A stretch of 64,000 nt of DNA, taken from NCBI RefSeq assembly GCF_013372265.1, contig NZ_CP054051.1, forward strand, positions 1,066,587-1,130,586, in the 5' to 3' direction. The notes below the pieces were generated by a model, which had not been told where the DNA came from, did no database searches, and saw only the letters and a program-made list of their open reading frames with translations. Below, one piece after another: positions 1-64,000 of this stretch. A program made the position numbers and the translations under genes. This stretch comes from Aliarcobacter cibarius. Lineage in GTDB: Bacteria; Campylobacterota; Campylobacteria; Campylobacterales; Arcobacteraceae. Position 1 is the stretch's first letter, and each line of letters begins with the position of its first letter.

Positions 1-684
1 TTCTTTTAAACCTTTTTCGACATCTTGAGCAATTCTATCTTTGTTTGCCTCATTAACCGTAACTCTATCAATTACTACTTTGATTGTGTGCATTTGTGTT
101 TTGGATAATTCAATATCTTCATCAAGTCTTACCATTACACCATCAATCATAGCTCTTACATAACCTTTTGTTCTAAGACTTTCTAAAAGATCTGAAAAGC
201 TTCCTTTTTTACGATTTATTAAAGGAGATAAAATTAAAAGTTTTGATTCATTTGGTAAAGATAAAACTTGGTTTATAATATCCGTTACACTCATTTGAGA
301 TATAGGTTTATTACATTGATGGCAGTGCTGTTTTCCTATTCTTGCATATAAAAGCCTAAAATAATCGTAAACTTCTGTAATTGTTCCAACAGTAGATCTT
401 GGATTTTTTGATGTTGTTTTTTGGTCTATTGCAATTGCGGGAGTTAGACCTTCAATTCTTTCAACATCAGGTTTCCCAACTTTATCAAGAAATTGTCTAG
501 CATATGAAGATAATGATTCAATATATCTTCTTTGTCCCTCTGCGTAAAGGGTATCAAAAGCAAGTGTTGATTTACCACTACCGCTAAGTCCCGTAAAAAC
601 GATTAGTTTATTTTTTGGGATTTCTAAATTAATATTTTTTAAATTATTTTCTTTGGCATTAAATATTTTTATTGTATCACTCAT
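1..684 (-). CDS. uvrA: UvrABC excinuclease subunit A, N-terminal part (runs off the left edge)
   Basis: This is the ATPase that finds bulky DNA lesions in nucleotide excision repair and loads UvrB. Only the first 228 codons are in the window. Translation of the minus strand shows an N-terminal ABC ATPase Walker A (GLSGSGKST), followed by the UvrA-specific segments AEGQRRYIESLS and YARQFLDKVGKPDVE. Next comes CHQCNKPI, the first CxxC half of a zinc module, followed by the beginning of the signature insertion. The ATG at 682-684 is preceded by a GGTGA ribosome site. A TATAAT box on the minus strand (711-716) would start transcription close upstream. The gene diverges from the antiporter-like gene at 1124. 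The fragment is very typical for the family; the rest lies outside the window. Confidence 0.96.
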   Translation of the reverse strand, partial: MSDTIKIFNAKENNLKNINLEIPKNKLIVFTGLSGSGKSTLAFDTLYAEGQRRYIESLSSYARQFLDKVGKPDVERIEGLTPAIAIDQKTTSKNPRSTVGTITEVYDYFRLLYARIGKQHCHQCNKPISQMSVTDIINQVLSLPNESKLLILSPLINRKKGSFSDLLESLRTKGYVRAMIDGVMVRLDEDIELSKTQMHTIKVVIDRVTVNEANKDRIAQDVEKGLKE

Positions 685-1123
685 AAGTCACCTTTAAAAT
701 TAAAGTTAAGATTATATGATAATTTTGTTGATAATATAGTAAATAAAATATTATAAGAAAATTATGTCCTATAAATAAATTTTAAATAGTATTTAAACAT
801 ATACAATATTTAAAATAAAAATAATTTAACAATTTTAAAATCTTTAATTGTATAATTTATAATTATATAAAATCTATACATTATTGACATTAATAAATTA
901 TTATATAAGCCAAATAATAAATATTTTTATAATTCTTAATAGTATTATTTATTATATAAATTGTAATTATTTAAATAAAATTATACAATATATTATAAAT
1001 AATAGTATGTTATCGATAAAATAAAGTAACTTTAAATTGCTATAAAATAATTTTAAAAAATTAAGCACTAATTTTGTAAAATGAAAATTATTAAAATAAA
1101 AAATTATTTTTTAAGGAGTTTTT
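685..1123. promoter_or_regulatory. 439-base AT-rich divergent intergenic region
   Basis: There is no gene here. The stretch separates divergent uvrA and the antiporter-like gene and is made almost wholly of A and T. A minus-strand TATAAT at 711-716 probably serves uvrA. A TTGACA-like hexamer lies at 884-889, but no TATAAT follows at normal spacing. The antiporter-like gene has a clear ribosome site (AAGGAG just before the ATG), and its promoter probably lies in the last 60 bases. I find no convincing small ORF, tRNA or hairpin. It could hold binding sites for an AT-preferring nucleoid protein or an ion-responsive regulator, but no motif stands out. Confidence 0.5.
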
Positions 1124-2383
1124 ATGCCACCTACTACTTTACAGATTATTGCTGCCATAATTTTTGCAATAGCAATCATTCATATATTTTCAGTTAAATA
1201 TTTTGAACATTTAGCACATAGAAGTGAAAAACATTCTGGTCTTTTTCATCTATTAGGAGAAATAGAAGTTGTTTTTGGAATTTGGGCTATGGTTTTGGTT
1301 ATATTTATGTTTATTTTTTTGGGAAAGTATGAAACTATAGATTATGTAAATTCAAGAAGTTATGTTGAAACTATGTTTGTTTTTGTAATTATGGTTATAG
1401 CTGGAACTAGACCTATTTTACAAACAGTCGTAACTTTAGTAAGAAAAATGTCAAATGCACTACCAAAAAAAGGTGCGATTGGTTTTTATTTCGTTGTTAT
1501 GGCGATAGTTCCTCTTTTTGGTTCTCTTATAACTGAACCAGCAGCTATGACTTTAGCTGCATTAATTTTAGCAGATAAACTATTTTCTCAAGGTATTTCA
1601 AGAAAACTTAAATATATGACGTTAGGTACTTTGTTTATAAATGTTTCTATTGGTGGAACTTTAACAAACTTTGCAGCACCTCCAATATTAATGGTTGCAC
1701 AAACTTGGGATTGGAGTACAACTTTTATGTTTACAACTTTTGGTTGGAAAGCAATAGTTGCAATATTCCTGAATACAACTATAATGATTATTATTTTTTA
1801 TAAAGAGTTGTCATTCATAAATATTAGAACAACTGTAACAGATAGAGAAAATATACCATTTGCAATAGTTTTTTCTCATTTTGTATTTCTTTTTTTAGTT
1901 GTATATTTTGGTCATTATCCAGCTTTCTTTATGAGTATATTTTTATTATTTTTAGGAGTTACTTATGCTTACCAACAATATCAAGATAGATTGATGTTAA
2001 GAGAAGGTCTTTTAGTTGCATTTTTTCTAGGAGGATTGGTTCTTTTAGGAGGTCAACAAGAGTGGTGGCTTAAAAGTATAATTTCAAATATGAGTAATGT
2101 AGAGGCTTTTGTTGGGGCAATAACTTTAGGAGCATTTACAGATAATGCAGCAATTACTTATTTAGGTTCACTAGTTGAAGGATTAAGTGATGAGTTTAAA
2201 TATTTCCTAGTTGCAGGGGCAGTTTGTGGTGGTGGATTAACTATTATTGCAAATGCACCAAACCCAGCTGGAGCTGCAATACTAAAAAGTCATTTTGATG
2301 ATAATTCAATAGATCCTAGATATCTATTTTTAGGAGCCTTGCTTCCTACATTAATAGCAAGTTTGTGTTTTATTATTTTATAA
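1124..2383 (+). CDS. Putative Na+/H+ antiporter (Na_H_antiport_3 / DUF1504 type)
   Basis: A 419-residue polytopic inner-membrane protein with about ten to eleven hydrophobic segments. The arrangement and motifs, including SLITEPAAMTLAALILA near residues 135-150, GGTLTNFAAPP near 185-195, and FTDNAAITYLGSLVEG and NAPNPAGAAIL in the C-terminal third, fit the putative sodium/proton antiporter family found in epsilonproteobacteria and chlamydiae. That family's transport activity is inferred from distant similarity to NhaD-like ion transporters. The two half-repeats each carry a conserved acidic or Asn/Pro-rich re-entrant segment. The gene starts with AAGGAG followed by ATG. The next gene follows after 11 bases, so they may be cotranscribed. 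The substrate is not certain. Confidence 0.75.
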   Translation: MPPTTLQIIAAIIFAIAIIHIFSVKYFEHLAHRSEKHSGLFHLLGEIEVVFGIWAMVLVIFMFIFLGKYETIDYVNSRSYVETMFVFVIMVIAGTRPILQTVVTLVRKMSNALPKKGAIGFYFVVMAIVPLFGSLITEPAAMTLAALILADKLFSQGISRKLKYMTLGTLFINVSIGGTLTNFAAPPILMVAQTWDWSTTFMFTTFGWKAIVAIFLNTTIMIIIFYKELSFINIRTTVTDRENIPFAIVFSHFVFLFLVVYFGHYPAFFMSIFLLFLGVTYAYQQYQDRLMLREGLLVAFFLGGLVLLGGQQEWWLKSIISNMSNVEAFVGAITLGAFTDNAAITYLGSLVEGLSDEFKYFLVAGAVCGGGLTIIANAPNPAGAAILKSHFDDNSIDPRYLFLGALLPTLIASLCFIIL

Positions 2384-2394
2384 GGATATAAGAA

Positions 2395-2886
2395 ATGGTT
2401 TCAAATTTTGCAAAATTTGCAAGAACAAATAAAAGTTTAATAGTTTTCTCTAATTCTCTTGATCATATAGAAGTTTTCAAACAATTTTACAATACCAGAG
2501 TAAAACCAAAAGAGTTTGGTTTTGTAAAAATAAATGAAGATAGAATTTGTCTTTTACACGAAGATTTAAAGTGTGATTTAATTGCAGGAAAGACAAATGA
2601 AAATATAAAAAATAGGTTACTTGAAGTTTTTAAAACAGAGTCTAGATATATAATGACTTCTTCAAAGTTTATTATTTTCCCGGAAAAATTCTCTTTTAAA
2701 AGAGTAGCAAACAGACTTTTTTCAGATTATATAATTCAAAGTGCTGGTAAAGTTACTTTTTCAGTAGTTGATAATAAAATAGTTGTAAGTTGTTCTGGAG
2801 GTTCAAAGGTTTTAAATTTAAAACCAAGATCAATAGATGCTTTAATAATTCAAGATGAACTAGATGCAAGTTTTGATGATGAATAG
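2395..2886 (+). CDS. Hypothetical cytoplasmic protein, 163 aa
   Basis: I do not recognise this protein. It begins 11 bases after the antiporter-like gene and is probably translated from the same message. It has no signal peptide or membrane segment. The sequence is mixed alpha/beta, with a basic middle part (residues 75-110) and a glycine/serine turn (SCSGGSK) near residue 135, and it ends in an acidic tail (ELDASFDDE). The acidic tail overlaps a hairpin shared with the convergent gene at 2890. The linkage to an ion antiporter hints at a role in the same physiology, but nothing in the sequence proves it. Confidence 0.7.
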   Translation: MVSNFAKFARTNKSLIVFSNSLDHIEVFKQFYNTRVKPKEFGFVKINEDRICLLHEDLKCDLIAGKTNENIKNRLLEVFKTESRYIMTSSKFIIFPEKFSFKRVANRLFSDYIIQSAGKVTFSVVDNKIVVSCSGGSKVLNLKPRSIDALIIQDELDASFDDE

Positions 2887-2910
2887 AGTTTAAAACTCAT
2901 CTTCATCATC
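2875..2910. terminator. Imperfect hairpin across two convergent stop codons
   Basis: Outer arms 2875-2883 and 2902-2910 pair perfectly over nine bases. After a small internal loop, GAGTT (2886-2890) pairs with AACTC (2894-2898). The structure covers the 3' ends of both convergent genes, whose acidic tails (Asp/Glu codons GAT/GAA) supply the complementary arms. There is no long T tract on either side, so an intrinsic terminator is only possible. Confidence 0.35.
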
Positions 2911-3147
2911 GGCTTCGCTGTCAAAACAATAAATACACTCTTCATCAAAGAATGAGTATTCATCATAACAGTAAAACTTTTCACAACTATCACATTTGAA
3001 ACAATCATACTCTTTTGATAGTTTTTGTTCTAATTCTTCTTCACTTAAATTGTTTTTTTTAGCATAATCGTCAAAAATTTTATAAACATTTTTGTTCTTA
3101 TCATTTTTTAACTCTTTAGCTAAATCTTCCAAAGTTTCTATATTCAT
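2890..3147 (-). CDS. Small acidic protein with four-cysteine zinc-ribbon-like segment, 85 aa
   Basis: A short, very acidic protein. Residues 1-45 are helix-forming and charged. A cysteine cluster around residues 49-75 reads CFKCDSCEKFYC and then, about 15 residues later, CIYC, as in a small zinc ribbon or rubredoxin-like knuckle. The C-terminus is a run of Asp/Glu ending in DEDEF. It is convergent with the preceding hypothetical gene and divergent from thiI. I know no function. Metal binding is an inference from the paired CxxC motifs. Confidence 0.6.
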   Translation of the reverse strand: MNIETLEDLAKELKNDKNKNVYKIFDDYAKKNNLSEEELEQKLSKEYDCFKCDSCEKFYCYDEYSFFDEECIYCFDSEADDEDEF

Positions 3148-3192
3148 TTCTTGCCTTTTGAAATATTGTAAAAGCTATATTATCTCAAAAAA

Positions 3193-3201
3193 TGATATAA
3201 T
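3193..3201 (+). promoter_or_regulatory. Extended -10 promoter element for thiI
   Basis: TGATATAAT is a perfect extended -10 (TGnTATAAT), with the hexamer at 3196-3201. It is followed by CCCGAC and lies 33 bases before the thiI start codon. No strong -35 is visible, as is usual for sigma-70 promoters in this group. Confidence 0.6.
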
Positions 3202-3233
3202 CCCGACTTAAAAAATAAACAGGCAGTACAAAA

Positions 3234-4694
3234 ATGGAAGAAAATAGTGTTAAAACACAAAAATTCATAATCAAATATTTTACAGAGATTATGATAAAAG
3301 GCGAAACAGCTAAAAGACAAATGATAAATCAACTCTTTTTTAATCTTCAAAGAATTTCAAACAACATTTCAAGTGATATAAAAATTAAAAAATTTTTTGA
3401 CAAAATTGAATTAGTTTGTCCTTCTGAATTTAGTGATAATTTAAGAGAAAAACTTCTTGAAACACCAGGAATACAACAGGTTTTAGAAGCAATACAAATA
3501 GATAATATGCATACTTTAGATGAGATAAAAGTAGAAGTAAATAAACATATGGCAAAAACAATAGAAGATAAAACTTTTGTTGTTCGTGCAAAAAGGGTTG
3601 GAAAACAAGATTTCAAATCAACACATATTGAGCAAACTGTTGGTGGATATATGTTAGCTCATAACAAAACAAAAGGTGTTGATTTAAAAAATCCAGAAGT
3701 TACTATAAAAGTTGAATTAGAACATGCTCAATTAAATATTATTACTAAAAAACATTATGGACTTGGTGGGTTTCCATTAGGAACTCAAGGGGAAGTTTTA
3801 TCTTTAATGTCTGGAGGATTTGATTCTACTGTTGCTTCATATTTGGCTATGAAAAGAGGATTGAAAACACATTTTGTATTTTTTAATCTAGGTGGAGTTG
3901 CTCATGAAATAGGAGTAAAACAAGTTTCTTGGTATTTGTGGAATAAGTTTGGAAGTTCACATAGAGTATCCTTTATAACTGTTCCTTTTGAAGATGTAGT
4001 TAGTCAAATATTTAAGGATATTAGTGCACCTTATATGGGTGTTATGCTAAAAAGACTGATGCTATTAGCTAGTGAAAAAATAGCTCAAAATTTAAATGTA
4101 GATGCTTTGATTACTGGGGAGAGCGTTGCTCAAGTTTCAAGTCAGACTTTAAAAAATTTGAGATTAATTGATGATGTATCAAATATTTTGGTATTAAGAC
4201 CCTTATCATTTATGAGTAAGCCAGATATTATTGAAATAGCTTCTAAAATCGGTACAAAAAGATTTGCAGAAGCTATGCCTGAATATTGTGGTGTTATATC
4301 ACAACATCCTGTAACAAATGGAAGTTTTACTAGAGTAGAAAAAGAGTCTAAAGCTTTTGATTATTCAGTTTTAGAAGAAGCTATAAAAAATGCAAAAGTA
4401 AAAAATATTGATGAAGTTTTAGATGATGTTTGTAAAGTTGGAACATTAGAAGTTGTAAATAATCTAAACGAAAGTGATATAATCATAGATATTAGACAAA
4501 GTAGTGATACTTTAAATGCACCTTGTAAAGTTTTAAAAATTCCATTTTATGATTTAAAGAAAGAGTTTAAAAAATTAGAGCAAGATAAAACTTATTTGCT
4601 TTATTGTGATAAAGGTGTAATGAGTCAATTACATGGACAATATTTGAAAGATGAACATAAATTTGAAAACATAAAAGTTTATAGACCAAAATAG
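3234..4694 (+). CDS. thiI: tRNA 4-thiouridine synthase / thiazole sulfur carrier enzyme ThiI with rhodanese domain
   Basis: ThiI adenylates U8 of tRNA and transfers sulfur to it from a persulfide; it can also supply sulfur for thiamine thiazole. The 486-residue length equals that of the E. coli long form. A ferredoxin-like plus THUMP region covers roughly residues 1-175. The PP-loop ATPase motif SGGFDS is at 193-198. The conserved EYCGVIS (Cys352) corresponds to the Cys that forms a disulfide during turnover. A C-terminal rhodanese domain carries the persulfide Cys458 (YCDKG). All key residues are present. The extended -10 promoter lies directly upstream, and the DUF945-like pair follows at 9 bases, so thiI may lead that operon. 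Confidence 0.95.
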   Translation: MEENSVKTQKFIIKYFTEIMIKGETAKRQMINQLFFNLQRISNNISSDIKIKKFFDKIELVCPSEFSDNLREKLLETPGIQQVLEAIQIDNMHTLDEIKVEVNKHMAKTIEDKTFVVRAKRVGKQDFKSTHIEQTVGGYMLAHNKTKGVDLKNPEVTIKVELEHAQLNIITKKHYGLGGFPLGTQGEVLSLMSGGFDSTVASYLAMKRGLKTHFVFFNLGGVAHEIGVKQVSWYLWNKFGSSHRVSFITVPFEDVVSQIFKDISAPYMGVMLKRLMLLASEKIAQNLNVDALITGESVAQVSSQTLKNLRLIDDVSNILVLRPLSFMSKPDIIEIASKIGTKRFAEAMPEYCGVISQHPVTNGSFTRVEKESKAFDYSVLEEAIKNAKVKNIDEVLDDVCKVGTLEVVNNLNESDIIIDIRQSSDTLNAPCKVLKIPFYDLKKEFKKLEQDKTYLLYCDKGVMSQLHGQYLKDEHKFENIKVYRPK

Positions 4695-4703
4695 AGGATT
4701 TAA

Positions 4704-6626
4704 ATGAAAAAAATAGGTATAGGGGCGCTAATAATATGTTTTGTACTAGTTGTTAGTGGATTTATTTTAAATAGTAGTATTAATTCAAAAATTAATGCAA
4801 AGATTGATGAGTTAAATAAAAATGGATTTTATGTAACTTATGAAAAAGACAGTAAGTTTTTAACTACAAAAGGTAAAGGTAAAATTGAAATTTCTTACCC
4901 ATCAAAAGCTATAGAATATCTAATAAGCAAAAAAGATGATGGAGCTCTAAAAAAAGAGTTAGAGGAGTTTTTAAAAATCATACCAAGCGAAACTAAATAT
5001 GATTTAATGGAAGGATTAACTTTTGAGTATGATTTTAGTTTATGCAATATCAATTCTAAACTTGATTTAAATTTATATTTAGTTTCTTTATCAAATAGAT
5101 CTAAATATGATTTTTTAACAAAATATTCTTATGGTTATGCTCCACAAAATTTTGAAAAATTATTACAAAATAGAGAACTTAAAATTAATATAAACGAAGA
5201 AGGAAAGTTTAAAATTAATGATTTTAGTTTTGTTTCTACTAGTGGAATTCTAATTTTACGAGGTATAAATGGTGATAAAAGTAAATTAAATATCCCTTTT
5301 ATGAAATTTGAATTAGCAAATTATGATATGGGGTATTTAGATAATAGATTTTTAATTGAAAATACAACTTTTTCGTACAACGAAAATAAAAATAATAAAA
5401 GGGATTCAAAGTTAGATATAGGAAATTTCATTTATGAAGGGCTTAACGAGGAATTTAATATAAAAAATTTAAAACTTTCATCTAATTTTGCTGTTAATAA
5501 TAATGATTTAAAAGGTGAAACAAAAATATCTTTTGATGAATTTAACAGTAAATATTTTGAATATTCTTATACTTCAGAAGATAAAGATAAAACTAAAAAA
5601 GATTTTATAACTGTTAAAAATAGTTCTTTAGTTTTTGAATATGATAAATTACCTTATGAAAAATATAAAGAGTTTTCTAAATCTTTTGCTTTAGGTTATG
5701 AAAACTTTTTAAGTAAACAAAAAGATTTCCTAGAAGCTTTATCTAAATCAAATTTAATTTTAAAAATTTCAGCAGATTCAGAAAATTTAATTTATGAAAA
5801 CAACAATTGGTATAAAAAACTAAAAGTTAACTCCGATTTTGAATTAAGTAAAAACTTATCATCTATGAAATTTGATAATTTAAATGATGTTTTTAATGTT
5901 TTAAAAATTGATATAGAAGTTGATAGTTTATCTGCACAAAAAGCTTTAGAGAATAGCAATGAAGATATAAAATCTAAAGTGAAATTTATTGATTCAGCAA
6001 ATAAAGATTTTAAACTTTTAAAATTAGAACTAAAAGCAGATGGAATTTATATAAATGATGTTTTATCTATAACAAAAGATAAACTTAAGTTTCCAAAAAA
6101 CTCTTTTGATGATGCTTATGCACCTAATAGTTATTTAGATGATACAAATATATCTCACACTTATGAGATGATAGATAAAAATACTTTGAGAGTTAATTTT
6201 AAATATAAAACTTCTTTAGACTCTCTTTCAAGTGGTGGAATTGCAGTATCTTTCCCTCAATTGGTTGATGACAAATCTATAAAAGCAAAAACGAGTAAAA
6301 ATTTTGCTAAATTAGATGTATATAAAAAAGGAGATACTATGTTTAGTGGTTTATTAAATAAAAATGTAGTAGCCGAATATCTTATGATAGAAGGTTTTGA
6401 TGAAAACTGGACAGATACAACTATTGAAAAAGAGTTTTCTTTAGATATTGATGTGTCAAATATGAATGATTTTTTAGAGATAAATTTAAGAGGATATTCT
6501 ACGGCTGCTGATAAAGTAAATTATGAACTTTTACCTACACAAGATTATAGTTCTACACAAGATCAACAGTCATATTATATAAAAATTGCAGATATAGATT
6601 TACAAACATTAAAGAAAAATAAATAA
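4704..6626 (+). CDS. Large membrane-anchored YdgA/DUF945-like protein, paralogue 1 (640 aa)
   Basis: An N-terminal hydrophobic helix (residues 5-25) is followed by a long polar, Asn/Lys/Asp-rich, probably extracytoplasmic region. The segment right after the helix (INSKINAKIDELNKNGF, then GKGKIEISY) resembles the start of YdgA/DUF945 proteins, whose function is unknown. Repeated beta-type stretches fill the middle. The last 120 residues (SSGGIAVSFPQL through FLEINLRGYS) are the part best conserved with the next gene. It starts 9 bases after thiI and ends 12 bases before its paralogue. The DUF945 assignment is tentative; the pairing with the downstream copy is certain from the sequence. Confidence 0.75.
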   Translation: MKKIGIGALIICFVLVVSGFILNSSINSKINAKIDELNKNGFYVTYEKDSKFLTTKGKGKIEISYPSKAIEYLISKKDDGALKKELEEFLKIIPSETKYDLMEGLTFEYDFSLCNINSKLDLNLYLVSLSNRSKYDFLTKYSYGYAPQNFEKLLQNRELKININEEGKFKINDFSFVSTSGILILRGINGDKSKLNIPFMKFELANYDMGYLDNRFLIENTTFSYNENKNNKRDSKLDIGNFIYEGLNEEFNIKNLKLSSNFAVNNNDLKGETKISFDEFNSKYFEYSYTSEDKDKTKKDFITVKNSSLVFEYDKLPYEKYKEFSKSFALGYENFLSKQKDFLEALSKSNLILKISADSENLIYENNNWYKKLKVNSDFELSKNLSSMKFDNLNDVFNVLKIDIEVDSLSAQKALENSNEDIKSKVKFIDSANKDFKLLKLELKADGIYINDVLSITKDKLKFPKNSFDDAYAPNSYLDDTNISHTYEMIDKNTLRVNFKYKTSLDSLSSGGIAVSFPQLVDDKSIKAKTSKNFAKLDVYKKGDTMFSGLLNKNVVAEYLMIEGFDENWTDTTIEKEFSLDIDVSNMNDFLEINLRGYSTAADKVNYELLPTQDYSSTQDQQSYYIKIADIDLQTLKKNK

Positions 6627-6638
6627 AAGGAGAGATAG

Positions 6639-8543
6639 ATGAAAAAGATAGTTTTAGGATTAGCTGTTTTAGTTGCTATTGTTATTGCTGTATGTTTTAC
6701 TTTGAGAAGTACAGCAAATAGTAAAATAGAAGCAAAAATAGAAGAGTTAAAAAATAATGGTTTTAATGTTACATACAACAAAAAAGATGTTCTATTAAAA
6801 ATTGAAGCAGAAGGTAAAATAGAAGTAGCTTATGCACAAAAAGCTTTAGATTATGTAATTAGTCTTCAAGAACAAGGAGAACTTAAAAAAAGTCTAGAAA
6901 AAGCTATAAAGCTTTTTGATAAAAGAGATATTGATAGTGCTTTAGAAGGTCTTAGTGTAGATTATGATTTTAAAGTAAATATTTTAAATAAAAAACTAGA
7001 TTTAAATTTATATTTAACGAAGTTGTCAAATAGTTTAATGCAAGAGTTATTATCAAATCAAGATAATAAATCAACAAATACTTTAGAGAATATGTTGAAA
7101 AATAGAGAATTCCAAGTATCTATCGATGAAAATAAAAACTATAAGATAAAAGATATAAATTATGTTATGCCTGATGGAACTATGACGTTAAGAGGTATGA
7201 ATGGAGATATAAAAACTTTTAATATGGATTTATTAAAATTAACTAGTAAAGAAGATAATTTTACATTCTCTTTTGAAGGAATTAAAAGTTTTTATGAAGA
7301 AAAATTAAATCAAGCAGTTGATTCAAAACTTGATATTGCAAAAATAGAAATTATTGACAATAGTATAGATTTAAATTTAAAAAATACAAAAATTTCTTCT
7401 TTTTCTAAGATTGTAAATGATTTAATTGAAGGAAATTCAAAAATATCTTTTGATGAATTTAATTTAAAACAGCCAAATGAATTAGGAGCTGCTACTCAAA
7501 CAAGCTTAAAAAATAGTTTTATAGAATTAAGTTTTAATAAAGTGCCATTTAAAAAATATGAAGAGTTTATGGATGCTTATAATTCTTTAGAACAAGATTC
7601 AGATAAATTAGCTACAAAATCTAAAGAGTTTTTAGATGCACTTTCAAAAGCTGGTATAGAAATATTTCTAAATGGTAACTCAAAAAATTTAAATTTACAA
7701 AATAAAGAGTGGTTTAAAGAGCTTGATTTTAAATCTAAATTTGCTTTAAGCAAAGATTTATCATCTATGAAATTTGAAGGTATTTATGATATCTTTGAAA
7801 CAATTAACCTTGATTTAAAAATTGATAAAGAGTCTGTTGACAATGTAAATAAAGAGTTGAAATTAGATGAAAATAATAAAATAGTTTTACTTGATTCAGA
7901 AGATAAAAAATTTAAAGTTTTCAAAGTTGAATTAAAACCAGATGGTCTTTATGTTAATAATACTTTATCTGTAACTAAAGAGGGTTTGAAATTTCCAGAA
8001 AATGAGATAGATAACTCTTATATGTATGATGAGAGTGGAAATTATGAAACAGAAGATGATAATAGAGTATCTTATAATTATAAGTTGTTAGATAAAAATA
8101 CTTTAAGAGTAGAGTTTAAATATAAAACTGCATTACAAAAGATAAATTCAGGTGGAATTAGCGTATCTTTTCCTCAATTAAAAGATGGTTCGAAAATAAA
8201 AGCTAAGAGTTCGAAAAACTTTGCCAGTTTAGATTTTTATAAAGCAGGAGATGATTTATATAGTGGTATGTTAGGTAAAAATGTTAAAGCTGAATATTTA
8301 ATGGTAGAAGGTTTTGATGAAAACTGGAAAGATGTAAATAGTGAAAAAACATTTACTTTAGATATAGATGTAACAGATTTTAATGATTTCTTAGAGATAA
8401 ATTTAAGAGGATACTCTTCAAATGTTGAAGGTGAATATGAATTAGTTCCAACTGAAAAATCTAGTCAAACACAAGACCAACAAAGTTATTTTGTAAAAAT
8501 AGCTGATATAGATTTACTTGAAGAAAAAGGTAAATTCAAATAA
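6639..8543 (+). CDS. Large membrane-anchored YdgA/DUF945-like protein, paralogue 2 (634 aa)
   Basis: This is a tandem duplicate of the preceding gene with the same architecture: a hydrophobic anchor (residues 4-22), the KIEAKIEELKNNGF segment, repeated beta-like stretches, and a C-terminal block (NSGGISVSFPQLKDG through FLEINLRGYSS) that matches its neighbour almost residue by residue. The middle parts have diverged much more, including insertions. A strong AAAGGAG ribosome site precedes the ATG. The stop codon overlaps the first bases of a 28-bp palindrome that probably terminates the transcript. The family role is unknown; an envelope location is inferred from the anchor. Confidence 0.75.
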   Translation: MKKIVLGLAVLVAIVIAVCFTLRSTANSKIEAKIEELKNNGFNVTYNKKDVLLKIEAEGKIEVAYAQKALDYVISLQEQGELKKSLEKAIKLFDKRDIDSALEGLSVDYDFKVNILNKKLDLNLYLTKLSNSLMQELLSNQDNKSTNTLENMLKNREFQVSIDENKNYKIKDINYVMPDGTMTLRGMNGDIKTFNMDLLKLTSKEDNFTFSFEGIKSFYEEKLNQAVDSKLDIAKIEIIDNSIDLNLKNTKISSFSKIVNDLIEGNSKISFDEFNLKQPNELGAATQTSLKNSFIELSFNKVPFKKYEEFMDAYNSLEQDSDKLATKSKEFLDALSKAGIEIFLNGNSKNLNLQNKEWFKELDFKSKFALSKDLSSMKFEGIYDIFETINLDLKIDKESVDNVNKELKLDENNKIVLLDSEDKKFKVFKVELKPDGLYVNNTLSVTKEGLKFPENEIDNSYMYDESGNYETEDDNRVSYNYKLLDKNTLRVEFKYKTALQKINSGGISVSFPQLKDGSKIKAKSSKNFASLDFYKAGDDLYSGMLGKNVKAEYLMVEGFDENWKDVNSEKTFTLDIDVTDFNDFLEINLRGYSSNVEGEYELVPTEKSSQTQDQQSYFVKIADIDLLEEKGKFK

Positions 8544-8580
8544 ATATTTAGGCAATTGCCTAAATATTTTCTCTTTTTTT
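8542..8580 (+). terminator. 28-bp perfect palindrome plus T-rich tail
   Basis: Bases 8542-8569 are a perfect palindrome centred on GGCAATTGCC, followed by TCTC and seven T residues. It overlaps the stop codons of both convergent genes (8541-8543 on plus, 8560-8562 on minus) and is probably a bidirectional terminator, strongest for the plus strand. Confidence 0.8.
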
Positions 8581-8859
8581 CATAATCTCTTTTTCTATTA
8601 AAATAAACAAAAATGGAACAAGTGAATATATAAATAGTTTTAAACTAAATCCAAAATTCCAACTATATTTTCTCATTGCATTGTATAAAGCAATACAAAA
8701 AAGAATAAAAAATATTCCGTGCATCATTCCAAAAATTTTTACAGCCATAGGTTCAGCAAAAAAATATTTTAGCGGCATAGCGAAAAAAACTAATATTAAA
8801 TAAGATATTCCTTCAATAATTGAAATTAATCTAAATTGAGCAAATCTTGTTCTAAACAT
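8560..8859 (-). CDS. DUF3817 family small membrane protein (99 aa)
   Basis: Three hydrophobic segments fill most of the protein (about residues 12-30, 42-60 and 72-90). The opening pattern FRLISIIEGISYLILVF and the central MHGIFFILFCIALY fit DUF3817, a small integral membrane family of unknown function whose members often carry this Glu-Gly-x-Ser motif in the first helix. It stands alone on the minus strand, convergent with the DUF945-like pair and divergent from the radical SAM gene. No function can be inferred beyond an inner-membrane location. Confidence 0.7.
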   Translation of the reverse strand: MFRTRFAQFRLISIIEGISYLILVFFAMPLKYFFAEPMAVKIFGMMHGIFFILFCIALYNAMRKYSWNFGFSLKLFIYSLVPFLFILIEKEIMKKRENI

Positions 8860-8932
8860 CTCTTTCCTTATAATTTTTAAGCTAGTATATTAAACTATTC
8901 TTTATCAAAGGTTAATATAACACCTTTTTAAG

Positions 8933-8938
8933 TAAAAT
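8933..8938 (+). promoter_or_regulatory. -10-like TAAAAT directly before the radical SAM start
   Basis: TAAAAT is followed by CCGCCC and then ATGATG. If this box is used, transcription would begin at or within a few bases of the first ATG, giving a leaderless or nearly leaderless message. No Shine-Dalgarno sequence is visible in the short gap. Confidence 0.4.
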
Positions 8939-8944
8939 CCGCCC

Positions 8945-10480
8945 ATGATGAATCAAATAGAAAATAAAAACATAATACTAACTACTTTAAATTCTAGGTT
9001 TTCTCACTCTAGCTTATCTTTGCGATATCTTTTTGCAAATTTAAAAGAGTTAAAAGATGAAGCAAAAATTTTAGAGTTTGTAATAAATAGTCAGAATCAA
9101 ACTATTGCTGAAGAGATTTTAGCTTATAAGCCAAAAATAGTTGCTATTTCTACATATATTTGGAATGCAACAGACGTTGAAGAAATTGTAAAATATATAA
9201 AGCTAATTAGTCCAAGTACAATAGTAGCTCTTGGAGGGCCAGAAGTAAGTTATTTACCACATAGGGTAGATTTTAATATGGCAGATTATTTTATGTTTGG
9301 AGAAGGTGAAGTAAGTGTTTATAACTTATGTAAAAATATCTTAGGTGGAATTCGTCCAAAAGATAAAATAATTCAAGCAAAACCTGTAGAGTTTGATAAA
9401 ATTGAGTTACCTTATGATTATTATACAGATTTTGATATAAAAAATCGACATATCTATATAGAAAGTAGTAGGGGTTGTCCTTTTACTTGTGAATTTTGCT
9501 TATCTAGTATTGATTCTAGTATGAGGTATTTACCAACAGATGTTTTTATAAATGAGATTGATAAACTTTGGAATAGAGGTGCAAGAAATTATAAATTTAT
9601 AGATAGAACATTTAATCTAAAGATATCTTATGCAAAAGCAATTTTGGAATATTTCTTAGCAAAAGATGAAGATTATTTTCTACATTTTGAGGTAATTCCA
9701 GATAATTTCCCACTAGAACTAAGAGAGCTTTTAAAACAGTTTAAAGCTGGAAGCCTCCAACTTGAAGTAGGGATTCAAACTTTAAATTTAGATGTTGCAA
9801 AAACTATAAATAGAAATTTAAAAATGGAAAAGATAAAAGATAACTTATCTTTTTTAAGCAATGAAACAAATGCTCATATGCATATAGATTTAATTGTAGG
9901 ACTACCTGGTGAAACTATTGAAAGCTTTAGAGAAAATTTGGATTTGCTTTATACTTTGAGTAATGGTGAAATACAAATAGGAATATTAAAAAAACTTTCT
10001 GGAACAACTTTAAGTAGACATGATGAGGTTTATGGAATGGTTTATAATCCAAATCCTCCTTATGATATATTAAAAAACAATCAAATAGATTTTTCACTTA
10101 TGCAAGATATGAAGAGATTTGCAAGATTTTGGGATATAGTTTATAACAGTGGAAATTTTATAAAAACTTCTAAATTATTATTTAAAGATGGAAAAGTTTT
10201 TGACAACTTCTTTGATTTTAGTAAATGGATTTATAAAAGAAGTGAAAGTACTTTTAAAATTTCACTAGATAGAGTAGCTGAATACTTATTTGAATATTTA
10301 GGTCAAATGTATGATGAAGAGCTAATCGTAAAAACAATCTTAGATGATGTTATGACAGTTGAAGGTAGAAAAATACCACCATTTTTAAAAAGATATAAAA
10401 AATATGAAAAAGAGTTTATACAAATAGAACTAAACAAAGCTAATAGAAGACAAATTCTAAGAAAAGACAATGAAGAGTAA
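8945..10480 (+). CDS. B12-binding-domain radical SAM protein (DUF4080-type)
   Basis: A 511-residue radical S-adenosylmethionine enzyme. Residues 9-130 form a Rossmann-like cobalamin-binding domain (LTTLNSRFSHSSLSLRYLF, then VALGGPEVSYLP and FGEGE). The radical SAM 4Fe-4S motif follows as Cys178, Cys182 and Cys185 (CPFTCEFC). A TIM-barrel core has the glycine motif LIVGLPGET near residue 318. The C-terminal 150 residues match the extra domain (DUF4080) of this group. Cobalamin-dependent radical SAM enzymes usually methylate inert carbon or phosphorus, but the substrate of this subgroup is unknown. Two adjacent ATGs (8945 and 8948) are possible starts. It is convergent with the PDC-sensor-like gene. 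Confidence 0.85.
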   Translation: MMNQIENKNIILTTLNSRFSHSSLSLRYLFANLKELKDEAKILEFVINSQNQTIAEEILAYKPKIVAISTYIWNATDVEEIVKYIKLISPSTIVALGGPEVSYLPHRVDFNMADYFMFGEGEVSVYNLCKNILGGIRPKDKIIQAKPVEFDKIELPYDYYTDFDIKNRHIYIESSRGCPFTCEFCLSSIDSSMRYLPTDVFINEIDKLWNRGARNYKFIDRTFNLKISYAKAILEYFLAKDEDYFLHFEVIPDNFPLELRELLKQFKAGSLQLEVGIQTLNLDVAKTINRNLKMEKIKDNLSFLSNETNAHMHIDLIVGLPGETIESFRENLDLLYTLSNGEIQIGILKKLSGTTLSRHDEVYGMVYNPNPPYDILKNNQIDFSLMQDMKRFARFWDIVYNSGNFIKTSKLLFKDGKVFDNFFDFSKWIYKRSESTFKISLDRVAEYLFEYLGQMYDEELIVKTILDDVMTVEGRKIPPFLKRYKKYEKEFIQIELNKANRRQILRKDNEE

Positions 10481-10488
10481 TATAAGAT

Positions 10489-10521
10489 AAGTATAAAGTT
10501 TTCTAAAGATACTTTATACTT
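10489..10521. terminator. 11-bp stem hairpin between convergent genes
   Basis: AAGTATAAAGT (10489-10499) pairs perfectly with ACTTTATACTT (10511-10521) around an 11-base loop. There is no immediate T tract on either strand, so this is a weak terminator candidate, supported mainly by its position between two convergent genes. Confidence 0.4.
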
Positions 10522-10528
10522 AAAAGAG

Positions 10529-11383
10529 TTATTTATTTTTTGTTATGAATATAAAAATAGACAGAGATAGAATTATTACTCCAACACCAATAATTAAATA
10601 TAAAGCACTTAGCATTTGATTATAATCGTTTATTGCTATTTTAAACACTACAAGAAGAGCTTCAATTAGTAAAGCTATAATAATGGTAATCATAAATTTT
10701 GTTAAAACTTTATATTCTGATTTTTCATTTTTTGAGTAGCTTTTGAATAAAACTTCCTGCTCTAAAATGGTTTTTGCTAAATCGAATATTGCTAATCCTA
10801 AAGTTAAGGCAATGATAGGCTCAAATATATATTCAATAGAAATAGAATCATTTAAAAAAGAATCAATAAAATCATGTAAAGAGTAATAAATTGCAAAAAG
10901 GGCTAATGCAATCATTAAAGAACATACAACAACATAGAAGCTTTTACTTAAAAAATTAAAATTTTTATTTATTTCAAGAAAGCCTAATTTTTTTAAAATA
11001 GATTCTAAATTAAAATCTAAAAATACTATACAATCATCTAATTTAATTATGGTTGTAATACATGTTTCTCCTGTTGCACTACTTACATAAGGTCTTGTAA
11101 TAGCAACTTTCTCACTTTTTAAATCAATATTAGTTAATAAATATTGTCTATTTCTACCAATTGGTTTATCTACAATTTTATCTCTAAATATATTTGGTGA
11201 AATTTGATCTAATGTATTTATATCAGAAATGTAAATTAACTCTAAAGATGGAAATATTTTAAAAAGTTGTTTGTAGTTTTTGTTAGATTTTGATTTTAAA
11301 TCACCAATATTGTAAATGCTCTCTTTTATAAAAATCTCTATATTTTTCTGATTTTTATTATATATTTCTATAAATTCATCCAT
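10529..11383 (-). CDS. PDC-sensor-like membrane protein without visible output domain (284 aa)
   Basis: Residues 1-135 form a soluble domain with features of a PDC/Cache sensor: an N-terminal helix, the segment FPSLELIYISD, and a late strand group (VAITRPYVSSATGETCITTIIKLDD). Four membrane helices follow, at about residues 147-167, 185-200, 228-248 and 258-280. Typical sensors put the PDC domain between two helices and add a kinase, cyclase or methyl-accepting domain. Here no N-terminal helix and no signalling output are seen, so either the domain is cytoplasmic or the protein is an accessory subunit. It is followed on the same strand by nothing closer than the gap after the DUF808 gene. Function unknown. 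Confidence 0.6.
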   Translation of the reverse strand: MDEFIEIYNKNQKNIEIFIKESIYNIGDLKSKSNKNYKQLFKIFPSLELIYISDINTLDQISPNIFRDKIVDKPIGRNRQYLLTNIDLKSEKVAITRPYVSSATGETCITTIIKLDDCIVFLDFNLESILKKLGFLEINKNFNFLSKSFYVVVCSLMIALALFAIYYSLHDFIDSFLNDSISIEYIFEPIIALTLGLAIFDLAKTILEQEVLFKSYSKNEKSEYKVLTKFMITIIIALLIEALLVVFKIAINDYNQMLSALYLIIGVGVIILSLSIFIFITKNK

Positions 11384-11478
11384 ATGAAATCCTTTTGCTC
11401 AAAAATTGTAACAAAATATCTATAAAAAAAGGGATTATGAAGATTTATATAAAGAAAAAAAGTTTTAAGTAAGTATTT

Positions 11479-12582
11479 CTACTTACTTAATTTTAAACTT
11501 TTAAATAGTTTTGAAAATATTGGAACTATTAAAACTACTACATAACCAACTATAGCTCCTAGTATTATTTCACTAAAGAATCCACCAAGTGGGATAGATT
11601 TTATTACATTTTCAATTGATTGTAAAATATGTGTTTCATGAGCAATAATTCCTCCACCAACAGCAAGCATAGCAATAGTACCTAATACCCCAATAGTTTT
11701 AATAATATAAGGCATAGAATTTACAAAACCATTTCCTATTTTTTGTAGAGTAATACTCTTTTTCTCTTGTAAATAAAAACCAATGTCATCTAGTTTTATG
11801 ATAAATGCAACAATTCCATAAACAAAAATTGTAGTTAATATTCCAACAGAGATTAGAACCATAAGTTTAGTTATAAAATCACTATTATCAAGAAGACTTA
11901 AACTAATAACTATAATTTCAAAAGATAAGATAAAATCTGTTTTTACTGCACTCTTTACTTTTTGTTTTTCAAAATCTTCATCTGAACTCTCTTTTTGAGT
12001 TGTTTGCTCTTCTTCTTGATGATGACCAAATTTTTCTAAAATACTTTCAACACCTTCATAAGCTAAATAAGCTCCCCCAATAATTAAAATAGGACCTATA
12101 GCCCATGGTGCAAGATAACTTAATAGTAAAACAACAGGGATAATTATAAATTTGTTTATAAAACTTCCTTTTGCTATTTTGTATACAATTGGAAGTTCTC
12201 TTAATGCTGCTTTTCTTTTTGCTTCAAGCATTGCAATTTCTCTTAAGTGTTCAAGCTCTTTTATAATTTCTTGTTGAGTTTTTTCATCTAGTTTTTTAAT
12301 ATTTTCGGCAAATTCTTCAGCAGATTTTGCTTTTTCTAACTCTTTTTTTAAGATTTCAGATGTTGTTTCATTTGTAAAATTTGCAATAGCAGCAAGATCA
12401 TCTACTAAAAGTCCACTAGATTTTATACTTGCAAGTTTTGTATAAGTTGCTATATCATCAAACAGTAATCCTATATCATCAAGAGATGTTGCAAGAGATT
12501 TGGCAGTTGTAGCTGCTGTTTTTCCAGCAAGTGATCCGATATCATCTGCTAAAATAGATAAATAGCCTAATATTCCAGCCAT
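11479..12582 (-). CDS. DUF808 / YedI family inner-membrane protein
   Basis: A 367-residue polytopic protein. The start (AGILGYLSILADDIGSLAGKTA, then SLDDIGLLFDDIATYTKLASIKSSGLLVDDLA) and the motif RELPIVYKIAKGSFINKFIIIP match YedI/DUF808, whose role is unknown. The E. coli protein goes directly from the first acidic repeats to RELP. Here roughly 50 extra charged residues (about 75-125, Lys/Glu-rich, helical) are inserted and look like a short coiled coil. Five to six membrane helices make up the C-terminal two thirds. A second charged segment (about 190-215) is probably a cytoplasmic loop. It is divergent from the microprotein gene at 12656. Confidence 0.85.
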   Translation of the reverse strand: MAGILGYLSILADDIGSLAGKTAATTAKSLATSLDDIGLLFDDIATYTKLASIKSSGLLVDDLAAIANFTNETTSEILKKELEKAKSAEEFAENIKKLDEKTQQEIIKELEHLREIAMLEAKRKAALRELPIVYKIAKGSFINKFIIIPVVLLLSYLAPWAIGPILIIGGAYLAYEGVESILEKFGHHQEEEQTTQKESSDEDFEKQKVKSAVKTDFILSFEIIVISLSLLDNSDFITKLMVLISVGILTTIFVYGIVAFIIKLDDIGFYLQEKKSITLQKIGNGFVNSMPYIIKTIGVLGTIAMLAVGGGIIAHETHILQSIENVIKSIPLGGFFSEIILGAIVGYVVVLIVPIFSKLFKSLKLSK

Positions 12583-12655
12583 TAAATTCCTTTTTATATT
12601 TTTTAAAATAGAATAGTATTTAAGATTTACTAATATAATAATAAAAGGAGATATT

Positions 12656-12736
12656 TTGAATTACAGTAAAATTATTTTTGCTCTTTTGGTACTTTATATA
12701 TTAGCAGATATATTTAACACATATGTAGTGAAATAG
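12656..12736 (+). CDS. 26-residue single-helix membrane microprotein (TTG start)
   Basis: A short reading frame with a strong ribosome site (AAAAGGAG, ending 5 bases before TTG). It encodes 26 residues: a short polar head (NYSK), a hydrophobic helix (IIFALLVLYILA) and a polar tail ending YVVK. It fills the gap between the divergent DUF808 gene and the end of the polysaccharide deacetylase gene on the other strand. Hydrophobic microproteins of this size often modulate larger membrane proteins, but no partner can be named. The ribosome site and the ideal single-helix profile argue that it is translated. I do not recognise a family. Confidence 0.5.
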   Translation: MNYSKIIFALLVLYILADIFNTYVVK

Positions 12737-12742
12737 TATTAT

Positions 12743-13804
12743 TTAATAATTCTCTATATTCTCAAAACTCCATCCATTATCTTTTAATAGCTGAATTAAC
12801 GTTTTTAAATTCTCTTTTCCATTAAAATTATTACTAAACATAAAATCATGCATTAGCAAGATTACTTTATTATTTTTACTATATATTTTTTCCATAGAGT
12901 TTAAAATTTCATCTGGTGTTTTTGCTGGTCTCCCATTAGGCTCATAAGGCCAATCAATATCCCAACCATAAATATAATAACCTTCTTTGTATATATTGTC
13001 ATAACCAATAATTTCTATTTCTCTTTGCTCTTTTTTAATCATATTATCATTTTTTGTTATTATTGGAAGCCTAAAGACATTTCTGCCAGCAAGTCTAACA
13101 GGTAAAAATGCTGAAGCTGTTTTAGAACTTCTATCTTCTGATATTATAGAGTTTGCTTTTATTATATCTTCTACAACCAAATCAGGATTACTATAAAATT
13201 TTTTATATTTATTATTTGCATGTGAATATGTATGATTTGCAATAGTAATATTTGAATAACTTAAAGCTTGTTCATAAATACTTTTAAAATTTTCTATTTG
13301 GCTAGCAATAAAAAACATAGTAGCTGGAATATTCTCTTCATTAACTACTTCTAAAATATTTTTCGTTGCTCTTAATGGACCATCATCAAAAGTTAAAATA
13401 GCTATTTTTTTATTTGTAATGTCTTTTTTAAGCTCTTCTTTTTCTACAATTTTAGTTTTTTGGTTTATTGGATATATTTCATAGAATTCAAAATTTGATA
13501 CTTTTTTATCTAGTTTTATAATAAGGGGTTGAAATTTATCCAAACTATCAGGTAGAGTATCTTTTATCTTTTGGGCTTCTTCTTTAGAATTAAAAATTCC
13601 ATAGTTAGTTCTATAATATTTAGCTTCTTTATCTTTTGTGATTGTAATATCGTATTTATGCTCTTTTAAAATATTATTTTTACAATTAACTGCATCTTTA
13701 TAACTTATATTGCTACAAATAGAAATGGTATAAAACTCATCATTTGAAAATAAATTAATAGATAAAAAGAATAAAATAAAATTAATACGACTAAGGCTAA
13801 ACAC
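12743..13804 (-). CDS. Exported polysaccharide deacetylase with N-terminal SPOR-like domain
   Basis: The NodB-type catalytic domain spans about residues 130-345. It has the metal/base motif TFDDGP (near 140), the histidine pair in NHTYSHAN (near 190) and a late HDF segment (LLMHDFMF). Such enzymes remove acetyl groups from sugars, often in peptidoglycan or exopolysaccharide. Residues 1-20 are a signal-like hydrophobic start (FILFFLSINLFS). Residues 25-105 (FYTISICSN, then YYRTNYGIFNSKEEAQKIKDTL) have the repeat pattern of a SPOR domain, which binds denuded septal glycan. The combination suggests a periplasmic peptidoglycan or glycan deacetylase. It is convergent with the microprotein gene and divergent from the BaiN-type gene. 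Confidence 0.85.
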   Translation of the reverse strand: MFSLSRINFILFFLSINLFSNDEFYTISICSNISYKDAVNCKNNILKEHKYDITITKDKEAKYYRTNYGIFNSKEEAQKIKDTLPDSLDKFQPLIIKLDKKVSNFEFYEIYPINQKTKIVEKEELKKDITNKKIAILTFDDGPLRATKNILEVVNEENIPATMFFIASQIENFKSIYEQALSYSNITIANHTYSHANNKYKKFYSNPDLVVEDIIKANSIISEDRSSKTASAFLPVRLAGRNVFRLPIITKNDNMIKKEQREIEIIGYDNIYKEGYYIYGWDIDWPYEPNGRPAKTPDEILNSMEKIYSKNNKVILLMHDFMFSNNFNGKENLKTLIQLLKDNGWSFENIENY

Positions 13805-13834
13805 AAAATTCCTAAAGGCTTAAATTCAATTCGC

Positions 13835-13840
13835 TATAAT
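13835..13840 (+). promoter_or_regulatory. TATAAT box for the BaiN-type gene
   Basis: A consensus TATAAT lies 29 bases before the TTG start at 13870, in the divergent gap after the deacetylase gene. No clear -35 is seen. Confidence 0.5.
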
Positions 13841-13869
13841 ACAAAAAAGAGTTTAAAAGAAGCGAAAAA

Positions 13870-15102
13870 TTGGAAGATATTTATGATTTAATTGTTGTTG
13901 GTGCGGGACCTGCTGGGATACTAGCAAGTATTAGTGCGGCAAAGGATAAAAAAAGAGTTTTACTATTAGAAAAAATGCCACAAATTGCATTAAAACTAAA
14001 GGCTACAGGTGGGGGAAAGTGTAATCTTACAAATACTTTGTCTCAAGATGAATTTTGTGAAAAATTTGGAAAGAGTGGAAGATTTATAAAAGATTCTTTA
14101 GAAGAGTTCTCAAGAGATGATTTAATAGAATTTTTTGCTAGTATTGGAGTTGAAACAATTGCTCGGGATGGTTTTAGAATTTTTCCAATAAACCATAGTT
14201 CAACTATAATACTTGAAGCTTTAACAAAAGAGCTTGAAAGATTGGGAGTTAGTATAAAAACTTCTATAAAAATAGGGTCTATTCAAAAAATTGATGAGGT
14301 ATTTATAATAAATACTCCTAGTCAAAAATTCAAATCAAGAAATTTAGTCTTAGCAACTGGAGGTTTGGGATATCCAACTTTAGGAGCAACTGGAGATGGT
14401 TATATTTTTGCTAAAGAATTAGGACATAAAGTCACACAGACACATCCAGCTATGATGCCTCTTTTTACTAAAGAGAAAAATTTTGCTTCTTGTAAAGCAG
14501 ATACTATTGCTAAAGCTATTTTGAAAGTAAACATATCAAAATATAAGAATTTAAAACTTGTTGGAGATTTGATTTTTACAAAAGAAGGGCTTAGAGGACC
14601 AGTTATCTTAGATTTTGCAAGAGAAATTACACCTATTTTAGCTAATTATGATGAAGTTCCTTTGCTTATAAATTTTATTAAAGGTAAAAATGAAGAAGAA
14701 ATTTATAAACATTTAAAAGATGAAATAGTAAAAAATCCAACAAATACTATTTTAGAAAACTTAGAAACTTTACTTGCTCCTAGTGTTGCAATTGAAATTT
14801 TAAAATTGTGTGAAATAGAACAAAATTTAAGATTTAAGCAAATAGAAGGAATAAAAAGAGAAAAACTAGTTAAAACTTTGGCTTGGACACCATTTACAAT
14901 TGTTGGTCACGATGGTTTTAAACAAGCTATGATAACAAGAGGGGGAGTTAGTCTTAAAGAGATTGATTCTAAAACTATGCAAAGTAAGATAGTTTCAGGA
15001 TTGTATTTTTGTGGTGAAATAGTTGATATTGATGGGCCTTGTGGAGGATATAATCTCCAATGGTCTTTTTCAAGTGGATTTCTAGCAGGAAAATCAAAAT
15101 AA
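13870..15102 (+). CDS. BaiN/HI0933-family NAD(P)/FAD-dependent oxidoreductase
   Basis: A 410-residue flavoprotein. The N-terminal dinucleotide fold VVGAGPAGILASISAA (residues 8-23) is followed by the family signature LKATGGGKCNLTNT (about 43-56). A second FAD segment LATGGLGYPTLGATGDGY is near residue 160, and the C-terminal SGLYFCGEIVDIDGPCGGYNLQ closes the cofactor site. The family includes YhiN and BaiN; the physiological substrate of most members is unknown. The best start is TTG at 13870 (LEDIYDLIVVG), since no ATG lies in frame upstream. It is divergent from the polysaccharide deacetylase gene. Confidence 0.9.
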   Translation: MEDIYDLIVVGAGPAGILASISAAKDKKRVLLLEKMPQIALKLKATGGGKCNLTNTLSQDEFCEKFGKSGRFIKDSLEEFSRDDLIEFFASIGVETIARDGFRIFPINHSSTIILEALTKELERLGVSIKTSIKIGSIQKIDEVFIINTPSQKFKSRNLVLATGGLGYPTLGATGDGYIFAKELGHKVTQTHPAMMPLFTKEKNFASCKADTIAKAILKVNISKYKNLKLVGDLIFTKEGLRGPVILDFAREITPILANYDEVPLLINFIKGKNEEEIYKHLKDEIVKNPTNTILENLETLLAPSVAIEILKLCEIEQNLRFKQIEGIKREKLVKTLAWTPFTIVGHDGFKQAMITRGGVSLKEIDSKTMQSKIVSGLYFCGEIVDIDGPCGGYNLQWSFSSGFLAGKSK

Positions 15103-15218
15103 TTTTAGTTCTTATTTGTAAAATATTTTAAATATAGAAATTTGGCGGCTTCTAGGCTACAATAAATTAGCAAAAATATAATATAATATTATATAATAAA
15201 AAAAATAGGATTTATAAT

Positions 15219-15638
15219 ATGTTATTAATGAAGTTAGAGGCTAGGGAAAAATTTGCTTTTTTACAATTAGCTCACTATTTAGCAAGAATCGACAATGATT
15301 TTGGTGAGAGTGAGGAAGAGATTATTTTAGAATATTGCGCTGAAATGGGTATAGAAAATATAGACTCTTTTGATATAAAGAATTTTAGTTTAGAAGATAC
15401 ATTAAAGAATTTTAAAAGTAATAGAAGTAAGAAAATAGTTATTTTAGAGCTTATGATTTTGATTCATATTGATAGAAGTTTTAATATAAATGAACAAATT
15501 TTAATGGATAAAATTTCAAAAAATTTTGGGTTGGAGCTTGAAAACTTAGATGATTACTCTCAATGGGGAAAATCTGTAGCTATGTTATATGAAGTAGCAA
15601 AAGTTTTCATTGATGATAGAGATAGAAATCTTGAATAG
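15219..15638 (+). CDS. TerB-like helical protein (139 aa)
   Basis: An all-helical acidic protein. The early segment AFLQLAHYLARIDNDFGESEEEIILEYCAEMGI has the look of TerB/DjlA-N domains: a helix, an Asp-containing turn, then Glu-rich helices. A similar second half (ELMILIHIDRSFNINEQILMDKISKNFGL) repeats the pattern. Proteins of this fold bind metals or act as scaffolds, often near membranes. It is the first gene of a chain of small genes that leads into priA. A TATAAT-rich stretch lies directly upstream (15179-15202). The family call is by pattern only. Confidence 0.55.
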   Translation: MLLMKLEAREKFAFLQLAHYLARIDNDFGESEEEIILEYCAEMGIENIDSFDIKNFSLEDTLKNFKSNRSKKIVILELMILIHIDRSFNINEQILMDKISKNFGLELENLDDYSQWGKSVAMLYEVAKVFIDDRDRNLE

Positions 15639-15655
15639 TTTTAGGGTAAATTCTA

Positions 15656-15856
15656 ATGCAACTAATAGATAATTTAGATAGTAAAATCGAGAAATTGTTG
15701 TATGAATATGAAAAAGTAAAGCTTGAAAATATTGCATTGTTAAAAAAAGTTAATGAATTAAAAAATGAAAATGATGAATTAATAAAAAATAATCAAGATA
15801 TGATTTTAGCAATAAATAGTACTTTAGCTCTGATTGGAGGGAAAGATAGTGAATAA
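15656..15856 (+). CDS. Short coiled-coil protein (66 aa), ZapB-like in form
   Basis: Residues 5-50 are a continuous heptad-patterned helix (IDNLDSKIEKLLYEYEKVKLE, then LLKKVNELKNENDELIKNN), so a homodimeric coiled coil is likely. Size and form resemble ZapB, the small FtsZ-ring coiled coil, but sequence identity cannot be judged for such simple sequences. The end overlaps the next gene by 8 bases, so the two are translationally coupled. The neighbour looks ZapA-like, which makes a division role plausible but unproven. Confidence 0.6.
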   Translation: MQLIDNLDSKIEKLLYEYEKVKLENIALLKKVNELKNENDELIKNNQDMILAINSTLALIGGKDSE

Positions 15857-16058
15857 AGATGTAACATTCCACATAAATAATTTAGCATATACTATAACAG
15901 TAGATGAAGAGTTAGAAAAAGAGCTTTGTAAATATCTTAGTTTATCAAAAAATAATGATACAAAAGAGCTTCTTATTGCTTATTTGAATTTAAGCCAAGA
16001 GTTTAGAATGTTTAAAAAGAATATTGAAAAAATAACTGAAAAATTATCAGGATTTTAA
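15849..16058 (+). CDS. ZapA-like small protein (69 aa), GTG start
   Basis: The likely start is GTG at 15849, served by GGAGG at 15836-15840 (8-base spacing), rather than the TTG further upstream that lies inside that ribosome site. The protein begins NKDVTFHINNLAYTITVDEE, a beta-hairpin like the N-terminus of ZapA (pattern V-x-I-x-x-x-x-Y-x-I). A long helix follows, ending EKITEKLSGF. ZapA crosslinks FtsZ filaments. This protein is shorter than most ZapA, so the call is tentative. It overlaps the coiled-coil gene upstream, and the prepilin-like gene starts at its stop codon. Confidence 0.5.
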   Translation: MNKDVTFHINNLAYTITVDEELEKELCKYLSLSKNNDTKELLIAYLNLSQEFRMFKKNIEKITEKLSGF

Positions 16059-16059
16059 T

Positions 16060-16488
16060 ATAAAAGCTTTTTCATTACTAGAAATAATAATTGCAATAGT
16101 TGTAATGGGATTGATCTTCTCATTTGCTATTCCAAAATTTAATAATATAAATGAAAATTCAGATATTTTAACTTTAAAATCACATTATGCTTTGATACAA
16201 TCTGTAATTACTAGAAAAAAGAGTAATGAAGTTCTACTTCAAAATAATGTAAATATTGATTCACTAGATAGTGCAAGAATAAACATAAAAAACGAAGAAT
16301 TGTTTAAAAATGTATTAGATACTCCAATTTTATCTACAACTATAAATGATAAAAATTATGGTAATTGGGCAAAAATATCAAATGTAAAGTATCTGTTTTT
16401 TACACAAAGTAAAACATTTGAATTTGTATTAGAAAATGGCAATTTTGTCTGTATTAGTAATGAAAATTTATGTAAAGAGATAGAATGA
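16060..16488 (+). CDS. Type IV prepilin/pseudopilin-like protein with a non-canonical start
   Basis: The open frame begins with IKAFSLLEIIIAIVVMGL, a classical type IV prepilin N-terminus: a prepilin peptidase site before Phe, Glu at mature position 5 and a long hydrophobic helix. A small globular domain of about 110 residues follows, with one pair of Cys near the C-terminus (FVCISNENLC). The first ATG in frame (16105) is inside the helix, lacks a ribosome site and would destroy the signal. The most likely initiation is ATA at 16060, 1 base after the stop of the previous gene, with AGGA at 16049-16052; coupling or frameshifting could help. It overlaps priA by 4 bases (ATGA). The exact start is inferred. 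Confidence 0.65.
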   Translation: MKAFSLLEIIIAIVVMGLIFSFAIPKFNNINENSDILTLKSHYALIQSVITRKKSNEVLLQNNVNIDSLDSARINIKNEELFKNVLDTPILSTTINDKNYGNWAKISNVKYLFFTQSKTFEFVLENGNFVCISNENLCKEIE

Positions 16489-18332
16489 ATTTTTATGAAG
16501 TTGCAATTTTAAAATCACCTTTAGAAAATCTTACTTATCAAAGTGAAAATTTAATAGAAATTGGAACTTTGGTTGAAGTTACTTTAGCAAATAGAAAAAA
16601 CTCAAATCAAGCCATTATTATAAAAAAAGTTGAAAAACCAGAGTTTAAATGTAGTGATATTTTAAAAATAACAGATTTTTGTTGTAGCTCTTTTATGTTA
16701 GAAGTTGCTGATTTTATTAGTAAATATTATGTTTGTTCAATGGGACAAAGTTTAACTATTTTTCAGTTTTTTAACAAAAATATTGAGTATGAAAATAAAA
16801 TAATTGAGTTTAAAAAAGAGATAAACTTATCTAGCTTTCAGCAAGAAGCAAAAGATTTCTTGGATAGTAAAAAACAAGCTTTACTTTTTGCTAAGACGGG
16901 TGCTGGAAAGACTGAAATATATATAAAAACAATAAAAGAAGTTATAACTAATGGAAAACAAGCAGTTTTTCTAATGCCTGAAATCTCTCTTACTCCTCAA
17001 ATGCAAAAAAGACTTGAAGAAGTTTTTGGAAAAACTATTGCAATTTGGCATTCAAAGGTTAGTGTTAAAAAGAGAAGAGAAATTTTAGAAAATCTTCAAA
17101 ATGGTGAGATAAAACTAATTGCAGGAGCAAGATCTGCACTTTTTTTACCATATAAAGATTTAGGTTTGATAATAGTAGATGAAGAACATGATGATTCCTA
17201 TAAAAGTGATAGTACTCCAAGATATAATGCAAAAGATTTAGCTATTTTTATAGCTAAGAAATTTGATATAAAACTTATTTTAGGAAGTGCAACACCTTCA
17301 ATAAATAGTTTTCATAAAATTCCATATTTTGAATTAGATAGGACTTTTTATGAAACAAAAAAAAGTTATATTTTTGAAAACACAAGTCAGAAAATCTCAC
17401 AAAATACACTTCTAAAAATTGAAAATACTATAAAAAGCAATCATCAAACAATAGTTTTTTTACCAACTAGAGCAAATTTTAAACACCAAATATGTTTTGA
17501 TTGTGGTAAAAGTGTTGAATGCCCATTTTGTAGTGTGTCTATGAGTTTACATAAAAATGATTTGGCTTTAAAATGTCATTATTGTGGATTTACTCAAAAA
17601 ATACCAGAATTTTGTCCTTCTTGTAAAACAGGAATTATTAAAAATCATAGAGTTGGAACGGCAGAGATAGAAGAACTTTTAAAAAATGAATTTCCAAAAA
17701 ATATAATAAAAAGATTTGACACAGATACAATAAAAAATGAGAGAATTCTAAAAACGATACTTGATGAGTTTAATGATAATAAAATTGATGTTCTTGTTGG
17801 TACCCAAATGTTGTCAAAAGGGCATGATTATCACAATGTAAAACTAGCAGTTATTTTAGGAATTGATTGTTTGCTAAATATGAATTCCTATAAAGCTAGA
17901 GAAAAAGCATTGTCTTTACTTATTCAAATAGCAGGTAGAAGTGGAAGAAATGGCTTTGGAGAAGTTGTAATAGAGACAAAAAATGAAGAGTTTTTTAAAC
18001 ACTATTTAGAAGAGGCTAGTTATTTAGATTTTTTAAAAGATGAATTGGAGTTTAGAAAAGATTTGTATCCACCTTTTGTGAAACTTGCTCGAGTTATACT
18101 CTCTTCTACAAATGGATTAAAAGTAAAGGAAGAATTAGGAGAGATTGTAAAATATCTAAAATCAATAAATGAAATAGAAGTTGTTGGATTTGGAGAGTGT
18201 GCAATTTTTAAAATAGCAAATAAATATAGATATGAAATTTTAATTCGTTCAAAGAATTCAAAGGAGTTATTAAGATCTCTTCATTCTATAAAATCATCAC
18301 ATATTTCAATAGATATGGATACAATTTACTAA
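16485..18332 (+). CDS. priA: Primosomal replication restart helicase PriA
   Basis: PriA recognises abandoned forks and reloads the replicative helicase. The 615-residue protein has a shortened N-terminal DNA-binding region (1-105) and Walker A KTGAGKT (137-143). The Walker B form is DEEH (232-235, LIIVDEEHDDSYK). A cysteine-rich zinc region (about 335-380) has pairs in CFDCGKSVECPFC, CHYCG and CPSC. The C-terminal helicase lobe contains GTQMLSKGHDYHNV and QIAGRSGR. It overlaps the prepilin-like gene by four bases, so it is translated from the same message. The family is usually longer (about 730 residues in E. coli); epsilonproteobacterial PriA is known to be short. Confidence 0.95.
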   Translation: MNFYEVAILKSPLENLTYQSENLIEIGTLVEVTLANRKNSNQAIIIKKVEKPEFKCSDILKITDFCCSSFMLEVADFISKYYVCSMGQSLTIFQFFNKNIEYENKIIEFKKEINLSSFQQEAKDFLDSKKQALLFAKTGAGKTEIYIKTIKEVITNGKQAVFLMPEISLTPQMQKRLEEVFGKTIAIWHSKVSVKKRREILENLQNGEIKLIAGARSALFLPYKDLGLIIVDEEHDDSYKSDSTPRYNAKDLAIFIAKKFDIKLILGSATPSINSFHKIPYFELDRTFYETKKSYIFENTSQKISQNTLLKIENTIKSNHQTIVFLPTRANFKHQICFDCGKSVECPFCSVSMSLHKNDLALKCHYCGFTQKIPEFCPSCKTGIIKNHRVGTAEIEELLKNEFPKNIIKRFDTDTIKNERILKTILDEFNDNKIDVLVGTQMLSKGHDYHNVKLAVILGIDCLLNMNSYKAREKALSLLIQIAGRSGRNGFGEVVIETKNEEFFKHYLEEASYLDFLKDELEFRKDLYPPFVKLARVILSSTNGLKVKEELGEIVKYLKSINEIEVVGFGECAIFKIANKYRYEILIRSKNSKELLRSLHSIKSSHISIDMDTIY

Positions 18333-18368
18333 TAATTTAGTAAAATTAAAAAAATTTAAGGAGACAAA

Positions 18369-19061
18369 ATGGTAAATACAAAAGATGAGTTTAAAGAGCT
18401 TGTTTCAAGTATAGAAAAACAAAGTTGGTATAAAAAACCTTTGGCTTTTGGTATTGCACGATTGAGTCGAGGAGTTTTGGATAAAAATCTTATTCTTGAA
18501 GCTACTTATCCTACTATAAATTGGAATGAAAATAGTGGAAGTGGGACTGTGTTTTTAGCTGCTATTAAACAAAGTGGATATGAAATTGATATAAATAGAA
18601 GTGAAGCAGTTTTTCCTTTAACTGATAATTTTTTAACTTTTTGTATAGAGGCTTATAAACCATTTTATGAAGAAAAAGAGAAACATAAAAATCTTCAAGT
18701 TATCTCTACTTTAGCATCTTTACCAATAGATAGTGGTCTTAGTGCGGATGATTTTAGAGTCGTATTTATTTTTGAAGATGATAAACCACAAAGTGTTGAA
18801 ACTACTTATTTAAAACTTATTGCAAAACACACTAAAAAAGTAGAGAACCTAAATTTAGAAGGTGTTGAAGAGCTACTTACAAATTGTGCATGGATTGATG
18901 GTGTTCCTGTTGAATTAGAGTGGTTAAGACAAAATGAGATTATTTTAAAAGTTGCTGATAAATTTCCGAAAATTGATTATGTTGGAAAGTACTCAAGACT
19001 TTTAAAGCATATAATTCTTTCTGATGATGAAATAGCTTGTAAAGGTAGTTTATTAAAATAG
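18369..19061 (+). CDS. DapD-like protein lacking the left-handed beta-helix (N-terminal and middle domains only)
   Basis: This matches, over its whole 230 residues, the N-terminal and middle parts of epsilonproteobacterial tetrahydrodipicolinate N-succinyltransferase. Shared features as I remember the C. jejuni DapD sequence are a start NTKDEF, then KKPLAFGIARLSRG, SVETTYLKLIAKHTKKV, WIDGVPVELEWLRQNE and FPKIDYVGKYSRLLKHII. The full enzyme goes on with a hexapeptide-repeat beta-helix that holds much of the active site and the trimer. Here the protein stops about a dozen residues after the middle domain, in SDDEIACKGSLLK, followed by a hairpin. No remnant of the beta-helix is visible downstream. 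It has a good ribosome site (AAGGAG). It is either a paralogue with another role or a truncated gene. Confidence 0.75.
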   Translation: MVNTKDEFKELVSSIEKQSWYKKPLAFGIARLSRGVLDKNLILEATYPTINWNENSGSGTVFLAAIKQSGYEIDINRSEAVFPLTDNFLTFCIEAYKPFYEEKEKHKNLQVISTLASLPIDSGLSADDFRVVFIFEDDKPQSVETTYLKLIAKHTKKVENLNLEGVEELLTNCAWIDGVPVELEWLRQNEIILKVADKFPKIDYVGKYSRLLKHIILSDDEIACKGSLLK

Positions 19062-19086
19062 TTAAATAGCAATTCTTGCTATTTAA
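19062..19086. terminator. Hairpin between the DapD-like gene and a convergent hypothetical gene
   Basis: TTAAATAGCAA (19062-19072) pairs perfectly with TTGCTATTTAA (19076-19086) around a three-base loop. It starts right after the stop codon of the plus-strand gene and overlaps the end of the minus-strand gene. The arms supply short A and T stretches on both sides, so it may work in both directions. Confidence 0.6.
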
Positions 19087-19628
19087 TAAAATATCTCAAT
19101 TTTAGCATTTGCTATTTTTTTGTAAATTTTTAGATTTTTATTTAGTGGTAACCAATTTATTAAAACTATTGCTAAAGCTTCCCAAAGTGCTACCCAACCG
19201 CCAATCATAAATCCTTCGGAGATTATTTTATAAAATAAATTTTCATTTTCTGATAGTGAAAATGAGATAAAAACTAGTAAAAAACCAACAATAAAAAATA
19301 TAACAGAATTCTTCAAGCTCTCTTTCATACTTTTCTTTTCTAAAAATTGAAGATATGAAAAATATTCATTTATACTTGTTTGAAGTCTATTTGATGAATC
19401 TAAGTTGATTTTTTCTTCAAAATGAAATTGTAAAATAAAAGGAATATTTCCTATTTCATCAACACATTCAAATAAATATTCTTCTAGTTTATATTTTAAA
19501 TCTTTTTTTATAAATGATGATTTCTTATCATAATCTTCATATAAATCTTCTATTTTAGGTGTGTGAATCTTTATAATTAGATTTCCAGAATCATCTTTGT
19601 CATATCGGTTTAAAATGTAATTTTTCAT
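19083..19628 (-). CDS. Hypothetical protein with two C-terminal membrane helices (181 aa)
   Basis: I do not recognise this protein. Residues 1-105 are soluble and charged, with strands in the first 30 residues (YILNRYDKDDSGNLIIKIHTP) and helices after that. Two hydrophobic helices follow (about residues 108-126 and 136-158, the second containing GGWVALWEALAIVLINWLP). The C-terminus is a short basic tail (NKNLKIYKKIANAKIEIFY). The arrangement suggests a cytoplasmic domain held at the inner membrane. It is divergent from the ABC-F gene and convergent with the DapD-like gene. Confidence 0.65.
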   Translation of the reverse strand: MKNYILNRYDKDDSGNLIIKIHTPKIEDLYEDYDKKSSFIKKDLKYKLEEYLFECVDEIGNIPFILQFHFEEKINLDSSNRLQTSINEYFSYLQFLEKKSMKESLKNSVIFFIVGFLLVFISFSLSENENLFYKIISEGFMIGGWVALWEALAIVLINWLPLNKNLKIYKKIANAKIEIFY

Positions 19629-19701
19629 TTATATTTTATTGTTTCTTTCAGAAAATTTATTTATGAATTCTAGCATAACCAAGCTATAACACAAAATATC
19701 T

Positions 19702-19707
19702 TATAAT
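19702..19707 (+). promoter_or_regulatory. TATAAT box for the ABC-F gene
   Basis: A consensus TATAAT is followed by CTTGCCC, the C/G-rich patch seen after several -10 boxes in this window, and lies 36 bases before the start codon. Confidence 0.55.
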
Positions 19708-19743
19708 CTTGCCCAAAAAATTTTAAATAATTAAAGAGAAAAA

Positions 19744-21498
19744 ATGGTAGAGCTAATAAACATAAGAAAATCTTACCCAACACAAGATTTATATCAAGAT
19801 TTGAATTTACGATTAAATAAAGGTGATAAGGTTGGTCTTGTTGGTCGAAATGGTACTGGAAAATCGACTCTTTTTAAACTTATTCTTGGTGAAGAACAAC
19901 CAGATAGTGGAGAAATTGCAACTCCAAAGAACTATAAAATTGGAGCTTTAAAACAGTATTTTGATTTCACTGAAAAAACACTAATTGATGAAACAGCATT
20001 GGCTTTAAGTGAAGATGATAAATACAATATTTATAAAGCAGAGAAAATTCTGTTTGGTTTAGGTTTTAGTGAAGATGATTTGCAAAAAGAGCCAAAATCA
20101 TTTTCAGGCGGATATCAAATTAGAATTAATTTAGCAAAATTGCTTTTAACAGAACCAAATATGCTACTTCTAGATGAGCCTACAAACTACTTAGATATTC
20201 TTTCTATTCGTTGGTTAAGAGAATTTCTGAAAAGTTTTGATGGAGAAGTTATCCTTATAACACACGATAGAGATTTTATGAATAGTGTTTGTACTCATAC
20301 TATGGGAATTATTAGAAGAAATGCTTTTATTATTCAAGGAAGTACAGACAAATTCTTTGAGCAATTAAGTGCAAATGAAGAGCATTATGAAAAACAAAAA
20401 ATTGCACAAGAAAAGAAAATAAAAGATCTTGAAGAGTTTATTGCAAAAAATAAAGCACGAGCTGCAACAGCAACATTAGCTCAATCAAAAGTTAAAATTT
20501 TAGAAAAAATGGAAGTTATGGAAGATTTAGAGTACGATAAAGACTTAAATTTTGATTTTAACTATAAAGATACAAGTGCGAAATTCCTAGTTGAAGTAAA
20601 AGATTTAAGTTTTGGATATTCAAAAGACAATATTTTATTTAAAGATATAACTTTTGCATTAAGTAAAGGTGAAACTTTAGGAATTATTGGAAAAAATGGA
20701 AAAGGGAAATCAACACTTTTAAATGTTATTGCTGGAGAACTAAAAGCTCTTAGTGGAACTGTAGATTATCATCCAAGTACAGTTTTTGGACATTTTGGAC
20801 AAACAAATATAAATCATTTGAATCTAAACAATACAATTATTGAAGAGATACAAAGTGTAAACAATAAAATTCCAGAACCAGTTATTAGAAATATTTGTGG
20901 AATTATGATGTTTAGTGGAGATAATGCAAAGAAAAAAATCTCTTTATTATCTGGAGGGGAAAAATCTAGAGTAATGCTTGGAAAAATTATAGCAAAAGAT
21001 GTAAATTTACTTTTTCTAGATGAGCCTACGAATCACCTTGATATTGAATCAATTGAGGCACTTACAAATGCTATAAAAGCTTTTGAAGGATCAAGTATCA
21101 TTGTAACTCACAGTGAGGAGTTATTACGAGCTGTTTGTGATAGATTAATTGTATTTACAAATGATGGAGCTGATTATTTCAATGGAACTTATGACGAGTT
21201 TTTAGAGAAAATAGGTTGGGGTGATGATATTGATGATAAAAAAACTAGTAAAAAAGAAGATAAAAAAGATAAGCCAAAGTTAAATAAAAAAGAGAGTAAG
21301 CAATTAAGAGCACAGTTAGTTGCTAAAAAAAGTCAAGATTTGAAACCTTTGAAAGTTGAACTTGAAGAACTTGAAAATAAAGTTTCTACATTGTTTGGGG
21401 CTGATAAAACTAAAGTTGAAAATAGTATCTTAGAAATTATGCAAAAGATTGAGACTATAAATAAAGAGTTTGATGAAAAAATGGCAGAACTTAGCTAG
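19744..21498 (+). CDS. ABC-F family ATPase (ribosome-associated translation factor type)
   Basis: A 584-residue protein with two ABC domains and no membrane segments. Domain 1 has Walker A GRNGTGKST (34-42), signature FSGGYQIRINLAK and Walker B LLLDEPTNYLD. Domain 2 has GKNGKGKST, LSGGEKSRVMLGK and LFLDEPTNHLD. Between them lies the linker rich in Lys/Glu helices (about 205-270) that reaches the peptidyl-transferase region in known ABC-F factors. The C-terminal 85 residues are a charged coiled coil like that of Uup/YheS-type proteins. Such proteins act on stalled or non-programmed ribosomes; the exact subfamily is not certain. It has its own promoter and terminator. Confidence 0.9.
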   Translation: MVELINIRKSYPTQDLYQDLNLRLNKGDKVGLVGRNGTGKSTLFKLILGEEQPDSGEIATPKNYKIGALKQYFDFTEKTLIDETALALSEDDKYNIYKAEKILFGLGFSEDDLQKEPKSFSGGYQIRINLAKLLLTEPNMLLLDEPTNYLDILSIRWLREFLKSFDGEVILITHDRDFMNSVCTHTMGIIRRNAFIIQGSTDKFFEQLSANEEHYEKQKIAQEKKIKDLEEFIAKNKARAATATLAQSKVKILEKMEVMEDLEYDKDLNFDFNYKDTSAKFLVEVKDLSFGYSKDNILFKDITFALSKGETLGIIGKNGKGKSTLLNVIAGELKALSGTVDYHPSTVFGHFGQTNINHLNLNNTIIEEIQSVNNKIPEPVIRNICGIMMFSGDNAKKKISLLSGGEKSRVMLGKIIAKDVNLLFLDEPTNHLDIESIEALTNAIKAFEGSSIIVTHSEELLRAVCDRLIVFTNDGADYFNGTYDEFLEKIGWGDDIDDKKTSKKEDKKDKPKLNKKESKQLRAQLVAKKSQDLKPLKVELEELENKVSTLFGADKTKVENSILEIMQKIETINKEFDEKMAELS

Positions 21499-21506
21499 TA
21501 AGTTTT

Positions 21507-21537
21507 GAGAAAAGATATTTTATCTTTTCTCTTTTTT
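21507..21537 (+). terminator. Intrinsic terminator after the ABC-F gene
   Basis: A perfect 11-bp stem (21507-21517 with 21521-21531) with a TTT loop is followed by six T residues (21532-21537). It also covers the stop codon of the convergent ycaO gene. Confidence 0.9.
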
Positions 21538-23124
21538 AGAATCAAATAGTTTTAGAATATTTTTATATGCATCTGCAAATTCTAAGTTTATTAAAGATTC
21601 TTTTCCTTCTATAATATTTAAAGCTCTTTGTATATTTTCTTCACCAAAAACATCACAAAGCCCTTCAATATGATCTTCTAAATCTAAATCTTCTTGATAA
21701 GCTCTTAGTACTTGAGCTAATATATAATTAAAAGGTTTGTTTGATTGTTCAAGATAGAAAATCGCTTCTTCATACTCTTCTAGTTTAATTAAAATATCAG
21801 CTTTAAACTCAAATAAAGAGAAATCTTTTTTGAAAATAACACCAATAAATGGACCTATATTTACAGAATCATCAAATCCATTTAATTCATCAAGTAATTC
21901 TTCTAAATCATACTTATCTTTATTTAAAATAAAATCTCGTATTAATTTCCCTTGGTTTTTATTGTTATAAATCATATCTTCAAGTGGATAAATTTCAGAA
22001 AAATTAGGAACTATCATATGACAAGAGTAAAACCCTAAATAATCATACTCTCTTAAATAGATTGTTTTATTTTCTTTGTCTAAAATATCTTTTAAAAATA
22101 TAAATTGTTCAGTGCTATTTTCTATGTTAAATTTCCAAGAAGTATAATCAAAAGATTTATTCTTATTTAAAAATTGAAGTCCTACTTTAGCATTCGAATC
22201 CACAAAATGTGACTCTAAATTTGAATTTGAACCTATCTCTTCAAGGTCAAAACTAGGTCTTTCAAAGCTATCTAATTCATCTATTTCTCTTCCTTGCAAT
22301 AATTCAGTCAATGTTCTTTCAATACTAGCTTCTAATATAGGATGACTTCCAAAAGATAAAAATAGAGTGTTGTTTTTTGGATTTATAAATGCTATTGCAG
22401 TAACAGGATATAGTCCACCAAGTGAAGCATCATAAACTTTAACTATATAACCATGATTTTCTAGTGCTTTTATATCTTCATTTATTTTTGGGAAAAAGCT
22501 TAAAACTTCTTTTGGAAATTCTGGAAGAGATAGCCCTTCTTTTATAACTTTAAGTTTTACATATCTTTCAAAAACTTCGCATAAAGCTTGAACTTTTGCT
22601 TCATCTTTTGTATTTCCTGTTGATAATCCATTGCTTGCATACAAGTTTGATAATATACTTGTAGGAAAATATACTGTTTTTTCTGAAGATTGATTTATAA
22701 AAGGAAGAGTTACAATATTTTCAAAATTACTTGAATTAAAATCTAAAAAATCATTTTTCTCAAGTCCTTCCATAGTGTAATATTTTTTAAGTTCAGAATC
22801 TAGGAAATCTTCATTTTTATCAAACTCTTTTTGATCTTTGAAAAATTTTCTATTTTCTAAGTAAAAATCATTAAAATATAAATTTGTTTGTAATCTTTCT
22901 ATAAATTCACCATATGCACTTGCTAAACAAGAGTTTAAAAGGCTTCCTTTTCCATTTGAAAAAATAAAATTATTTGCACCTTCGAAACTTAAATTTATTG
23001 AGAAGCTATTTTTTACAGGATTTTTTTCTTTTGATAGTTTGATTTTATATCCAAAATCATCTATTATTTTTTTCATTTTTGTTATAGATGTCTCTAGAGG
23101 AGCATCTTTTGAGAGTAAGTTCAT
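21520..23124 (-). CDS. ycaO: YcaO, ATP-dependent accessory of ribosomal protein S12 methylthiolation (E. coli type)
   Basis: The start (LLSKDAPLETSITKMKKIIDDFGY, with a later FSNGKGSLLNSCLASAYGEFIERLQTNLYF) closely follows E. coli YcaO. The YcaO ATP-grasp-like core binds ATP through Glu/Gln residues in the CLASAYGEFIERL and EAKVQALCEVFERYVK helices and the region ILEASIERTLTELLQGRE. A C-terminal helical TPR-like extension (about residues 430-534) is typical of this non-azoline group. E. coli YcaO helps RimO modify S12, by a mechanism not fully known. No precursor peptide gene or partner cyclodehydratase lies nearby, so a thiazole/oxazole peptide cluster is not supported. Confidence 0.88.
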   Translation of the reverse strand: MNLLSKDAPLETSITKMKKIIDDFGYKIKLSKEKNPVKNSFSINLSFEGANNFIFSNGKGSLLNSCLASAYGEFIERLQTNLYFNDFYLENRKFFKDQKEFDKNEDFLDSELKKYYTMEGLEKNDFLDFNSSNFENIVTLPFINQSSEKTVYFPTSILSNLYASNGLSTGNTKDEAKVQALCEVFERYVKLKVIKEGLSLPEFPKEVLSFFPKINEDIKALENHGYIVKVYDASLGGLYPVTAIAFINPKNNTLFLSFGSHPILEASIERTLTELLQGREIDELDSFERPSFDLEEIGSNSNLESHFVDSNAKVGLQFLNKNKSFDYTSWKFNIENSTEQFIFLKDILDKENKTIYLREYDYLGFYSCHMIVPNFSEIYPLEDMIYNNKNQGKLIRDFILNKDKYDLEELLDELNGFDDSVNIGPFIGVIFKKDFSLFEFKADILIKLEEYEEAIFYLEQSNKPFNYILAQVLRAYQEDLDLEDHIEGLCDVFGEENIQRALNIIEGKESLINLEFADAYKNILKLFDSKKEKR

Positions 23125-23181
23125 ATTATTTCTTTCTTAAAATTTTTGTGAAGTATAGCTAAAAGTTATTAGAGTTAGATT

Positions 23182-23862
23182 TTATAAAATTTGATTTATA
23201 AAACAACCATTTCCATAAGGTTGTTTTGAATAGTATAGTTTTGAATGACAAACTATTAAAGCATGAAATTCTTGATAGACAATCACTAGCTCATGTTCAT
23301 CTTTTATCTCTTTTTTTAATTCTTTTTCAAAAAGATTCTTAATCTCTATATATTTTGTTTTTTCATTTATAAGATTATTATGAAGTAACAATCTTTTTGT
23401 ATATGCATCTACTTTAAAATGAGGTTGTTTAAAACCATACAACAGCATACTATCAGCGGTTTCTTCTCCAACTCCTTTTATTTTTAAAAGTTCATCTCTA
23501 GTTGGAATTTTTCCATTCAGATTCTCAAAAAAATTTATAAAATTTAGAATATATTGAGATTTTTGATTGCTATATCCTGAAGGCTTTATTAATTCTTTTA
23601 ACTTTTTTATTGGAAGATTTTTTATTTTCTTATAATCTAAAACATCAGCATTTCTTAGATTTTCAAGACTTTGAACAACTTGCTTAAAACTTCTATTTTG
23701 AGTTAAAATCGAAGCTAAGCATACTTCAAAGATTTGATTTTCATTTTTTGGATATGAGTAATCAAGTTTATGATAGTACTCCTTTAAATCCATAAATGGC
23801 CACCAACCTTGAGGGCCATAAGTGTTATAAAGTTTATTATAAATTTTAAATATCTTGTTCAT
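23182..23862 (-). CDS. HhH-GPD DNA glycosylase of MagIII type (3-methyladenine glycosylase-like)
   Basis: The endonuclease III fold is clear: TQNRSFKQVVQSLENLR early, helix-hairpin-helix LLKIKGVGEETADSML (126-140) and catalytic Asp152 (FKVDAYTKRLL). Two features separate it from Nth. The lyase Lys of GVGRKTA is replaced (GVGEETA), so it should be monofunctional. The four-Cys iron-sulfur cluster is absent; only Cys205 and Cys220 remain in that region. H. pylori MagIII, which excises 3-methyladenine, has the same traits. The gene overlaps the Ada-like gene upstream by 17 bases, so both make an alkylation-repair unit. Confidence 0.82.
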   Translation of the reverse strand: MNKIFKIYNKLYNTYGPQGWWPFMDLKEYYHKLDYSYPKNENQIFEVCLASILTQNRSFKQVVQSLENLRNADVLDYKKIKNLPIKKLKELIKPSGYSNQKSQYILNFINFFENLNGKIPTRDELLKIKGVGEETADSMLLYGFKQPHFKVDAYTKRLLLHNNLINEKTKYIEIKNLFEKELKKEIKDEHELVIVYQEFHALIVCHSKLYYSKQPYGNGCFINQIL

Positions 23863-24685
23863 CTTTATTTATTTCATATTCTAATAGGTTCTTTTTTCTC
23901 TCTATGCCCCATCTATAACCACTCATAGCTCCACTTTTTGCTATTACTCTATGACAAGGAATTAAATAACCTATATGGTTTTTACCAATTGCATTTGCAA
24001 CTGCTCTTGCTGATTTTGGCTTATCTAGGACATTTGCTATATCACTATATGTTGCAATTTCTCCATTTGGAATATTAATTAGTGCTTTCCAAACATTTAT
24101 CTGTAAATTTGTACCTTTTACAAAAAGAGGATATTTTTTATTTTTTATAAAGATATTTTCCAAATATTCATTTGCTAATTTTTCATTAAAAATTAAATTA
24201 GCATTTTCCCAAAGTTGATTAAATCTTTGAAAAATATCTTTTTTATTGTTATCACAAAAACCTAAATAACAAATTCCTTTATCTGTAAAACCAATCAAAG
24301 CTTCACCAAAAGGTGTTTGTCCAAATCCATAAGTTATCTCTACATCTTTACCTTTTTCTTTCCACTCTTTTGGAGTTACTCCTATAAGGTTTACAAAAAG
24401 TTCATGAAGACGACTTGAACTAGAAAGTCCAATATCCAAACTACTATCAAGAATGGATTTGGACTCTTTGATATGCTCTTTTGCATAATTTAGTGTAACA
24501 CTATGTAAGAACTGTTTAGGTGTAACACCTACATATTCTTTAAATACTCTTATAAAATGGTACTTACTCATACCAATATTTTTTGCTACTTCATCAATAC
24601 TTGGATGAGATTTGAAATTCTCATCTATGTATTTTATAGCTTTTTCTATTTGTTTATAAGTAGAGCTATCTTTATGTGTTAGCAA
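23846..24685 (-). CDS. AraC-type regulator fused to O6-methylguanine-DNA methyltransferase (Ada-like, no N-terminal Ada domain)
   Basis: Residues 12-108 are an AraC/XylS DNA-binding domain with two helix-turn-helix units (DEVAKNIGMSKYHFIRVFKEY and DIGLSSSSRLHELFV). Residues 115-275 are an alkyltransferase domain, with acceptor Cys244 in IPCHRVIAKSG and the DNA-binding Ser/Arg motif SARAVANAIGKN. The classical Ada begins with a zinc domain (Cys38) that senses methylphosphotriesters. That domain is missing here, so the activating signal would have to come from elsewhere or the AraC part merely binds DNA. It overlaps the glycosylase gene by 17 bases and follows glyA after 16 bases. Confidence 0.88.
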   Translation of the reverse strand: MLTHKDSSTYKQIEKAIKYIDENFKSHPSIDEVAKNIGMSKYHFIRVFKEYVGVTPKQFLHSVTLNYAKEHIKESKSILDSSLDIGLSSSSRLHELFVNLIGVTPKEWKEKGKDVEITYGFGQTPFGEALIGFTDKGICYLGFCDNNKKDIFQRFNQLWENANLIFNEKLANEYLENIFIKNKKYPLFVKGTNLQINVWKALINIPNGEIATYSDIANVLDKPKSARAVANAIGKNHIGYLIPCHRVIAKSGAMSGYRWGIERKKNLLEYEINKDEQDI

Positions 24686-24701
24686 TCTTTAAAAACCTTT
24701 A

Positions 24702-25964
24702 TTAATACGTAGAGCTGTTGTAAATAACAAAGTTGCTTGCTAATTCTTCAAGTTCTTTGTTGATTTTTTTATGTAACTCTTTATCTTCAATATTGTCTAG
24801 TACATCACAAATTTTATTTGCAATAAATTCAAATTCTTTTTCTTTCATTCCTCTTGCAGTTAGTGCAGGGCTTCCTATTCTAATACCACTTGTAACAAAT
24901 GGGCTTCTTGTTTCACCTGGAACTGTATTTTTATTTACAGTAATTCCTGCATCTCCTAAAGCTGCATCTGCATCTTTACCACTAAATGGTTTATTTAAGA
25001 ATGATACTAGTACTAAGTGATTATCTGTTCCACCACTTACAATATCATATCCTCTTTTTACAAGCACTTCTCCTAATACTTTTGCATTAGCTTTTACTTG
25101 TTTTGCATAATCTTTCCATTTTGGATCAAGAATTTCTTTAAATGCAACAGCTTTTGCAGCAATTACATGAACTAAAGGTCCACCTTGTAATCCTGGGAAA
25201 ATTGCACTATTAATTTTTTTAGCAATCTCTTCATCATCAGTCATAACCATACCACCTCTTGGACCTCTTAAAGTCTTATGAGTAGTTGTTGTTACAACAT
25301 GAGCATGAGGGAATGGAGATTGATGTTCACCAGCAGCAACAAGACCAGCAATGTGAGCAATATCAGCAAATAAAATAGCATTTACACTATCAGCTATTTC
25401 TCTAAATCTTTTAAAATCAATCTCTCTAGCATATGCACTTGCACCACAAACAATAATTTTTGGTTGAACAATTTTAGCAATTTCAGCTACTTTATCATAA
25501 TTAATTCTTCCATCAAGTTCAACACCATAATAGAAAGCAGAGTAGTTTTGACCAGAGAAGCTAGGTTTACTTCCGTGAGTTAAATGTCCACCATGAGATA
25601 AATCCATACCTAAGATTTTATCACCAGCTTTTAATAATGCTGCATAAACTGCACCATTTGCTTGAGATCCACTGTGAGGTTGAACATTTGCAAATTTACA
25701 ACCAAATATTTTACAAGCTCTGTCAATTGCAAGTTGTTCTACTTTGTCAGCTTGCTCACAACCACCATAATATCTTTTATATGGATAACCTTCAGCATAT
25801 TTGTTTGTAAATACTGAACCCATAGCTTGCATAACTGCAGGTGAAGTAAAGTTTTCACTAGCAATCATTTCTAAATGGTTTGTTTGTCTTTTTAATTCAG
25901 CCTCAATTATTTCAAATACCTCTGAGTCTGCTACTTTTAAATTTTCTTCTGTTATATATCTCAT
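24702..25964 (-). CDS. glyA: Serine hydroxymethyltransferase
   Basis: GlyA interconverts serine and glycine with tetrahydrofolate and is the main source of one-carbon units. The 420 residues hold all PLP-binding marks: [19 protein letters not shown]-type start ([10 protein letters not shown], residues 31-40), PHSGSQAN (about 96-103), [38 protein letters not shown] with the Schiff-base Lys (near 230) and the C-terminal [15 protein letters not shown]. It starts with a clear GGAACAAGAG-type ribosome site and is followed closely by the Ada-like and MagIII-like genes, which may share its transcript. Confidence 0.97.
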
Positions 25965-26043
25965 CTCTTGTTCCTTTACTAAAATTATTTATTAAATCTT
26001 AACTAAAAATTATACTTTTAAACAATCCAAAAATTGCTAAATT

Positions 26044-26358
26044 TTAATCTTCTAAAATTTCTTCATCTACTGATAGTTTCTTTTCCTTAAATACTGGACG
26101 AGAAATTATTTCTAGATAAAAACTAGGATAATTTTCACCATTTGCTAAATCAACACTTTTAATAATATCAGCAAAACTTATCTCTTTTGCAAGTTCTAGA
26201 GTTTGTCCAAATTTACAATCAAAAAACCATGAATTGAACTCTTCTGGTAATTTTTTACTTTTTTCTCTTTTTATATATTTTCTAATTTCATTTTTTATAC
26301 TATCGATTTGTCTATCTCTAGTTTTATTTGAAACATCTATTTGAAATACTTTTCTCAT
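26044..26358 (-). CDS. DUF6172 family small protein (104 aa)
   Basis: The pattern (RKVFQIDVSNKTRDRQIDSIKNEIRKYIKRERSKKLP-like start, WFFDCKFG in the middle, PSFYLEIISRPVFK near the end) is that of DUF6172, a short conserved proteobacterial family of unknown function. There is no signal peptide or membrane helix. It lies 79 bases upstream of glyA on the same strand and is divergent from the Kef-type antiporter gene. No biochemical role is known to me. Confidence 0.7.
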   Translation of the reverse strand: MRKVFQIDVSNKTRDRQIDSIKNEIRKYIKREKSKKLPEEFNSWFFDCKFGQTLELAKEISFADIIKSVDLANGENYPSFYLEIISRPVFKEKKLSVDEEILED

Positions 26359-26436
26359 TTATTTATCCTTTTGAAAAATAGATTATAGCAAAGATAAATA
26401 AAAAATTATTTGATTTAAAAAATTCAAGAAAATTTT

Positions 26437-26445
26437 TGTTATAAT
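26437..26445 (+). promoter_or_regulatory. Extended -10 promoter for the CPA2 antiporter gene
   Basis: TGTTATAAT (hexamer 26440-26445) is a perfect extended -10 followed by CGCGTA. It lies 26 bases before the ATG at 26472. Confidence 0.6.
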
Positions 26446-26471
26446 CGCGTATTTTCACACAAAGAAGCACG

Positions 26472-28097
26472 ATGGAACATTTCTTATTAACACTCTTTTT
26501 AGCTCTATTTACAGCAACAATTTTAAATATAATATTTAAAAGGTTTGGAATTTCTCAAATTATAGGATATATTTTAACAGGGGTTATAATATCTTATGGT
26601 TTTCATTTAAAGGGTGCAAATATAAGCTCTTTAGATGCAATTGCAGAATTTGGAATTGTTTTTTTAATGTTTACAATAGGTCTAGAAATAAGCTTTGATA
26701 AAATTAGAAAAATGAAAGAGATTTTACTCTTAAATGGTTTTTTGCAAGTACATATAAGTGCTGGATTAATATTTCTAGCTACATATTTTATTTTTCATTT
26801 AAGTATTGAAGTATCTTTGATTATATCATTTGCATTTTCATTATCTTCTACAGCTATTGTTTTACCATATTTGAAATCTTCAAAAGATATTCATACGCCT
26901 TATGGAGAGAAAACAACGGCTATATTAATTTATCAAGATTTAGCAGTTATTCCAATTTTATTATTAATTTCATTTTTAACAAATGAAAAATTGTCTATAA
27001 CCGAAGTTATTTTAAATACATTTATTTCCGCAGTTGTAATTACTTTATTTATGTTTATCTTTGGAAAAAGAATAATAGATTGGTTATTACAATTTTCATC
27101 AAAAACAAGGTTAGAAGAGCTTTTTATTAGTGCAGTATTCTCTATAGTTATAGGAGCCGCTCTTTTGGCAGAATATTTAGGATTTACATATTCTTTGGGT
27201 GCTTTTTTAGCGGGAATGATAATCGCAGATACAAAATTTAGAATAAAAGTTGAATCAGACATTTCAAATTTTAAAGATTTACTTTTAGGAACTTTCTTTT
27301 TTACTGTAGGGACAAAAATTGATATTATTTATTTTCTAGAAAATACGCATATCATTGTTGGACTATTCTTACTTATAATGATAATAAAAGGTTTAGTTGT
27401 ATATTTAATAATAAGAAGAAAATCAGATAATAATACATCTATTAAGAGTGCAATTGCACTTTGTCAAGTTGGAGAATTCTCTTTTGCTATATTTACTCTA
27501 GCTTCAAGCCAACATGTTATCCCTGTTCAAACAGCAAATTTTTTAACTCTTATTTCAGTAATGTCTATGATATTAACACCATTTTTCCTAAATAATATTT
27601 ATAAAATTTCTAGTTTACTTTCTAAAGATTTATATGAGTCAGATAATATTCAACCTCTTGATGAGCAAAATCATATAATTATTTGTGGTTTTTCTATTTT
27701 AGGAAGAGTTGTTGCAAGAGATTTAGCAGATAGAAATGTACCTTTTATTATTGTTACAAATGATTTAAGACAGGTTCAATTTGCAACAAAAATGGGATAT
27801 AAAGCATATTTTGGACATTTACAAAAAAAATCTGTTTTAGAAGCTTTAAGAACTGAAAAATCTTCAAGTATAATTGTGACAATAACTGAAACTCATGACA
27901 AAATTTTAATTTGTGATGCTATTCTTAAATATTATCCAGAGGCAAATATTATTTTAAAATATGAATCAATGGAAGAAAAACATCTTTTAATGGATTTAAA
28001 TATAAAGAAATTTGTACATGCTCACGCTGAAGTTGGAAGATTATTAGTAGAAGAAGCGACACATTCTTGTGATTTAAGTTTACACAAATATGATTAA
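26472..28097 (+). CDS. CPA2 monovalent cation:proton antiporter with RCK domain (KefB/KefC-like)
   Basis: A 541-residue protein. The N-terminal 370 residues contain about twelve membrane helices, with typical CPA2 marks (GISQIIGYILTGVIIS, then AEFGIVFLMFTIGLEISFDKI, SSTAIVLPYLK, TAILIYQDLAVIP and YSLGAFLAGMIIADT). A TrkA-N/RCK Rossmann domain follows (about 395-510: IIICGFSILGRVVARDLADRN) that binds nucleotide or glutathione adducts in Kef systems. The ion is probably K+ or Na+ against H+. No KefF/KefG ancillary reductase gene is nearby. It is expressed from its own extended -10 promoter and ends in a strong hairpin. Confidence 0.9.
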   Translation: MEHFLLTLFLALFTATILNIIFKRFGISQIIGYILTGVIISYGFHLKGANISSLDAIAEFGIVFLMFTIGLEISFDKIRKMKEILLLNGFLQVHISAGLIFLATYFIFHLSIEVSLIISFAFSLSSTAIVLPYLKSSKDIHTPYGEKTTAILIYQDLAVIPILLLISFLTNEKLSITEVILNTFISAVVITLFMFIFGKRIIDWLLQFSSKTRLEELFISAVFSIVIGAALLAEYLGFTYSLGAFLAGMIIADTKFRIKVESDISNFKDLLLGTFFFTVGTKIDIIYFLENTHIIVGLFLLIMIIKGLVVYLIIRRKSDNNTSIKSAIALCQVGEFSFAIFTLASSQHVIPVQTANFLTLISVMSMILTPFFLNNIYKISSLLSKDLYESDNIQPLDEQNHIIICGFSILGRVVARDLADRNVPFIIVTNDLRQVQFATKMGYKAYFGHLQKKSVLEALRTEKSSSIIVTITETHDKILICDAILKYYPEANIILKYESMEEKHLLMDLNIKKFVHAHAEVGRLLVEEATHSCDLSLHKYD

Positions 28098-28127
28098 ATC
28101 AGAAATCTTTTAAGATTTCTGATTTTT
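28096..28127. terminator. 14-bp stem terminator between convergent genes
   Basis: Arms 28096-28109 and 28112-28125 are perfectly complementary with a minimal loop and end in a short T run on the plus strand (a similar T-rich arm on the minus strand). It begins inside the antiporter stop region and covers the end of the GT2 gene. Confidence 0.75.
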
Positions 28128-30635
28128 AATAGAGTATAACTCCAATATTCTCATAATAATTGCACTAATATATGGAATAGTTTGAATAAATATAGTTGCT
28201 GCAAATACATAAATTTCAGTAATTCCTGTATGATTTGTAAATATCAGAGCAAAAAAAGCAGTTAAAAGTAAAATACATAAAATTGTTTCATATTTAATAG
28301 GGTTTGCACTTTTCTTAGCTTTTCCACCTTTTTCTGTTCTTTTAAATGGTAAACCATCTTTGATAAATCCATCAAATACAGCTTTAAAAATAATTAACTG
28401 TAAACTCATAGAAGCAATTGAGCTTAAGAAAATTTCTTTAAATGTAGCTTTCACTTTTGTTCTATATAAAATAAACGTATGTAAAATATTTACTAAAAAC
28501 GCTGTAATAATTGGAATTGTAAGTGGAATTGTAGGAATTGTAACTCCGACAAATATAATAACTGGAACCCAAATAATATTCATAACCGCCATAATTGGAC
28601 CCATAGCATCACTTAACCAGAAGAACCAACCTGTAACAAATTTATTTTTTTGTCTAGGACTAAGTCTATTTGAACTTGGTTTGAACTCTCTCCAGTGTTT
28701 TTTAAGAATTTGAATAGCTCCATAAGCCCATCTATGTCTTTGAGTTTTAAATGCTTCAACTGTATCAGGTAAAAGTCCAAATCCATATCTTCTATTTGTA
28801 TAATGAGCTATATATCCAGCTTCAAATAATCTAAGACCTAATTCACTATCTTCAACAATTGTGTCAGTTCCCCAACCACCAACTTCCATCATAGCACTAA
28901 GTCTTACCATTACCATTGTTCCATGAACAACTATTGCATTTTCTTCATTTCTATCAACCATACCAATATCAAAGAAACCAGCATACTCTGCATTCATAGC
29001 TTTTTTAATAATTGATTCATCGCCATCTCTATGATCTTGAGGTGCTTGAACAATAGCAACTTTTGGATCGTCAAATAAAGGTACTAGGTCTATAAGCCAA
29101 GGAGATTCTACTTTATAATCTGCATCAATAACAGCAATAATTTCTGCATTCTTATCTGTATATTCAAGTGCTGCATTTAAAGCACCAGCTTTAAATCCTG
29201 TACACTTAATATCAAGATATTTAAATTTATCTCCTAATTTTTCACAAAGCTCTTTAATTGGAGTTTTATAAAAGTCTTCAGGAGTATTATTTATGATAAC
29301 TAAAACTTCAAAATTTGGATATCTAAGTTTTGATAAACTTTCCAATGTTTCAGCTAAAACATGTGGTTGCTCTTTATATGCAGGAACATGAATTGAAACA
29401 AGTGGTGCATTTTGAGATTTTAAATCAAGTGGAACCAATCTTGTTGGAGTTACTCCAATAGTTGATCTAAATAGCTCATTTGCTTTTGCTAAAGTTATAA
29501 TTACAAGTGGGATCATTAAAAAACTTCCCATTCCCCACATTACCCACATACCAAAATTCATATAGTTTATAAATGGGTAAATTGCAGCCATTACGATACC
29601 AAATGCCATTCCTTGAGCAGCTATTGCGTAAGCAAATGCATGGCTAATATTAACTTTTTGATTTCTAAGTCCAAAGATTGTTAGTAAAGCACCAATTAAA
29701 ATGGCTGCAATCATCTGATATAACCAATATTGATTTAATTCAATTGCTCCGGCTAGTTGGAATTTTAGTTTTCTATCAACATCAAATATTCCCCAATATT
29801 GTCCAACATTACCCTCATCATAACCTTTCCAGGGTTGATCAAATGCTTCAATGATGTTATAATGCCATCCTTTTTCTTGTGCTAAACTAACAAAGCTTCT
29901 GATAGCTTGAGCTTGATTCTTTATATTTGGAATAGCCTTATTATTGTTATAACCATGACTTGGCCAACCAGTTTCCCCAATTACTATCTTTCTATTTGGA
30001 TGAATTTTTTCAACTATTGAATATTTTTCAAGTAGGAACTCATTGTATCTATCGATTGGAATTTTTTCCCAATAAGGTAAAATGTGTATTGTTAAAAAAT
30101 CTACATGTTTTGCTAGATCTGGAACTCTTTCCCAAACATCCCAAGTTTCGGCAACTGTTATTGGTTTATTTGTAAGAGATTTCATGAAATCAACATAAGC
30201 AAAAAGTTCTTCTTCTGTTATATCAGCTCTTAGCAAAACCTCATTTCCAACAATTACATTTTCTACTCTGTTTGGATATTTTTCCAAAATTTGTAAAGCT
30301 CTTTGTATTTCAAGATAGTTTTCTTGATGATCACCACTAATCCAAAGTCCTAAATCGATTGGCATAGTGCTATCTTTTGAACCTTCTAAGATTTCATAAG
30401 CTTCTTTTGCCGCATATGTTCTAATTTTTGTTGTAAAGTTTTGTAATAAATTTACATCGTCAGAAATTTGTTGTTTCGACAAAAGTTTTTTTTCATACCC
30501 CTCATATGGAGAGTAAGAAAGAGACTCTATTTTGTCCATAGAGCTGTCTTTTATTGTTACAAGATTGTCTTGTGTAATCCAAAAAAAGACTTGAAAAAGT
30601 CCAGCCATAATAAGACCTAAGATAATATATCTCAA
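28110..30635 (-). CDS. Membrane-bound GH17-GT2 fusion, beta-glucan synthase-like (NdvB type)
   Basis: An 841-residue bifunctional architecture. One anchor helix (5-22) leads into a periplasmic GH17-like domain (about 35-300), with the acid Glu132 in IVGNEVLLR and the nucleophile Glu221 in IGETGWPSHG. Membrane helices follow around 303-322, 330-355 and 360-385. A cytoplasmic GT2 domain comes next, with DAD (504-506), ED (595-596) and QRHRW (632-636), the processive glycan synthase triad. At least four more helices close the protein. P. aeruginosa NdvB has this order and makes cyclic beta-1,3-glucans, which suggests a similar product here, with the GH17 part acting as a transglycosylase. The gene stands alone. 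Confidence 0.88.
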   Translation of the reverse strand: MRYIILGLIMAGLFQVFFWITQDNLVTIKDSSMDKIESLSYSPYEGYEKKLLSKQQISDDVNLLQNFTTKIRTYAAKEAYEILEGSKDSTMPIDLGLWISGDHQENYLEIQRALQILEKYPNRVENVIVGNEVLLRADITEEELFAYVDFMKSLTNKPITVAETWDVWERVPDLAKHVDFLTIHILPYWEKIPIDRYNEFLLEKYSIVEKIHPNRKIVIGETGWPSHGYNNNKAIPNIKNQAQAIRSFVSLAQEKGWHYNIIEAFDQPWKGYDEGNVGQYWGIFDVDRKLKFQLAGAIELNQYWLYQMIAAILIGALLTIFGLRNQKVNISHAFAYAIAAQGMAFGIVMAAIYPFINYMNFGMWVMWGMGSFLMIPLVIITLAKANELFRSTIGVTPTRLVPLDLKSQNAPLVSIHVPAYKEQPHVLAETLESLSKLRYPNFEVLVIINNTPEDFYKTPIKELCEKLGDKFKYLDIKCTGFKAGALNAALEYTDKNAEIIAVIDADYKVESPWLIDLVPLFDDPKVAIVQAPQDHRDGDESIIKKAMNAEYAGFFDIGMVDRNEENAIVVHGTMVMVRLSAMMEVGGWGTDTIVEDSELGLRLFEAGYIAHYTNRRYGFGLLPDTVEAFKTQRHRWAYGAIQILKKHWREFKPSSNRLSPRQKNKFVTGWFFWLSDAMGPIMAVMNIIWVPVIIFVGVTIPTIPLTIPIITAFLVNILHTFILYRTKVKATFKEIFLSSIASMSLQLIIFKAVFDGFIKDGLPFKRTEKGGKAKKSANPIKYETILCILLLTAFFALIFTNHTGITEIYVFAATIFIQTIPYISAIIMRILELYSIKNQKS

Positions 30636-30679
30636 CTCGTTTTCCTTTTATAAAAATATTGCGAATATTAACATTTTTT

Positions 30680-30688
30680 TGTTACAAT
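30680..30688 (+). promoter_or_regulatory. Extended -10 (TGTTACAAT) before the thiol-redox cluster
   Basis: TG-T-TACAAT lies 36 bases before the TTG start at 30724. A second candidate, TAAAAT at 30700-30705, is too close to the ribosome site to be the better choice. Confidence 0.45.
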
Positions 30689-30723
30689 GAAACTTATTAT
30701 AAAATCGTGTAAGGATAATTATT

Positions 30724-31122
30724 TTGATATTTGTTGCTTTTTTAGTTTCTTTGATTGCTACATTAGGTAGCTTGTTCTTTTCAGAAATAATGAATTTTGT
30801 TCCTTGTAGCTTATGTTGGTACCAGAGAATTTTTATGTATCCTCTTGTATTTATATTTCTAACAAACCTTTTATACCCTGATAAAAGCGTGTTTAAGTAC
30901 AGTTTTCCATTAGTATTTATTGGTTTAATTATTTCAATTTATCATAATTTATTAATTTTAAAAATAATTCCTGAAAAATTGTCACCTTGTGTAAATGGTG
31001 TTCCATGTAGTATTGATTATTTAAATTGGTTTGGATTTATAACTATTCCTTTAATGTCATTTACTGCATTTTTTATTATTTTTATAGTTTTATTTTTGCA
31101 TAAGAAGAAAAATTGTCTTTAA
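30724..31122 (+). CDS. DsbB/BdbC-type disulfide bond formation membrane protein, TTG start
   Basis: A 132-residue protein with four membrane helices. It reoxidises a DsbA-like partner and passes electrons to quinone. The redox Cys pair is Cys28-Cys31 in VPCSLCWYQRI, the classic DsbB motif. The second pair is Cys89 and Cys95 in the second periplasmic loop (LSPCVNGVPC). The TTG start is supported by AAGGA eight bases upstream (30711-30715) and by the helix beginning directly after it. The next gene is a DsbA-type thioredoxin-fold protein, so the two form a BdbC-BdbD-like pair. Confidence 0.88.
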   Translation: MIFVAFLVSLIATLGSLFFSEIMNFVPCSLCWYQRIFMYPLVFIFLTNLLYPDKSVFKYSFPLVFIGLIISIYHNLLILKIIPEKLSPCVNGVPCSIDYLNWFGFITIPLMSFTAFFIIFIVLFLHKKKNCL

Positions 31123-31174
31123 TTATTTGTTATTCTTTTTTAGATAAAGTACCAAAAAATCTATAAGGAAAGAA

Positions 31175-31810
31175 ATGCAGAATAAAAATTTAGTTTTTAT
31201 CTCTATTTTTGTTGTTTTGATTATATTTGCCGGTGCAGTATATTTTTATAAGGGAAGTACTACAAGCAATGTGGGAAATATTGGTGATACTTTATTAAAA
31301 GAGTATTCATATAAAAAGGGTGATAATAAAAAGAATATAGTAGTTGTTGAGTTTATGGATCCAGAGTGTGAATCTTGTGCACTATTTCATCCTATTATGA
31401 AAAAACTGTATAAAGAGTATAGTGATGATATTTTAATAGTTACAAAATATTTAGCGAACCATAAAAACTCAAAAATGGCTATTGAAATATTAGAAGCTTC
31501 AAGAGAGCAAAATCTTTATGATGAAGTTTTAGATGTTATTTTTGAAAAATTACCTATTTGGGCAAAGCATAATAATGAAAAACCAGAACTTTTATGGGAA
31601 TTTTTAAAAGAAGTATCGGGGCTTGATATTGAAAAATTAAAAGTTGATATTAAAAATCCAAAAATAGCAGAAATAATCAAACAAGATAGGTTAGATGCAA
31701 CATCTTTAAATGTAAGAGGAACACCTACAATATTTGTAAATGGTATTGAACTTGAAAACTTGAGTCAAAAAGATCTTTTTGATTTAGTAGAAAAAGGTAT
31801 TTACAAATAA
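31175..31810 (+). CDS. DsbA-family thiol oxidoreductase (BdbD-like), membrane-anchored
   Basis: The N-terminal hydrophobic segment (residues 5-25) is a signal anchor. A thioredoxin-fold domain with helical insertion then begins with VVEFMDPECESC: the active-site CxxC is Cys65-Cys68. The cis-proline loop VRGTPTIFVNG lies near residue 185. The CESC dipeptide differs from the CPHC of E. coli DsbA, which should shift its redox potential. It follows the DsbB-like gene (52 bases) and overlaps the start of the next small gene by one base. A likely role is disulfide formation or sulfur handling in the periplasm. Confidence 0.88.
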   Translation: MQNKNLVFISIFVVLIIFAGAVYFYKGSTTSNVGNIGDTLLKEYSYKKGDNKKNIVVVEFMDPECESCALFHPIMKKLYKEYSDDILIVTKYLANHKNSKMAIEILEASREQNLYDEVLDVIFEKLPIWAKHNNEKPELLWEFLKEVSGLDIEKLKVDIKNPKIAEIIKQDRLDATSLNVRGTPTIFVNGIELENLSQKDLFDLVEKGIYK

Positions 31811-32109
31811 TGGAATATTTTTTAGCTTTAATTGTTGCTGGTTTTTTTACTTTTTTGTATTTATATTTTAAAAATAAAAATAATTTCGTAGAAAAACCAA
31901 AAGCTATGAAAAAAGATGAAATTATAAAAGCTTATGAGGAAGAACTAAAACAAATTTTGGCTTCTTGTTCTGGAAATAAAGCTTTAGAAATTGAAAAAAA
32001 GGTTCAATTTTTGAAAAAAGTAAATCATGAATTATCTATGAATATATTTTTTGACAAAGATGAATCAAAACAAATTTTACAAAATTTATCAAAAATGGAG
32101 TGTGTATGA
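31810..32109 (+). CDS. Small single-helix membrane protein of unknown function (99 aa)
   Basis: One N-terminal membrane helix (residues 2-20) is followed by a basic, helical cytoplasmic or periplasmic part with one Cys (ASCSGNKALEIEKKV) and another Cys near the end (KMECV). It overlaps the DsbA-like gene by one base and the TlpA-like gene by four (ATGA), so it is firmly part of this redox operon. I do not recognise a family. It may assist the thioredoxin proteins on either side. Confidence 0.65.
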   Translation: MEYFLALIVAGFFTFLYLYFKNKNNFVEKPKAMKKDEIIKAYEEELKQILASCSGNKALEIEKKVQFLKKVNHELSMNIFFDKDESKQILQNLSKMECV

Positions 32110-32675
32110 AGAAAATTTTATTTATATCTTTGGCTTTTATAGCATTTGGATTTACAGCTTGTGATTCTAAGTCACCAATAACGTCAAATGCTGTTTCAAA
32201 AACAAAAATAAATGAAGAAAAACCAAAGTTTCAATCTCAAAATTATAGTTTAATAACAACAGATGAAAAAATTATAAGCTTTACAAGTACAGAAGAGGGC
32301 TTAGATTTTGATGAATTTAAAAATAAAAAAGCTGTTATTATAGATATATTTGCTACATGGTGTCCGCCTTGTATTGAATCTTTACCAATGTTAAAAGAGA
32401 TAAAAGAGATAAACAAAGATAATCTTGAAATTGTTTCTGTTCTTTTTCAAGATCCAAAAACTTCGGAAGAGATTAAAGAGTTTATAAAACAACATCAAAT
32501 AAATTATCCAATAACAATGGGTAGTGATAATCAAAAGTTAGCGGATGAATTAAGTGTAAAAAAAGTTCCTGAAATGTTTTTATTTTCTAAAACTGGAAAA
32601 TTTGTACATAAGTTTGTAGGTAAAGTTCCTAAAGAAGAGTTAGAAAAATATCTTAAAATTGCGATTGAGAATTAA
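32106..32675 (+). CDS. TlpA/ResA-like thioredoxin lipoprotein
   Basis: The start is ATG at 32106, with GGAG five bases upstream; a GTG two codons earlier is unlikely. A lipoprotein signal ends in FTAC (Cys19). The thioredoxin-like domain has the segment IDIFATWCPPC with the redox pair Cys86-Cys89 and a TlpA/ResA-type insertion, and ends in VKKVPEMFLFSKTGK with the cis-Pro. WCPPC is typical for reductive thiol proteins such as those in cytochrome c maturation. It is the last gene of the DsbB-DsbA-like redox operon, translated with a four-base overlap to the previous gene. Confidence 0.9.
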   Translation: MKKILFISLAFIAFGFTACDSKSPITSNAVSKTKINEEKPKFQSQNYSLITTDEKIISFTSTEEGLDFDEFKNKKAVIIDIFATWCPPCIESLPMLKEIKEINKDNLEIVSVLFQDPKTSEEIKEFIKQHQINYPITMGSDNQKLADELSVKKVPEMFLFSKTGKFVHKFVGKVPKEELEKYLKIAIEN

Positions 32676-32685
32676 GATTCTCAAT
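32664..32685 (+). terminator. Nine-bp hairpin around the TlpA-like stop codon
   Basis: ATTGAGAAT (32664-32672) pairs with ATTCTCAAT (32677-32685), with the stop codon in the loop. No good T tract follows, so terminator function is uncertain. Confidence 0.35.
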
Positions 32686-32698
32686 ATTTGCAGTTAAA

Positions 32699-33337
32699 TT
32701 AAAGAAGAGTTTTTAGCTCTTCAAAACTATTTATGAAATAATCAGCCTTTTTAAAATCTTGTTTTGACGTGAACTCATTTTTTATAACTATACAATCAAT
32801 ATTAGCATTTTTTGCACTTTCTAAACCTCTTTGAGAATCTTCAATAACTATAGCTTCGTAATCTTTTGCTCCAAATTTTTCTAACCCTTTTAAATATGGT
32901 TCTGGATGTGGTTTAGCTTTTGTATAATCTTCAACACAAAGTACAAAATCCATAAAATCAATTAAACCTCTGTTATTATGAATTAATTCAAAATCAACTC
33001 TTCTTGAAGTAGTTACTATTGCCATTTTATATTTTTTTGATAACTCTTTTAGTACTTTTTTAACATTTGGTATAGTTATATCTTTTGTTTGTAAAAATTC
33101 TTGATAATAGTTATCTCTTATTCTTCTATGTTTTTCTATAATATTATTTTTTATATTGTGAAGTTGAGCTAATTCAAAAGCGCTTCCACCCTTGATCATA
33201 ATATTTTGATAAAAATCCATATCTAGATTTAAACCCAGCAAAGCCAGGGATTTTTTATTTGCTTCAAAGTACCATTTTTCAGTTTCTACTAATATTCCAT
33301 CATTATCAAAAAGAATGTAGTTTTTTAAATTTTTCAT
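32699..33337 (-). CDS. HAD-superfamily hydrolase (beta-phosphoglucomutase-like subfamily)
   Basis: A 212-residue protein with HAD motif I DNDGILVE (residues 11-18; usually DxDGxLxD), motif II T in VTTSRRVD, motif III Lys in KPHPEPYLKG and motif IV EDSQRGLESAKNANI. The cap segment (residues 18-85) is the helical type of the phosphoglucomutase-like group. Probable sugar-phosphate or nucleotide phosphatase; the substrate is unknown. It is transcribed separately from the upstream LOG gene, because a strong minus-strand terminator (33361-33390) lies between them. Confidence 0.85.
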   Translation of the reverse strand: MKNLKNYILFDNDGILVETEKWYFEANKKSLALLGLNLDMDFYQNIMIKGGSAFELAQLHNIKNNIIEKHRRIRDNYYQEFLQTKDITIPNVKKVLKELSKKYKMAIVTTSRRVDFELIHNNRGLIDFMDFVLCVEDYTKAKPHPEPYLKGLEKFGAKDYEAIVIEDSQRGLESAKNANIDCIVIKNEFTSKQDFKKADYFINSFEELKTLL

Positions 33338-33360
33338 GTATTACCCTTAAAAATAAGATA

Positions 33361-33390
33361 AAAAAAAGGGAAGCTTTTAAAGCTTCCCTT
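33361..33390 (-). terminator. Strong intrinsic terminator of the mlaA-mlaC-RND-LOG operon
   Basis: A perfect 12-bp stem (33366-33377 with 33379-33390, arms ending in AAGGGAAGC and GCTTCCCTT) is followed on the minus strand by a run of seven T (plus-strand A at 33361-33367). It is well placed to end transcripts coming from 37892. Confidence 0.88.
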
Positions 33391-33509
33391 AAAGTATATA
33401 GGAGGAGTTTAAGTTAAAAAATTATCAACTTACAAAGTAATTATAGACTTACATGATTAATATTATTTAAATAAAGTATTAATCAATAGTAAACCAGATA
33501 ATTTTTATC

Positions 33510-34073
33510 TTATTTTTCCCATTTTGCTTTTGGAGCTTCGTATTTTTTTATTTTTTCTATTATTTCATCTATATCATCACTTACAATAAGCATATCAACA
33601 AATCTTTTTGCAATAAATCCATTTTCAACACAAGAATATAAAAAGTCTATTAATTTGTCGTAGTATCCATTAATATTGAAAAAAATAGATGGTTTTTGAT
33701 GATAACCAATTTGTGCAGAAGATATTACGTCAAAAATTTCATCAAAAGTACCATAACCTCCAGGAAGAGCAATAAAAGCATCACTTAATTCTTCCATTTT
33801 TGTTTTTCTTTCACTTATCGTATGAACTTTATAAATTGTTGTAATATTTGTATTTTCTAGCTCTTTTCCTGCTAAATCATAAGTTATAACACCTATAACT
33901 TTGTTATTTAGTTTCAATGATTCATTTGAGATTATTCCCATAAGACCTTGTTTTGAGCCACCATAAACAATATTGATATTTTCAGATGCAAGTTTATGTG
34001 CAAGTTTTATAGTCATTTCTTGATAAATATCACCATTTCCGAATGCTGAGCCACAATATATTGCTACATTCAT
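33510..34073 (-). CDS. LOG family protein (TIGR00730 type)
   Basis: A 187-residue Rossmann-like protein with the family motif PGGYGTFDE (104-112). The GGS loop (YGGSKQGLMG, 37-46) binds the nucleotide phosphate. LOG proteins remove the ribose 5-phosphate from N6-modified AMP (cytokinin-type nucleotides) or act as general nucleotide-5'-monophosphate nucleosidases. Its ATG overlaps the RND gene stop by four bases. Why it sits in an envelope lipid operon is not clear. Confidence 0.9.
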   Translation of the reverse strand: MNVAIYCGSAFGNGDIYQEMTIKLAHKLASENINIVYGGSKQGLMGIISNESLKLNNKVIGVITYDLAGKELENTNITTIYKVHTISERKTKMEELSDAFIALPGGYGTFDEIFDVISSAQIGYHQKPSIFFNINGYYDKLIDFLYSCVENGFIAKRFVDMLIVSDDIDEIIEKIKKYEAPKAKWEK

Positions 34074-36556
34074 ATATTTTTCTCCTTTTTAAATGGTTTA
34101 AAAATAATAAGTAATCTTGGTAAAAGTAATAAATTAGCTATTAATACGCTTATCATTACCACAGCTGTTAAAAGTCCAAAATATATTGTAGGAACTAGAT
34201 TTGATAGCATTAAAATAGAAAAACCAATTACAATGATTATAGTTGTATGATACATAGGATGACCTACTGTATTTAATGCTTTATTTATTGAAATTGAATA
34301 GCTACCATGACTTTGTTTAAATTCAAAATCAAATCTATGCATAAAATGAATGGTATCATCAACAGCTATTCCTAGAGCAATAGCAGCAATGGTAATAGTC
34401 ATAATATCAAGAGGTATCTCTAGCCATCCCATAATACCAAAAACTAAAGATATAGGTATTAGATTGGTAATTAAAGCTATAATTACCATTTTTATATTTC
34501 TAAATAAAATTAAAAACATTATAGCTAGAACAATTAAAGAAGCACCAGCTGTTGCTATTTGAGAATCAAATAAAGATTGAAGCATATTATTATATAAAAT
34601 CATAAGATTTGTAAGCCTATATGTCGTTTCTTTATTTGTAATAATTTTTTCTAAATCATTATTTATTTTTCTTATTAGTTCATTTCTTCGCAAATTATCA
34701 TTTGAATCTATAATTCTAATATTGATTCTTGCTTCATTTGCTTCAAGATTTACATAAGGACTTAAGATTAATTTTTTATACTCTTCTGGTAGTTGAGTAT
34801 AAATTAGTGCAAGTGTAATTCCATCTAAATCTTGATTGTTATTTAAAGTTTTTCCAATTTTTAATAAAGTTGCTAAAGATTGAACATTTCCTATTTCAGG
34901 AATATTATCAAGATAATCATGGATTTTTGTTATTAATTCCATTTTATCTTGAGAAAACCAATATTGTTTATCATCATTTTTTAAAGCAAATTCATCTTCA
35001 AATTCATCAAAATTAGATTTTGTATTTGTGTTACTTTTTTCTTCAGATTTATTATCTTTAAACTTGATTATTATATCAAGAGGGGTTGTTCCACCTAGAT
35101 TTTCATCAATTACTTTCATACCTTTGTAAATCTCTGTATTAGATTTAAAATAGTTGATAAATGAATTTTCAACAAATATTTTAGAGCTTCCAATAACAGA
35201 AAAAATTGTAGTTAATATAGCAAGAATAATTATTTTGCCACCGTGATTTAAAACTATATTTGGTAATTTTGGAATGAATGAAATTAATTTATCTTTCTTT
35301 TCTATTTCTTCTTTTTTGCCAATTAATAATAAAAATATTGGAAAATATATAAAAGATAAAACTAAAGATATAAGTATTCCAACACTCATCATTAATCCTA
35401 AATTTATTACAGGTTCAATATTTGATAAAACTAAAGAAGAAAAACCTACAACAGTTGTTATTATTGCAAAAAAAGAAGGTATTAATTTTGATAAAACTGT
35501 ATTTATTGTAAGTTTATACTGGCTTGCTTTTTTATATTTAAAATATAATTCTTTATATCTTTCAACTAAGTGAACAACCACTGACATAGTAATTATTAGC
35601 TGAAGTGCAACAAAGTTTGATGAGATTACTGTAACTTCCCAATTAAATATACCTAAAATTCCAGCAGTTGATAAAATTGAAATAAAACAAATAAATAAAA
35701 CTATAAAAACCCATCTAAAGCTTTTGAAAATATAATATAAAACAAAAATAAATATAAAAATCAAACTAAAACCATAAACTATAAGGTCATTTTTTACAAA
35801 ATGAATAGCATCATTTGCTATCATATTAACCCCACCTAAAAATATTTTAGCATCACCTTCATAATTTTTTATGACATTTCTAATATTTTCAATATTTTTA
35901 CTTTCATTTTCTCTACTAACTTCTCTATATTCTTTAAACTCTAAATTATTTTTTTCTAATTCTTCTATCTCTTCTTTACTTAGAGCTTGAGTTTTTTGTT
36001 TTTCTAATAGTCTCTCTCTTTTTTCAATAAACTTAAAATATTTTTCATCATCTTTTAAATGAAGTATAATAGCTGTTGTTTTAAAATCCGAACTTACTAA
36101 AGCATTTTTATACAAAGGAGAGTTTAAAAATTCATTTTTTACTAAATCTTTGTCAAATTCTTTTGAACTTAAGCTATCAACACCAGCAACTAAGTCAGAT
36201 ATTGGTCTTATTGGTGACTGAAGTAGGGGAACTGTTAAAATTGAATCAACTTTTGCAATATTTTCTACTTTTAGAAAATCATTTGAAATATTTTTTATTT
36301 TTTCTAAAGTTTCTTTTTCTAAAAGTGCTTTATTTGGACTAAAGGTAACTACCAAGAAATTTGAGTTTTGATATTTTTTAAAACTTTCTCTAAAAAACTT
36401 AAGATCTTCATCATCTTCTAAGAGCAAAGTCTCTGCACTTGCATCAATTTGCATATTTTTAGCATTGTAAGATAAATAGCCTACAAAAAGAGAGGCTATT
36501 ATTAAAAATAAAACAGGATATTTAAAAATTAAAGTATCGTAAATTTTTTTATACAT
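34070..36556 (-). CDS. RND/MMPL-family exporter (HpnN-like lipid transporter)
   Basis: An 828-residue RND permease in two similar halves. Each half has a first membrane helix, a large periplasmic domain (about residues 40-240 and 445-640) and a cluster of five helices (about 245-410 and 650-820). Sterol-sensing/MMPL-type segments are visible, such as DIMTITIAAIALGIAVDDTIHFMHRF with conserved Asp residues that carry protons. No membrane-fusion or outer-membrane channel gene is adjacent. Instead mlaC and mlaA precede it, as in HpnN/HpnM pairs and in C. jejuni Cj1371-Cj1373. A lipid or phospholipid cargo is inferred. It overlaps the LOG gene by four bases. Confidence 0.88.
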   Translation of the reverse strand: MYKKIYDTLIFKYPVLFLIIASLFVGYLSYNAKNMQIDASAETLLLEDDEDLKFFRESFKKYQNSNFLVVTFSPNKALLEKETLEKIKNISNDFLKVENIAKVDSILTVPLLQSPIRPISDLVAGVDSLSSKEFDKDLVKNEFLNSPLYKNALVSSDFKTTAIILHLKDDEKYFKFIEKRERLLEKQKTQALSKEEIEELEKNNLEFKEYREVSRENESKNIENIRNVIKNYEGDAKIFLGGVNMIANDAIHFVKNDLIVYGFSLIFIFIFVLYYIFKSFRWVFIVLFICFISILSTAGILGIFNWEVTVISSNFVALQLIITMSVVVHLVERYKELYFKYKKASQYKLTINTVLSKLIPSFFAIITTVVGFSSLVLSNIEPVINLGLMMSVGILISLVLSFIYFPIFLLLIGKKEEIEKKDKLISFIPKLPNIVLNHGGKIIILAILTTIFSVIGSSKIFVENSFINYFKSNTEIYKGMKVIDENLGGTTPLDIIIKFKDNKSEEKSNTNTKSNFDEFEDEFALKNDDKQYWFSQDKMELITKIHDYLDNIPEIGNVQSLATLLKIGKTLNNNQDLDGITLALIYTQLPEEYKKLILSPYVNLEANEARINIRIIDSNDNLRRNELIRKINNDLEKIITNKETTYRLTNLMILYNNMLQSLFDSQIATAGASLIVLAIMFLILFRNIKMVIIALITNLIPISLVFGIMGWLEIPLDIMTITIAAIALGIAVDDTIHFMHRFDFEFKQSHGSYSISINKALNTVGHPMYHTTIIIVIGFSILMLSNLVPTIYFGLLTAVVMISVLIANLLLLPRLLIIFKPFKKEKNI

Positions 36557-36559
36557 AAA

Positions 36560-37141
36560 TTATTGATTTTTAAATTGTGCAAACATATCATCAAAAGATT
36601 TCTCTTTTAAAAGGCCAGAAAATTGTTGTCTGTATGTTTGAATAATACTAACACCAATTAAATCAACATCGTAGATATACCATTCTCCATTTTTTTCATA
36701 AAAATTGTAGTTTATACTATATGTTCCTTCTTTTCCTAAAAGTTCAGTTTTTAACTGAAGTCTAGTATTATTATAAGGATCAAGTGATAGTATTTTAACT
36801 TTTTGATCGTTGTATAATTCTAATTTATCACTATAAGATTTTTTTAATTTATCTTCAAAAGTTGCTGTGAACTCTTTTTGTTTTTCTTCACTAAGAGTCT
36901 CCCAAGAGTGCTTTCCTAAAGCAATTTTTGCCATAAGTTCAAAATCAAAAGTATCGTTTACAATACTTATAACTTGATTCTTTTTCTCTTCTTTTGATAA
37001 ACTTTTATTTTTTAATACTACTAATACATTATCAATTCTCTCAGCCATTTCACTTTGAATTTCTTCTTTTTTAAGTGCATAACTATTTGTTAATAAAATA
37101 GTTAGAATAATTGTAATTTTTAATAAATTGCTTTTAAACAT
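36560..37141 (-). CDS. mlaC: MlaC/Ttg2D-family periplasmic lipid-binding protein
   Basis: A 193-residue exported protein with a signal peptide (residues 1-22, ending NSYA). Its mature part has the MlaC pattern: helices near the start, DFELMAKIALGKHSWETLSEEKQKEF (about 67-92), a beta region, and an end WYIYDVDLIGVSIIQTYRQQF. MlaC carries phospholipids between the outer-membrane MlaA complex and the inner-membrane transporter. It sits between mlaA (4-base gap) and the RND gene (3-base gap). The usual MlaFEDB ABC genes are not in this cluster. Confidence 0.9.
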   Translation of the reverse strand: MFKSNLLKITIILTILLTNSYALKKEEIQSEMAERIDNVLVVLKNKSLSKEEKKNQVISIVNDTFDFELMAKIALGKHSWETLSEEKQKEFTATFEDKLKKSYSDKLELYNDQKVKILSLDPYNNTRLQLKTELLGKEGTYSINYNFYEKNGEWYIYDVDLIGVSIIQTYRQQFSGLLKEKSFDDMFAQFKNQ

Positions 37142-37145
37142 TTAT

Positions 37146-37892
37146 CTACTCCTGTATTTCTTTTTCTCTTTTTTGATTATACATATTTCGTAAATACGGA
37201 TATAAATCAATCGCATCGGCTTTAATTTTTTCATAAAAATCTGGATGGAAAGAGTACTCATTTGTTTTATATAAAATATCAATCCCCAATTCTTGTAAAT
37301 CATTTTGTGGAATTTTATATGGTATTGTATTGTGTGCTAATTGACTTGTTGGTGACAACGCAATATCTGCACTTAATCCTACAATATCTCTTAAATTTGA
37401 AGGTCCAAGTAATGGTAAAACAACATGAACTCCATCTCCAATTCCCCAGTGACCTAAAGTTTGTCCAAAATCTTCTCTATAAATTTTCATACCTAAAGTA
37501 TTTGTTGCTTGATCCATAAAACCACCAAGCCCCCATATAGTATTAACTACAAATCTTCCTAATTCTTTACTAGCATTTTCAAATTTAAATTGCAGAATAT
37601 TATTTGCAAATCTAATAGGAAACATTAAATTTGTGAAAAAATTATTTATTCCTGTTCTTGCAACTTCTGGTACTACATATGCATAACCTCTTGCAACTGG
37701 AGAAGCAACATTTGTATAAAAGCTATCATTAAAAGATGTCATTACTCTATTATAACCACTTAGTGGATCAAAAACTACACTTTGAGTTGATTTAAATTCA
37801 CTATCTATATCATCAGGAAAATCGCTTTCAGCAGCAAAGCTTGAAAGAGATATTGAAGTTATAAAGAATATGGTAAAAAGTACTTTTTTCAT
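37146..37892 (-). CDS. mlaA: MlaA/VacJ-family outer-membrane lipid asymmetry protein, no lipobox
   Basis: A 248-residue protein with the full VacJ domain: DPLSGYNRVMTSFNDSFY (about 41-58), ARTGINNFFTNLMFPIRFANNILQ, LGRFVVNTIWGLGGFMDQA and EDFGQTLGHWGIGDGVHVVLPLLGPSN. MlaA takes misplaced phospholipids from the outer leaflet. Most MlaA proteins are lipoproteins. Here the signal peptide (ending SLSSFAA) has no cysteine, so it should be cut by signal peptidase I and be soluble or inserted through its own helices. First gene of a four-gene operon. Confidence 0.93.
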   Translation of the reverse strand: MKKVLFTIFFITSISLSSFAAESDFPDDIDSEFKSTQSVVFDPLSGYNRVMTSFNDSFYTNVASPVARGYAYVVPEVARTGINNFFTNLMFPIRFANNILQFKFENASKELGRFVVNTIWGLGGFMDQATNTLGMKIYREDFGQTLGHWGIGDGVHVVLPLLGPSNLRDIVGLSADIALSPTSQLAHNTIPYKIPQNDLQELGIDILYKTNEYSFHPDFYEKIKADAIDLYPYLRNMYNQKREKEIQE

Positions 37893-38038
37893 AAAGATCC
37901 TTTAAAATAAAGCAAACATTATATTGAAAAATTCTTGCAGATTAACTTTAATAAGAAATTTATAAATAGATTTACCAAAAAATTATTAAAAAATTGCTAC
38001 AATATTGCTATTTTAAAATTACATTTTGGAGTTATTTT

Positions 38039-38749
38039 ATGGGTAGAGCTTTTGAATATAGAAAAGCAGCAAAAATGAAAAGATGGGGAAATATGTCAAG
38101 AGTATTTCCAAAATTGGCAAGAGCTATTGAGGTAGCAGCAAAAACTGGTGTTCCTGATCCTGAAATGAATTCAGCTTTAAGAACAGCTATTTTAAATGCA
38201 AAAGCTGAAAATATGCCAAAAGCAAATATTGATGCTGCAATAAAAAGAGCAACAGGTAAAGATGCAGCAAACTTTGCTGAAGTGAATTTTGAAGGAAAAG
38301 GTCCTCATGGTGTTTTGGTTTTCGTAGAAACAGCTACTGATAACAATACAAGAACAGTTGCAAATATTAAAATGTATTTTAATAAAACAGGTGGACAAGT
38401 TGTACCTACAGGTTCTTTAGAATTCTTTTTTGATAGAAAAGCTATTTTTGAATTCAATAAACCAAGTAATTATGAACTTGAAGATTTAGAAATGGAATTA
38501 ATAGATGCTGGTTTAGAAGAACTTGAAGAAGAAGATGGTGTTATTTTAGCTTATGCAAACTATACAGATTTTGGTAATATGAACAATAAATTTGAAGAAT
38601 TAGGAATTCAACTTACAAAAGCTGAGTTAAAAAGAATTCCAAATAATCCTCAAGAATTTACAGAAGCTCAACAAGAAGAAATAGGAAAGTTAATAGAAAA
38701 ACTTGAAGATGATGATGATGTTCAAGCAGTTTATACAAATATAGCTTAG
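38039..38749 (+). CDS. YebC/PmpR family protein
   Basis: A 236-residue protein. The start is ATG at 38039 with GGAG seven bases upstream, giving the conserved GRAFEYRKAAKMKRWGNMSR beginning; the ATG 15 codons upstream would add an unconserved tail. Three YebC domains are apparent: N-terminal helices (to about 80), then the beta region NFEGKGPHGVLVFVETATDNNTRTVANIK, and a C-terminal part ending DDDDVQAVYTNIA. Members act as DNA-binding regulators or, as shown more recently, as factors that relieve ribosome stalling. It lies 30 bases ahead of the coiled-coil/OmpA/GTPase module and might be cotranscribed. Confidence 0.93.
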   Translation: MGRAFEYRKAAKMKRWGNMSRVFPKLARAIEVAAKTGVPDPEMNSALRTAILNAKAENMPKANIDAAIKRATGKDAANFAEVNFEGKGPHGVLVFVETATDNNTRTVANIKMYFNKTGGQVVPTGSLEFFFDRKAIFEFNKPSNYELEDLEMELIDAGLEELEEEDGVILAYANYTDFGNMNNKFEELGIQLTKAELKRIPNNPQEFTEAQQEEIGKLIEKLEDDDDVQAVYTNIA

Positions 38750-38779
38750 TTAGTATTTAGTAATATTTTAGGAGGGCAT

Positions 38780-39352
38780 ATGCAAGAGAATAAGAAATTA
38801 TCAAGTGAAACAAGTGAATTAGGTAATGTTGATCAAATCAGGGAAATTTTATTTGGTTCTCAATCAAGAGAACTAAATAAAAGATTTGAAAAACTTGAAA
38901 TTGATATTAAAAGATCTTTTGATGATTTAAAGTCAAAAATTGAGTTTAGTCAAAAAGAGTTTAATCAAAAACTTGAAAATGAAGTTGAACTTATATCTAA
39001 AAGAATTAAGAATCTAACTACTGTTCAGCAAGATGAATTTGCTGATATAAAAGATAATAATTTAAAACAAGAAAAGAGATTTCAGCATAGTATTGATTTA
39101 CTAAATGATGAAATTGGTGTAAAAATTGAGCAATTAACAAAAGATCAAAACGATAGTAAAAAATCTTTAAGTGAAGAGCTAAATTTCTTAAAATTAGAGG
39201 TTTTTGAGTTTATTGAAGATAAATTAGCTCAAATGAACAATGTAAAACTTTCAAGAGATGATGCAGCAGAAATTATGATGGAAGCAGCTCTGAAAATTAA
39301 AGGGAATAATATTCAAAACCAGTTAAATCTAATCGAACAACCACAAGAGTAG
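38780..39352 (+). CDS. Coiled-coil protein of the OmpA-GTPase module (190 aa)
   Basis: A soluble, strongly helical protein. After a short head comes VDQIREILFGSQSRELNKRFEKLE (residues 17-40), a conserved head motif I recall from uncharacterised coiled-coil proteins encoded next to OmpA-type proteins and small GTPases. Heptad-patterned helices then run to about residue 150, and the tail LSRDDAAEIMMEAALKIKG (about 158-176) is a compact helical end. It probably forms long oligomers. It has a GGAGG ribosome site and is followed after 9 bases by the OmpA/BON membrane protein. It could be a scaffold between the GTPase and the membrane protein; this is inference from order. Confidence 0.75.
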   Translation: MQENKKLSSETSELGNVDQIREILFGSQSRELNKRFEKLEIDIKRSFDDLKSKIEFSQKEFNQKLENEVELISKRIKNLTTVQQDEFADIKDNNLKQEKRFQHSIDLLNDEIGVKIEQLTKDQNDSKKSLSEELNFLKLEVFEFIEDKLAQMNNVKLSRDDAAEIMMEAALKIKGNNIQNQLNLIEQPQE

Positions 39353-39361
39353 TTTTAAAAA

Positions 39362-40987
39362 ATGAATGAACTACAAAAATTGAAAGAGCTCTTATTAAAA
39401 AATGAGCTTGAAGATTTTGATGAATTAAAAAGCAATTTTAATAAGTTGGAATCGGAATTTAATAGTAGTGAACATATAAAAAATATTATATCACCAGTTG
39501 TTACAACGGCAATAAAAGATAATATTAAATCATCAAGAGATGATGTTGTTGATAGCTTATATCCTATTATTGGAAATATGATTACGAAATATGTCTCAAG
39601 AACATTTGAGGATATGATTAATTCTATTAATAATAAAATCAGAAATAAATTGTCTTTTAAAGTGATAAGTAGAAAAATTAGAGCAAAAGTACAAGGTATA
39701 AGTGAAACAGAACTTTTAATTAAAGAAAGTACAAAAGCTTATATAAAAACAATTTTTTTAATTGAAAAAAATAGTGGTATTGTATTGACTACTTTACAAA
39801 ATGAGAATAGTAAAATTAATGAACCAGAAATGGTTGCATCTATGCTTACGGCAATAAGAAGCTTTGTAAATGATTGGGTAGATAAAAATGAAGAAAATAA
39901 AGAACTAAATATTATTGACTATGGTGGAAGTAAAATAGTTATAGAAAGTAGTACTAGTTGTTATTTGGCTGCTATTATTGATGGAGTTGTTTCAAACGAT
40001 ACTTACAGAAAAATTGAAGATATATTATCTTTGATTGTTTCGCAATATGGAAGTAAAATAAGAGATTTTAATGGGGATCTTGAAAGTTTACCTATTGATG
40101 AATTTAACAATATGCTACTACCTCTATTAAGCCATAAAGAATTCATAGAAAAAAATGAAAAAATCCATCCTATAATATATATTTTTCCTGTAGTTTTATT
40201 ATTAGTTATTTCATATTTTTCTTATAGTTATATTATTGATAGAAATTTAGAAAAAAAAGCCAATGAAATTCTTTTTAAAAATTCATCTTTAACTATTTAT
40301 AGGTTAGAAGTTACTGTTGAAAATAAAAATATTTTTGTAAATGGAGTTGTTCCAAATGCAATTTATAAAGATATGGCATTTAATGATTTAAAAGAATTAG
40401 AAGAGGTAAAAAGTATAAAAAATAATGTTCAAGTTGTAAATTTAAATACACCAAAAGACATTTATGACAAAATAACTTATTTAAGAATGGCACTAAACCA
40501 AAAAGATGGTAATAAAATAGAGTATAATTATGATTATCCAAATTTAAAAATTTTTGGATCAGTTATTAGTAGGGCAGAAAGAAAATATGTTGAAAATCAA
40601 TTTTCTTTAGTTGAAGGACTTGAAAAAATCAATTTTGATATAAAAATTGTACCTCCAAATATAGATGAATCTATACATTTTGATCAAAATTCAGCTGAGA
40701 TTTTGACAAATCAGGAATATAAGCTTATAAATATTATAAATTTACTTCATAAATTAGATGATGATTTAGTTTTAGAAATTTATGCTTTTAGAGATTTTAC
40801 AGGAACTCAAGAAAGAAATGAAACTTTGGTTCATGAAAGAGCAAAAGCTGTAATGAAATATTTGAAATTAAAAGGAAACGTTACTCAAAAGTTAGTAGAT
40901 ATAGGAAGAAATGAAATTCCTAAAGATATAGATGAAAGTGAATATCCAGAACAGGGTCGAAAAGTAATATTTAAATGGAAAAAGTAG
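39362..40987 (+). CDS. Membrane protein: cytoplasmic roadblock/longin-like domain, TM helix, BON-like repeats, OmpA C-terminal domain
   Basis: A 541-residue transmembrane linker. Residues 45-110 are helical (SLYPIIGNMITKYV and onward). Residues 125-240 show alternating strands and helices (IFLIEKNSGIVLTTLQ, MVASMLTAIRSFV, IDYGGSKIVIESS, CYLAAIIDG, FNGDL) like the roadblock/longin platforms used by small GTPases. One membrane helix follows at 270-292. Two BON-like segments lie at about 310-360 and 370-430, and an OmpA-like peptidoglycan-binding domain at about 437-541 (FTGTQERNETLVHERAKAVMKYL, ending QGRKVIF). The N-terminus is thus cytoplasmic and the C-terminus periplasmic. It is directly upstream of the GTPase gene (6 bases). 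The roadblock call is pattern-based. Confidence 0.8.
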   Translation: MNELQKLKELLLKNELEDFDELKSNFNKLESEFNSSEHIKNIISPVVTTAIKDNIKSSRDDVVDSLYPIIGNMITKYVSRTFEDMINSINNKIRNKLSFKVISRKIRAKVQGISETELLIKESTKAYIKTIFLIEKNSGIVLTTLQNENSKINEPEMVASMLTAIRSFVNDWVDKNEENKELNIIDYGGSKIVIESSTSCYLAAIIDGVVSNDTYRKIEDILSLIVSQYGSKIRDFNGDLESLPIDEFNNMLLPLLSHKEFIEKNEKIHPIIYIFPVVLLLVISYFSYSYIIDRNLEKKANEILFKNSSLTIYRLEVTVENKNIFVNGVVPNAIYKDMAFNDLKELEEVKSIKNNVQVVNLNTPKDIYDKITYLRMALNQKDGNKIEYNYDYPNLKIFGSVISRAERKYVENQFSLVEGLEKINFDIKIVPPNIDESIHFDQNSAEILTNQEYKLINIINLLHKLDDDLVLEIYAFRDFTGTQERNETLVHERAKAVMKYLKLKGNVTQKLVDIGRNEIPKDIDESEYPEQGRKVIFKWKK

Positions 40988-40993
40988 GTTTTC

Positions 40994-41509
40994 ATGTTTA
41001 GTTATAAAATAGTATTAGTAGGTGATTTTGGTACTGGTAAAACAAGTCTTATTAGAAGATTTGTAAATAATAGTTTTAGTGAAGATTATAAAAGTAGTAT
41101 AGGGGTAACTATCTCTAAAAAAATATTAAAAACAGATATAGATAATAAAATATATGAAACAACAATTATGATTTGGGATATAGAGGGAAGAACAGAATTT
41201 AAACCTATATTTAGTCATCATCTAAATGGTTCAAAGGCATTTATTATTGTTGCTGATATAACAAGAATTGAAAGTATTAATTCAATAACTGAACATATAG
41301 AAGTATGTCAAAAAATAGCTGTAAATTCACCAATATTTATAGCTTTTAACAAAAGTGATATGGAGCACGATGATATAGATATTTATAAGTATAAAAATTT
41401 ATCTTCAAATATAATTGATATTTTTAAGACTTCTGCAAAAGATAATATCTCAGTTAATGAGATTTTTGAAGTTTTAAACTCTCAAGTAATAAAAAGTAGC
41501 TTACAATGA
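40994..41509 (+). CDS. Ras/Rab-like small GTPase (171 aa)
   Basis: A single-domain GTPase close to Rab/Ras in order: G1 GDFGTGKTS (10-18), G2 region KSSIGVTISKK (33-43), G3 WDIEGRTEF (61-69), G4 FNKSD (near 118) and G5 TSAKDN. The switch regions differ from the eukaryotic consensus: the G2 Thr is Ser35 and the catalytic Gln after DxxG is Arg66. No lipidation motif is seen at the C-terminus. Such bacterial Ras-like GTPases are rare and mostly unstudied apart from MglA in cell polarity. The gene overlaps the GGDEF gene by four bases and follows the OmpA-type protein by six. Confidence 0.88.
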   Translation: MFSYKIVLVGDFGTGKTSLIRRFVNNSFSEDYKSSIGVTISKKILKTDIDNKIYETTIMIWDIEGRTEFKPIFSHHLNGSKAFIIVADITRIESINSITEHIEVCQKIAVNSPIFIAFNKSDMEHDDIDIYKYKNLSSNIIDIFKTSAKDNISVNEIFEVLNSQVIKSSLQ

Positions 41510-42729
41510 TTGATAAAGATTTAGTTTTACCAATAGTTTGTAATAAATATAATATTTCTTATATTATCTTTAATAAAGATTTAAAAATTTTTGATTTTAC
41601 AATGAATATGAGTATGTTTGTAGAGAAAAATGTAGAAATTGTTAAAAATATGGATATTAGAGAAGTTTTTTATGAATTTGTAGGGGCAGAAGATTCTTTA
41701 AATGAAGTATATAATTTTAAACGAAATTATTTACATATTTCTATGATTTCAAGGAATGATATATTTTATGATGTAAATATTGAAATTTGTAATATTGAAA
41801 ATGAAAGATACTTTATTGCCATGTTTTCAAAACAGCTTCATAGTTCAATTAGTTATCTTCAAACTATACAAAAAATAAATCAAGATAATTTAAGAAAGCA
41901 TCTTTTAAAAGAAAAAGATGAAGATTATTACAATGCTATAAATAAGAAGTTAATAAGTTTTAGAATTGATAAATTTGGAATAATAAAAGAAGTTAACCAT
42001 GCTTGTACCAATTTTTTTGCTTTAGATGAATTAGATTTATTAGGAAAACATTTTTCAGATTTTTTTCATTCAAGGGAAAATAAATCTAATTTGAACAGTA
42101 TAAATAGTATTTTTAGAGCTAATAAATTTGACAATACTGAAGTTTTTTTTCATGCGGATGTTATTCCTTTAAGTAATGAAGATTCTTCTAGAATAATAAT
42201 TTGTCAAGACATTACATATCTTAAGAAAATTGAATCAGAGTTGGAATATGCAGTTAATCATGATACTCTAACAAATCTTCCTAATAGATTATATTTAATG
42301 AAAAAGATTGAGGAAAATATAAAAAAATCTAAAGAAAATGACTCTCTTTTTGCATTATGTTTTATTGATTTAAATAAGTTTAAAGATGTAAATGATAACT
42401 TTGGTCATCATGTAGGAGATATGCTTTTAAAGCATGTAGGAGATATTTTAACTAATGTTTTAAGAGAAAATGATACAGTTGCTAGATTAGGTGGAGATGA
42501 GTTTGTCATATTACTTGAAAACATTGAATCTATAGACTATTTAGAAAAAACTATCTCTAGAATTAAAAGTGTTTCAAGTAAGATGCCACTGCTTTATAGC
42601 TCGAGTATAATTATTGATTTTTCTTTTAGTTTAGGGATTAGTTTATATCCATATGATGGTGACAACGTTGAAAAACTTCTTGATAAAGCTGACAAAAATA
42701 TGTATTTATATAAACAAAAAAGTATTTAA
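41506..42729 (+). CDS. PAS-GGDEF diguanylate cyclase (407 aa)
   Basis: No membrane helix is visible. An N-terminal PAS-like domain (about 10-108) and a second PAS domain (about 145-238, ending IIICQDITYLKKIESELEYA) are sensory. The cyclase domain begins HDTLTNLPNRL (252-262) and holds the catalytic GGDEF at 329-333. An intact inhibitory I-site RxxD (320-323) lies five residues before it, so it should make c-di-GMP and be product-inhibited. It is the last gene of the coiled-coil/OmpA/GTPase module, starting inside the GTPase stop (ATGA). A role as output or effector of the GTPase is inferred. Confidence 0.9.
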   Translation: MIDKDLVLPIVCNKYNISYIIFNKDLKIFDFTMNMSMFVEKNVEIVKNMDIREVFYEFVGAEDSLNEVYNFKRNYLHISMISRNDIFYDVNIEICNIENERYFIAMFSKQLHSSISYLQTIQKINQDNLRKHLLKEKDEDYYNAINKKLISFRIDKFGIIKEVNHACTNFFALDELDLLGKHFSDFFHSRENKSNLNSINSIFRANKFDNTEVFFHADVIPLSNEDSSRIIICQDITYLKKIESELEYAVNHDTLTNLPNRLYLMKKIEENIKKSKENDSLFALCFIDLNKFKDVNDNFGHHVGDMLLKHVGDILTNVLRENDTVARLGGDEFVILLENIESIDYLEKTISRIKSVSSKMPLLYSSSIIIDFSFSLGISLYPYDGDNVEKLLDKADKNMYLYKQKSI

Positions 42730-42739
42730 TCCTTTTTGT

Positions 42740-43501
42740 TTATTTATCTTTATTGATTTTGTTTATAATTTTTTGAATATCACTAATTCTTGTATCTGAA
42801 CTAGGGTGTGTTGAAAAGAAATCACTTCTGTCCGATTTTCCTTCATTCATATTTTCCCAAAATTTAATAGCTTCACTTATATTATAACCTGCATTGTACA
42901 TTAGGTAAATTCCAATTTCATCTGCTTCACTTTCTTGTAATCTTCCATAAGGAAGCATAACACCTAAATTTGAACCTGCACCATATGCCATATTGAAAGC
43001 ATTTTGATATTGTGGGGCAGTTGCTCCAACAACTATGTTTCCAATCATTCCTACCCCTTGCTGAACCATATTCTGACTCATTCTTTCAGCGCCATGTCTT
43101 GCAAGTGCATGTGCAATTTCATGAGAAATTACAGTTGCTAATTGATCATCATTTTTTGCATATTTTAAAATTCCTGTGTAAACAACAACTTTTCCTCCAG
43201 GAAGACAAAAAGCATTTGCCTGATCATCTTCAACTAGATTAAACTCCCACTTAAAATCATTTTTTTGTGAAACTTGAGCAATTTTTTGACCAATTATTTT
43301 TATTCTTTGAGAATCTTTTGTATTATTTATAACTTTTGCTTCATTTAAAGCTTCTTTATAAGATTTCTCGCCTAGAGCCATCTCTTCTGAAGATGAAACA
43401 AATATCATTTGAGATCTGTTTGTATATGGAGATTTACTTGTACAACTAGTTAAAATAAAAATAGTAGATATTGATAAAATAATTTGTTTTGAGCTAATCA
43501 T
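42740..43501 (-). CDS. M48-family zinc metalloprotease lipoprotein (LoiP/YggG-like)
   Basis: A 253-residue lipoprotein with lipobox LTSC (Cys20). The zinc motif HEIAH is at 127-131 and the third ligand Glu in ESEADEIG (190-197). The pattern VYTGILKYAKNDDQLATVISHEIAHALARHG is typical for periplasmic M48 proteases such as LoiP/BepA, which take part in outer-membrane protein quality control. It lacks the TPR extension of BepA. It is convergent with the GGDEF gene and divergent from acnB, with a 296-base gap in between. Confidence 0.9.
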   Translation of the reverse strand: MISSKQIILSISTIFILTSCTSKSPYTNRSQMIFVSSSEEMALGEKSYKEALNEAKVINNTKDSQRIKIIGQKIAQVSQKNDFKWEFNLVEDDQANAFCLPGGKVVVYTGILKYAKNDDQLATVISHEIAHALARHGAERMSQNMVQQGVGMIGNIVVGATAPQYQNAFNMAYGAGSNLGVMLPYGRLQESEADEIGIYLMYNAGYNISEAIKFWENMNEGKSDRSDFFSTHPSSDTRISDIQKIINKINKDK

Positions 43502-43797
43502 ATTTTCCCTTATAGTAATAATTTACGTTATATTAATCTACTTATCATAAGTAAATTCTTAATTTTATAAAAAAAAGTTATGAACTAAAATCTATAACAA
43601 TGTACAACTATTGTACATTATTTGAATATAATCATAAAATATTTTCTTCATATTTTATTAAAAAACATTATTAGTTGCAATATGTAACTTTTATTTACAA
43701 AATATAAACTTGTACAAATCTTTACAGAAACTGTACAAGATAATTAAACTGTTTGTGATATAATTTGCCCAAATTCTTAAATTTAATAGGAGAAAAA
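43502..43797 (+). promoter_or_regulatory. acnB control region with four TGTACA palindromes and a TATAAT box
   Basis: TGTACA occurs at 43601-43606, 43612-43617, 43711-43716 and 43732-43737. Start-to-start spacing is 11 bases within the first pair and 21 within the second, which puts each pair on one face of the helix. The last pair forms a larger inverted repeat, CTTGTACA and TGTACAAG. A TATAAT (43759-43764, followed by TTGCCC) is 34 bases before the acnB ATG, so the last box touches the expected -35 position. This looks like operator sites for a dimeric regulator acting on acnB. No gene is present in the gap; the AGGAG ribosome site is at 43788-43792. Confidence 0.55.
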
Positions 43798-46374
43798 ATG
43801 AGTTTATTACAAGATTATAAAGCACATGAAGCACAAAGAGCGAATGAGGGTGGATTACCAGGTCTTGCACTTACAGCTGCTCAAACTGCTGAATTAGTAG
43901 AGCTTTTAAAAGCTAGTAAAGTTGAAGATGCAGAATTTGCATTAAATTTATTTAAAAATAAAATCAATCCAGGTGTTGATGATGCTGCTTATGTAAAAGC
44001 TGCTTTTTTAAATGATATCGTTCAAGGTAAAGTTGCATGTTCTGTAATTTCAAAAGTTGAAGCTATTGAAATTTTAGGAACAATGATGGGAGGATACAAT
44101 GTACCACCACTTGTTGAAGCACTTAAAATAGCTGAAGTTGCTGATGCAGCAGCTAAAGAGTTAAAAAATACAATCTTAGTTTATAACTCATTTAATGATG
44201 TAAAATCTTTAATGGATGCAGGAAATGCAAAAGCTAAAGAAGTTATTGAATCATGGGCAAATGCTGAGTGGTTTACAAATAAACCAGCATTAGAAGAAGA
44301 GATTACTTTAACAGTTTACAAAATTCCAGGTGAAACAAATACAGATGATTTATCTCCTGCAACTGTTGCATTTACAAGAGCTGATATTCCATTACACGCA
44401 ACTGCGATGTTACAATCAAGAATGGAAAAACCTTTAGAAAAAATGGTTGAGTTAAAAGCAAAAGGTCATCCTTTAGCATATGTTGGTGATGTTGTTGGAA
44501 CAGGAAGTTCAAGAAAATCAGGAATTAACTCTGTACAATGGCATATGGGAAGAGATATTCCAGGTGTTCCAAATAAAAGAACAGGTGGAGTTGTAATTGG
44601 TTCTATTATTGCTCCAATTTTCTTTAACACTGCAGAAGATTCAGGATGTTTACCAATTGAAGCAAATGTTGATAGTATTGAAACAGGAGATGTTATTACA
44701 TTAAAACCATATGCTGGTGAAATCTTAAAAGATGGAAAAGTTGTATCTACATTTAAATTAAGTCCAAATACTTTAACTGATGAGATGAGAGCAGGTGGAA
44801 GAATTCCATTAATTATTGGAAAAGGTTTAACTGCAAAAGCTAGAGAAGCATTAAAATTATCAGCTTCAACTGCATTTATTGCTCCTGAACAACCAACTAA
44901 TAATGGTAAAGGTTATACTCAAGCACAAAAAATGGTTGGAAAAGCTTGTGGTGTTGAGGGTGTTAAACCAGGAATGTATGTTGAGCCAATCGCTACAACT
45001 GTAGGATCACAAGATACAACTGGACCAATGACAAGAGATGAGATTAAAGAACTTGCTGCATTATCTTTTGGTGCTGACATGGTTATGCAATCATTTTGTC
45101 ATACAGCTGCTTATCCAAAACCAGCAGATATTAAATTAAGACATACTTTACCAGATTTCATTAATTCAAGAGGTGGAGTTACACTTAAGCCAGGTGACGG
45201 TGTTATTCACTCATGGTTAAATAGATTATGTTTACCAGATACAGTAGGAACAGGTGGAGATTCACATACAAGATTCCCAATTGGTATTTCATTCCCAGCT
45301 GGATCAGGACTTATTGCATTCGCAGGTGTTACAGGTATGATGCCTTTAACTATGCCAGAATCTGTTTTAGTTAAATTTACAGGTAAAATGCAACCAGGTA
45401 TTACTTTAAGAGATTTAGTAAATGCAATTCCATATTATGCAATTAAACAAGGATTATTAACAGTTCCTAAGAAAAATAAAAAGAATATTTTTGCTGGAAC
45501 AATTATTGAAATCCAAGGTTTACCAGATTTAAAAGTTGAGCAAGCATTCGAATTATCAGATGCATCTGCTGAAAGATCTGCAGCAGCTTGTTCTGTTCAA
45601 TTAAACAAAGAACCAATTATTGAGTACTTATCTTCAAATATTGCATTAATTGAAAAAATGATTGAAGAAGGTTACGAAGATAAAAAAACTTTACAAAGAA
45701 GAGCTGATAAAATGAAAGAGTGGATTAAAAACCCTCAATTATTAGAGCCAGATGCAGATGCTGAGTATTTAGCTACAATTGAAATTAACTTAGATGAAAT
45801 TAAAGAACCAATTTTAGCTTGTCCAAATGATCCAGATGATGTTGCTACTTTATCTGAAATCTTAGCTGATGATAACAGACCAAAAAATATTGATGAAGTA
45901 TTCGTAGGTTCTTGTATGACAAATATTGGATTATTCAGAGCTTTAGGAGAAGTATTAAAAGGTGAGGGTGTTGCTAAAGCAAAACTATGGGTTGCCCCTC
46001 CTACAAAAATGGATGAAGCTCAATTAACAGAAGAGGGATACTATGCTGCATTTGCTGCTGCTGGTGCTAGAATTGAAATTCCAGGTTGTTCATTATGTAT
46101 GGGTAACCAAGCACAAGTTGGTGAAGGTTCAACAGTATTCTCTACAAGTACTAGAAACTTTGATAATAGACTTGGTAAAAACTCTAAAGTTTATTTAGGA
46201 TCAGCTGAAGTTGCTGCTGTTGCTGCACTTTTAGGAAGAATTCCAACTGTTCAAGAATACTTAGATATAGTTGCTAAGAAAATAAATGCAAGTAACAAAG
46301 ATAACGTTTATAAATACTTAAACTTCCATCAAGTAACTGCAGACCACTTAACAACTCTTTTAACTTCTAGATAA
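43798..46374 (+). CDS. acnB: Aconitate hydratase B / 2-methylisocitrate dehydratase
   Basis: AcnB converts citrate to isocitrate in the TCA cycle and can act as an RNA-binding regulator when it loses its cluster. The chosen ATG (43798) has AGGAG upstream and begins [17 protein letters not shown]; an ATG 11 codons earlier has no support. At 858 residues it has the AcnB length and order: N-terminal HEAT-like domain, swivel domain ([16 protein letters not shown]), then the cluster domains with [21 protein letters not shown] and [13 protein letters not shown], which give the three Cys ligands. The leading box array suggests transcriptional control. Confidence 0.97.
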
Positions 46375-46398
46375 TTTCTATATATTAAAAGAATTTGA

Positions 46399-46428
46399 AG
46401 CCCAAGATTTTTAATCTTGGGCTTTTTT
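46399..46428 (+). terminator. Intrinsic terminator of acnB
   Basis: AGCCCAAGATT (46399-46409) and AATCTTGGGCT (46413-46423) form a perfect 11-bp stem with a TTT loop, followed by five T residues. Confidence 0.92.
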
Positions 46429-46544
46429 ATTTGTAAAGTTTTCTATTATTAGTCGATGTATATTAATTATGTTTTATAAATATATAAAATAATAATGTGG
46501 ATTGTTTATTTGAAGAGGTTATTCAAAATAAAAAGTATTAAAAC

Positions 46545-47429
46545 TTATTCATTTTGAACTTTTGAATCGTCATAAGGATCTAAATGTATTGTAATATGCC
46601 ACTCTTTTTTGTCATTTAATTTTTCTATTTCATCTTCAATTAAATCACTAATTTTATGTGCTTTTACTAAAGATATTGATGTATCCGAAAAAACTAAATG
46701 AGCTTCTACAAAAATCTTATTTGCAGCTTCTCTAGTTTTTAGATGATGAAAACTATGAACATCTTTATGACTCATAAATATTGAAATAATATTTATTACC
46801 ATTTCTTCATCCAACGCTCTATCAAGTAATACCATGATTCCACTATGAATTAAATTATAAGCTGAATAGATGATATATAAGGCTATTAAACTACCAATTA
46901 TTACATCGAAAAGTTCATATCCTGTTAAAGACACTAATAAAAGTGACAATAAAACTGCAATACTACTGAAAACATCTGTTTTGTAATGAAGAGCATCAGC
47001 TTTTATTACCATGCTATGAGTTTTTTTAGCTATGTAGTTTAAGTATAAAACAAGTCCAATTGTAATTACTAAAGAAGATATCATTACATAAATTGAAATT
47101 TCTAGGTAGCTTGATACTTCTCCATTTTTATATTTTGAAAATGCTTGATATAATAAAAAAAGCCCTGACATTGAAATAATTGTTCCTTCAATTACAGATG
47201 CTAAAGCTTCAATCTTTCCTTTACCATAGTTAAAAGTTTTATCAGCTGGTTTCTCTGATTTTGAAATAGCAAAATAGTTGAAAATTGATACAAACATATC
47301 TAAAATTGAATCAATGGCAGAGGCTAAAACAGCAACAGAGCCACTAAATAGCCCTACTGCTAATTTTATAATAGTAAGAATTGCTGCAACGGTAGAAGAT
47401 ACAACGGTTGCTTTTTTTTGAGGAGACAT
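46545..47429 (-). CDS. Cation diffusion facilitator metal exporter (FieF-like)
   Basis: A 294-residue CDF protein with six membrane helices and a cytoplasmic C-terminal domain (about 205-294). The metal-site motifs are SAIDSILDMFVSI (helix 2) and ADALHYKTDVFSSI (helix 5). The first reads S-x2-D-S-x3-D and the second D-x3-H/K-x2-D, as in Zn/Fe-type FieF. The His-containing tail (HSFHHLKTREAANK) resembles the regulatory metal site. It exports Zn2+, Fe2+ or similar ions against protons. It follows the aspartate aminotransferase gene with a one-base gap. Confidence 0.88.
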   Translation of the reverse strand: MSPQKKATVVSSTVAAILTIIKLAVGLFSGSVAVLASAIDSILDMFVSIFNYFAISKSEKPADKTFNYGKGKIEALASVIEGTIISMSGLFLLYQAFSKYKNGEVSSYLEISIYVMISSLVITIGLVLYLNYIAKKTHSMVIKADALHYKTDVFSSIAVLLSLLLVSLTGYELFDVIIGSLIALYIIYSAYNLIHSGIMVLLDRALDEEMVINIISIFMSHKDVHSFHHLKTREAANKIFVEAHLVFSDTSISLVKAHKISDLIEDEIEKLNDKKEWHITIHLDPYDDSKVQNE

Positions 47430-47430
47430 A

Positions 47431-48600
47431 TTAATTATTTTCTACAAAATCTTTAATTCTGTTTATTCCATCTTTAATATTTTCCATGCTTGTGGCAAAA
47501 GATAGTCTAACATATCCTTCCATTCCGAAAGCAAGGCCAGGAACAAGTGCTACTCCTTTACTTTCTAGTAAATCAGCACAGAATTTCATAGAGTCATTTG
47601 AAAACTTTTTAATGTTGATGAACAAATAAAAAGCACCATCTGGATCAAAACATGATAATTTTTCAATATCGTTTATCGCTTTTACTGCATAATCTTTTCT
47701 TTTTTCAAATTCGATTCTCATCATTTCGATATCTTTATCAGCATCACCCTCTAGAGCTACAATAGCTGCATACTGAGTCATAGAGTTTACATTTGAAGTA
47801 ACTTGACCTTGAAGTTTTGACATAGCTTTTGCTAATTTTGCATCTGGACATGCAACATATCCAAATCTCCAACCAGTCATTGCAACAGATTTACTAAGAC
47901 CATTTATAGTTACAGTTCTATTATACATATCTTCTGAAACTTCAGCAGTAGCAGTAAATTTTTTACCTTTGTAGATTAGTTTTTCATACATTTCATCAGA
48001 TAAAACGATGATATTAGTTCCTTTTAAAACTTCTGCTAATTCTAATAACTCTTCTTTTGAATAAACTGAGCCAGTTGGATTAGAAGGAGAGTTTAACATT
48101 AATATTTTTGTTTTAGGAGTGATTGCTTCTTTTAATTGTTTCGCAGTAATTTTAAAATCTGTATGTTCATCCGTTTCAATAAATACAGGAATTCCTCCAC
48201 TATAAACAACTAATTCTGGATAAGTAACCCAATATGGACTTGGGATAATTACTTCATCACCTTCATCAATTAATGCTTGCGCTAAATTGAATAGTGAATG
48301 TTTTGCTCCATTACTTATTACAATACCATCTAACTTATAATCTAAATTGTGGTCTTTCTTTAACTTATTGATAATTGCTTGCTTAGTTTGCTTAATACCT
48401 TCAACAGCTGTGTATTTAGTTTTTCCTTCATTAATTGCTTTAATAGCTGCATCTTTTACAACTTGTGGCGTATCAAAATCAGGTTCACCTGCACTAAAAC
48501 TTAGAATATCTTTACCTTGAGCTTTTAAATCATTTGCTAAAGCTGTTATAGATAAAGTAAGTGAAGGAGCTAGTTTCTCCATTCTATCTGCAATTTTCAT
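47431..48600 (-). CDS. aspC: Aspartate aminotransferase (class I PLP enzyme)
   Basis: A 389-residue PLP-dependent enzyme. The start is ATG at 48600 (KIADRMEKLAPS) with GAGGA upstream; an in-frame codon five residues earlier would lie within the leader. Family marks are FSAGEPDFDTPQ (about 35-46), NGAKHSLFNL, LNSPSNPTGSVYS (residues about 166-178), DEMYEKL, SKSVAMTGWRFGY with the Schiff-base Lys (near 235) and RLSFATS. This is the subgroup Ib of many bacteria, making aspartate from oxaloacetate. The gene symbol is used in the broad sense. It leads the CDF gene by one base. Confidence 0.9.
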   Translation of the reverse strand: MKIADRMEKLAPSLTLSITALANDLKAQGKDILSFSAGEPDFDTPQVVKDAAIKAINEGKTKYTAVEGIKQTKQAIINKLKKDHNLDYKLDGIVISNGAKHSLFNLAQALIDEGDEVIIPSPYWVTYPELVVYSGGIPVFIETDEHTDFKITAKQLKEAITPKTKILMLNSPSNPTGSVYSKEELLELAEVLKGTNIIVLSDEMYEKLIYKGKKFTATAEVSEDMYNRTVTINGLSKSVAMTGWRFGYVACPDAKLAKAMSKLQGQVTSNVNSMTQYAAIVALEGDADKDIEMMRIEFEKRKDYAVKAINDIEKLSCFDPDGAFYLFINIKKFSNDSMKFCADLLESKGVALVPGLAFGMEGYVRLSFATSMENIKDGINRIKDFVENN

Positions 48601-48635
48601 AATAGTTATCCTCAATTAAATTATCATTACACTTA

Positions 48636-48644
48636 TGGTATAAT
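48636..48644 (+). promoter_or_regulatory. Extended -10 promoter for the YgjP-like gene
   Basis: TGGTATAAT (hexamer 48639-48644) is a perfect extended -10, followed by CGTGCGG, 38 bases before the TTG start at 48683. Confidence 0.6.
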
Positions 48645-48682
48645 CGTGCGGATTTTATCTAAAATTTACTTAAAGGTTTTTT

Positions 48683-49276
48683 TTGAATTTTCAAATTAGT
48701 TTAAATGAAAATGTAATAAGTGTTGAATTACAAAATAAAAAGCATATAAAACACTGTTATTTGAGAATCCTATCTAAAGATTTATTGCAAATAAAAGCAA
48801 ATAAATATTTTACAATTTATGATGCAAAAGATTTAATTAATAGAAAAAAAGAGTGGATTTTAGAAAATATAAAAAGAGTTGAAAATAAAACAATTGAGGA
48901 AGGATTCTTTTTATATTTAGGTGAAAAAAAAGAATTGAAAAATTTTAAAATAAAAAATTTAGATAATTTTTATAAAAATGAAATTCAAAAAATAATTCCC
49001 CTATTAGTAGAAAAATATTCAAATATTATGCAATTATATCCTACAAAGATTTCATACAGAAAAAATAAAAGAACTTGGGGATCTTGTAATTATAAAAATG
49101 AGTTGAATTTTAATATTTTACTTATGAAATATCCAATGTATATTATGGAGTATATTGTTGTTCATGAATTAGCTCATATAAAGCATAAAAATCATTCAAA
49201 AGATTTCTGGAATTTAGTTCAAAAATTTTGTCCGAATTATAAAATTATAGAAAAAAATTTTAAATCACTTCTTTAA
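48683..49276 (+). CDS. YgjP/DUF45-type zinc metallopeptidase, TTG start
   Basis: A 197-residue protein of the YgjP (M48-like) family. The zinc motif HELAH is at 161-165 in IVVHELAHIKHKNHSKDFW, and the conserved RKNKRTWGSCNYKNELNFN segment (126-144) precedes it. The TTG start has AAAGG six bases upstream and leads directly into a beta-rich N-terminal part. The family is cytoplasmic with no signal peptide, and its physiological substrate is unknown. It is convergent with the last gene of the envC operon and divergent from the aminotransferase gene. Confidence 0.87.
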   Translation: MNFQISLNENVISVELQNKKHIKHCYLRILSKDLLQIKANKYFTIYDAKDLINRKKEWILENIKRVENKTIEEGFFLYLGEKKELKNFKIKNLDNFYKNEIQKIIPLLVEKYSNIMQLYPTKISYRKNKRTWGSCNYKNELNFNILLMKYPMYIMEYIVVHELAHIKHKNHSKDFWNLVQKFCPNYKIIEKNFKSLL

Positions 49277-49277
49277 A

Positions 49278-50222
49278 TTAATCTCTTGCTTCAATTACTC
49301 TTTTTAAAAGTTCCTCTTTTGTGAACTCTTTTGAAATTTTTTGAGTTGTGACACCATTTGAAAGAGTTATTTGAATATTATTTTTTTGATTGAATTCTGC
49401 ATTCACTATTAATCTTTTTACTTTTTCTGAGTATTCATTTAAAGTATAAATTTTTCTTCCAATAAATAATTCATAGAGAGTTGGTTCTTTATAGAAACCA
49501 ATTAGCTCTCTATTGTTGTATAAATATTTCCAAATCTTAATTTCTAAATCAAATGGTAAAAAGAAATTTGTGTAATCGGAGAAAACTCTATCGCCTTTTA
49601 TATAAAAATTTGTTTCAGGGAAAAATCCTGGAACACAGTTACATAAAAACATATCTCGTTGTAAATCTTTTATTTTTGCAATACAAAAATATTTAAATTT
49701 TTTTAATTTTTCTAAAAATAGTAAATCTTGACTATTTTGGTTTTCTAAAATAGAGAATATTGTAAATAGCTCTTTGAAATCATCTTCATTTGATGCTAAG
49801 ATTTCAAGAACTTGAATACTTAACTTTTCTATTTTTTCATTTTTATTAGGAATTTTGTATGATTTAAAAATTTCATTTTTTAAATCTATTATTAAAATAT
49901 TGTTATCATTTTTATTTAAAAAATATAACTTTTTATCACTTTTTCTTTCATTAATAAAAATTGTATTTTCATCAATATAGATAGTTTTATAAGAAACTAA
50001 AATAATTTTCTTAGAATCTTTAATCTCTTCATTTTCAAAACTATATTTGAATTCATGATTTTTTAAAAAATCAACTAATTCAAGTTCAACGTTATAATCT
50101 AAATGGCTACTGTTTGAATACTCTTTTTTTAAACTATCAAATTCTAAATCAAGAGATAAAAGATAGTTTTTATGTCTAAAAAGTTCTTTCTGATCTTTAA
50201 TAATAATTTTTTTTAAAATCAT
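49278..50222 (-). CDS. Hypothetical protein, last gene of the envC operon (314 aa)
   Basis: I do not recognise a family. It is a mixed alpha/beta cytoplasmic-looking protein with no signal or membrane segment. Two Cys lie close together in FLCNCVPGFFPETNFY (about 196-210), and there are aromatic-rich stretches (KIWKYLYNNRELIGFY). The N-terminus is basic. Its ATG overlaps the envC stop by four bases, so it is made from the same message. Its place after ftsEX-envC suggests an envelope or division link, but the sequence gives no proof. Confidence 0.65.
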   Translation of the reverse strand: MILKKIIIKDQKELFRHKNYLLSLDLEFDSLKKEYSNSSHLDYNVELELVDFLKNHEFKYSFENEEIKDSKKIILVSYKTIYIDENTIFINERKSDKKLYFLNKNDNNILIIDLKNEIFKSYKIPNKNEKIEKLSIQVLEILASNEDDFKELFTIFSILENQNSQDLLFLEKLKKFKYFCIAKIKDLQRDMFLCNCVPGFFPETNFYIKGDRVFSDYTNFFLPFDLEIKIWKYLYNNRELIGFYKEPTLYELFIGRKIYTLNEYSEKVKRLIVNAEFNQKNNIQITLSNGVTTQKISKEFTKEELLKRVIEARD

Positions 50223-51544
50223 ATTTTGAATAAATCTTTAGGATCTATATGTGCAGAATCTTTTGTAACTTGAAAAGATAAAGTTTCATTTACTCTTCCT
50301 ACAACAGAACCTTTTTGGACCCATTTTCCAACTACTAAAGTAGGCGCAATATCATCTAAATGTGAATAGATAGTATGTATTCCCCCTTCATGCTGAATTA
50401 TTACTACATTATCAAGCATCCCAGCATTTTTCTTTGCATAAACAACTTTACCACTAAGAACTGATACAACTTTTGATTCTGGTTCTGTGCTTTTTAAAAC
50501 AATTGATTCATTAAATAACTTGATTTTATAAACTGGATCATAATATGTACCAAAATTTTTTACAATTTTAAATGATTTTAAAGGTGCAATAGTCTTTTCA
50601 CCTTTATATTTTGTGATAGTAACTCCATCTGTTGATGAACCAATTTTTTTTACATCTAAATTTAAATTTTTTGCAAATTTTTGATTTCTAGTATCAGATG
50701 TTTGAACTTGTGATTCATCTTCTTCTGTTATACTACTTTCTTCTGAAGATTTTTTATTGTTCATTAATGCTTCAAGTTTTCTTTTTTTATCTTCTTCTGC
50801 TTTTGCAAGAGCTTTTTCTTCTGCTTTTTTAATCTCTTCTTGTTTTAAAATATTTAGTTGAGATAGTAGATTTTTAATACTTTCTTGATTCTTAACAACT
50901 TTGTTTAACTCTTCTTGGTATGCTTTATGTTGTTTTTCTAAATCAGTTAATGAGTTAGAGTGTTGTTTTTTCAAGTTTGTTAATTTATCTTTTGTTTTTT
51001 GCCTATCATTTATGTACGAAGATATTTTTTCAATATCTTTTTGATTTGTAGTAGAATCATTCGTAATTGAATTATAATTATTGTTTATTTTTGTAACTTT
51101 ATCTTTAGAATGTTGTGCTAAAAGAGTATATATTTCATTATCAACCAATTCTTGAAGAGAATTCTCAGAAGCTAATTTTAAAGCTATTGAAATTGAAAAT
51201 TCTTCTACAATAGTGTCAACTATTTGACTTTCACTTGAAGTTTTTTCTTGAATTAATTTATTTGATTTTGATTTTAATTCTGTTAGCTTATTTTTTGATT
51301 CTTCAAGTAATTTTTGATGTTCTTCAATATCGCTATTTACCTCTTTAATATCTTTTTCTAATTTTGATATATTTTCATTTTGAGATTCAATTTTGTCTGC
51401 AAGTTCTTTTATTTTTAAACTTTTATTTTCTTCTTCTTGTTTAGTACTATCTAATTGTTTTTTATTTTGTTGTATTTTCTTATCAATACTTGAAGCTTCA
51501 GTAAAACAAAAACTTAATAATAAAATTATAATTATCTTAATCAT
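50219..51544 (-). CDS. envC: EnvC-like murein hydrolase activator with degenerate LytM domain
   Basis: A 441-residue protein with a signal peptide (residues 1-18, ending CFTEAS), then about 220 residues of coiled coil (Glu/Lys/Gln heptads, 20-250), a linker, and a C-terminal LytM/M23 domain (about 330-441). The usual zinc ligands are lost: the first H...D pair is replaced by KIKLFNESIVL, and the last HxH by LSFQV, with only YSHLD still recognisable. So it should activate amidases without cutting itself, as E. coli EnvC does under FtsEX control. Overlaps ftsX by 8 bases and the next gene by 4. Confidence 0.88.
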   Translation of the reverse strand: MIKIIIILLLSFCFTEASSIDKKIQQNKKQLDSTKQEEENKSLKIKELADKIESQNENISKLEKDIKEVNSDIEEHQKLLEESKNKLTELKSKSNKLIQEKTSSESQIVDTIVEEFSISIALKLASENSLQELVDNEIYTLLAQHSKDKVTKINNNYNSITNDSTTNQKDIEKISSYINDRQKTKDKLTNLKKQHSNSLTDLEKQHKAYQEELNKVVKNQESIKNLLSQLNILKQEEIKKAEEKALAKAEEDKKRKLEALMNNKKSSEESSITEEDESQVQTSDTRNQKFAKNLNLDVKKIGSSTDGVTITKYKGEKTIAPLKSFKIVKNFGTYYDPVYKIKLFNESIVLKSTEPESKVVSVLSGKVVYAKKNAGMLDNVVIIQHEGGIHTIYSHLDDIAPTLVVGKWVQKGSVVGRVNETLSFQVTKDSAHIDPKDLFKI

Positions 51545-52355
51545 TGTTAATTTTATACTTTAGTAAAACACCAAAAATGGTAAAAATAGATATACAAAAA
51601 GATAATAAAAACAGTTTAAGTATTTCATACCCTAAATTAATTTGTATATCAACAATATCTTGTAACTCTTGAGGAAATAACACTTCTATATTGTATGAAA
51701 CATAGTATAAAAAAATTGAACTTATAATAAAAGATAATAAAGCACTTAGCATTGCATAATTTAAAATAGAAGTTGCACTATATATTATAGATGCACCATG
51801 AAGTCTTAAAATTGATATTCTAATGTGATGTTCATGAAACCATAATTTTATTTGTTTAGCAATAATTATAATTGCAAAAATAGCAATTATAAAAAATAGA
51901 ATAAAAGATACACTATTTAATAAAAGTAAGAGAAGATATATTTGGTTATGATTTTTATAAAATACTTCTACTTTTTTTATATTCGGATTTTTTAAAAGAG
52001 TTGTTTTTATGTCTTCTAATTCACTACTTGTAGGAAAAATTTCTAGATTGATTTGATAAAAATTTGGCAATTTTTGCTTTAAAAGTTCTATAGAATTTTC
52101 AGAAAGATTTGTTTTTATATTGTCAATTATTTTATCATTTGATAAAGCTTGAATTGTATCTATATTAATACCAGCAAGTTTTGGCATCTCTTCTTTACTT
52201 AAAACAGAAGTAGACACTACAACAATTGAATAATCTTTTGATATTTTACTTTGATAACTAGCAACTACATTGTTTATTAATAAATATATAGCAAATGCAA
52301 TTAACATTGATAATAACGGTATTAAAAATGCAAAAATATTTTTAAGAGACTTCAT
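51537..52355 (-). CDS. ftsX: Cell-division ABC transporter-like permease FtsX
   Basis: The likely start is the ATG giving KSLKNIFAFLIPLL; an ATG six codons earlier is also open. One helix at the N-terminus (residues 5-28) is followed by a periplasmic domain of about 110 residues. Three helices near the C-terminus (about 150-172, 200-222 and 245-268) complete the FtsX layout. FtsX with FtsE transmits a cytoplasmic ATP cycle to EnvC in the periplasm, which in turn switches amidases on. The three genes are consecutive here, with overlaps, which makes the assignment firm despite low sequence conservation. Confidence 0.85.
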   Translation of the reverse strand: MKSLKNIFAFLIPLLSMLIAFAIYLLINNVVASYQSKISKDYSIVVVSTSVLSKEEMPKLAGINIDTIQALSNDKIIDNIKTNLSENSIELLKQKLPNFYQINLEIFPTSSELEDIKTTLLKNPNIKKVEVFYKNHNQIYLLLLLLNSVSFILFFIIAIFAIIIIAKQIKLWFHEHHIRISILRLHGASIIYSATSILNYAMLSALLSFIISSIFLYYVSYNIEVLFPQELQDIVDIQINLGYEILKLFLLSFCISIFTIFGVLLKYKINND

Positions 52356-53004
52356 AAATAATCCCATCATCAATTGATAATTGTCTGAATTTTATACCCA
52401 AATTTCGAGGAACTCTGTGAGTTACAACTACAACTGTAATACCCAGTTGTTCATTTGCACCTTTTAATAGATTCCATACTAAATCTGCAGAATAATCGTC
52501 AAGATTCCCTGTAGGCTCATCTGCAATAATAATTTTTGGATTGTGAGCTAACGCACGAGCCACAGCAACTCTTTGTTGTTCTCCCCCACTTAATTCATTT
52601 GGATAATATCCAGCTCTATGACTAAGTCTTACGTGAGCTAATAGTTTGTTTGCTTGCTCTTTTGATACCTCATTAGAATAACCATTTATTTTTAGAGGAA
52701 TCATAATATTTTCTTCAATTGTAAATTCATTTACAAGTTTGTAATCTTGAAATATAATTCCTATGTTTTTTCTAAGAAGTCTTAACTTTTTTCCACCAAT
52801 TCCAAAAACTTCTTGTCCTGCAATTTTTAAATTGCCATGTTTTATAGGAATTTCTCCATAAAAAGATTTAAGAAGAGTAGATTTACCACTTCCTGAATTT
52901 CCACCAATAAAGATAAACTCTTTTGGTTTTATAGAAAAATTTCCTTTTTTAATAATATATTTATTGTCATCATAAGTTAAATAGATATTTGTTGCTTCGA
53001 TCAT
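52342..53004 (-). CDS. ftsE: Cell-division ATP-binding protein FtsE
   Basis: A 220-residue ABC ATPase with Walker A GGNSGSGKST (about 33-42), Q-loop IIFQDYKLV, signature LSGGEQQRVAVARAL and Walker B IIIADEPTGNLD with the H-loop VVTHR. Its size and the following ftsX and envC genes identify it as FtsE rather than a nutrient transporter. Its start overlaps the trmB stop by four bases, and its end overlaps the ftsX start. Confidence 0.93.
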   Translation of the reverse strand: MIEATNIYLTYDDNKYIIKKGNFSIKPKEFIFIGGNSGSGKSTLLKSFYGEIPIKHGNLKIAGQEVFGIGGKKLRLLRKNIGIIFQDYKLVNEFTIEENIMIPLKINGYSNEVSKEQANKLLAHVRLSHRAGYYPNELSGGEQQRVAVARALAHNPKIIIADEPTGNLDDYSADLVWNLLKGANEQLGITVVVVTHRVPRNLGIKFRQLSIDDGIIYEVS

Positions 53005-54194
53005 TTAAATAAAATCTCTTTTAAATTTTTATGAGCATCTATATTTGAACTTGTAGGAAGAGGATTCCCTTGGTAATATGATGCTTTTCCTTCTTGTATT
53101 AATATGTATTTTGTAATTGGACGGTCAAAATTTCCCATAGTAACTTTTATTAATCCTGAATTTTCTTTTCCCAAAATTGTGTAAAGTTCTTCTATATGTA
53201 CAAAATAGTTATTAACTATAATTGCTTTTTCTGGAATTTTTGAGATTATATCTTTTAAATTTATACTATTTTCAAAAGAAAAATCAAATGACAAATCTAT
53301 AGCTTTGTCTTCATTTAATGAAGTTAGTGTTAAATCATAGATATTTTTTCCCTGTTTTTTCCATCTATCTTCATATTTACTACTAACTTCTAAATCTTTA
53401 TTTATATCAATATTTATTTTCCCCTTTGGTAAATTAGTAAGTAGTTCTAGACAAAAATCAAAATAATTTCTACTATCAGTTCTTAATTCTAATGTTCCAC
53501 CAACCTTTAAAACTCTAAATGCTTCATTTATAAATTCATTTGAATATATTCTTCTATGTGGTTTTTTATCCCAAGGAACAGGAAAATGAACAAATATTTT
53601 TCCTACTTTATTTGATTCAATAAACTCCATAAAAAGTCTTGCATCATAGTTTATTACCAAAACATTTGTAATATTTTGAATTTCAAGTTGTTTTAATAGT
53701 TGTTCTATTGATGGATAATGAATTTCAAGACCAATAAATTGAATATTTGGATTCGATTTTGCTTGGTGTAATAAATGTCTACCACTCCCAAATCCTATTT
53801 CAATTTGAATCTCTTTATTTGTTTCAAATTCATCAACAAAATAGTTTATATCTTTTAAATATTTATGTTTTTGTTCTTTTTCCGCTTTAAAACTATTTGT
53901 ATTTGAAAATATTATTCTAGAAGAGTTTTCTTTAACATAAGCATTTAGACTATCTTTTATTAAACTAACAGGAGATAATCTAGTAACCTTATCAGATTTA
54001 ATCATAAGATTTTCATCTTTTGGTTTGATTGTTAATAAAAACTCTTTATTGTTATATTTTGTAGCAACTCTATATTCTATTTTTCTATTACTTTTTGTAA
54101 AATCATATGATTGTGCTATAAACTGAAAATCTACACCATCTTTTGAAGATGGTGTACTTATTAAATCTTTTTTTTCAAATACTATATGGGGCAT
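53001..54194 (-). CDS. trmB: tRNA (guanine46-N7)-methyltransferase, long epsilonproteobacterial form
   Basis: TrmB methylates G46 of tRNA with S-adenosylmethionine. The core shows EIGFGSGRHLLHQAKSNP (SAM site, about residues 132-150), FIGLEIHYPSIEQLL, then FVHFPVPWDKKPHRRIYSNEF with the catalytic Asp. The protein is 397 residues, against about 240 in E. coli. Roughly 110 residues are added in front and about 90 after the core, as in other Campylobacterota. The extra parts may bind tRNA. It lies between the flpA-like gene (18 bases) and ftsE (4-base overlap). Confidence 0.93.
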   Translation of the reverse strand: MPHIVFEKKDLISTPSSKDGVDFQFIAQSYDFTKSNRKIEYRVATKYNNKEFLLTIKPKDENLMIKSDKVTRLSPVSLIKDSLNAYVKENSSRIIFSNTNSFKAEKEQKHKYLKDINYFVDEFETNKEIQIEIGFGSGRHLLHQAKSNPNIQFIGLEIHYPSIEQLLKQLEIQNITNVLVINYDARLFMEFIESNKVGKIFVHFPVPWDKKPHRRIYSNEFINEAFRVLKVGGTLELRTDSRNYFDFCLELLTNLPKGKINIDINKDLEVSSKYEDRWKKQGKNIYDLTLTSLNEDKAIDLSFDFSFENSINLKDIISKIPEKAIIVNNYFVHIEELYTILGKENSGLIKVTMGNFDRPITKYILIQEGKASYYQGNPLPTSSNIDAHKNLKEILFK

Positions 54195-54212
54195 AATTTC
54201 TCTTATATCTTT

Positions 54213-55475
54213 TTATTTTCTAACTAAACTTACTTCATTTGAAGATTCTGAAGCTATTCCAAATTCATCAATTGCTTGAATTGAGTATTTATAATCAATA
54301 CCACTTACAATATCACTATCTTGAAAACTTGTTCCTGAAATGTTTTCAAATTTTGTAGTTTTATATTGAAAAAAGTTTTGCTTTGTTTTTTTAATTACTG
54401 TATAAGAAACTGCTCTTGGAGTACTAGACCAATTTAAAACAGCAACTCCTCCTTGAATAGAAGCTTGAGATAAGTTTGGTTTTGTAGGTTTTCCTAAACT
54501 TTCACCTTTAACAGGTTTTAAGTCTGAAGTGCTGTCAAGACCATCTTTATCAATAGCAATGATTTTATAATAATATTTTAAACCATCTTCTTTTAAGTCA
54601 TCAGTATATTCTAAAACATTTGAATTTACAGTTTCTATCTTTTTATAACCAAAAGATTCATAATTACTTCTATGTATTTCATATTGTACAACATCGTTTG
54701 TTGGTGACGCACTCCATGTTAAAAATATTTTTTTAGGAATATTATTAGATGCTTTTAACCCAGTTACACTTTTTGGAGCAGGTTTTGTAACAGCTTCTAA
54801 TACTTTTGTAGGAGCTGATTCTACATCATCAAAAGTGAATGCTTTAACTCTATACTTATGCTTTGAAGAGTTGCTAAGACCAGTATCTAGATATTCAGCA
54901 GATAATCTTTGATTAACTGTAGCTAAATATATCCATTCATTTAAAGTATCGTTATATTTTTCAACTCTATAATAGTTAACTCTTTGATCTGGATGTGGTT
55001 CCCAAAGAAGTTTTACTTTTTTTGGAAGATTTGACACAGCTTGGGCAAAAGCAACAGGTTTTATTCTAGGAAGAGTTTCTGCAATATATGCTTCCGTTGT
55101 TGGTGATTCTGTTCCATCACTTAATACAGATGAAATTTGGTAAGCATATTTAGTTTTTGGTTCTAAACCTTTATCTACATAGTGAGTAGCATGTCTACTA
55201 TCAATTTTTGATATTAGTTTTAAAGTTTTTTCACCTTTGCTTATTTCTGTTCTATAAAAATTGTATCCAACTACTCTTGGATCATCTAATTTTTGCCATT
55301 CGAAACCTATTGATGTCATATCAGGTAGAGATTTTATAGAAGAGTAATTTACAGTAGGAGCAGACTGATTTACTTTTGGAGCCGTTGTTGTTGAAAGTGA
55401 ATCAATAACATTGCTACAACCACTATATAAAAGAAGAAAAGTTGTTAATGATGTTGCTTGTATTAATCTTTTCAT
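54213..55475 (-). CDS. flpA: FlpA-like fibronectin type III lipoprotein
   Basis: A 420-residue lipoprotein with lipobox LYSGC (Cys20) and four fibronectin type III-like repeats of about 90-95 residues (starting near 48, 140, 235 and 328), each with the Trp and Tyr/Leu pattern of the fold (YKYSIQAIDEFG at the end). The gene order around it equals that of C. jejuni flpA, the adhesin that binds human fibronectin. The second repeat carries WEPHPDQRV (158-166), very close to the C. jejuni fibronectin-binding motif WRPHPDFRV as I remember it. Its start overlaps the 3' end of the pseudouridine synthase gene by 53 bases, so coupling is likely. Confidence 0.85.
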   Translation of the reverse strand: MKRLIQATSLTTFLLLYSGCSNVIDSLSTTTAPKVNQSAPTVNYSSIKSLPDMTSIGFEWQKLDDPRVVGYNFYRTEISKGEKTLKLISKIDSRHATHYVDKGLEPKTKYAYQISSVLSDGTESPTTEAYIAETLPRIKPVAFAQAVSNLPKKVKLLWEPHPDQRVNYYRVEKYNDTLNEWIYLATVNQRLSAEYLDTGLSNSSKHKYRVKAFTFDDVESAPTKVLEAVTKPAPKSVTGLKASNNIPKKIFLTWSASPTNDVVQYEIHRSNYESFGYKKIETVNSNVLEYTDDLKEDGLKYYYKIIAIDKDGLDSTSDLKPVKGESLGKPTKPNLSQASIQGGVAVLNWSSTPRAVSYTVIKKTKQNFFQYKTTKFENISGTSFQDSDIVSGIDYKYSIQAIDEFGIASESSNEVSLVRK

Positions 55476-56409
55476 TTGAAAAATCCTTAGAAAAATTAGT
55501 TTTTAAAAAATTACTCATATCATCTGGTAAATTTGCACAAAAGCTCATCTTTATATTTTTTGTTGGATGAGTTAAATATAGGATATAAGCGTGTAAAAAA
55601 AATCTATTTATTTTATTTAATTCGCCCTTAAATCCATATAAAGTATCTCCAAGAATATGCCTATTTATTGAGTTCAAGTGAACTCTTATTTGATGTGTAC
55701 GCCCTGTAAAAAGTTTAGCAGATACTAATTCATATTTCTCATTATCACTTAAAGAAATTTTTAAAAAAGCTGATTTTGCATATCTTCCATTTTCAATAAT
55801 ATCCATTTTGAGTCTATTATTAGGATTTCTTGCTATTGGTCTTTCAATTATTAAGTTATCTTTTAGCGGCATATCAGTAATTGCTAAATAATATCTTCCC
55901 ATGCTTTTATCTTCAAGCTGTTTAGCTAAAGAAGTATGTGCTTCATTAGTTTTTGCAATTACTATAAGACCACTAGTTCCTTTATCTAATCTATGTACTA
56001 TTCCATGTCTTTCTTCACCACTTATTGTCGAAAGTGAAATTTTTTTTAATTTTAGCCAATCTACTAAAGTTGCATCTTTTACGCTTGGTGCATCGTGAAC
56101 AGTTAAATTATATGGTTTATTTAATACTAAAATATCTTCATCTTCATAAATTATCTCAATATTCTTGTCTTTTAAAGAATCTTTAATAAATTCTTCATCT
56201 TTAACATTTGAAAATTTTGTTTCAGGAAAAAATACTTCAACTTTTTGATTTTCTTTTAGTTTTAAACCAGTTTTATTTACTATTTTTTCATCAACTTTTA
56301 CAAATTCTTTCTTAATTAGCTGTTCTATTTGATTTCTTGAAGCATCTATATTTGATGCTAAAAACTTATCAAGTCTTTCTTCATTTTTTGCAATAAAATA
56401 TTTATACAT
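55423..56409 (-). CDS. RluA/RluD-family pseudouridine synthase
   Basis: A 328-residue protein with an N-terminal S4 RNA-binding domain (about 10-70: RLDKFLASNIDASRNQIEQLIKKEFVKVD) and a RluA-type catalytic domain. The catalytic Asp lies in HRLDKGTSGLIVIAKT (about 138-153), with FLHAYILYLTHP near the end of the core. It isomerises uridines in 23S rRNA or tRNA; the position cannot be told. The last 17 codons overlap the flpA-like gene. It is divergent from rodA with a 19-base gap, which must hold both promoters or overlap with coding sequence. Confidence 0.9.
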   Translation of the reverse strand: MYKYFIAKNEERLDKFLASNIDASRNQIEQLIKKEFVKVDEKIVNKTGLKLKENQKVEVFFPETKFSNVKDEEFIKDSLKDKNIEIIYEDEDILVLNKPYNLTVHDAPSVKDATLVDWLKLKKISLSTISGEERHGIVHRLDKGTSGLIVIAKTNEAHTSLAKQLEDKSMGRYYLAITDMPLKDNLIIERPIARNPNNRLKMDIIENGRYAKSAFLKISLSDNEKYELVSAKLFTGRTHQIRVHLNSINRHILGDTLYGFKGELNKINRFFLHAYILYLTHPTKNIKMSFCANLPDDMSNFLKTNFSKDFSNEKINTSNIINNFSSFI

Positions 56410-56428
56410 ATTATGATACTCTTTTGTT

Positions 56429-57535
56429 ATGCGTTTACTAGATAAAAGAATTATTTCACACTTTGATTTTTTGTTAATAATATTCGTTTTACCTTTGATA
56501 GCTTTATCATACCATTTAATTAGTGAAACAAACGAATCACTAGCGAATAAACAATTAATGTATTACTCACTTTCATTAGTTGTATTTGTTATTGTGTTTT
56601 TTCTACCTATTAGGAGAAGACTTAGAATTATTCCTTTTTTATATTGGATAGGAATTGCTTTGTTGGTGGCTGTTGAGCTTTTTGGAGTTGTAAAATTAGG
56701 TGCAAAAAGATGGATTGAGTTACCATTCATAAATACCACAATTCAGCCATCAGAACTTATTAAACCTATATTTATTTTAATGTTGGGATACTTGATTCAA
56801 CTTAGACAACCACCAGAAAAAGGTTATGGGGTAAAAGATTTTATATATTTTTCTTTTTATATTCTTTTACCTTTCATTCTAGTAGCAAAAGAACCTGATT
56901 TAGGTACAGCATTAGTTTTATTACTGGTTGGTTATGGAATACTATTTTTAGTTGGTGTAAACTGGAAAATTTGGGCATTTATAATCATTGTTTTAGGTAT
57001 TACATCTCCTTTTATTTATACCTATGGAATAAAAGATTATCAAAAGAAAAGAATACATGATTTTATAGTTGCTGAAAAGCCAAGCTATCATGTTCAACAA
57101 TCAATTATTGCTATTGGTTCAGGGGGATTTTCTGGAAAAGAAAGTGATGAAGCAACTCAAACTCAATTGAAATTTTTGCCAATTTCAACAAGTGATTTTA
57201 TTTTTGCTTATTTAGTTGAAAGATATGGATTTTTAGGTGCGATAGGGTTAATAGTTTTATATACATTATTGATTTTACATCTTTTATCCATAAATTATTT
57301 TTTTAAAGATGATTATGTAGTCAAAGTATTTGCGTCTGGACTTGCATTGTTAATATTTTTAAACATGAGCGTAAATATTTTAATGGTTATTGGATTTGCT
57401 CCAGTTGTTGGAATTCCATTACCACTTTTCTCTTATGGGGGAAGTTCCTTTATAAACTTTATAATAACTTTTGCTATTTTGGAAAATTTGATAGCATTTA
57501 GATATTTAGATATGTATAGTAGTTATGATAGATAG
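56429..57535 (+). CDS. rodA: Rod-shape peptidoglycan glycosyltransferase RodA (SEDS family)
   Basis: A 368-residue SEDS protein with about ten membrane helices. Family marks are GAKRWIELPFINTTIQPSELIKP (about 92-115), KEPDLGTALVLLLVGYGILFLVG (near 152-174), the essential Asp of the VAKEPDLG loop and the end GFAPVVGIPLPLFSYGGSSFINF. It polymerises lipid II for wall elongation with a class B penicillin-binding protein. It is placed with mrdB (rodA) in C. jejuni by the same neighbours. It is divergent from the pseudouridine synthase gene and convergent with tonB. Confidence 0.92.
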   Translation: MRLLDKRIISHFDFLLIIFVLPLIALSYHLISETNESLANKQLMYYSLSLVVFVIVFFLPIRRRLRIIPFLYWIGIALLVAVELFGVVKLGAKRWIELPFINTTIQPSELIKPIFILMLGYLIQLRQPPEKGYGVKDFIYFSFYILLPFILVAKEPDLGTALVLLLVGYGILFLVGVNWKIWAFIIIVLGITSPFIYTYGIKDYQKKRIHDFIVAEKPSYHVQQSIIAIGSGGFSGKESDEATQTQLKFLPISTSDFIFAYLVERYGFLGAIGLIVLYTLLILHLLSINYFFKDDYVVKVFASGLALLIFLNMSVNILMVIGFAPVVGIPLPLFSYGGSSFINFIITFAILENLIAFRYLDMYSSYDR

Positions 57536-57546
57536 TTTTAAAATAA

Positions 57547-58317
57547 TTAATACATTCTATAGAAAATTTGAAATTTAATTTTTGTTTTTTCTGTTGGTTT
57601 TGGATAATCTTTATAGGCTATTTCTATTAATTCTAAACTGTAATCATCTAATATTGTATATCCAGATGAACTAGTAATTTTTAATCCACTAATACTTCCA
57701 TCTGGATGAAACATAAATTCCACTATATTAACTCCACCAATTCTTAATTTTTCAGCAAGTTTTGGATATCCCATACGATTTAAAACTCTTTGTGTAATTA
57801 CTTGAAAATTATTTAAATTTTTTTCTAAATAAGCTTTTTGAACAGTTGTAAAATTTTGATACTCTTTTCCGTATAATTTTTCTAATTGCGTTAAAATTTC
57901 TTTATTTACTGGTTCTTTTTGATTTAAAAAATTTTCTAAAGTTTTATCTTGAATTGTTGGTTTGTTTTCTACAACTTGTTCTTTTAAAACCTTATTTTGG
58001 AACTCTTTAGCTTCTTTTATCTCTTTTTTTACAATTTTTTCAGGATTGTTTTTTGGTTTATCTATTGTTTTTGGAGTTTTCACTTCTTTAGGTTTTTCAA
58101 TAATTTTTTCTACTTTTTTTTCAGGTAGGGGTGTATCTTTAGGTTTCTCAATTAAGACTTTTTGTTCTTTGATTTCAGTTAATTTTACAAACTTCATATC
58201 TGTTTTTTCAACCTTTTTTTCTTCTTCGCTATGATTTTTATCACTTGATTTATAATTAAAAAGAAATGTTAAGTGTAATAACAATGAAATTAGTATAGCC
58301 AGTAATATCTTTTTCAT
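57547..58317 (-). CDS. TonB-family energy transducer
   Basis: A 256-residue protein. It has one N-terminal membrane helix (residues 3-22, LLAILISLLLHLTFLF with the His that pairs with ExbB/ExbD) and then a long Pro/Lys/Glu-rich spacer (about 30-130, many KP and EKP repeats). The C-terminal TonB domain (about 170-256) has GYPKLAEKLRIGG, VEFMFHPDGSISGLKITSSSGY and the end IKFQIFYRMY. It couples the proton-motive force to outer-membrane receptors. No exbB, exbD or receptor gene is adjacent, so the partners are elsewhere. Confidence 0.88.
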   Translation of the reverse strand: MKKILLAILISLLLHLTFLFNYKSSDKNHSEEEKKVEKTDMKFVKLTEIKEQKVLIEKPKDTPLPEKKVEKIIEKPKEVKTPKTIDKPKNNPEKIVKKEIKEAKEFQNKVLKEQVVENKPTIQDKTLENFLNQKEPVNKEILTQLEKLYGKEYQNFTTVQKAYLEKNLNNFQVITQRVLNRMGYPKLAEKLRIGGVNIVEFMFHPDGSISGLKITSSSGYTILDDYSLELIEIAYKDYPKPTEKTKIKFQIFYRMY

Positions 58318-58438
58318 TCGCGAATTATAGTAAAAAAAGTTAAAAATATACTATTTTAATTACTTAAAAATTTAAATAATCTTTTGCTTATATAAATTAT
58401 TGTAAAATCTATACTTATTACAAAATATAGGATTAAAG

Positions 58439-59722
58439 ATGTTTGAAAAATCTATTAAAGCTTATGAAAAAGCTTGTGAAGTAATTCCAGGTGGAGTTGA
58501 TTCTCCTGTAAGAGCATTTAAAAGTGTAGGTGGAACACCGCCTTTTATAAAAAAAGGAAAAGGTGCATATTTATATGATATTGATGGAAATAAATATCTA
58601 GATTTTGTACAAAGTTGGGGACCACTTATTTTTGGACATTGCAATAAAGATATAGAAAAAGCTGTTATTAAAACAGCAAAAAAAGGTTTGAGTTTTGGAG
58701 CACCAACAAATCTTGAAACAAAATTAGCAGAAGAAATTGTTGAAATGTTTGATAATATCGATAAAGTAAGATTCGTAAGTTCAGGAACTGAAGCTACAAT
58801 GAGTGCTATTAGACTTGCAAGAGGTGTTACTGGTAAAAATGATATTATTAAATTTGAAGGGTGTTATCATGGACATTCTGATTCTTTGCTAGTTCAAGCT
58901 GGTTCAGGAATGGCAACTTTTGGTGCACCAAGTAGTCCTGGAGTTCCTGCTGATTTAACAAAACATACTCTTTTGTGTGAATATAATAGCGTCGAACAAT
59001 TAGAAAAATGTTTTGAACAAAGTTCTGATATTGCTTGTATTATTATTGAACCAATAGCAGGAAATATGGGATTGGTTCCAGCTACAAATGAATTCTTAAA
59101 AGCTTGTAGAAAACTTTGTGATAAACATGGGGCTTTACTAATTTTTGATGAAGTTATGAGTGGATTTAGAGCTAGTTTAAAAGGTGCAAGTGGAATTTTA
59201 GATGTTCAAGCTGATATTTTAACTTTTGGAAAAGTAATTGGTGCTGGAATGCCTGTTGGTGCTTTTGCAGCTTCAAAAGAGATAATGAGTCATCTTTCTC
59301 CTGAAGGAAAGATTTATCAAGCAGGTACTTTAAGTGGAAATCCTGTTGCTATGGCTGCTGGTTTAGAGAGTCTTAGAAAACTAAAAGATAATCCAGAAAT
59401 TTATGATGAGTTAAGTAAAAAAGCAAAAAGATTAGTAGATGGACTTAAAAAAGTTGCATATAAAAATGGAATTCCTTTACAAGTAAATACAAGAGGGAGC
59501 ATGTTTGGATTTTTCTTTTGTGAAAAAGAGCCAAAAAATTTTAAAGACGTTGGACTTTGTGATTTTAAAAGATTTGCAATATTTCATCATGAAATGTTAA
59601 AAAAAGGTTTTTATTTTGCTTGTAGCCAATATGAAGCAGGTTTTATTTGTACAGAAATCACAAATAAAGATATTGATGCATGTATAAAAGATGCTGATAC
59701 TGTAATGAAAAATTTAAAATAA
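58439..59722 (+). CDS. hemL: Glutamate-1-semialdehyde 2,1-aminomutase
   Basis: HemL makes 5-aminolevulinate for heme and cobalamin. The 427-residue enzyme has the family start [27 protein letters not shown] (residues 11-37), [25 protein letters not shown], the PLP-binding [29 protein letters not shown] with the Schiff-base Lys (near 265) and [23 protein letters not shown] box is at 58403-58408. It leads ppnP by 9 bases and is likely part of a four-gene unit that ends before rpoD. Confidence 0.97.
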
Positions 59723-59731
59723 GGGTTTTAA

Positions 59732-60046
59732 ATGCAAAGCTTTAAAAATGTAGAATTGGTAAAAAAAGCAAATATTTATTTTGATGGAAATGTTACTAGC
59801 AGAACATTTATTGATAGTGATGGAAGTAAAAAATCTCTAGGGATTATGATGATAGGAGAGTATCTTTTTGGTACAGCTGAAGCAGAAATTATGGAAATAA
59901 TTGCTGGTGCAGTTGAAGTTAGATTAAAAGGAGAAGAAAACTGGGTTGCATATAATTCTGGTAGTAGTTTTTCTGTTCCTGCAAATTCTAGTTTTGACAT
60001 AAAAGTAAAAGCAATAACTGATTATTGTTGTTCTTATGTAAAGTAG
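59732..60046 (+). CDS. ppnP: Pyrimidine/purine nucleoside phosphorylase
   Basis: A 104-residue cupin-like protein matching PpnP (YaiE, DUF1255). Characteristic parts are KKANIYFDGNVTSRTF near the start, KKSLGIMMIGEYLFGT, EIIAGAVEVRLKG and the end GSSFSVPANSSFDIKV with YCCSYV. PpnP phosphorolyses a broad set of nucleosides to the base and ribose 1-phosphate. It lies 9 bases after hemL and 5 bases before the AtpZ-like gene. Confidence 0.9.
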   Translation: MQSFKNVELVKKANIYFDGNVTSRTFIDSDGSKKSLGIMMIGEYLFGTAEAEIMEIIAGAVEVRLKGEENWVAYNSGSSFSVPANSSFDIKVKAITDYCCSYVK

Positions 60047-60051
60047 GCTTT

Positions 60052-60363
60052 ATGGAAGAAAAAATAGAAGAAACAAAACCAAAACATAGAGATAAAATAG
60101 AAGCTTTAGATAGCTTATCTGTTGGAATATCTATGGTTGCTGCAATAGTAATAGGAGTTGGAATAGGGCTTGGACTTAAACATCTTACAGGTTATACTTG
60201 GACTTTGTGGCTAGGTATATTTTGGGGAGTCTTTGCTGCTGGATTAAATGTTTATAGAGCATATAAAAGAGCTCAAAAAGTATATGAGGGAATGGAAGAT
60301 GACCCTAGATATTCATATAGGGCAAAACATGGTGATAAATCTTTCGATGATGAAGATAAATAG
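60052..60363 (+). CDS. AtpZ/AtpI-family membrane protein (103 aa)
   Basis: The best start is ATG at 60052 (EEKIEETKPKHRDKIEAL), five bases after ppnP; an upstream in-frame codon would lie inside ppnP. Two membrane helices (about 30-48 and 55-73) hold the pattern GVGIGLGLKHLTGYTWTLWLGIFWGVFAAGLNVYR, typical for AtpZ/AtpI-like proteins. Such proteins help assemble or supply Mg2+/Ca2+ to the F0F1-ATPase. No atp genes are nearby. The tail is acidic (DDEDK) and overlaps the next gene by 14 bases. Confidence 0.85.
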   Translation: MEEKIEETKPKHRDKIEALDSLSVGISMVAAIVIGVGIGLGLKHLTGYTWTLWLGIFWGVFAAGLNVYRAYKRAQKVYEGMEDDPRYSYRAKHGDKSFDDEDK

Positions 60364-60895
60364 TCAAATATTAAGTTTTGCGAAGGTTTTTTTAGTTTTA
60401 AATCTTTGCTTAACTGTTTACGCAATAATTTTCCAAAATTCTATTTGGTTACTAAATATTCAAGTTGCTTTTTTTGCTTCATTATTTGTAACAATTGCAT
60501 CTTTTTTATCTTATAGAAAAAATATCAAAAATAGATTGTTAAATACAGAAGAAAATACTAAAGTATCAAGTGATGAAAGAGATAAAATTGATGAGATTGA
60601 TGATCCATATGACCTATATAGTGAATATGAAGAAGTTTCTGAATCTGAGTTAACACCTGAAAAGATTAAAGAAATTATAACTGAAGAGAAAAAAAGAGTA
60701 AAACAAAATAGTTTAAAAAATACGCTTTTTAGTGCAGGCGGTTTTGTATCTATATATAGAGTTTTGGGATATGGATTTTTAATTTTTGGTTTTTTTGCTT
60801 TAAATAACAATAAGTTACTTATACCATTAGCATTTATCATTGGACTTAGTATCGTACCAATAGGAGTTTTATTTACTAAAGTTTTAAGAAAATAG
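60350..60895 (+). CDS. Hypothetical membrane protein with four helices (181 aa)
   Basis: The likely start is one of two adjacent ATGs (60347 or 60350) that lie within the end of the AtpZ-like gene. Two helices near the N-terminus (about 10-28 and 35-52) are followed by a charged cytoplasmic stretch rich in Asp/Glu and Lys (about 58-125: DDPYDLYSEYEEVSESELTPEK) and then two more helices (about 132-150 and 155-175). I recognise no family. Translational overlap with the AtpZ-like gene suggests joint expression. It is convergent with rpoD through an 8-bp hairpin. Confidence 0.65.
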   Translation: MKINSQILSFAKVFLVLNLCLTVYAIIFQNSIWLLNIQVAFFASLFVTIASFLSYRKNIKNRLLNTEENTKVSSDERDKIDEIDDPYDLYSEYEEVSESELTPEKIKEIITEEKKRVKQNSLKNTLFSAGGFVSIYRVLGYGFLIFGFFALNNNKLLIPLAFIIGLSIVPIGVLFTKVLRK

Positions 60896-60915
60896 TAGAG
60901 AGATTAACTCTCTAC
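60895..60915. terminator. Hairpin between the hypothetical membrane gene and rpoD
   Basis: GTAGAGAG (60895-60902) pairs with CTCTCTAC (60908-60915) around ATTAA. It covers the end of both convergent genes. No T tract follows, so termination is uncertain. Confidence 0.35.
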
Positions 60916-62775
60916 ATAATTTTTAAGATTTTTCCCAACTTTTGGGTGTTTTAATTTTTTAATAGCGCTTGATTCAATTTGTCTAACTCTTTCTCTTGTA
61001 ACTGAAAGCTCTTTTCCAATTTCTTCAAGAGTTCTATCACTAGCATCATCCATTAGACCAAATCTCATTCTAATAACAGCTTGTTCTCTTTCATTTAATT
61101 GACCTAGAATTTGATCAATTTGACCTTGTAAATCTTCTTTCATGATGTTATCAATTGGTGTTGGAGCTTTTTCATCTGGTACAAAATCTCCAAATTTACC
61201 ATCATCATCACTTCCAATAGGAGCTTCAAGAGAAACTGGTTCTTTTGTAATTTTGATAACTTGTTTTACTTTATCAACAGGTAATCCAACTTCTTTTGCA
61301 ATTTCTTCTACATCTGGCTCTTTACCATTTTCTTGAACACCTTTTCTAATGATTTTATTAATTCTATTAATAGTTTCAATCATATGAATTGGTATTCTAA
61401 TAGTTCTAGCTTGGTCAGCAATTGCTCTACTTATCGCTTGTCTAATCCACCATGTTGCATAAGTTGAGAATTTGTAACCTTTTTTATACTCAAATTTATC
61501 AACAGCTTTCATAAGACCAATATTTCCTTCTTGAATTAAATCAAGGAATGGAAGACCTCTATTTGTATATCTTTTTGCAATAGATACAACAAGTCTTAAA
61601 TTCGATTGAGCCATTCTAGTTTTTGAAGTATCAGTTATTTGTTTACCTCTTTTTATTTGCTCTAAAACGGCTTTTAACTCTTCAGGTGTTAAGTCAAATC
61701 CATCTTTTGAAGCTTCTGCTGTTTGGAAAAGCTTTTTGATTTCCATATATGTAGAAACCATTGTAGCCTCAGGAACCATTGCAGTTATTTGAGCTTTTGA
61801 TAAATTTACAATATTATCTAAAATCTTTTGATGATTTTTTTGTAAAGTTTCATTAAATAATGGTAATCTATATTCTAATCTTTTTAATTCATCTTCAAAT
61901 CCATCTTCACTTTTTAATGAAGTTTCCATAGCTTTTACAATTTCTGTAATAAGTTTTGAAGTTGGTCCTAAATCTAAAAGAGCTTCTTTTAATAATTTTT
62001 TCTTAAATGCAGTTGCAAGATTAAAAGTCATTAAATCTGTTTCATCATCAGATTTAGCTGTCTCTTTTGTTTGAAATTTTAACCACTCTTTTTTTGCTTT
62101 TTCTAAATTCTTAAATGCTTCAATAATAGTTTGGGCTCTTTTATCTAGTTTTTTTTGTTTCGCACCAGATAATTTTTTCTCTTCATCTTCTGCATCGTAT
62201 TCTTCTTCATCTTCAAATTCATCAAGATCTTCTTCTTCCTCTTCTTCATTTTCATCGTCGAAGTTCTTGAATAGTTCTTTTACTTTTCTCTCTCGATTAA
62301 CTAGGGGTTCTCTATACTCTAAAATGAAATCTATTAGATAAGGAACATAACAAATTGCATCAAGAATTATGTCTTCACCAGTTTCAATTCTTTTTGATAT
62401 CTCTATCTCTTCATCTTTTGTTAAAAGTGGAATTTGTCCCATTTCTCTTAAATACATTCTTACAGGTGAATCTGATCTTGACCACTCGAGAAGTTCTTTA
62501 TTTTTTAATAAGTCAAACTCATCGTCTTCACTTTCGATTAATTTTTCACGTTGTTCTCTTCTTTTTTTAGCTTCTTCATCATTTAGTAGCTTTGCTTGTT
62601 CTTGAGAACTAATAACTGTTACATTATATAGTTGAACAAGCGCAAGAATTTTCTTAATAGTAGCTCCTGTTGGTGCTTTTGGGAAAATCTTGATAATTTT
62701 TTCGTATGTTAGAACTGAGTCTTTATACTCTTTTATAAGCTGTTCAATTACTTTATTTATATCTTTTGTACTCAT
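60904..62775 (-). CDS. rpoD: RNA polymerase primary sigma factor (sigma-70)
   Basis: A 623-residue sigma factor. Region 1.1 is at the N-terminus. Region 1.2 reads [26 protein letters not shown] (about 100-125). A long acidic non-conserved region (about 170-205, mostly Asp/Glu) follows. Regions 2.1-2.4 include [57 protein letters not shown], with the -10-reading residues after it. Region 3 and region 4 ([21 protein letters not shown]-type) close it. It recognises the TATAAT boxes seen through the window. No dnaG or rpsU is attached, as often in this group. Confidence 0.97.
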
Positions 62776-62879
62776 TGATTTAGGAAATCCTCCTTTTTAA
62801 ATAGTGGTATATTATACCCAAATAGTTTAAATAAGAGTTTAAAATACTTTATTTAAACAAAGTTTACTAAATTATTAGA

Positions 62880-62885
62880 TAAAAT
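62880..62885 (+). promoter_or_regulatory. -10-like TAAAAT box for leuD
   Basis: TAAAAT followed by CATCCC lies 41 bases before the leuD start, in the 150-base divergent gap after rpoD. No clear -35 or leader-peptide attenuator for leucine is visible in the short leader. Confidence 0.45.
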
Positions 62886-62925
62886 CATCCCTTAATTATT
62901 GTCTAAAAAATATTAAGGATAGAAT

Positions 62926-63429
62926 ATGAGTAAAATTACAGGTAAAGTTTGGAATTTTGGAGCTAATATTGATACAGATGTTATTATTGCTGCAAGATAT
63001 TTAAATAGTTCAGATCCAGACCACTTAGCAAAATATGTTATGGAAGATGCAGATCCTGATTTTCCAAAAAAATTAAAAAAAGGTGATATTATAGTTGCTG
63101 GTGAAAATTTTGGATGCGGAAGTAGTAGAGAACATGCTCCAATAGCTTTGAAAGCAGCTGGAATTGCGGCTGTTGTTGCTCCAAGTTTTGCAAGAATTTT
63201 CTATAGAAATGCTTTCAATATGGGACTTCCTATTTTTGAACTTCCTGAATCTTTAGAGATTAAAGAAGGTGAAGAAATTAGTATTGATTTAGATAATGGA
63301 GAAATTACAAATAACACTACAAATAAAACTTATAAATTTATAGCAATTCCTCCTTTCATGCAAGAATTAATTGCTAGTGGTGGATTAATAAATTATGCAA
63401 AAGATGAAATGAAAAAGGCTAACCAATGA
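62926..63429 (+). CDS. leuD: 3-isopropylmalate dehydratase small subunit
   Basis: LeuD pairs with LeuC to isomerise isopropylmalate in leucine synthesis. The 167-residue swivel domain shows KITGKVWNFGANIDTDVIIAARYLNSSDP at the start, the loop GENFGCGSSREHAPIALKAAGI (about 60-81) and ARIFYRNAFNMGLPIFELP. The short length is that of the bacterial/archaeal small-subunit subtype rather than the enteric one. leuC is not in the window. Its stop overlaps the leuB start (ATGA). Confidence 0.95.
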   Translation: MSKITGKVWNFGANIDTDVIIAARYLNSSDPDHLAKYVMEDADPDFPKKLKKGDIIVAGENFGCGSSREHAPIALKAAGIAAVVAPSFARIFYRNAFNMGLPIFELPESLEIKEGEEISIDLDNGEITNNTTNKTYKFIAIPPFMQELIASGGLINYAKDEMKKANQ

Positions 63430-64000
63430 GAAACTATAATATATCAATAATAAAAGGTGATGGGATAGGTCCTGAGATAGTTGATGAGGCAATAAAAGTA
63501 CTTAATGCTGTTGCTAAAAAATGTGATTTTACACTTAGCTATAAAGAATATCTAATGGGTGGTATTGCTATTGATACAACAGGTGTTCCACTTCCAGATG
63601 AAACAGTTGAAGGTGTTTTAAACTCTGATGCATGTTTATTTGGAGCAATCGGTGGAGAGAAATGGGATACACTTCCAAGAGAATTAAGACCAGAAACTGG
63701 ACTTTTAAAATTCAGAGAAAAAATGGGTGTTTACGCAAATTTAAGACCAGCTATTGTTTATGATGAATTAGTTAATGCTTCAACTTTAAAACCAGAAGTT
63801 ATCAAAGGCTGTGATATTATGGTTGTAAGAGAACTTATTGGTGGTATTTACTTTGGACAGCCAAGAGAAAATGATGGATTTAAAGCATTTAATACAATGG
63901 TTTATACAAAACCAGAAATTGTAAGAATTGGTAAAACAGCTTTTGAACTTGCAAGAAAAAGAAGTAAAAGAGTTTGCTCTGTAGATAAAGCAAATGTTCT
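63426..64000 (+). CDS. leuB: 3-isopropylmalate dehydrogenase, N-terminal part (runs off the right edge)
   Basis: LeuB oxidatively decarboxylates 3-isopropylmalate to 2-oxoisocaproate with NAD+. Only 191 codons are present. The start NYNISIIKGDGIGPEIVDEAIKV, then LFGAIGGEKWDTLPRELRPETGLLKFREKMGVYANLRPA and VRELIGGIYFGQPRE are hallmarks of the family. The ATG overlaps the leuD stop by four bases, so leuD and leuB are translated together. Confidence 0.96.
   Translation, partial: MRNYNISIIKGDGIGPEIVDEAIKVLNAVAKKCDFTLSYKEYLMGGIAIDTTGVPLPDETVEGVLNSDACLFGAIGGEKWDTLPRELRPETGLLKFREKMGVYANLRPAIVYDELVNASTLKPEVIKGCDIMVVRELIGGIYFGQPRENDGFKAFNTMVYTKPEIVRIGKTAFELARKRSKRVCSVDKANV

Follow-up and report, generated by a model that had tools for sequence, protein, structure and literature searches.

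A predicted longin domain in the OmpA protein of a Rup-type small GTPase operon of Aliarcobacter cibarius

Rup systems and the four-gene operon

Among the small GTPases of prokaryotes, Rup proteins are the group most like Rab, Ras, Rho and Ran (Wuichet and Sogaard-Andersen 2014, PMC4316618). That survey describes Group 1 Rup systems as sets of four genes, one of which encodes a cytoplasmic domain called 'unknown', and the number of Rup genes coupled to MglB was zero (PMC4316618). Longin domains are usually treated as eukaryotic and archaeal (PMC10933270, PMC4917890). Here we describe an operon in a 64,000-nucleotide window of the Aliarcobacter cibarius genome (NZ_CP054051.1, positions 1,066,587 to 1,130,586), in which a predicted longin domain is encoded next to a Rab-like GTPase; positions are those of the window unless a relative is named.

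The operon (38749-42740) is flanked by yebC and an M48 peptidase gene, and its four genes are all on the + strand. Gene 1 (38780..39352), an ORF that comes first in every complete operon seen, encodes a cytoplasmic coiled-coil protein of 190 aa whose seed alignment has the conserved motif GN(V/M)DQIRE(I/L)(L/M)FGxQ. It is followed by gene 2 (39362..40987), which encodes an inner-membrane protein of 541 aa that, according to its ORF, Pfam matches and predicted structure, consists of a helical region, a longin domain, a transmembrane helix, a BON domain and an OmpA domain. Gene 3 (40994..41509) codes for a Ras/Rab-like small GTPase of 171 aa (Pfam Ras, E 1.2e-26), for which the nearest solved structures are Rab35 and Rab1. 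A preliminary description of this DNA had placed a GTPase next to the OmpA protein, which agrees with the Pfam match and the nearest structures of gene 3 and with its co-occurrence with the domain in the phylum sample given below. The alignment identifies the P-loop GDFGTGKT, the G3 motif WDIEGR, in which the catalytic glutamine is missing, and the G4 motif NKSD. In 21 aligned GTPases the residue following the G3 glycine is not glutamine, and one relative (L016) has glutamine there. Gene 4 (41506..42729) encodes the output enzyme with an N-terminal PAS-like region, a PAS domain and a GGDEF domain (Pfam GGDEF, E 1.6e-42; alignment). Its Gln122 lies in the segment QKINQDN, and a glutamine is aligned in most relatives with the same N-terminal region. 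Genes 1 and 2 are separated by 9 bases and genes 2 and 3 by 6 bases, and the last 4 bases of gene 3 are shared with the start of gene 4. When the operon was scanned for promoters and terminators, sites were no more numerous than in shuffled sequence. A reading of the operon as an anti-phage system was dropped, as only weak matches to ZorA and LeoA were obtained, which are accounted for by the coiled coil and the P-loop.

As in Group 1 Rup systems, a coiled-coil protein, a protein composed of a domain, a transmembrane helix and OmpA, a Rab-like GTPase lacking the G3 glutamine and an output enzyme are encoded together. The operon thus matches a Group 1 Rup system, a classification based on gene content and the G3 motif without glutamine. 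Group 1 output proteins have a conserved glutamine in their N-terminal region; Gln122 is a candidate counterpart. Whereas no roadblock or longin domain was recognized in the 2014 account of Group 1, a longin domain is recognized here. The taxa listed then were Bacteroidetes, Chloroflexi, Cyanobacteria and Gammaproteobacteria, to which Campylobacterota and Mesorhizobium are added by the present data. The type of system has hence already been published. The longin assignment appears to be new in the searchable literature, where we found no earlier one for a Rup system and outside which most subscription papers and preprints lie.

Architecture and predicted fold of the gene 2 protein

The hydropathy profile of the gene 2 protein contains one membrane segment, at residues 268-286 (40163..40219; Kyte-Doolittle mean 2.23 over 19 residues), about 265 residues precede it, and an N-terminal signal peptide is absent. 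One segment is found at the matching place in most of 19 homologues, with four just below the threshold. Both Pfam domains over the cut-off are located C-terminal of this helix: a BON domain at residues 293-359 (40238..40438; PF04972, E 4.7e-8) and an OmpA domain at residues 440-510 (40679..40891; PF00691, E 3.1e-7). In OmpA domains an aspartate and an arginine usually hold peptidoglycan, and Asp478 and Arg493 are aligned at the usual ligand positions. The domain is hence predicted, from its family, to be of the peptidoglycan-binding type. Since the BON and OmpA domains follow the sole transmembrane helix, the N-terminal 265 residues are most likely cytoplasmic, provided that the OmpA domain reaches the peptidoglycan. 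The cytoplasmic placement of the domain ahead of the only membrane helix, as proposed in the preliminary description, is therefore retained, and a periplasmic N-terminus, which would have contradicted it, is not borne out. The peptides quoted there for 39494-40081 were recovered at residues 131-141, 157-169, 185-195, 200-208 and 236-240. The limits given for the domain, residues 45-240, had to be redrawn: the compact domain spans residues ~124-262 (39731..40147), and residues 1-115 (39362..39706) form a separate, helical region that was delimited by alignments and modeled with poor confidence (pLDDT about 36-58).

This N-terminal region and those of four relatives (L014, L016, L046 and L039) seemingly contain repeats of ~23 residues centered on a proline, L(S/A/Y)P(I/L)(I/V)xxxI. 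The helical region of the relatives is ~47 residues longer, i.e. by about two such repeats. In the longin-OmpA protein of Mesorhizobium (L040, 5476-8541), a periplasmic segment beginning HWQ(A/Y)YVSRLE occurs about four times in tandem between the transmembrane helix and the OmpA domain.

An AlphaFold2 model of residues 1-265, computed with six homologues, reached a mean pLDDT of only 58.5, for which reason a second model was cropped to residues 116-265 (pLDDT 78.6, pTM 0.76). The elements of the cropped model (E10-20, E26-31, H40-60, E69-72, E75-81, E85-92, H97-119 and H130-141) follow the order β-β-α-β-β-β-α-α with a five-stranded sheet and a third, C-terminal helix, which is the order of a longin domain. 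A structural search with VIA-align returned longin-type folds for all of the best 50 entries, with Z scores of 10-13 over 114-142 aligned residues. The best match was Sec22b (Z 13.1, 127 residues, 2.9 A), and Ykt6 (Z 12.5, 127 residues, 2.7 A), VAMP7 (Z 12.4, 126 residues, 4.2 A), Fuzzy (Z 12.0), TRAPP (11.3), a Lokiarchaeal longin (10.9), SR-alpha (10.7) and Mon1-Ccz1 (10.6) were also found. Longins of SNAREs and sigma/zeta chains of adaptors are thus among the top matches. A Foldseek run on the cropped model likewise gave longin-type matches.

A longin domain lacks the N-terminal helix of a roadblock domain and has a C-terminal helix at the same place instead (PMC10933270). With the longer model, the best 50 matches were all longin, roadblock or adaptor-chain folds, and MglB aligned with it over 105 residues (Z 10.7, 2.3 A) within residues 126-233, leaving out the last helix; its absence from the best 50 rows listed for the cropped model carries no weight against a match. 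As the third C-terminal helix is aligned in the longin matches, the domain is modeled as a longin rather than a roadblock, and by the order of its elements the predicted fold is nearer to longin than to roadblock or MglB. The domain had been described beforehand, by pattern, as roadblock/longin-like, with structure prediction and a structural search suggested as a check. Both have now been carried out and gave a longin fold and no unrelated one; by the order of elements the longin half of that assignment is the better supported one, MglB matching only within the range given above.

Sequence comparison does not detect this relation. Neither the gene 2 protein nor its 21 homologues have a significant Pfam match to a longin or roadblock family, the nearest being a weak and non-significant match of one homologue to Fuz_longin_1 (E 0.06). 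Scattered weak Pfam matches, e.g. to DUF5623, were dismissed as chance. When PDB sequences were searched by hmmsearch with the profile of the family, no significant longin relation emerged, and hhalign of the family against five Campylobacterota roadblocks gave a probability of 1%. The longin assignment consequently rests on predicted structure, because sequence methods miss the relation. The failure of the profiles and an identity of ~10% in the structural matches would also be expected if the domain had some other PAS- or profilin-like arrangement and shared only a common layout with longins. We consider this very improbable, as no other fold class occurs among the best 50 entries, with the Z scores and alignment lengths given above, and the longer model yields a consistent list. 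A longin fold of the cytoplasmic domain is thus a well supported prediction.

No Robl_LC7 protein was found by Pfam in this genome, and roadblocks were detected in three control genomes and, within the phylum, in five genomes other than this one. An MglB-type roadblock is therefore not available as a partner. The five Campylobacterota genomes with a true roadblock gene (L093-L097) include several in which a second small roadblock-looking protein and a conserved gene for 170-250 aa are found close to it, and this is a separate cluster.

Another reading of the fold is that the longin domain acts as a GAP rather than as an exchange factor or scaffold, completing a GTPase without catalytic glutamine as MglB does for MglA. 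The missing G3 glutamine, the structural neighborhood to MglB and the eukaryotic longin GAP complexes cited in PMC10933270 would fit such a role. However, the invariant or nearly invariant columns of the longin domain are Gly, Met, Ala, Phe, Ile, Ser, Tyr, one Glu and one Asp, without an invariant Arg or Gln that could serve as a finger, and the conserved glutamine of the system sits in the output protein. Because such a finger is not conserved, GAP action appears improbable compared with a role of the longin domain in scaffolding or exchange.

Distribution and exchange of the output enzyme

A sample of 397 Campylobacterota genomes contains 17 with the longin domain; the same 17 have a Rup-type GTPase, and the two genes are adjacent in 17/17. 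Fisher's test on this co-occurrence gives 3e-30, which is overstated since the genomes are related; the 17 span four families. Three short, weak matches that look like an unrelated repeated ORF (G145, G155 and G176) were left out of the longin count. G044, with in-frame stops, and G303 and G326, with large frames on other contigs, were left out of the GTPase count as different or contaminating. The Rab-like matches of G044, a 230-contig assembly, lie on contigs C6, C37 and C171 and contain several in-frame stops; they possibly represent intron-bearing eukaryotic contamination.

Among 31 genomes from the genus, 11 contain both the longin-OmpA and the coiled-coil gene and the others neither; the GTPase occurs in these 11 and in G001. 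In the latter (L092), the GTPase (7166-7678) and PAS-GGDEF (5925-7169) genes are found at the same site between yebC and the M48 peptidase gene, without the coiled-coil and longin-OmpA genes. This arrangement is either a natural partial deletion or a minimal form, the two genes having been lost or never been present. In at least five further, related genomes (G004, G010, G018, G022 and G023) yebC and the peptidase gene are ~50-100 bases apart with nothing between them. The operon is gained or lost as a unit at one site.

Outside the genus, the order of coiled coil, longin-OmpA, GTPase and output is kept in other Campylobacterota as in Aliarcobacter, and on a Nostoc and a Mesorhizobium plasmid; the examples from outside Campylobacterota are few, namely four plasmid records. 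The output enzyme is a GGDEF protein here, an HD-GYP protein in a Sulfurimonas MAG, a hybrid histidine kinase in Nostoc and an adenylate cyclase in Mesorhizobium. Four genomes that belong to another family have, as the following gene, one for a GGDEF protein whose N-terminal part differs. Given this variation, the longin, coiled-coil and GTPase genes look like a fixed core and the enzyme like an exchangeable part.

The distribution also bears on the possibility that the longin domain is a dimerization or assembly module for the co-encoded coiled coil or another helix, with the GTPase touching other parts. Many longins, such as those of SNAREs and adaptor sigma/zeta chains, bind peptides or other subunits and not GTPases. 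Their presence among the best structural matches speaks for this possibility and against a platform for the GTPase. In favor of an assembly module, too, the coiled-coil gene has precisely the distribution of the longin gene, and both are missing from G001, where the GTPase stays. Still, the occurrence of the GTPase coincides with that of the longin domain fully in the phylum sample and nearly so in the genus, and longin and roadblock dimers commonly serve to bind GTPases (PMC10933270). We judge an assembly role in place of GTPase binding to be unlikely; the two roles are in any case compatible.

A putative cell-wall-anchored platform compared with known systems

Overall, we favor, with a probability of roughly 0.6, the reading of the gene 2 protein as a peptidoglycan-anchored platform, i.e. 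a scaffold or exchange factor, of a Group 1 Rup GTPase module, with binding of the GTPase as the part that we infer. Judged by their families, the periplasmic BON and OmpA domains would tether the protein to the cell wall. The longin domain just before the transmembrane helix could bind the co-encoded Rab-like GTPase as a scaffold or exchange factor, by analogy with longins that serve Rabs. In its GTP-bound form, the GTPase might then act on the N-terminal domain of the gene 4 protein and set its diguanylate cyclase activity. As the GTPase is devoid of the usual catalytic glutamine, shut-off would probably depend on a residue supplied in trans. A candidate is the conserved glutamine of the output protein, for which a trans-acting role was proposed by Wuichet and Sogaard-Andersen (PMC4316618). 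Since G001 retains the GTPase and the cyclase in the absence of the longin and coiled-coil genes, this pair may persist without the platform.

A more far-reaching version, which we put forward tentatively as a possibility, is that a Rab-like GTPase has its longin activator built into a cell-wall anchor, so that the state of the wall would gate nucleotide exchange and thereby second-messenger synthesis. If true, this would be a Rab-longin partnership in bacteria outside membrane traffic, which could predate eukaryotes or have moved between domains. The presence of a Rab-like GTPase and a predicted longin domain in one bacterial operon points to a possible route from cell-wall state to a G-protein switch. 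In addition, the longin fold would provide the missing candidate partner for Rup GTPases, for which the survey of 2014 had found no roadblock partner (PMC4316618).

A comparison with eukaryotic Rab activators is suggested by the predicted fold and its order of elements, which are shared with the longins of the TRAPP core, Mon1-Ccz1 and Fuzzy-Inturned, and by a partner gene that encodes a Rab-like GTPase. The longin domains of these complexes act as scaffold or exchange factor for Rabs, and TRAPP, Mon1-Ccz1 and Fuzzy are each available in the PDB with their Rab. Unlike these heterodimers, the domain described here is bacterial, fused to a transmembrane helix and a peptidoglycan-binding domain, and only ~10% identical. 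MglB and MglA likewise combine a small GTPase with an α/β platform of related fold that is encoded nearby, whereas the present platform has the longin order, lacks a Robl_LC7 match, is membrane-bound and accompanies a Rup GTPase instead of MglA. Finally, the conservons of actinobacteria (cvnA-D), which were compared with Rup systems by the authors of the 2014 survey (PMC4316618), are also four-gene operons for small-GTPase signaling with a membrane component. In contrast to the operon of A. cibarius, they employ an MglB-type roadblock protein, an MglA-type GTPase and a histidine kinase.
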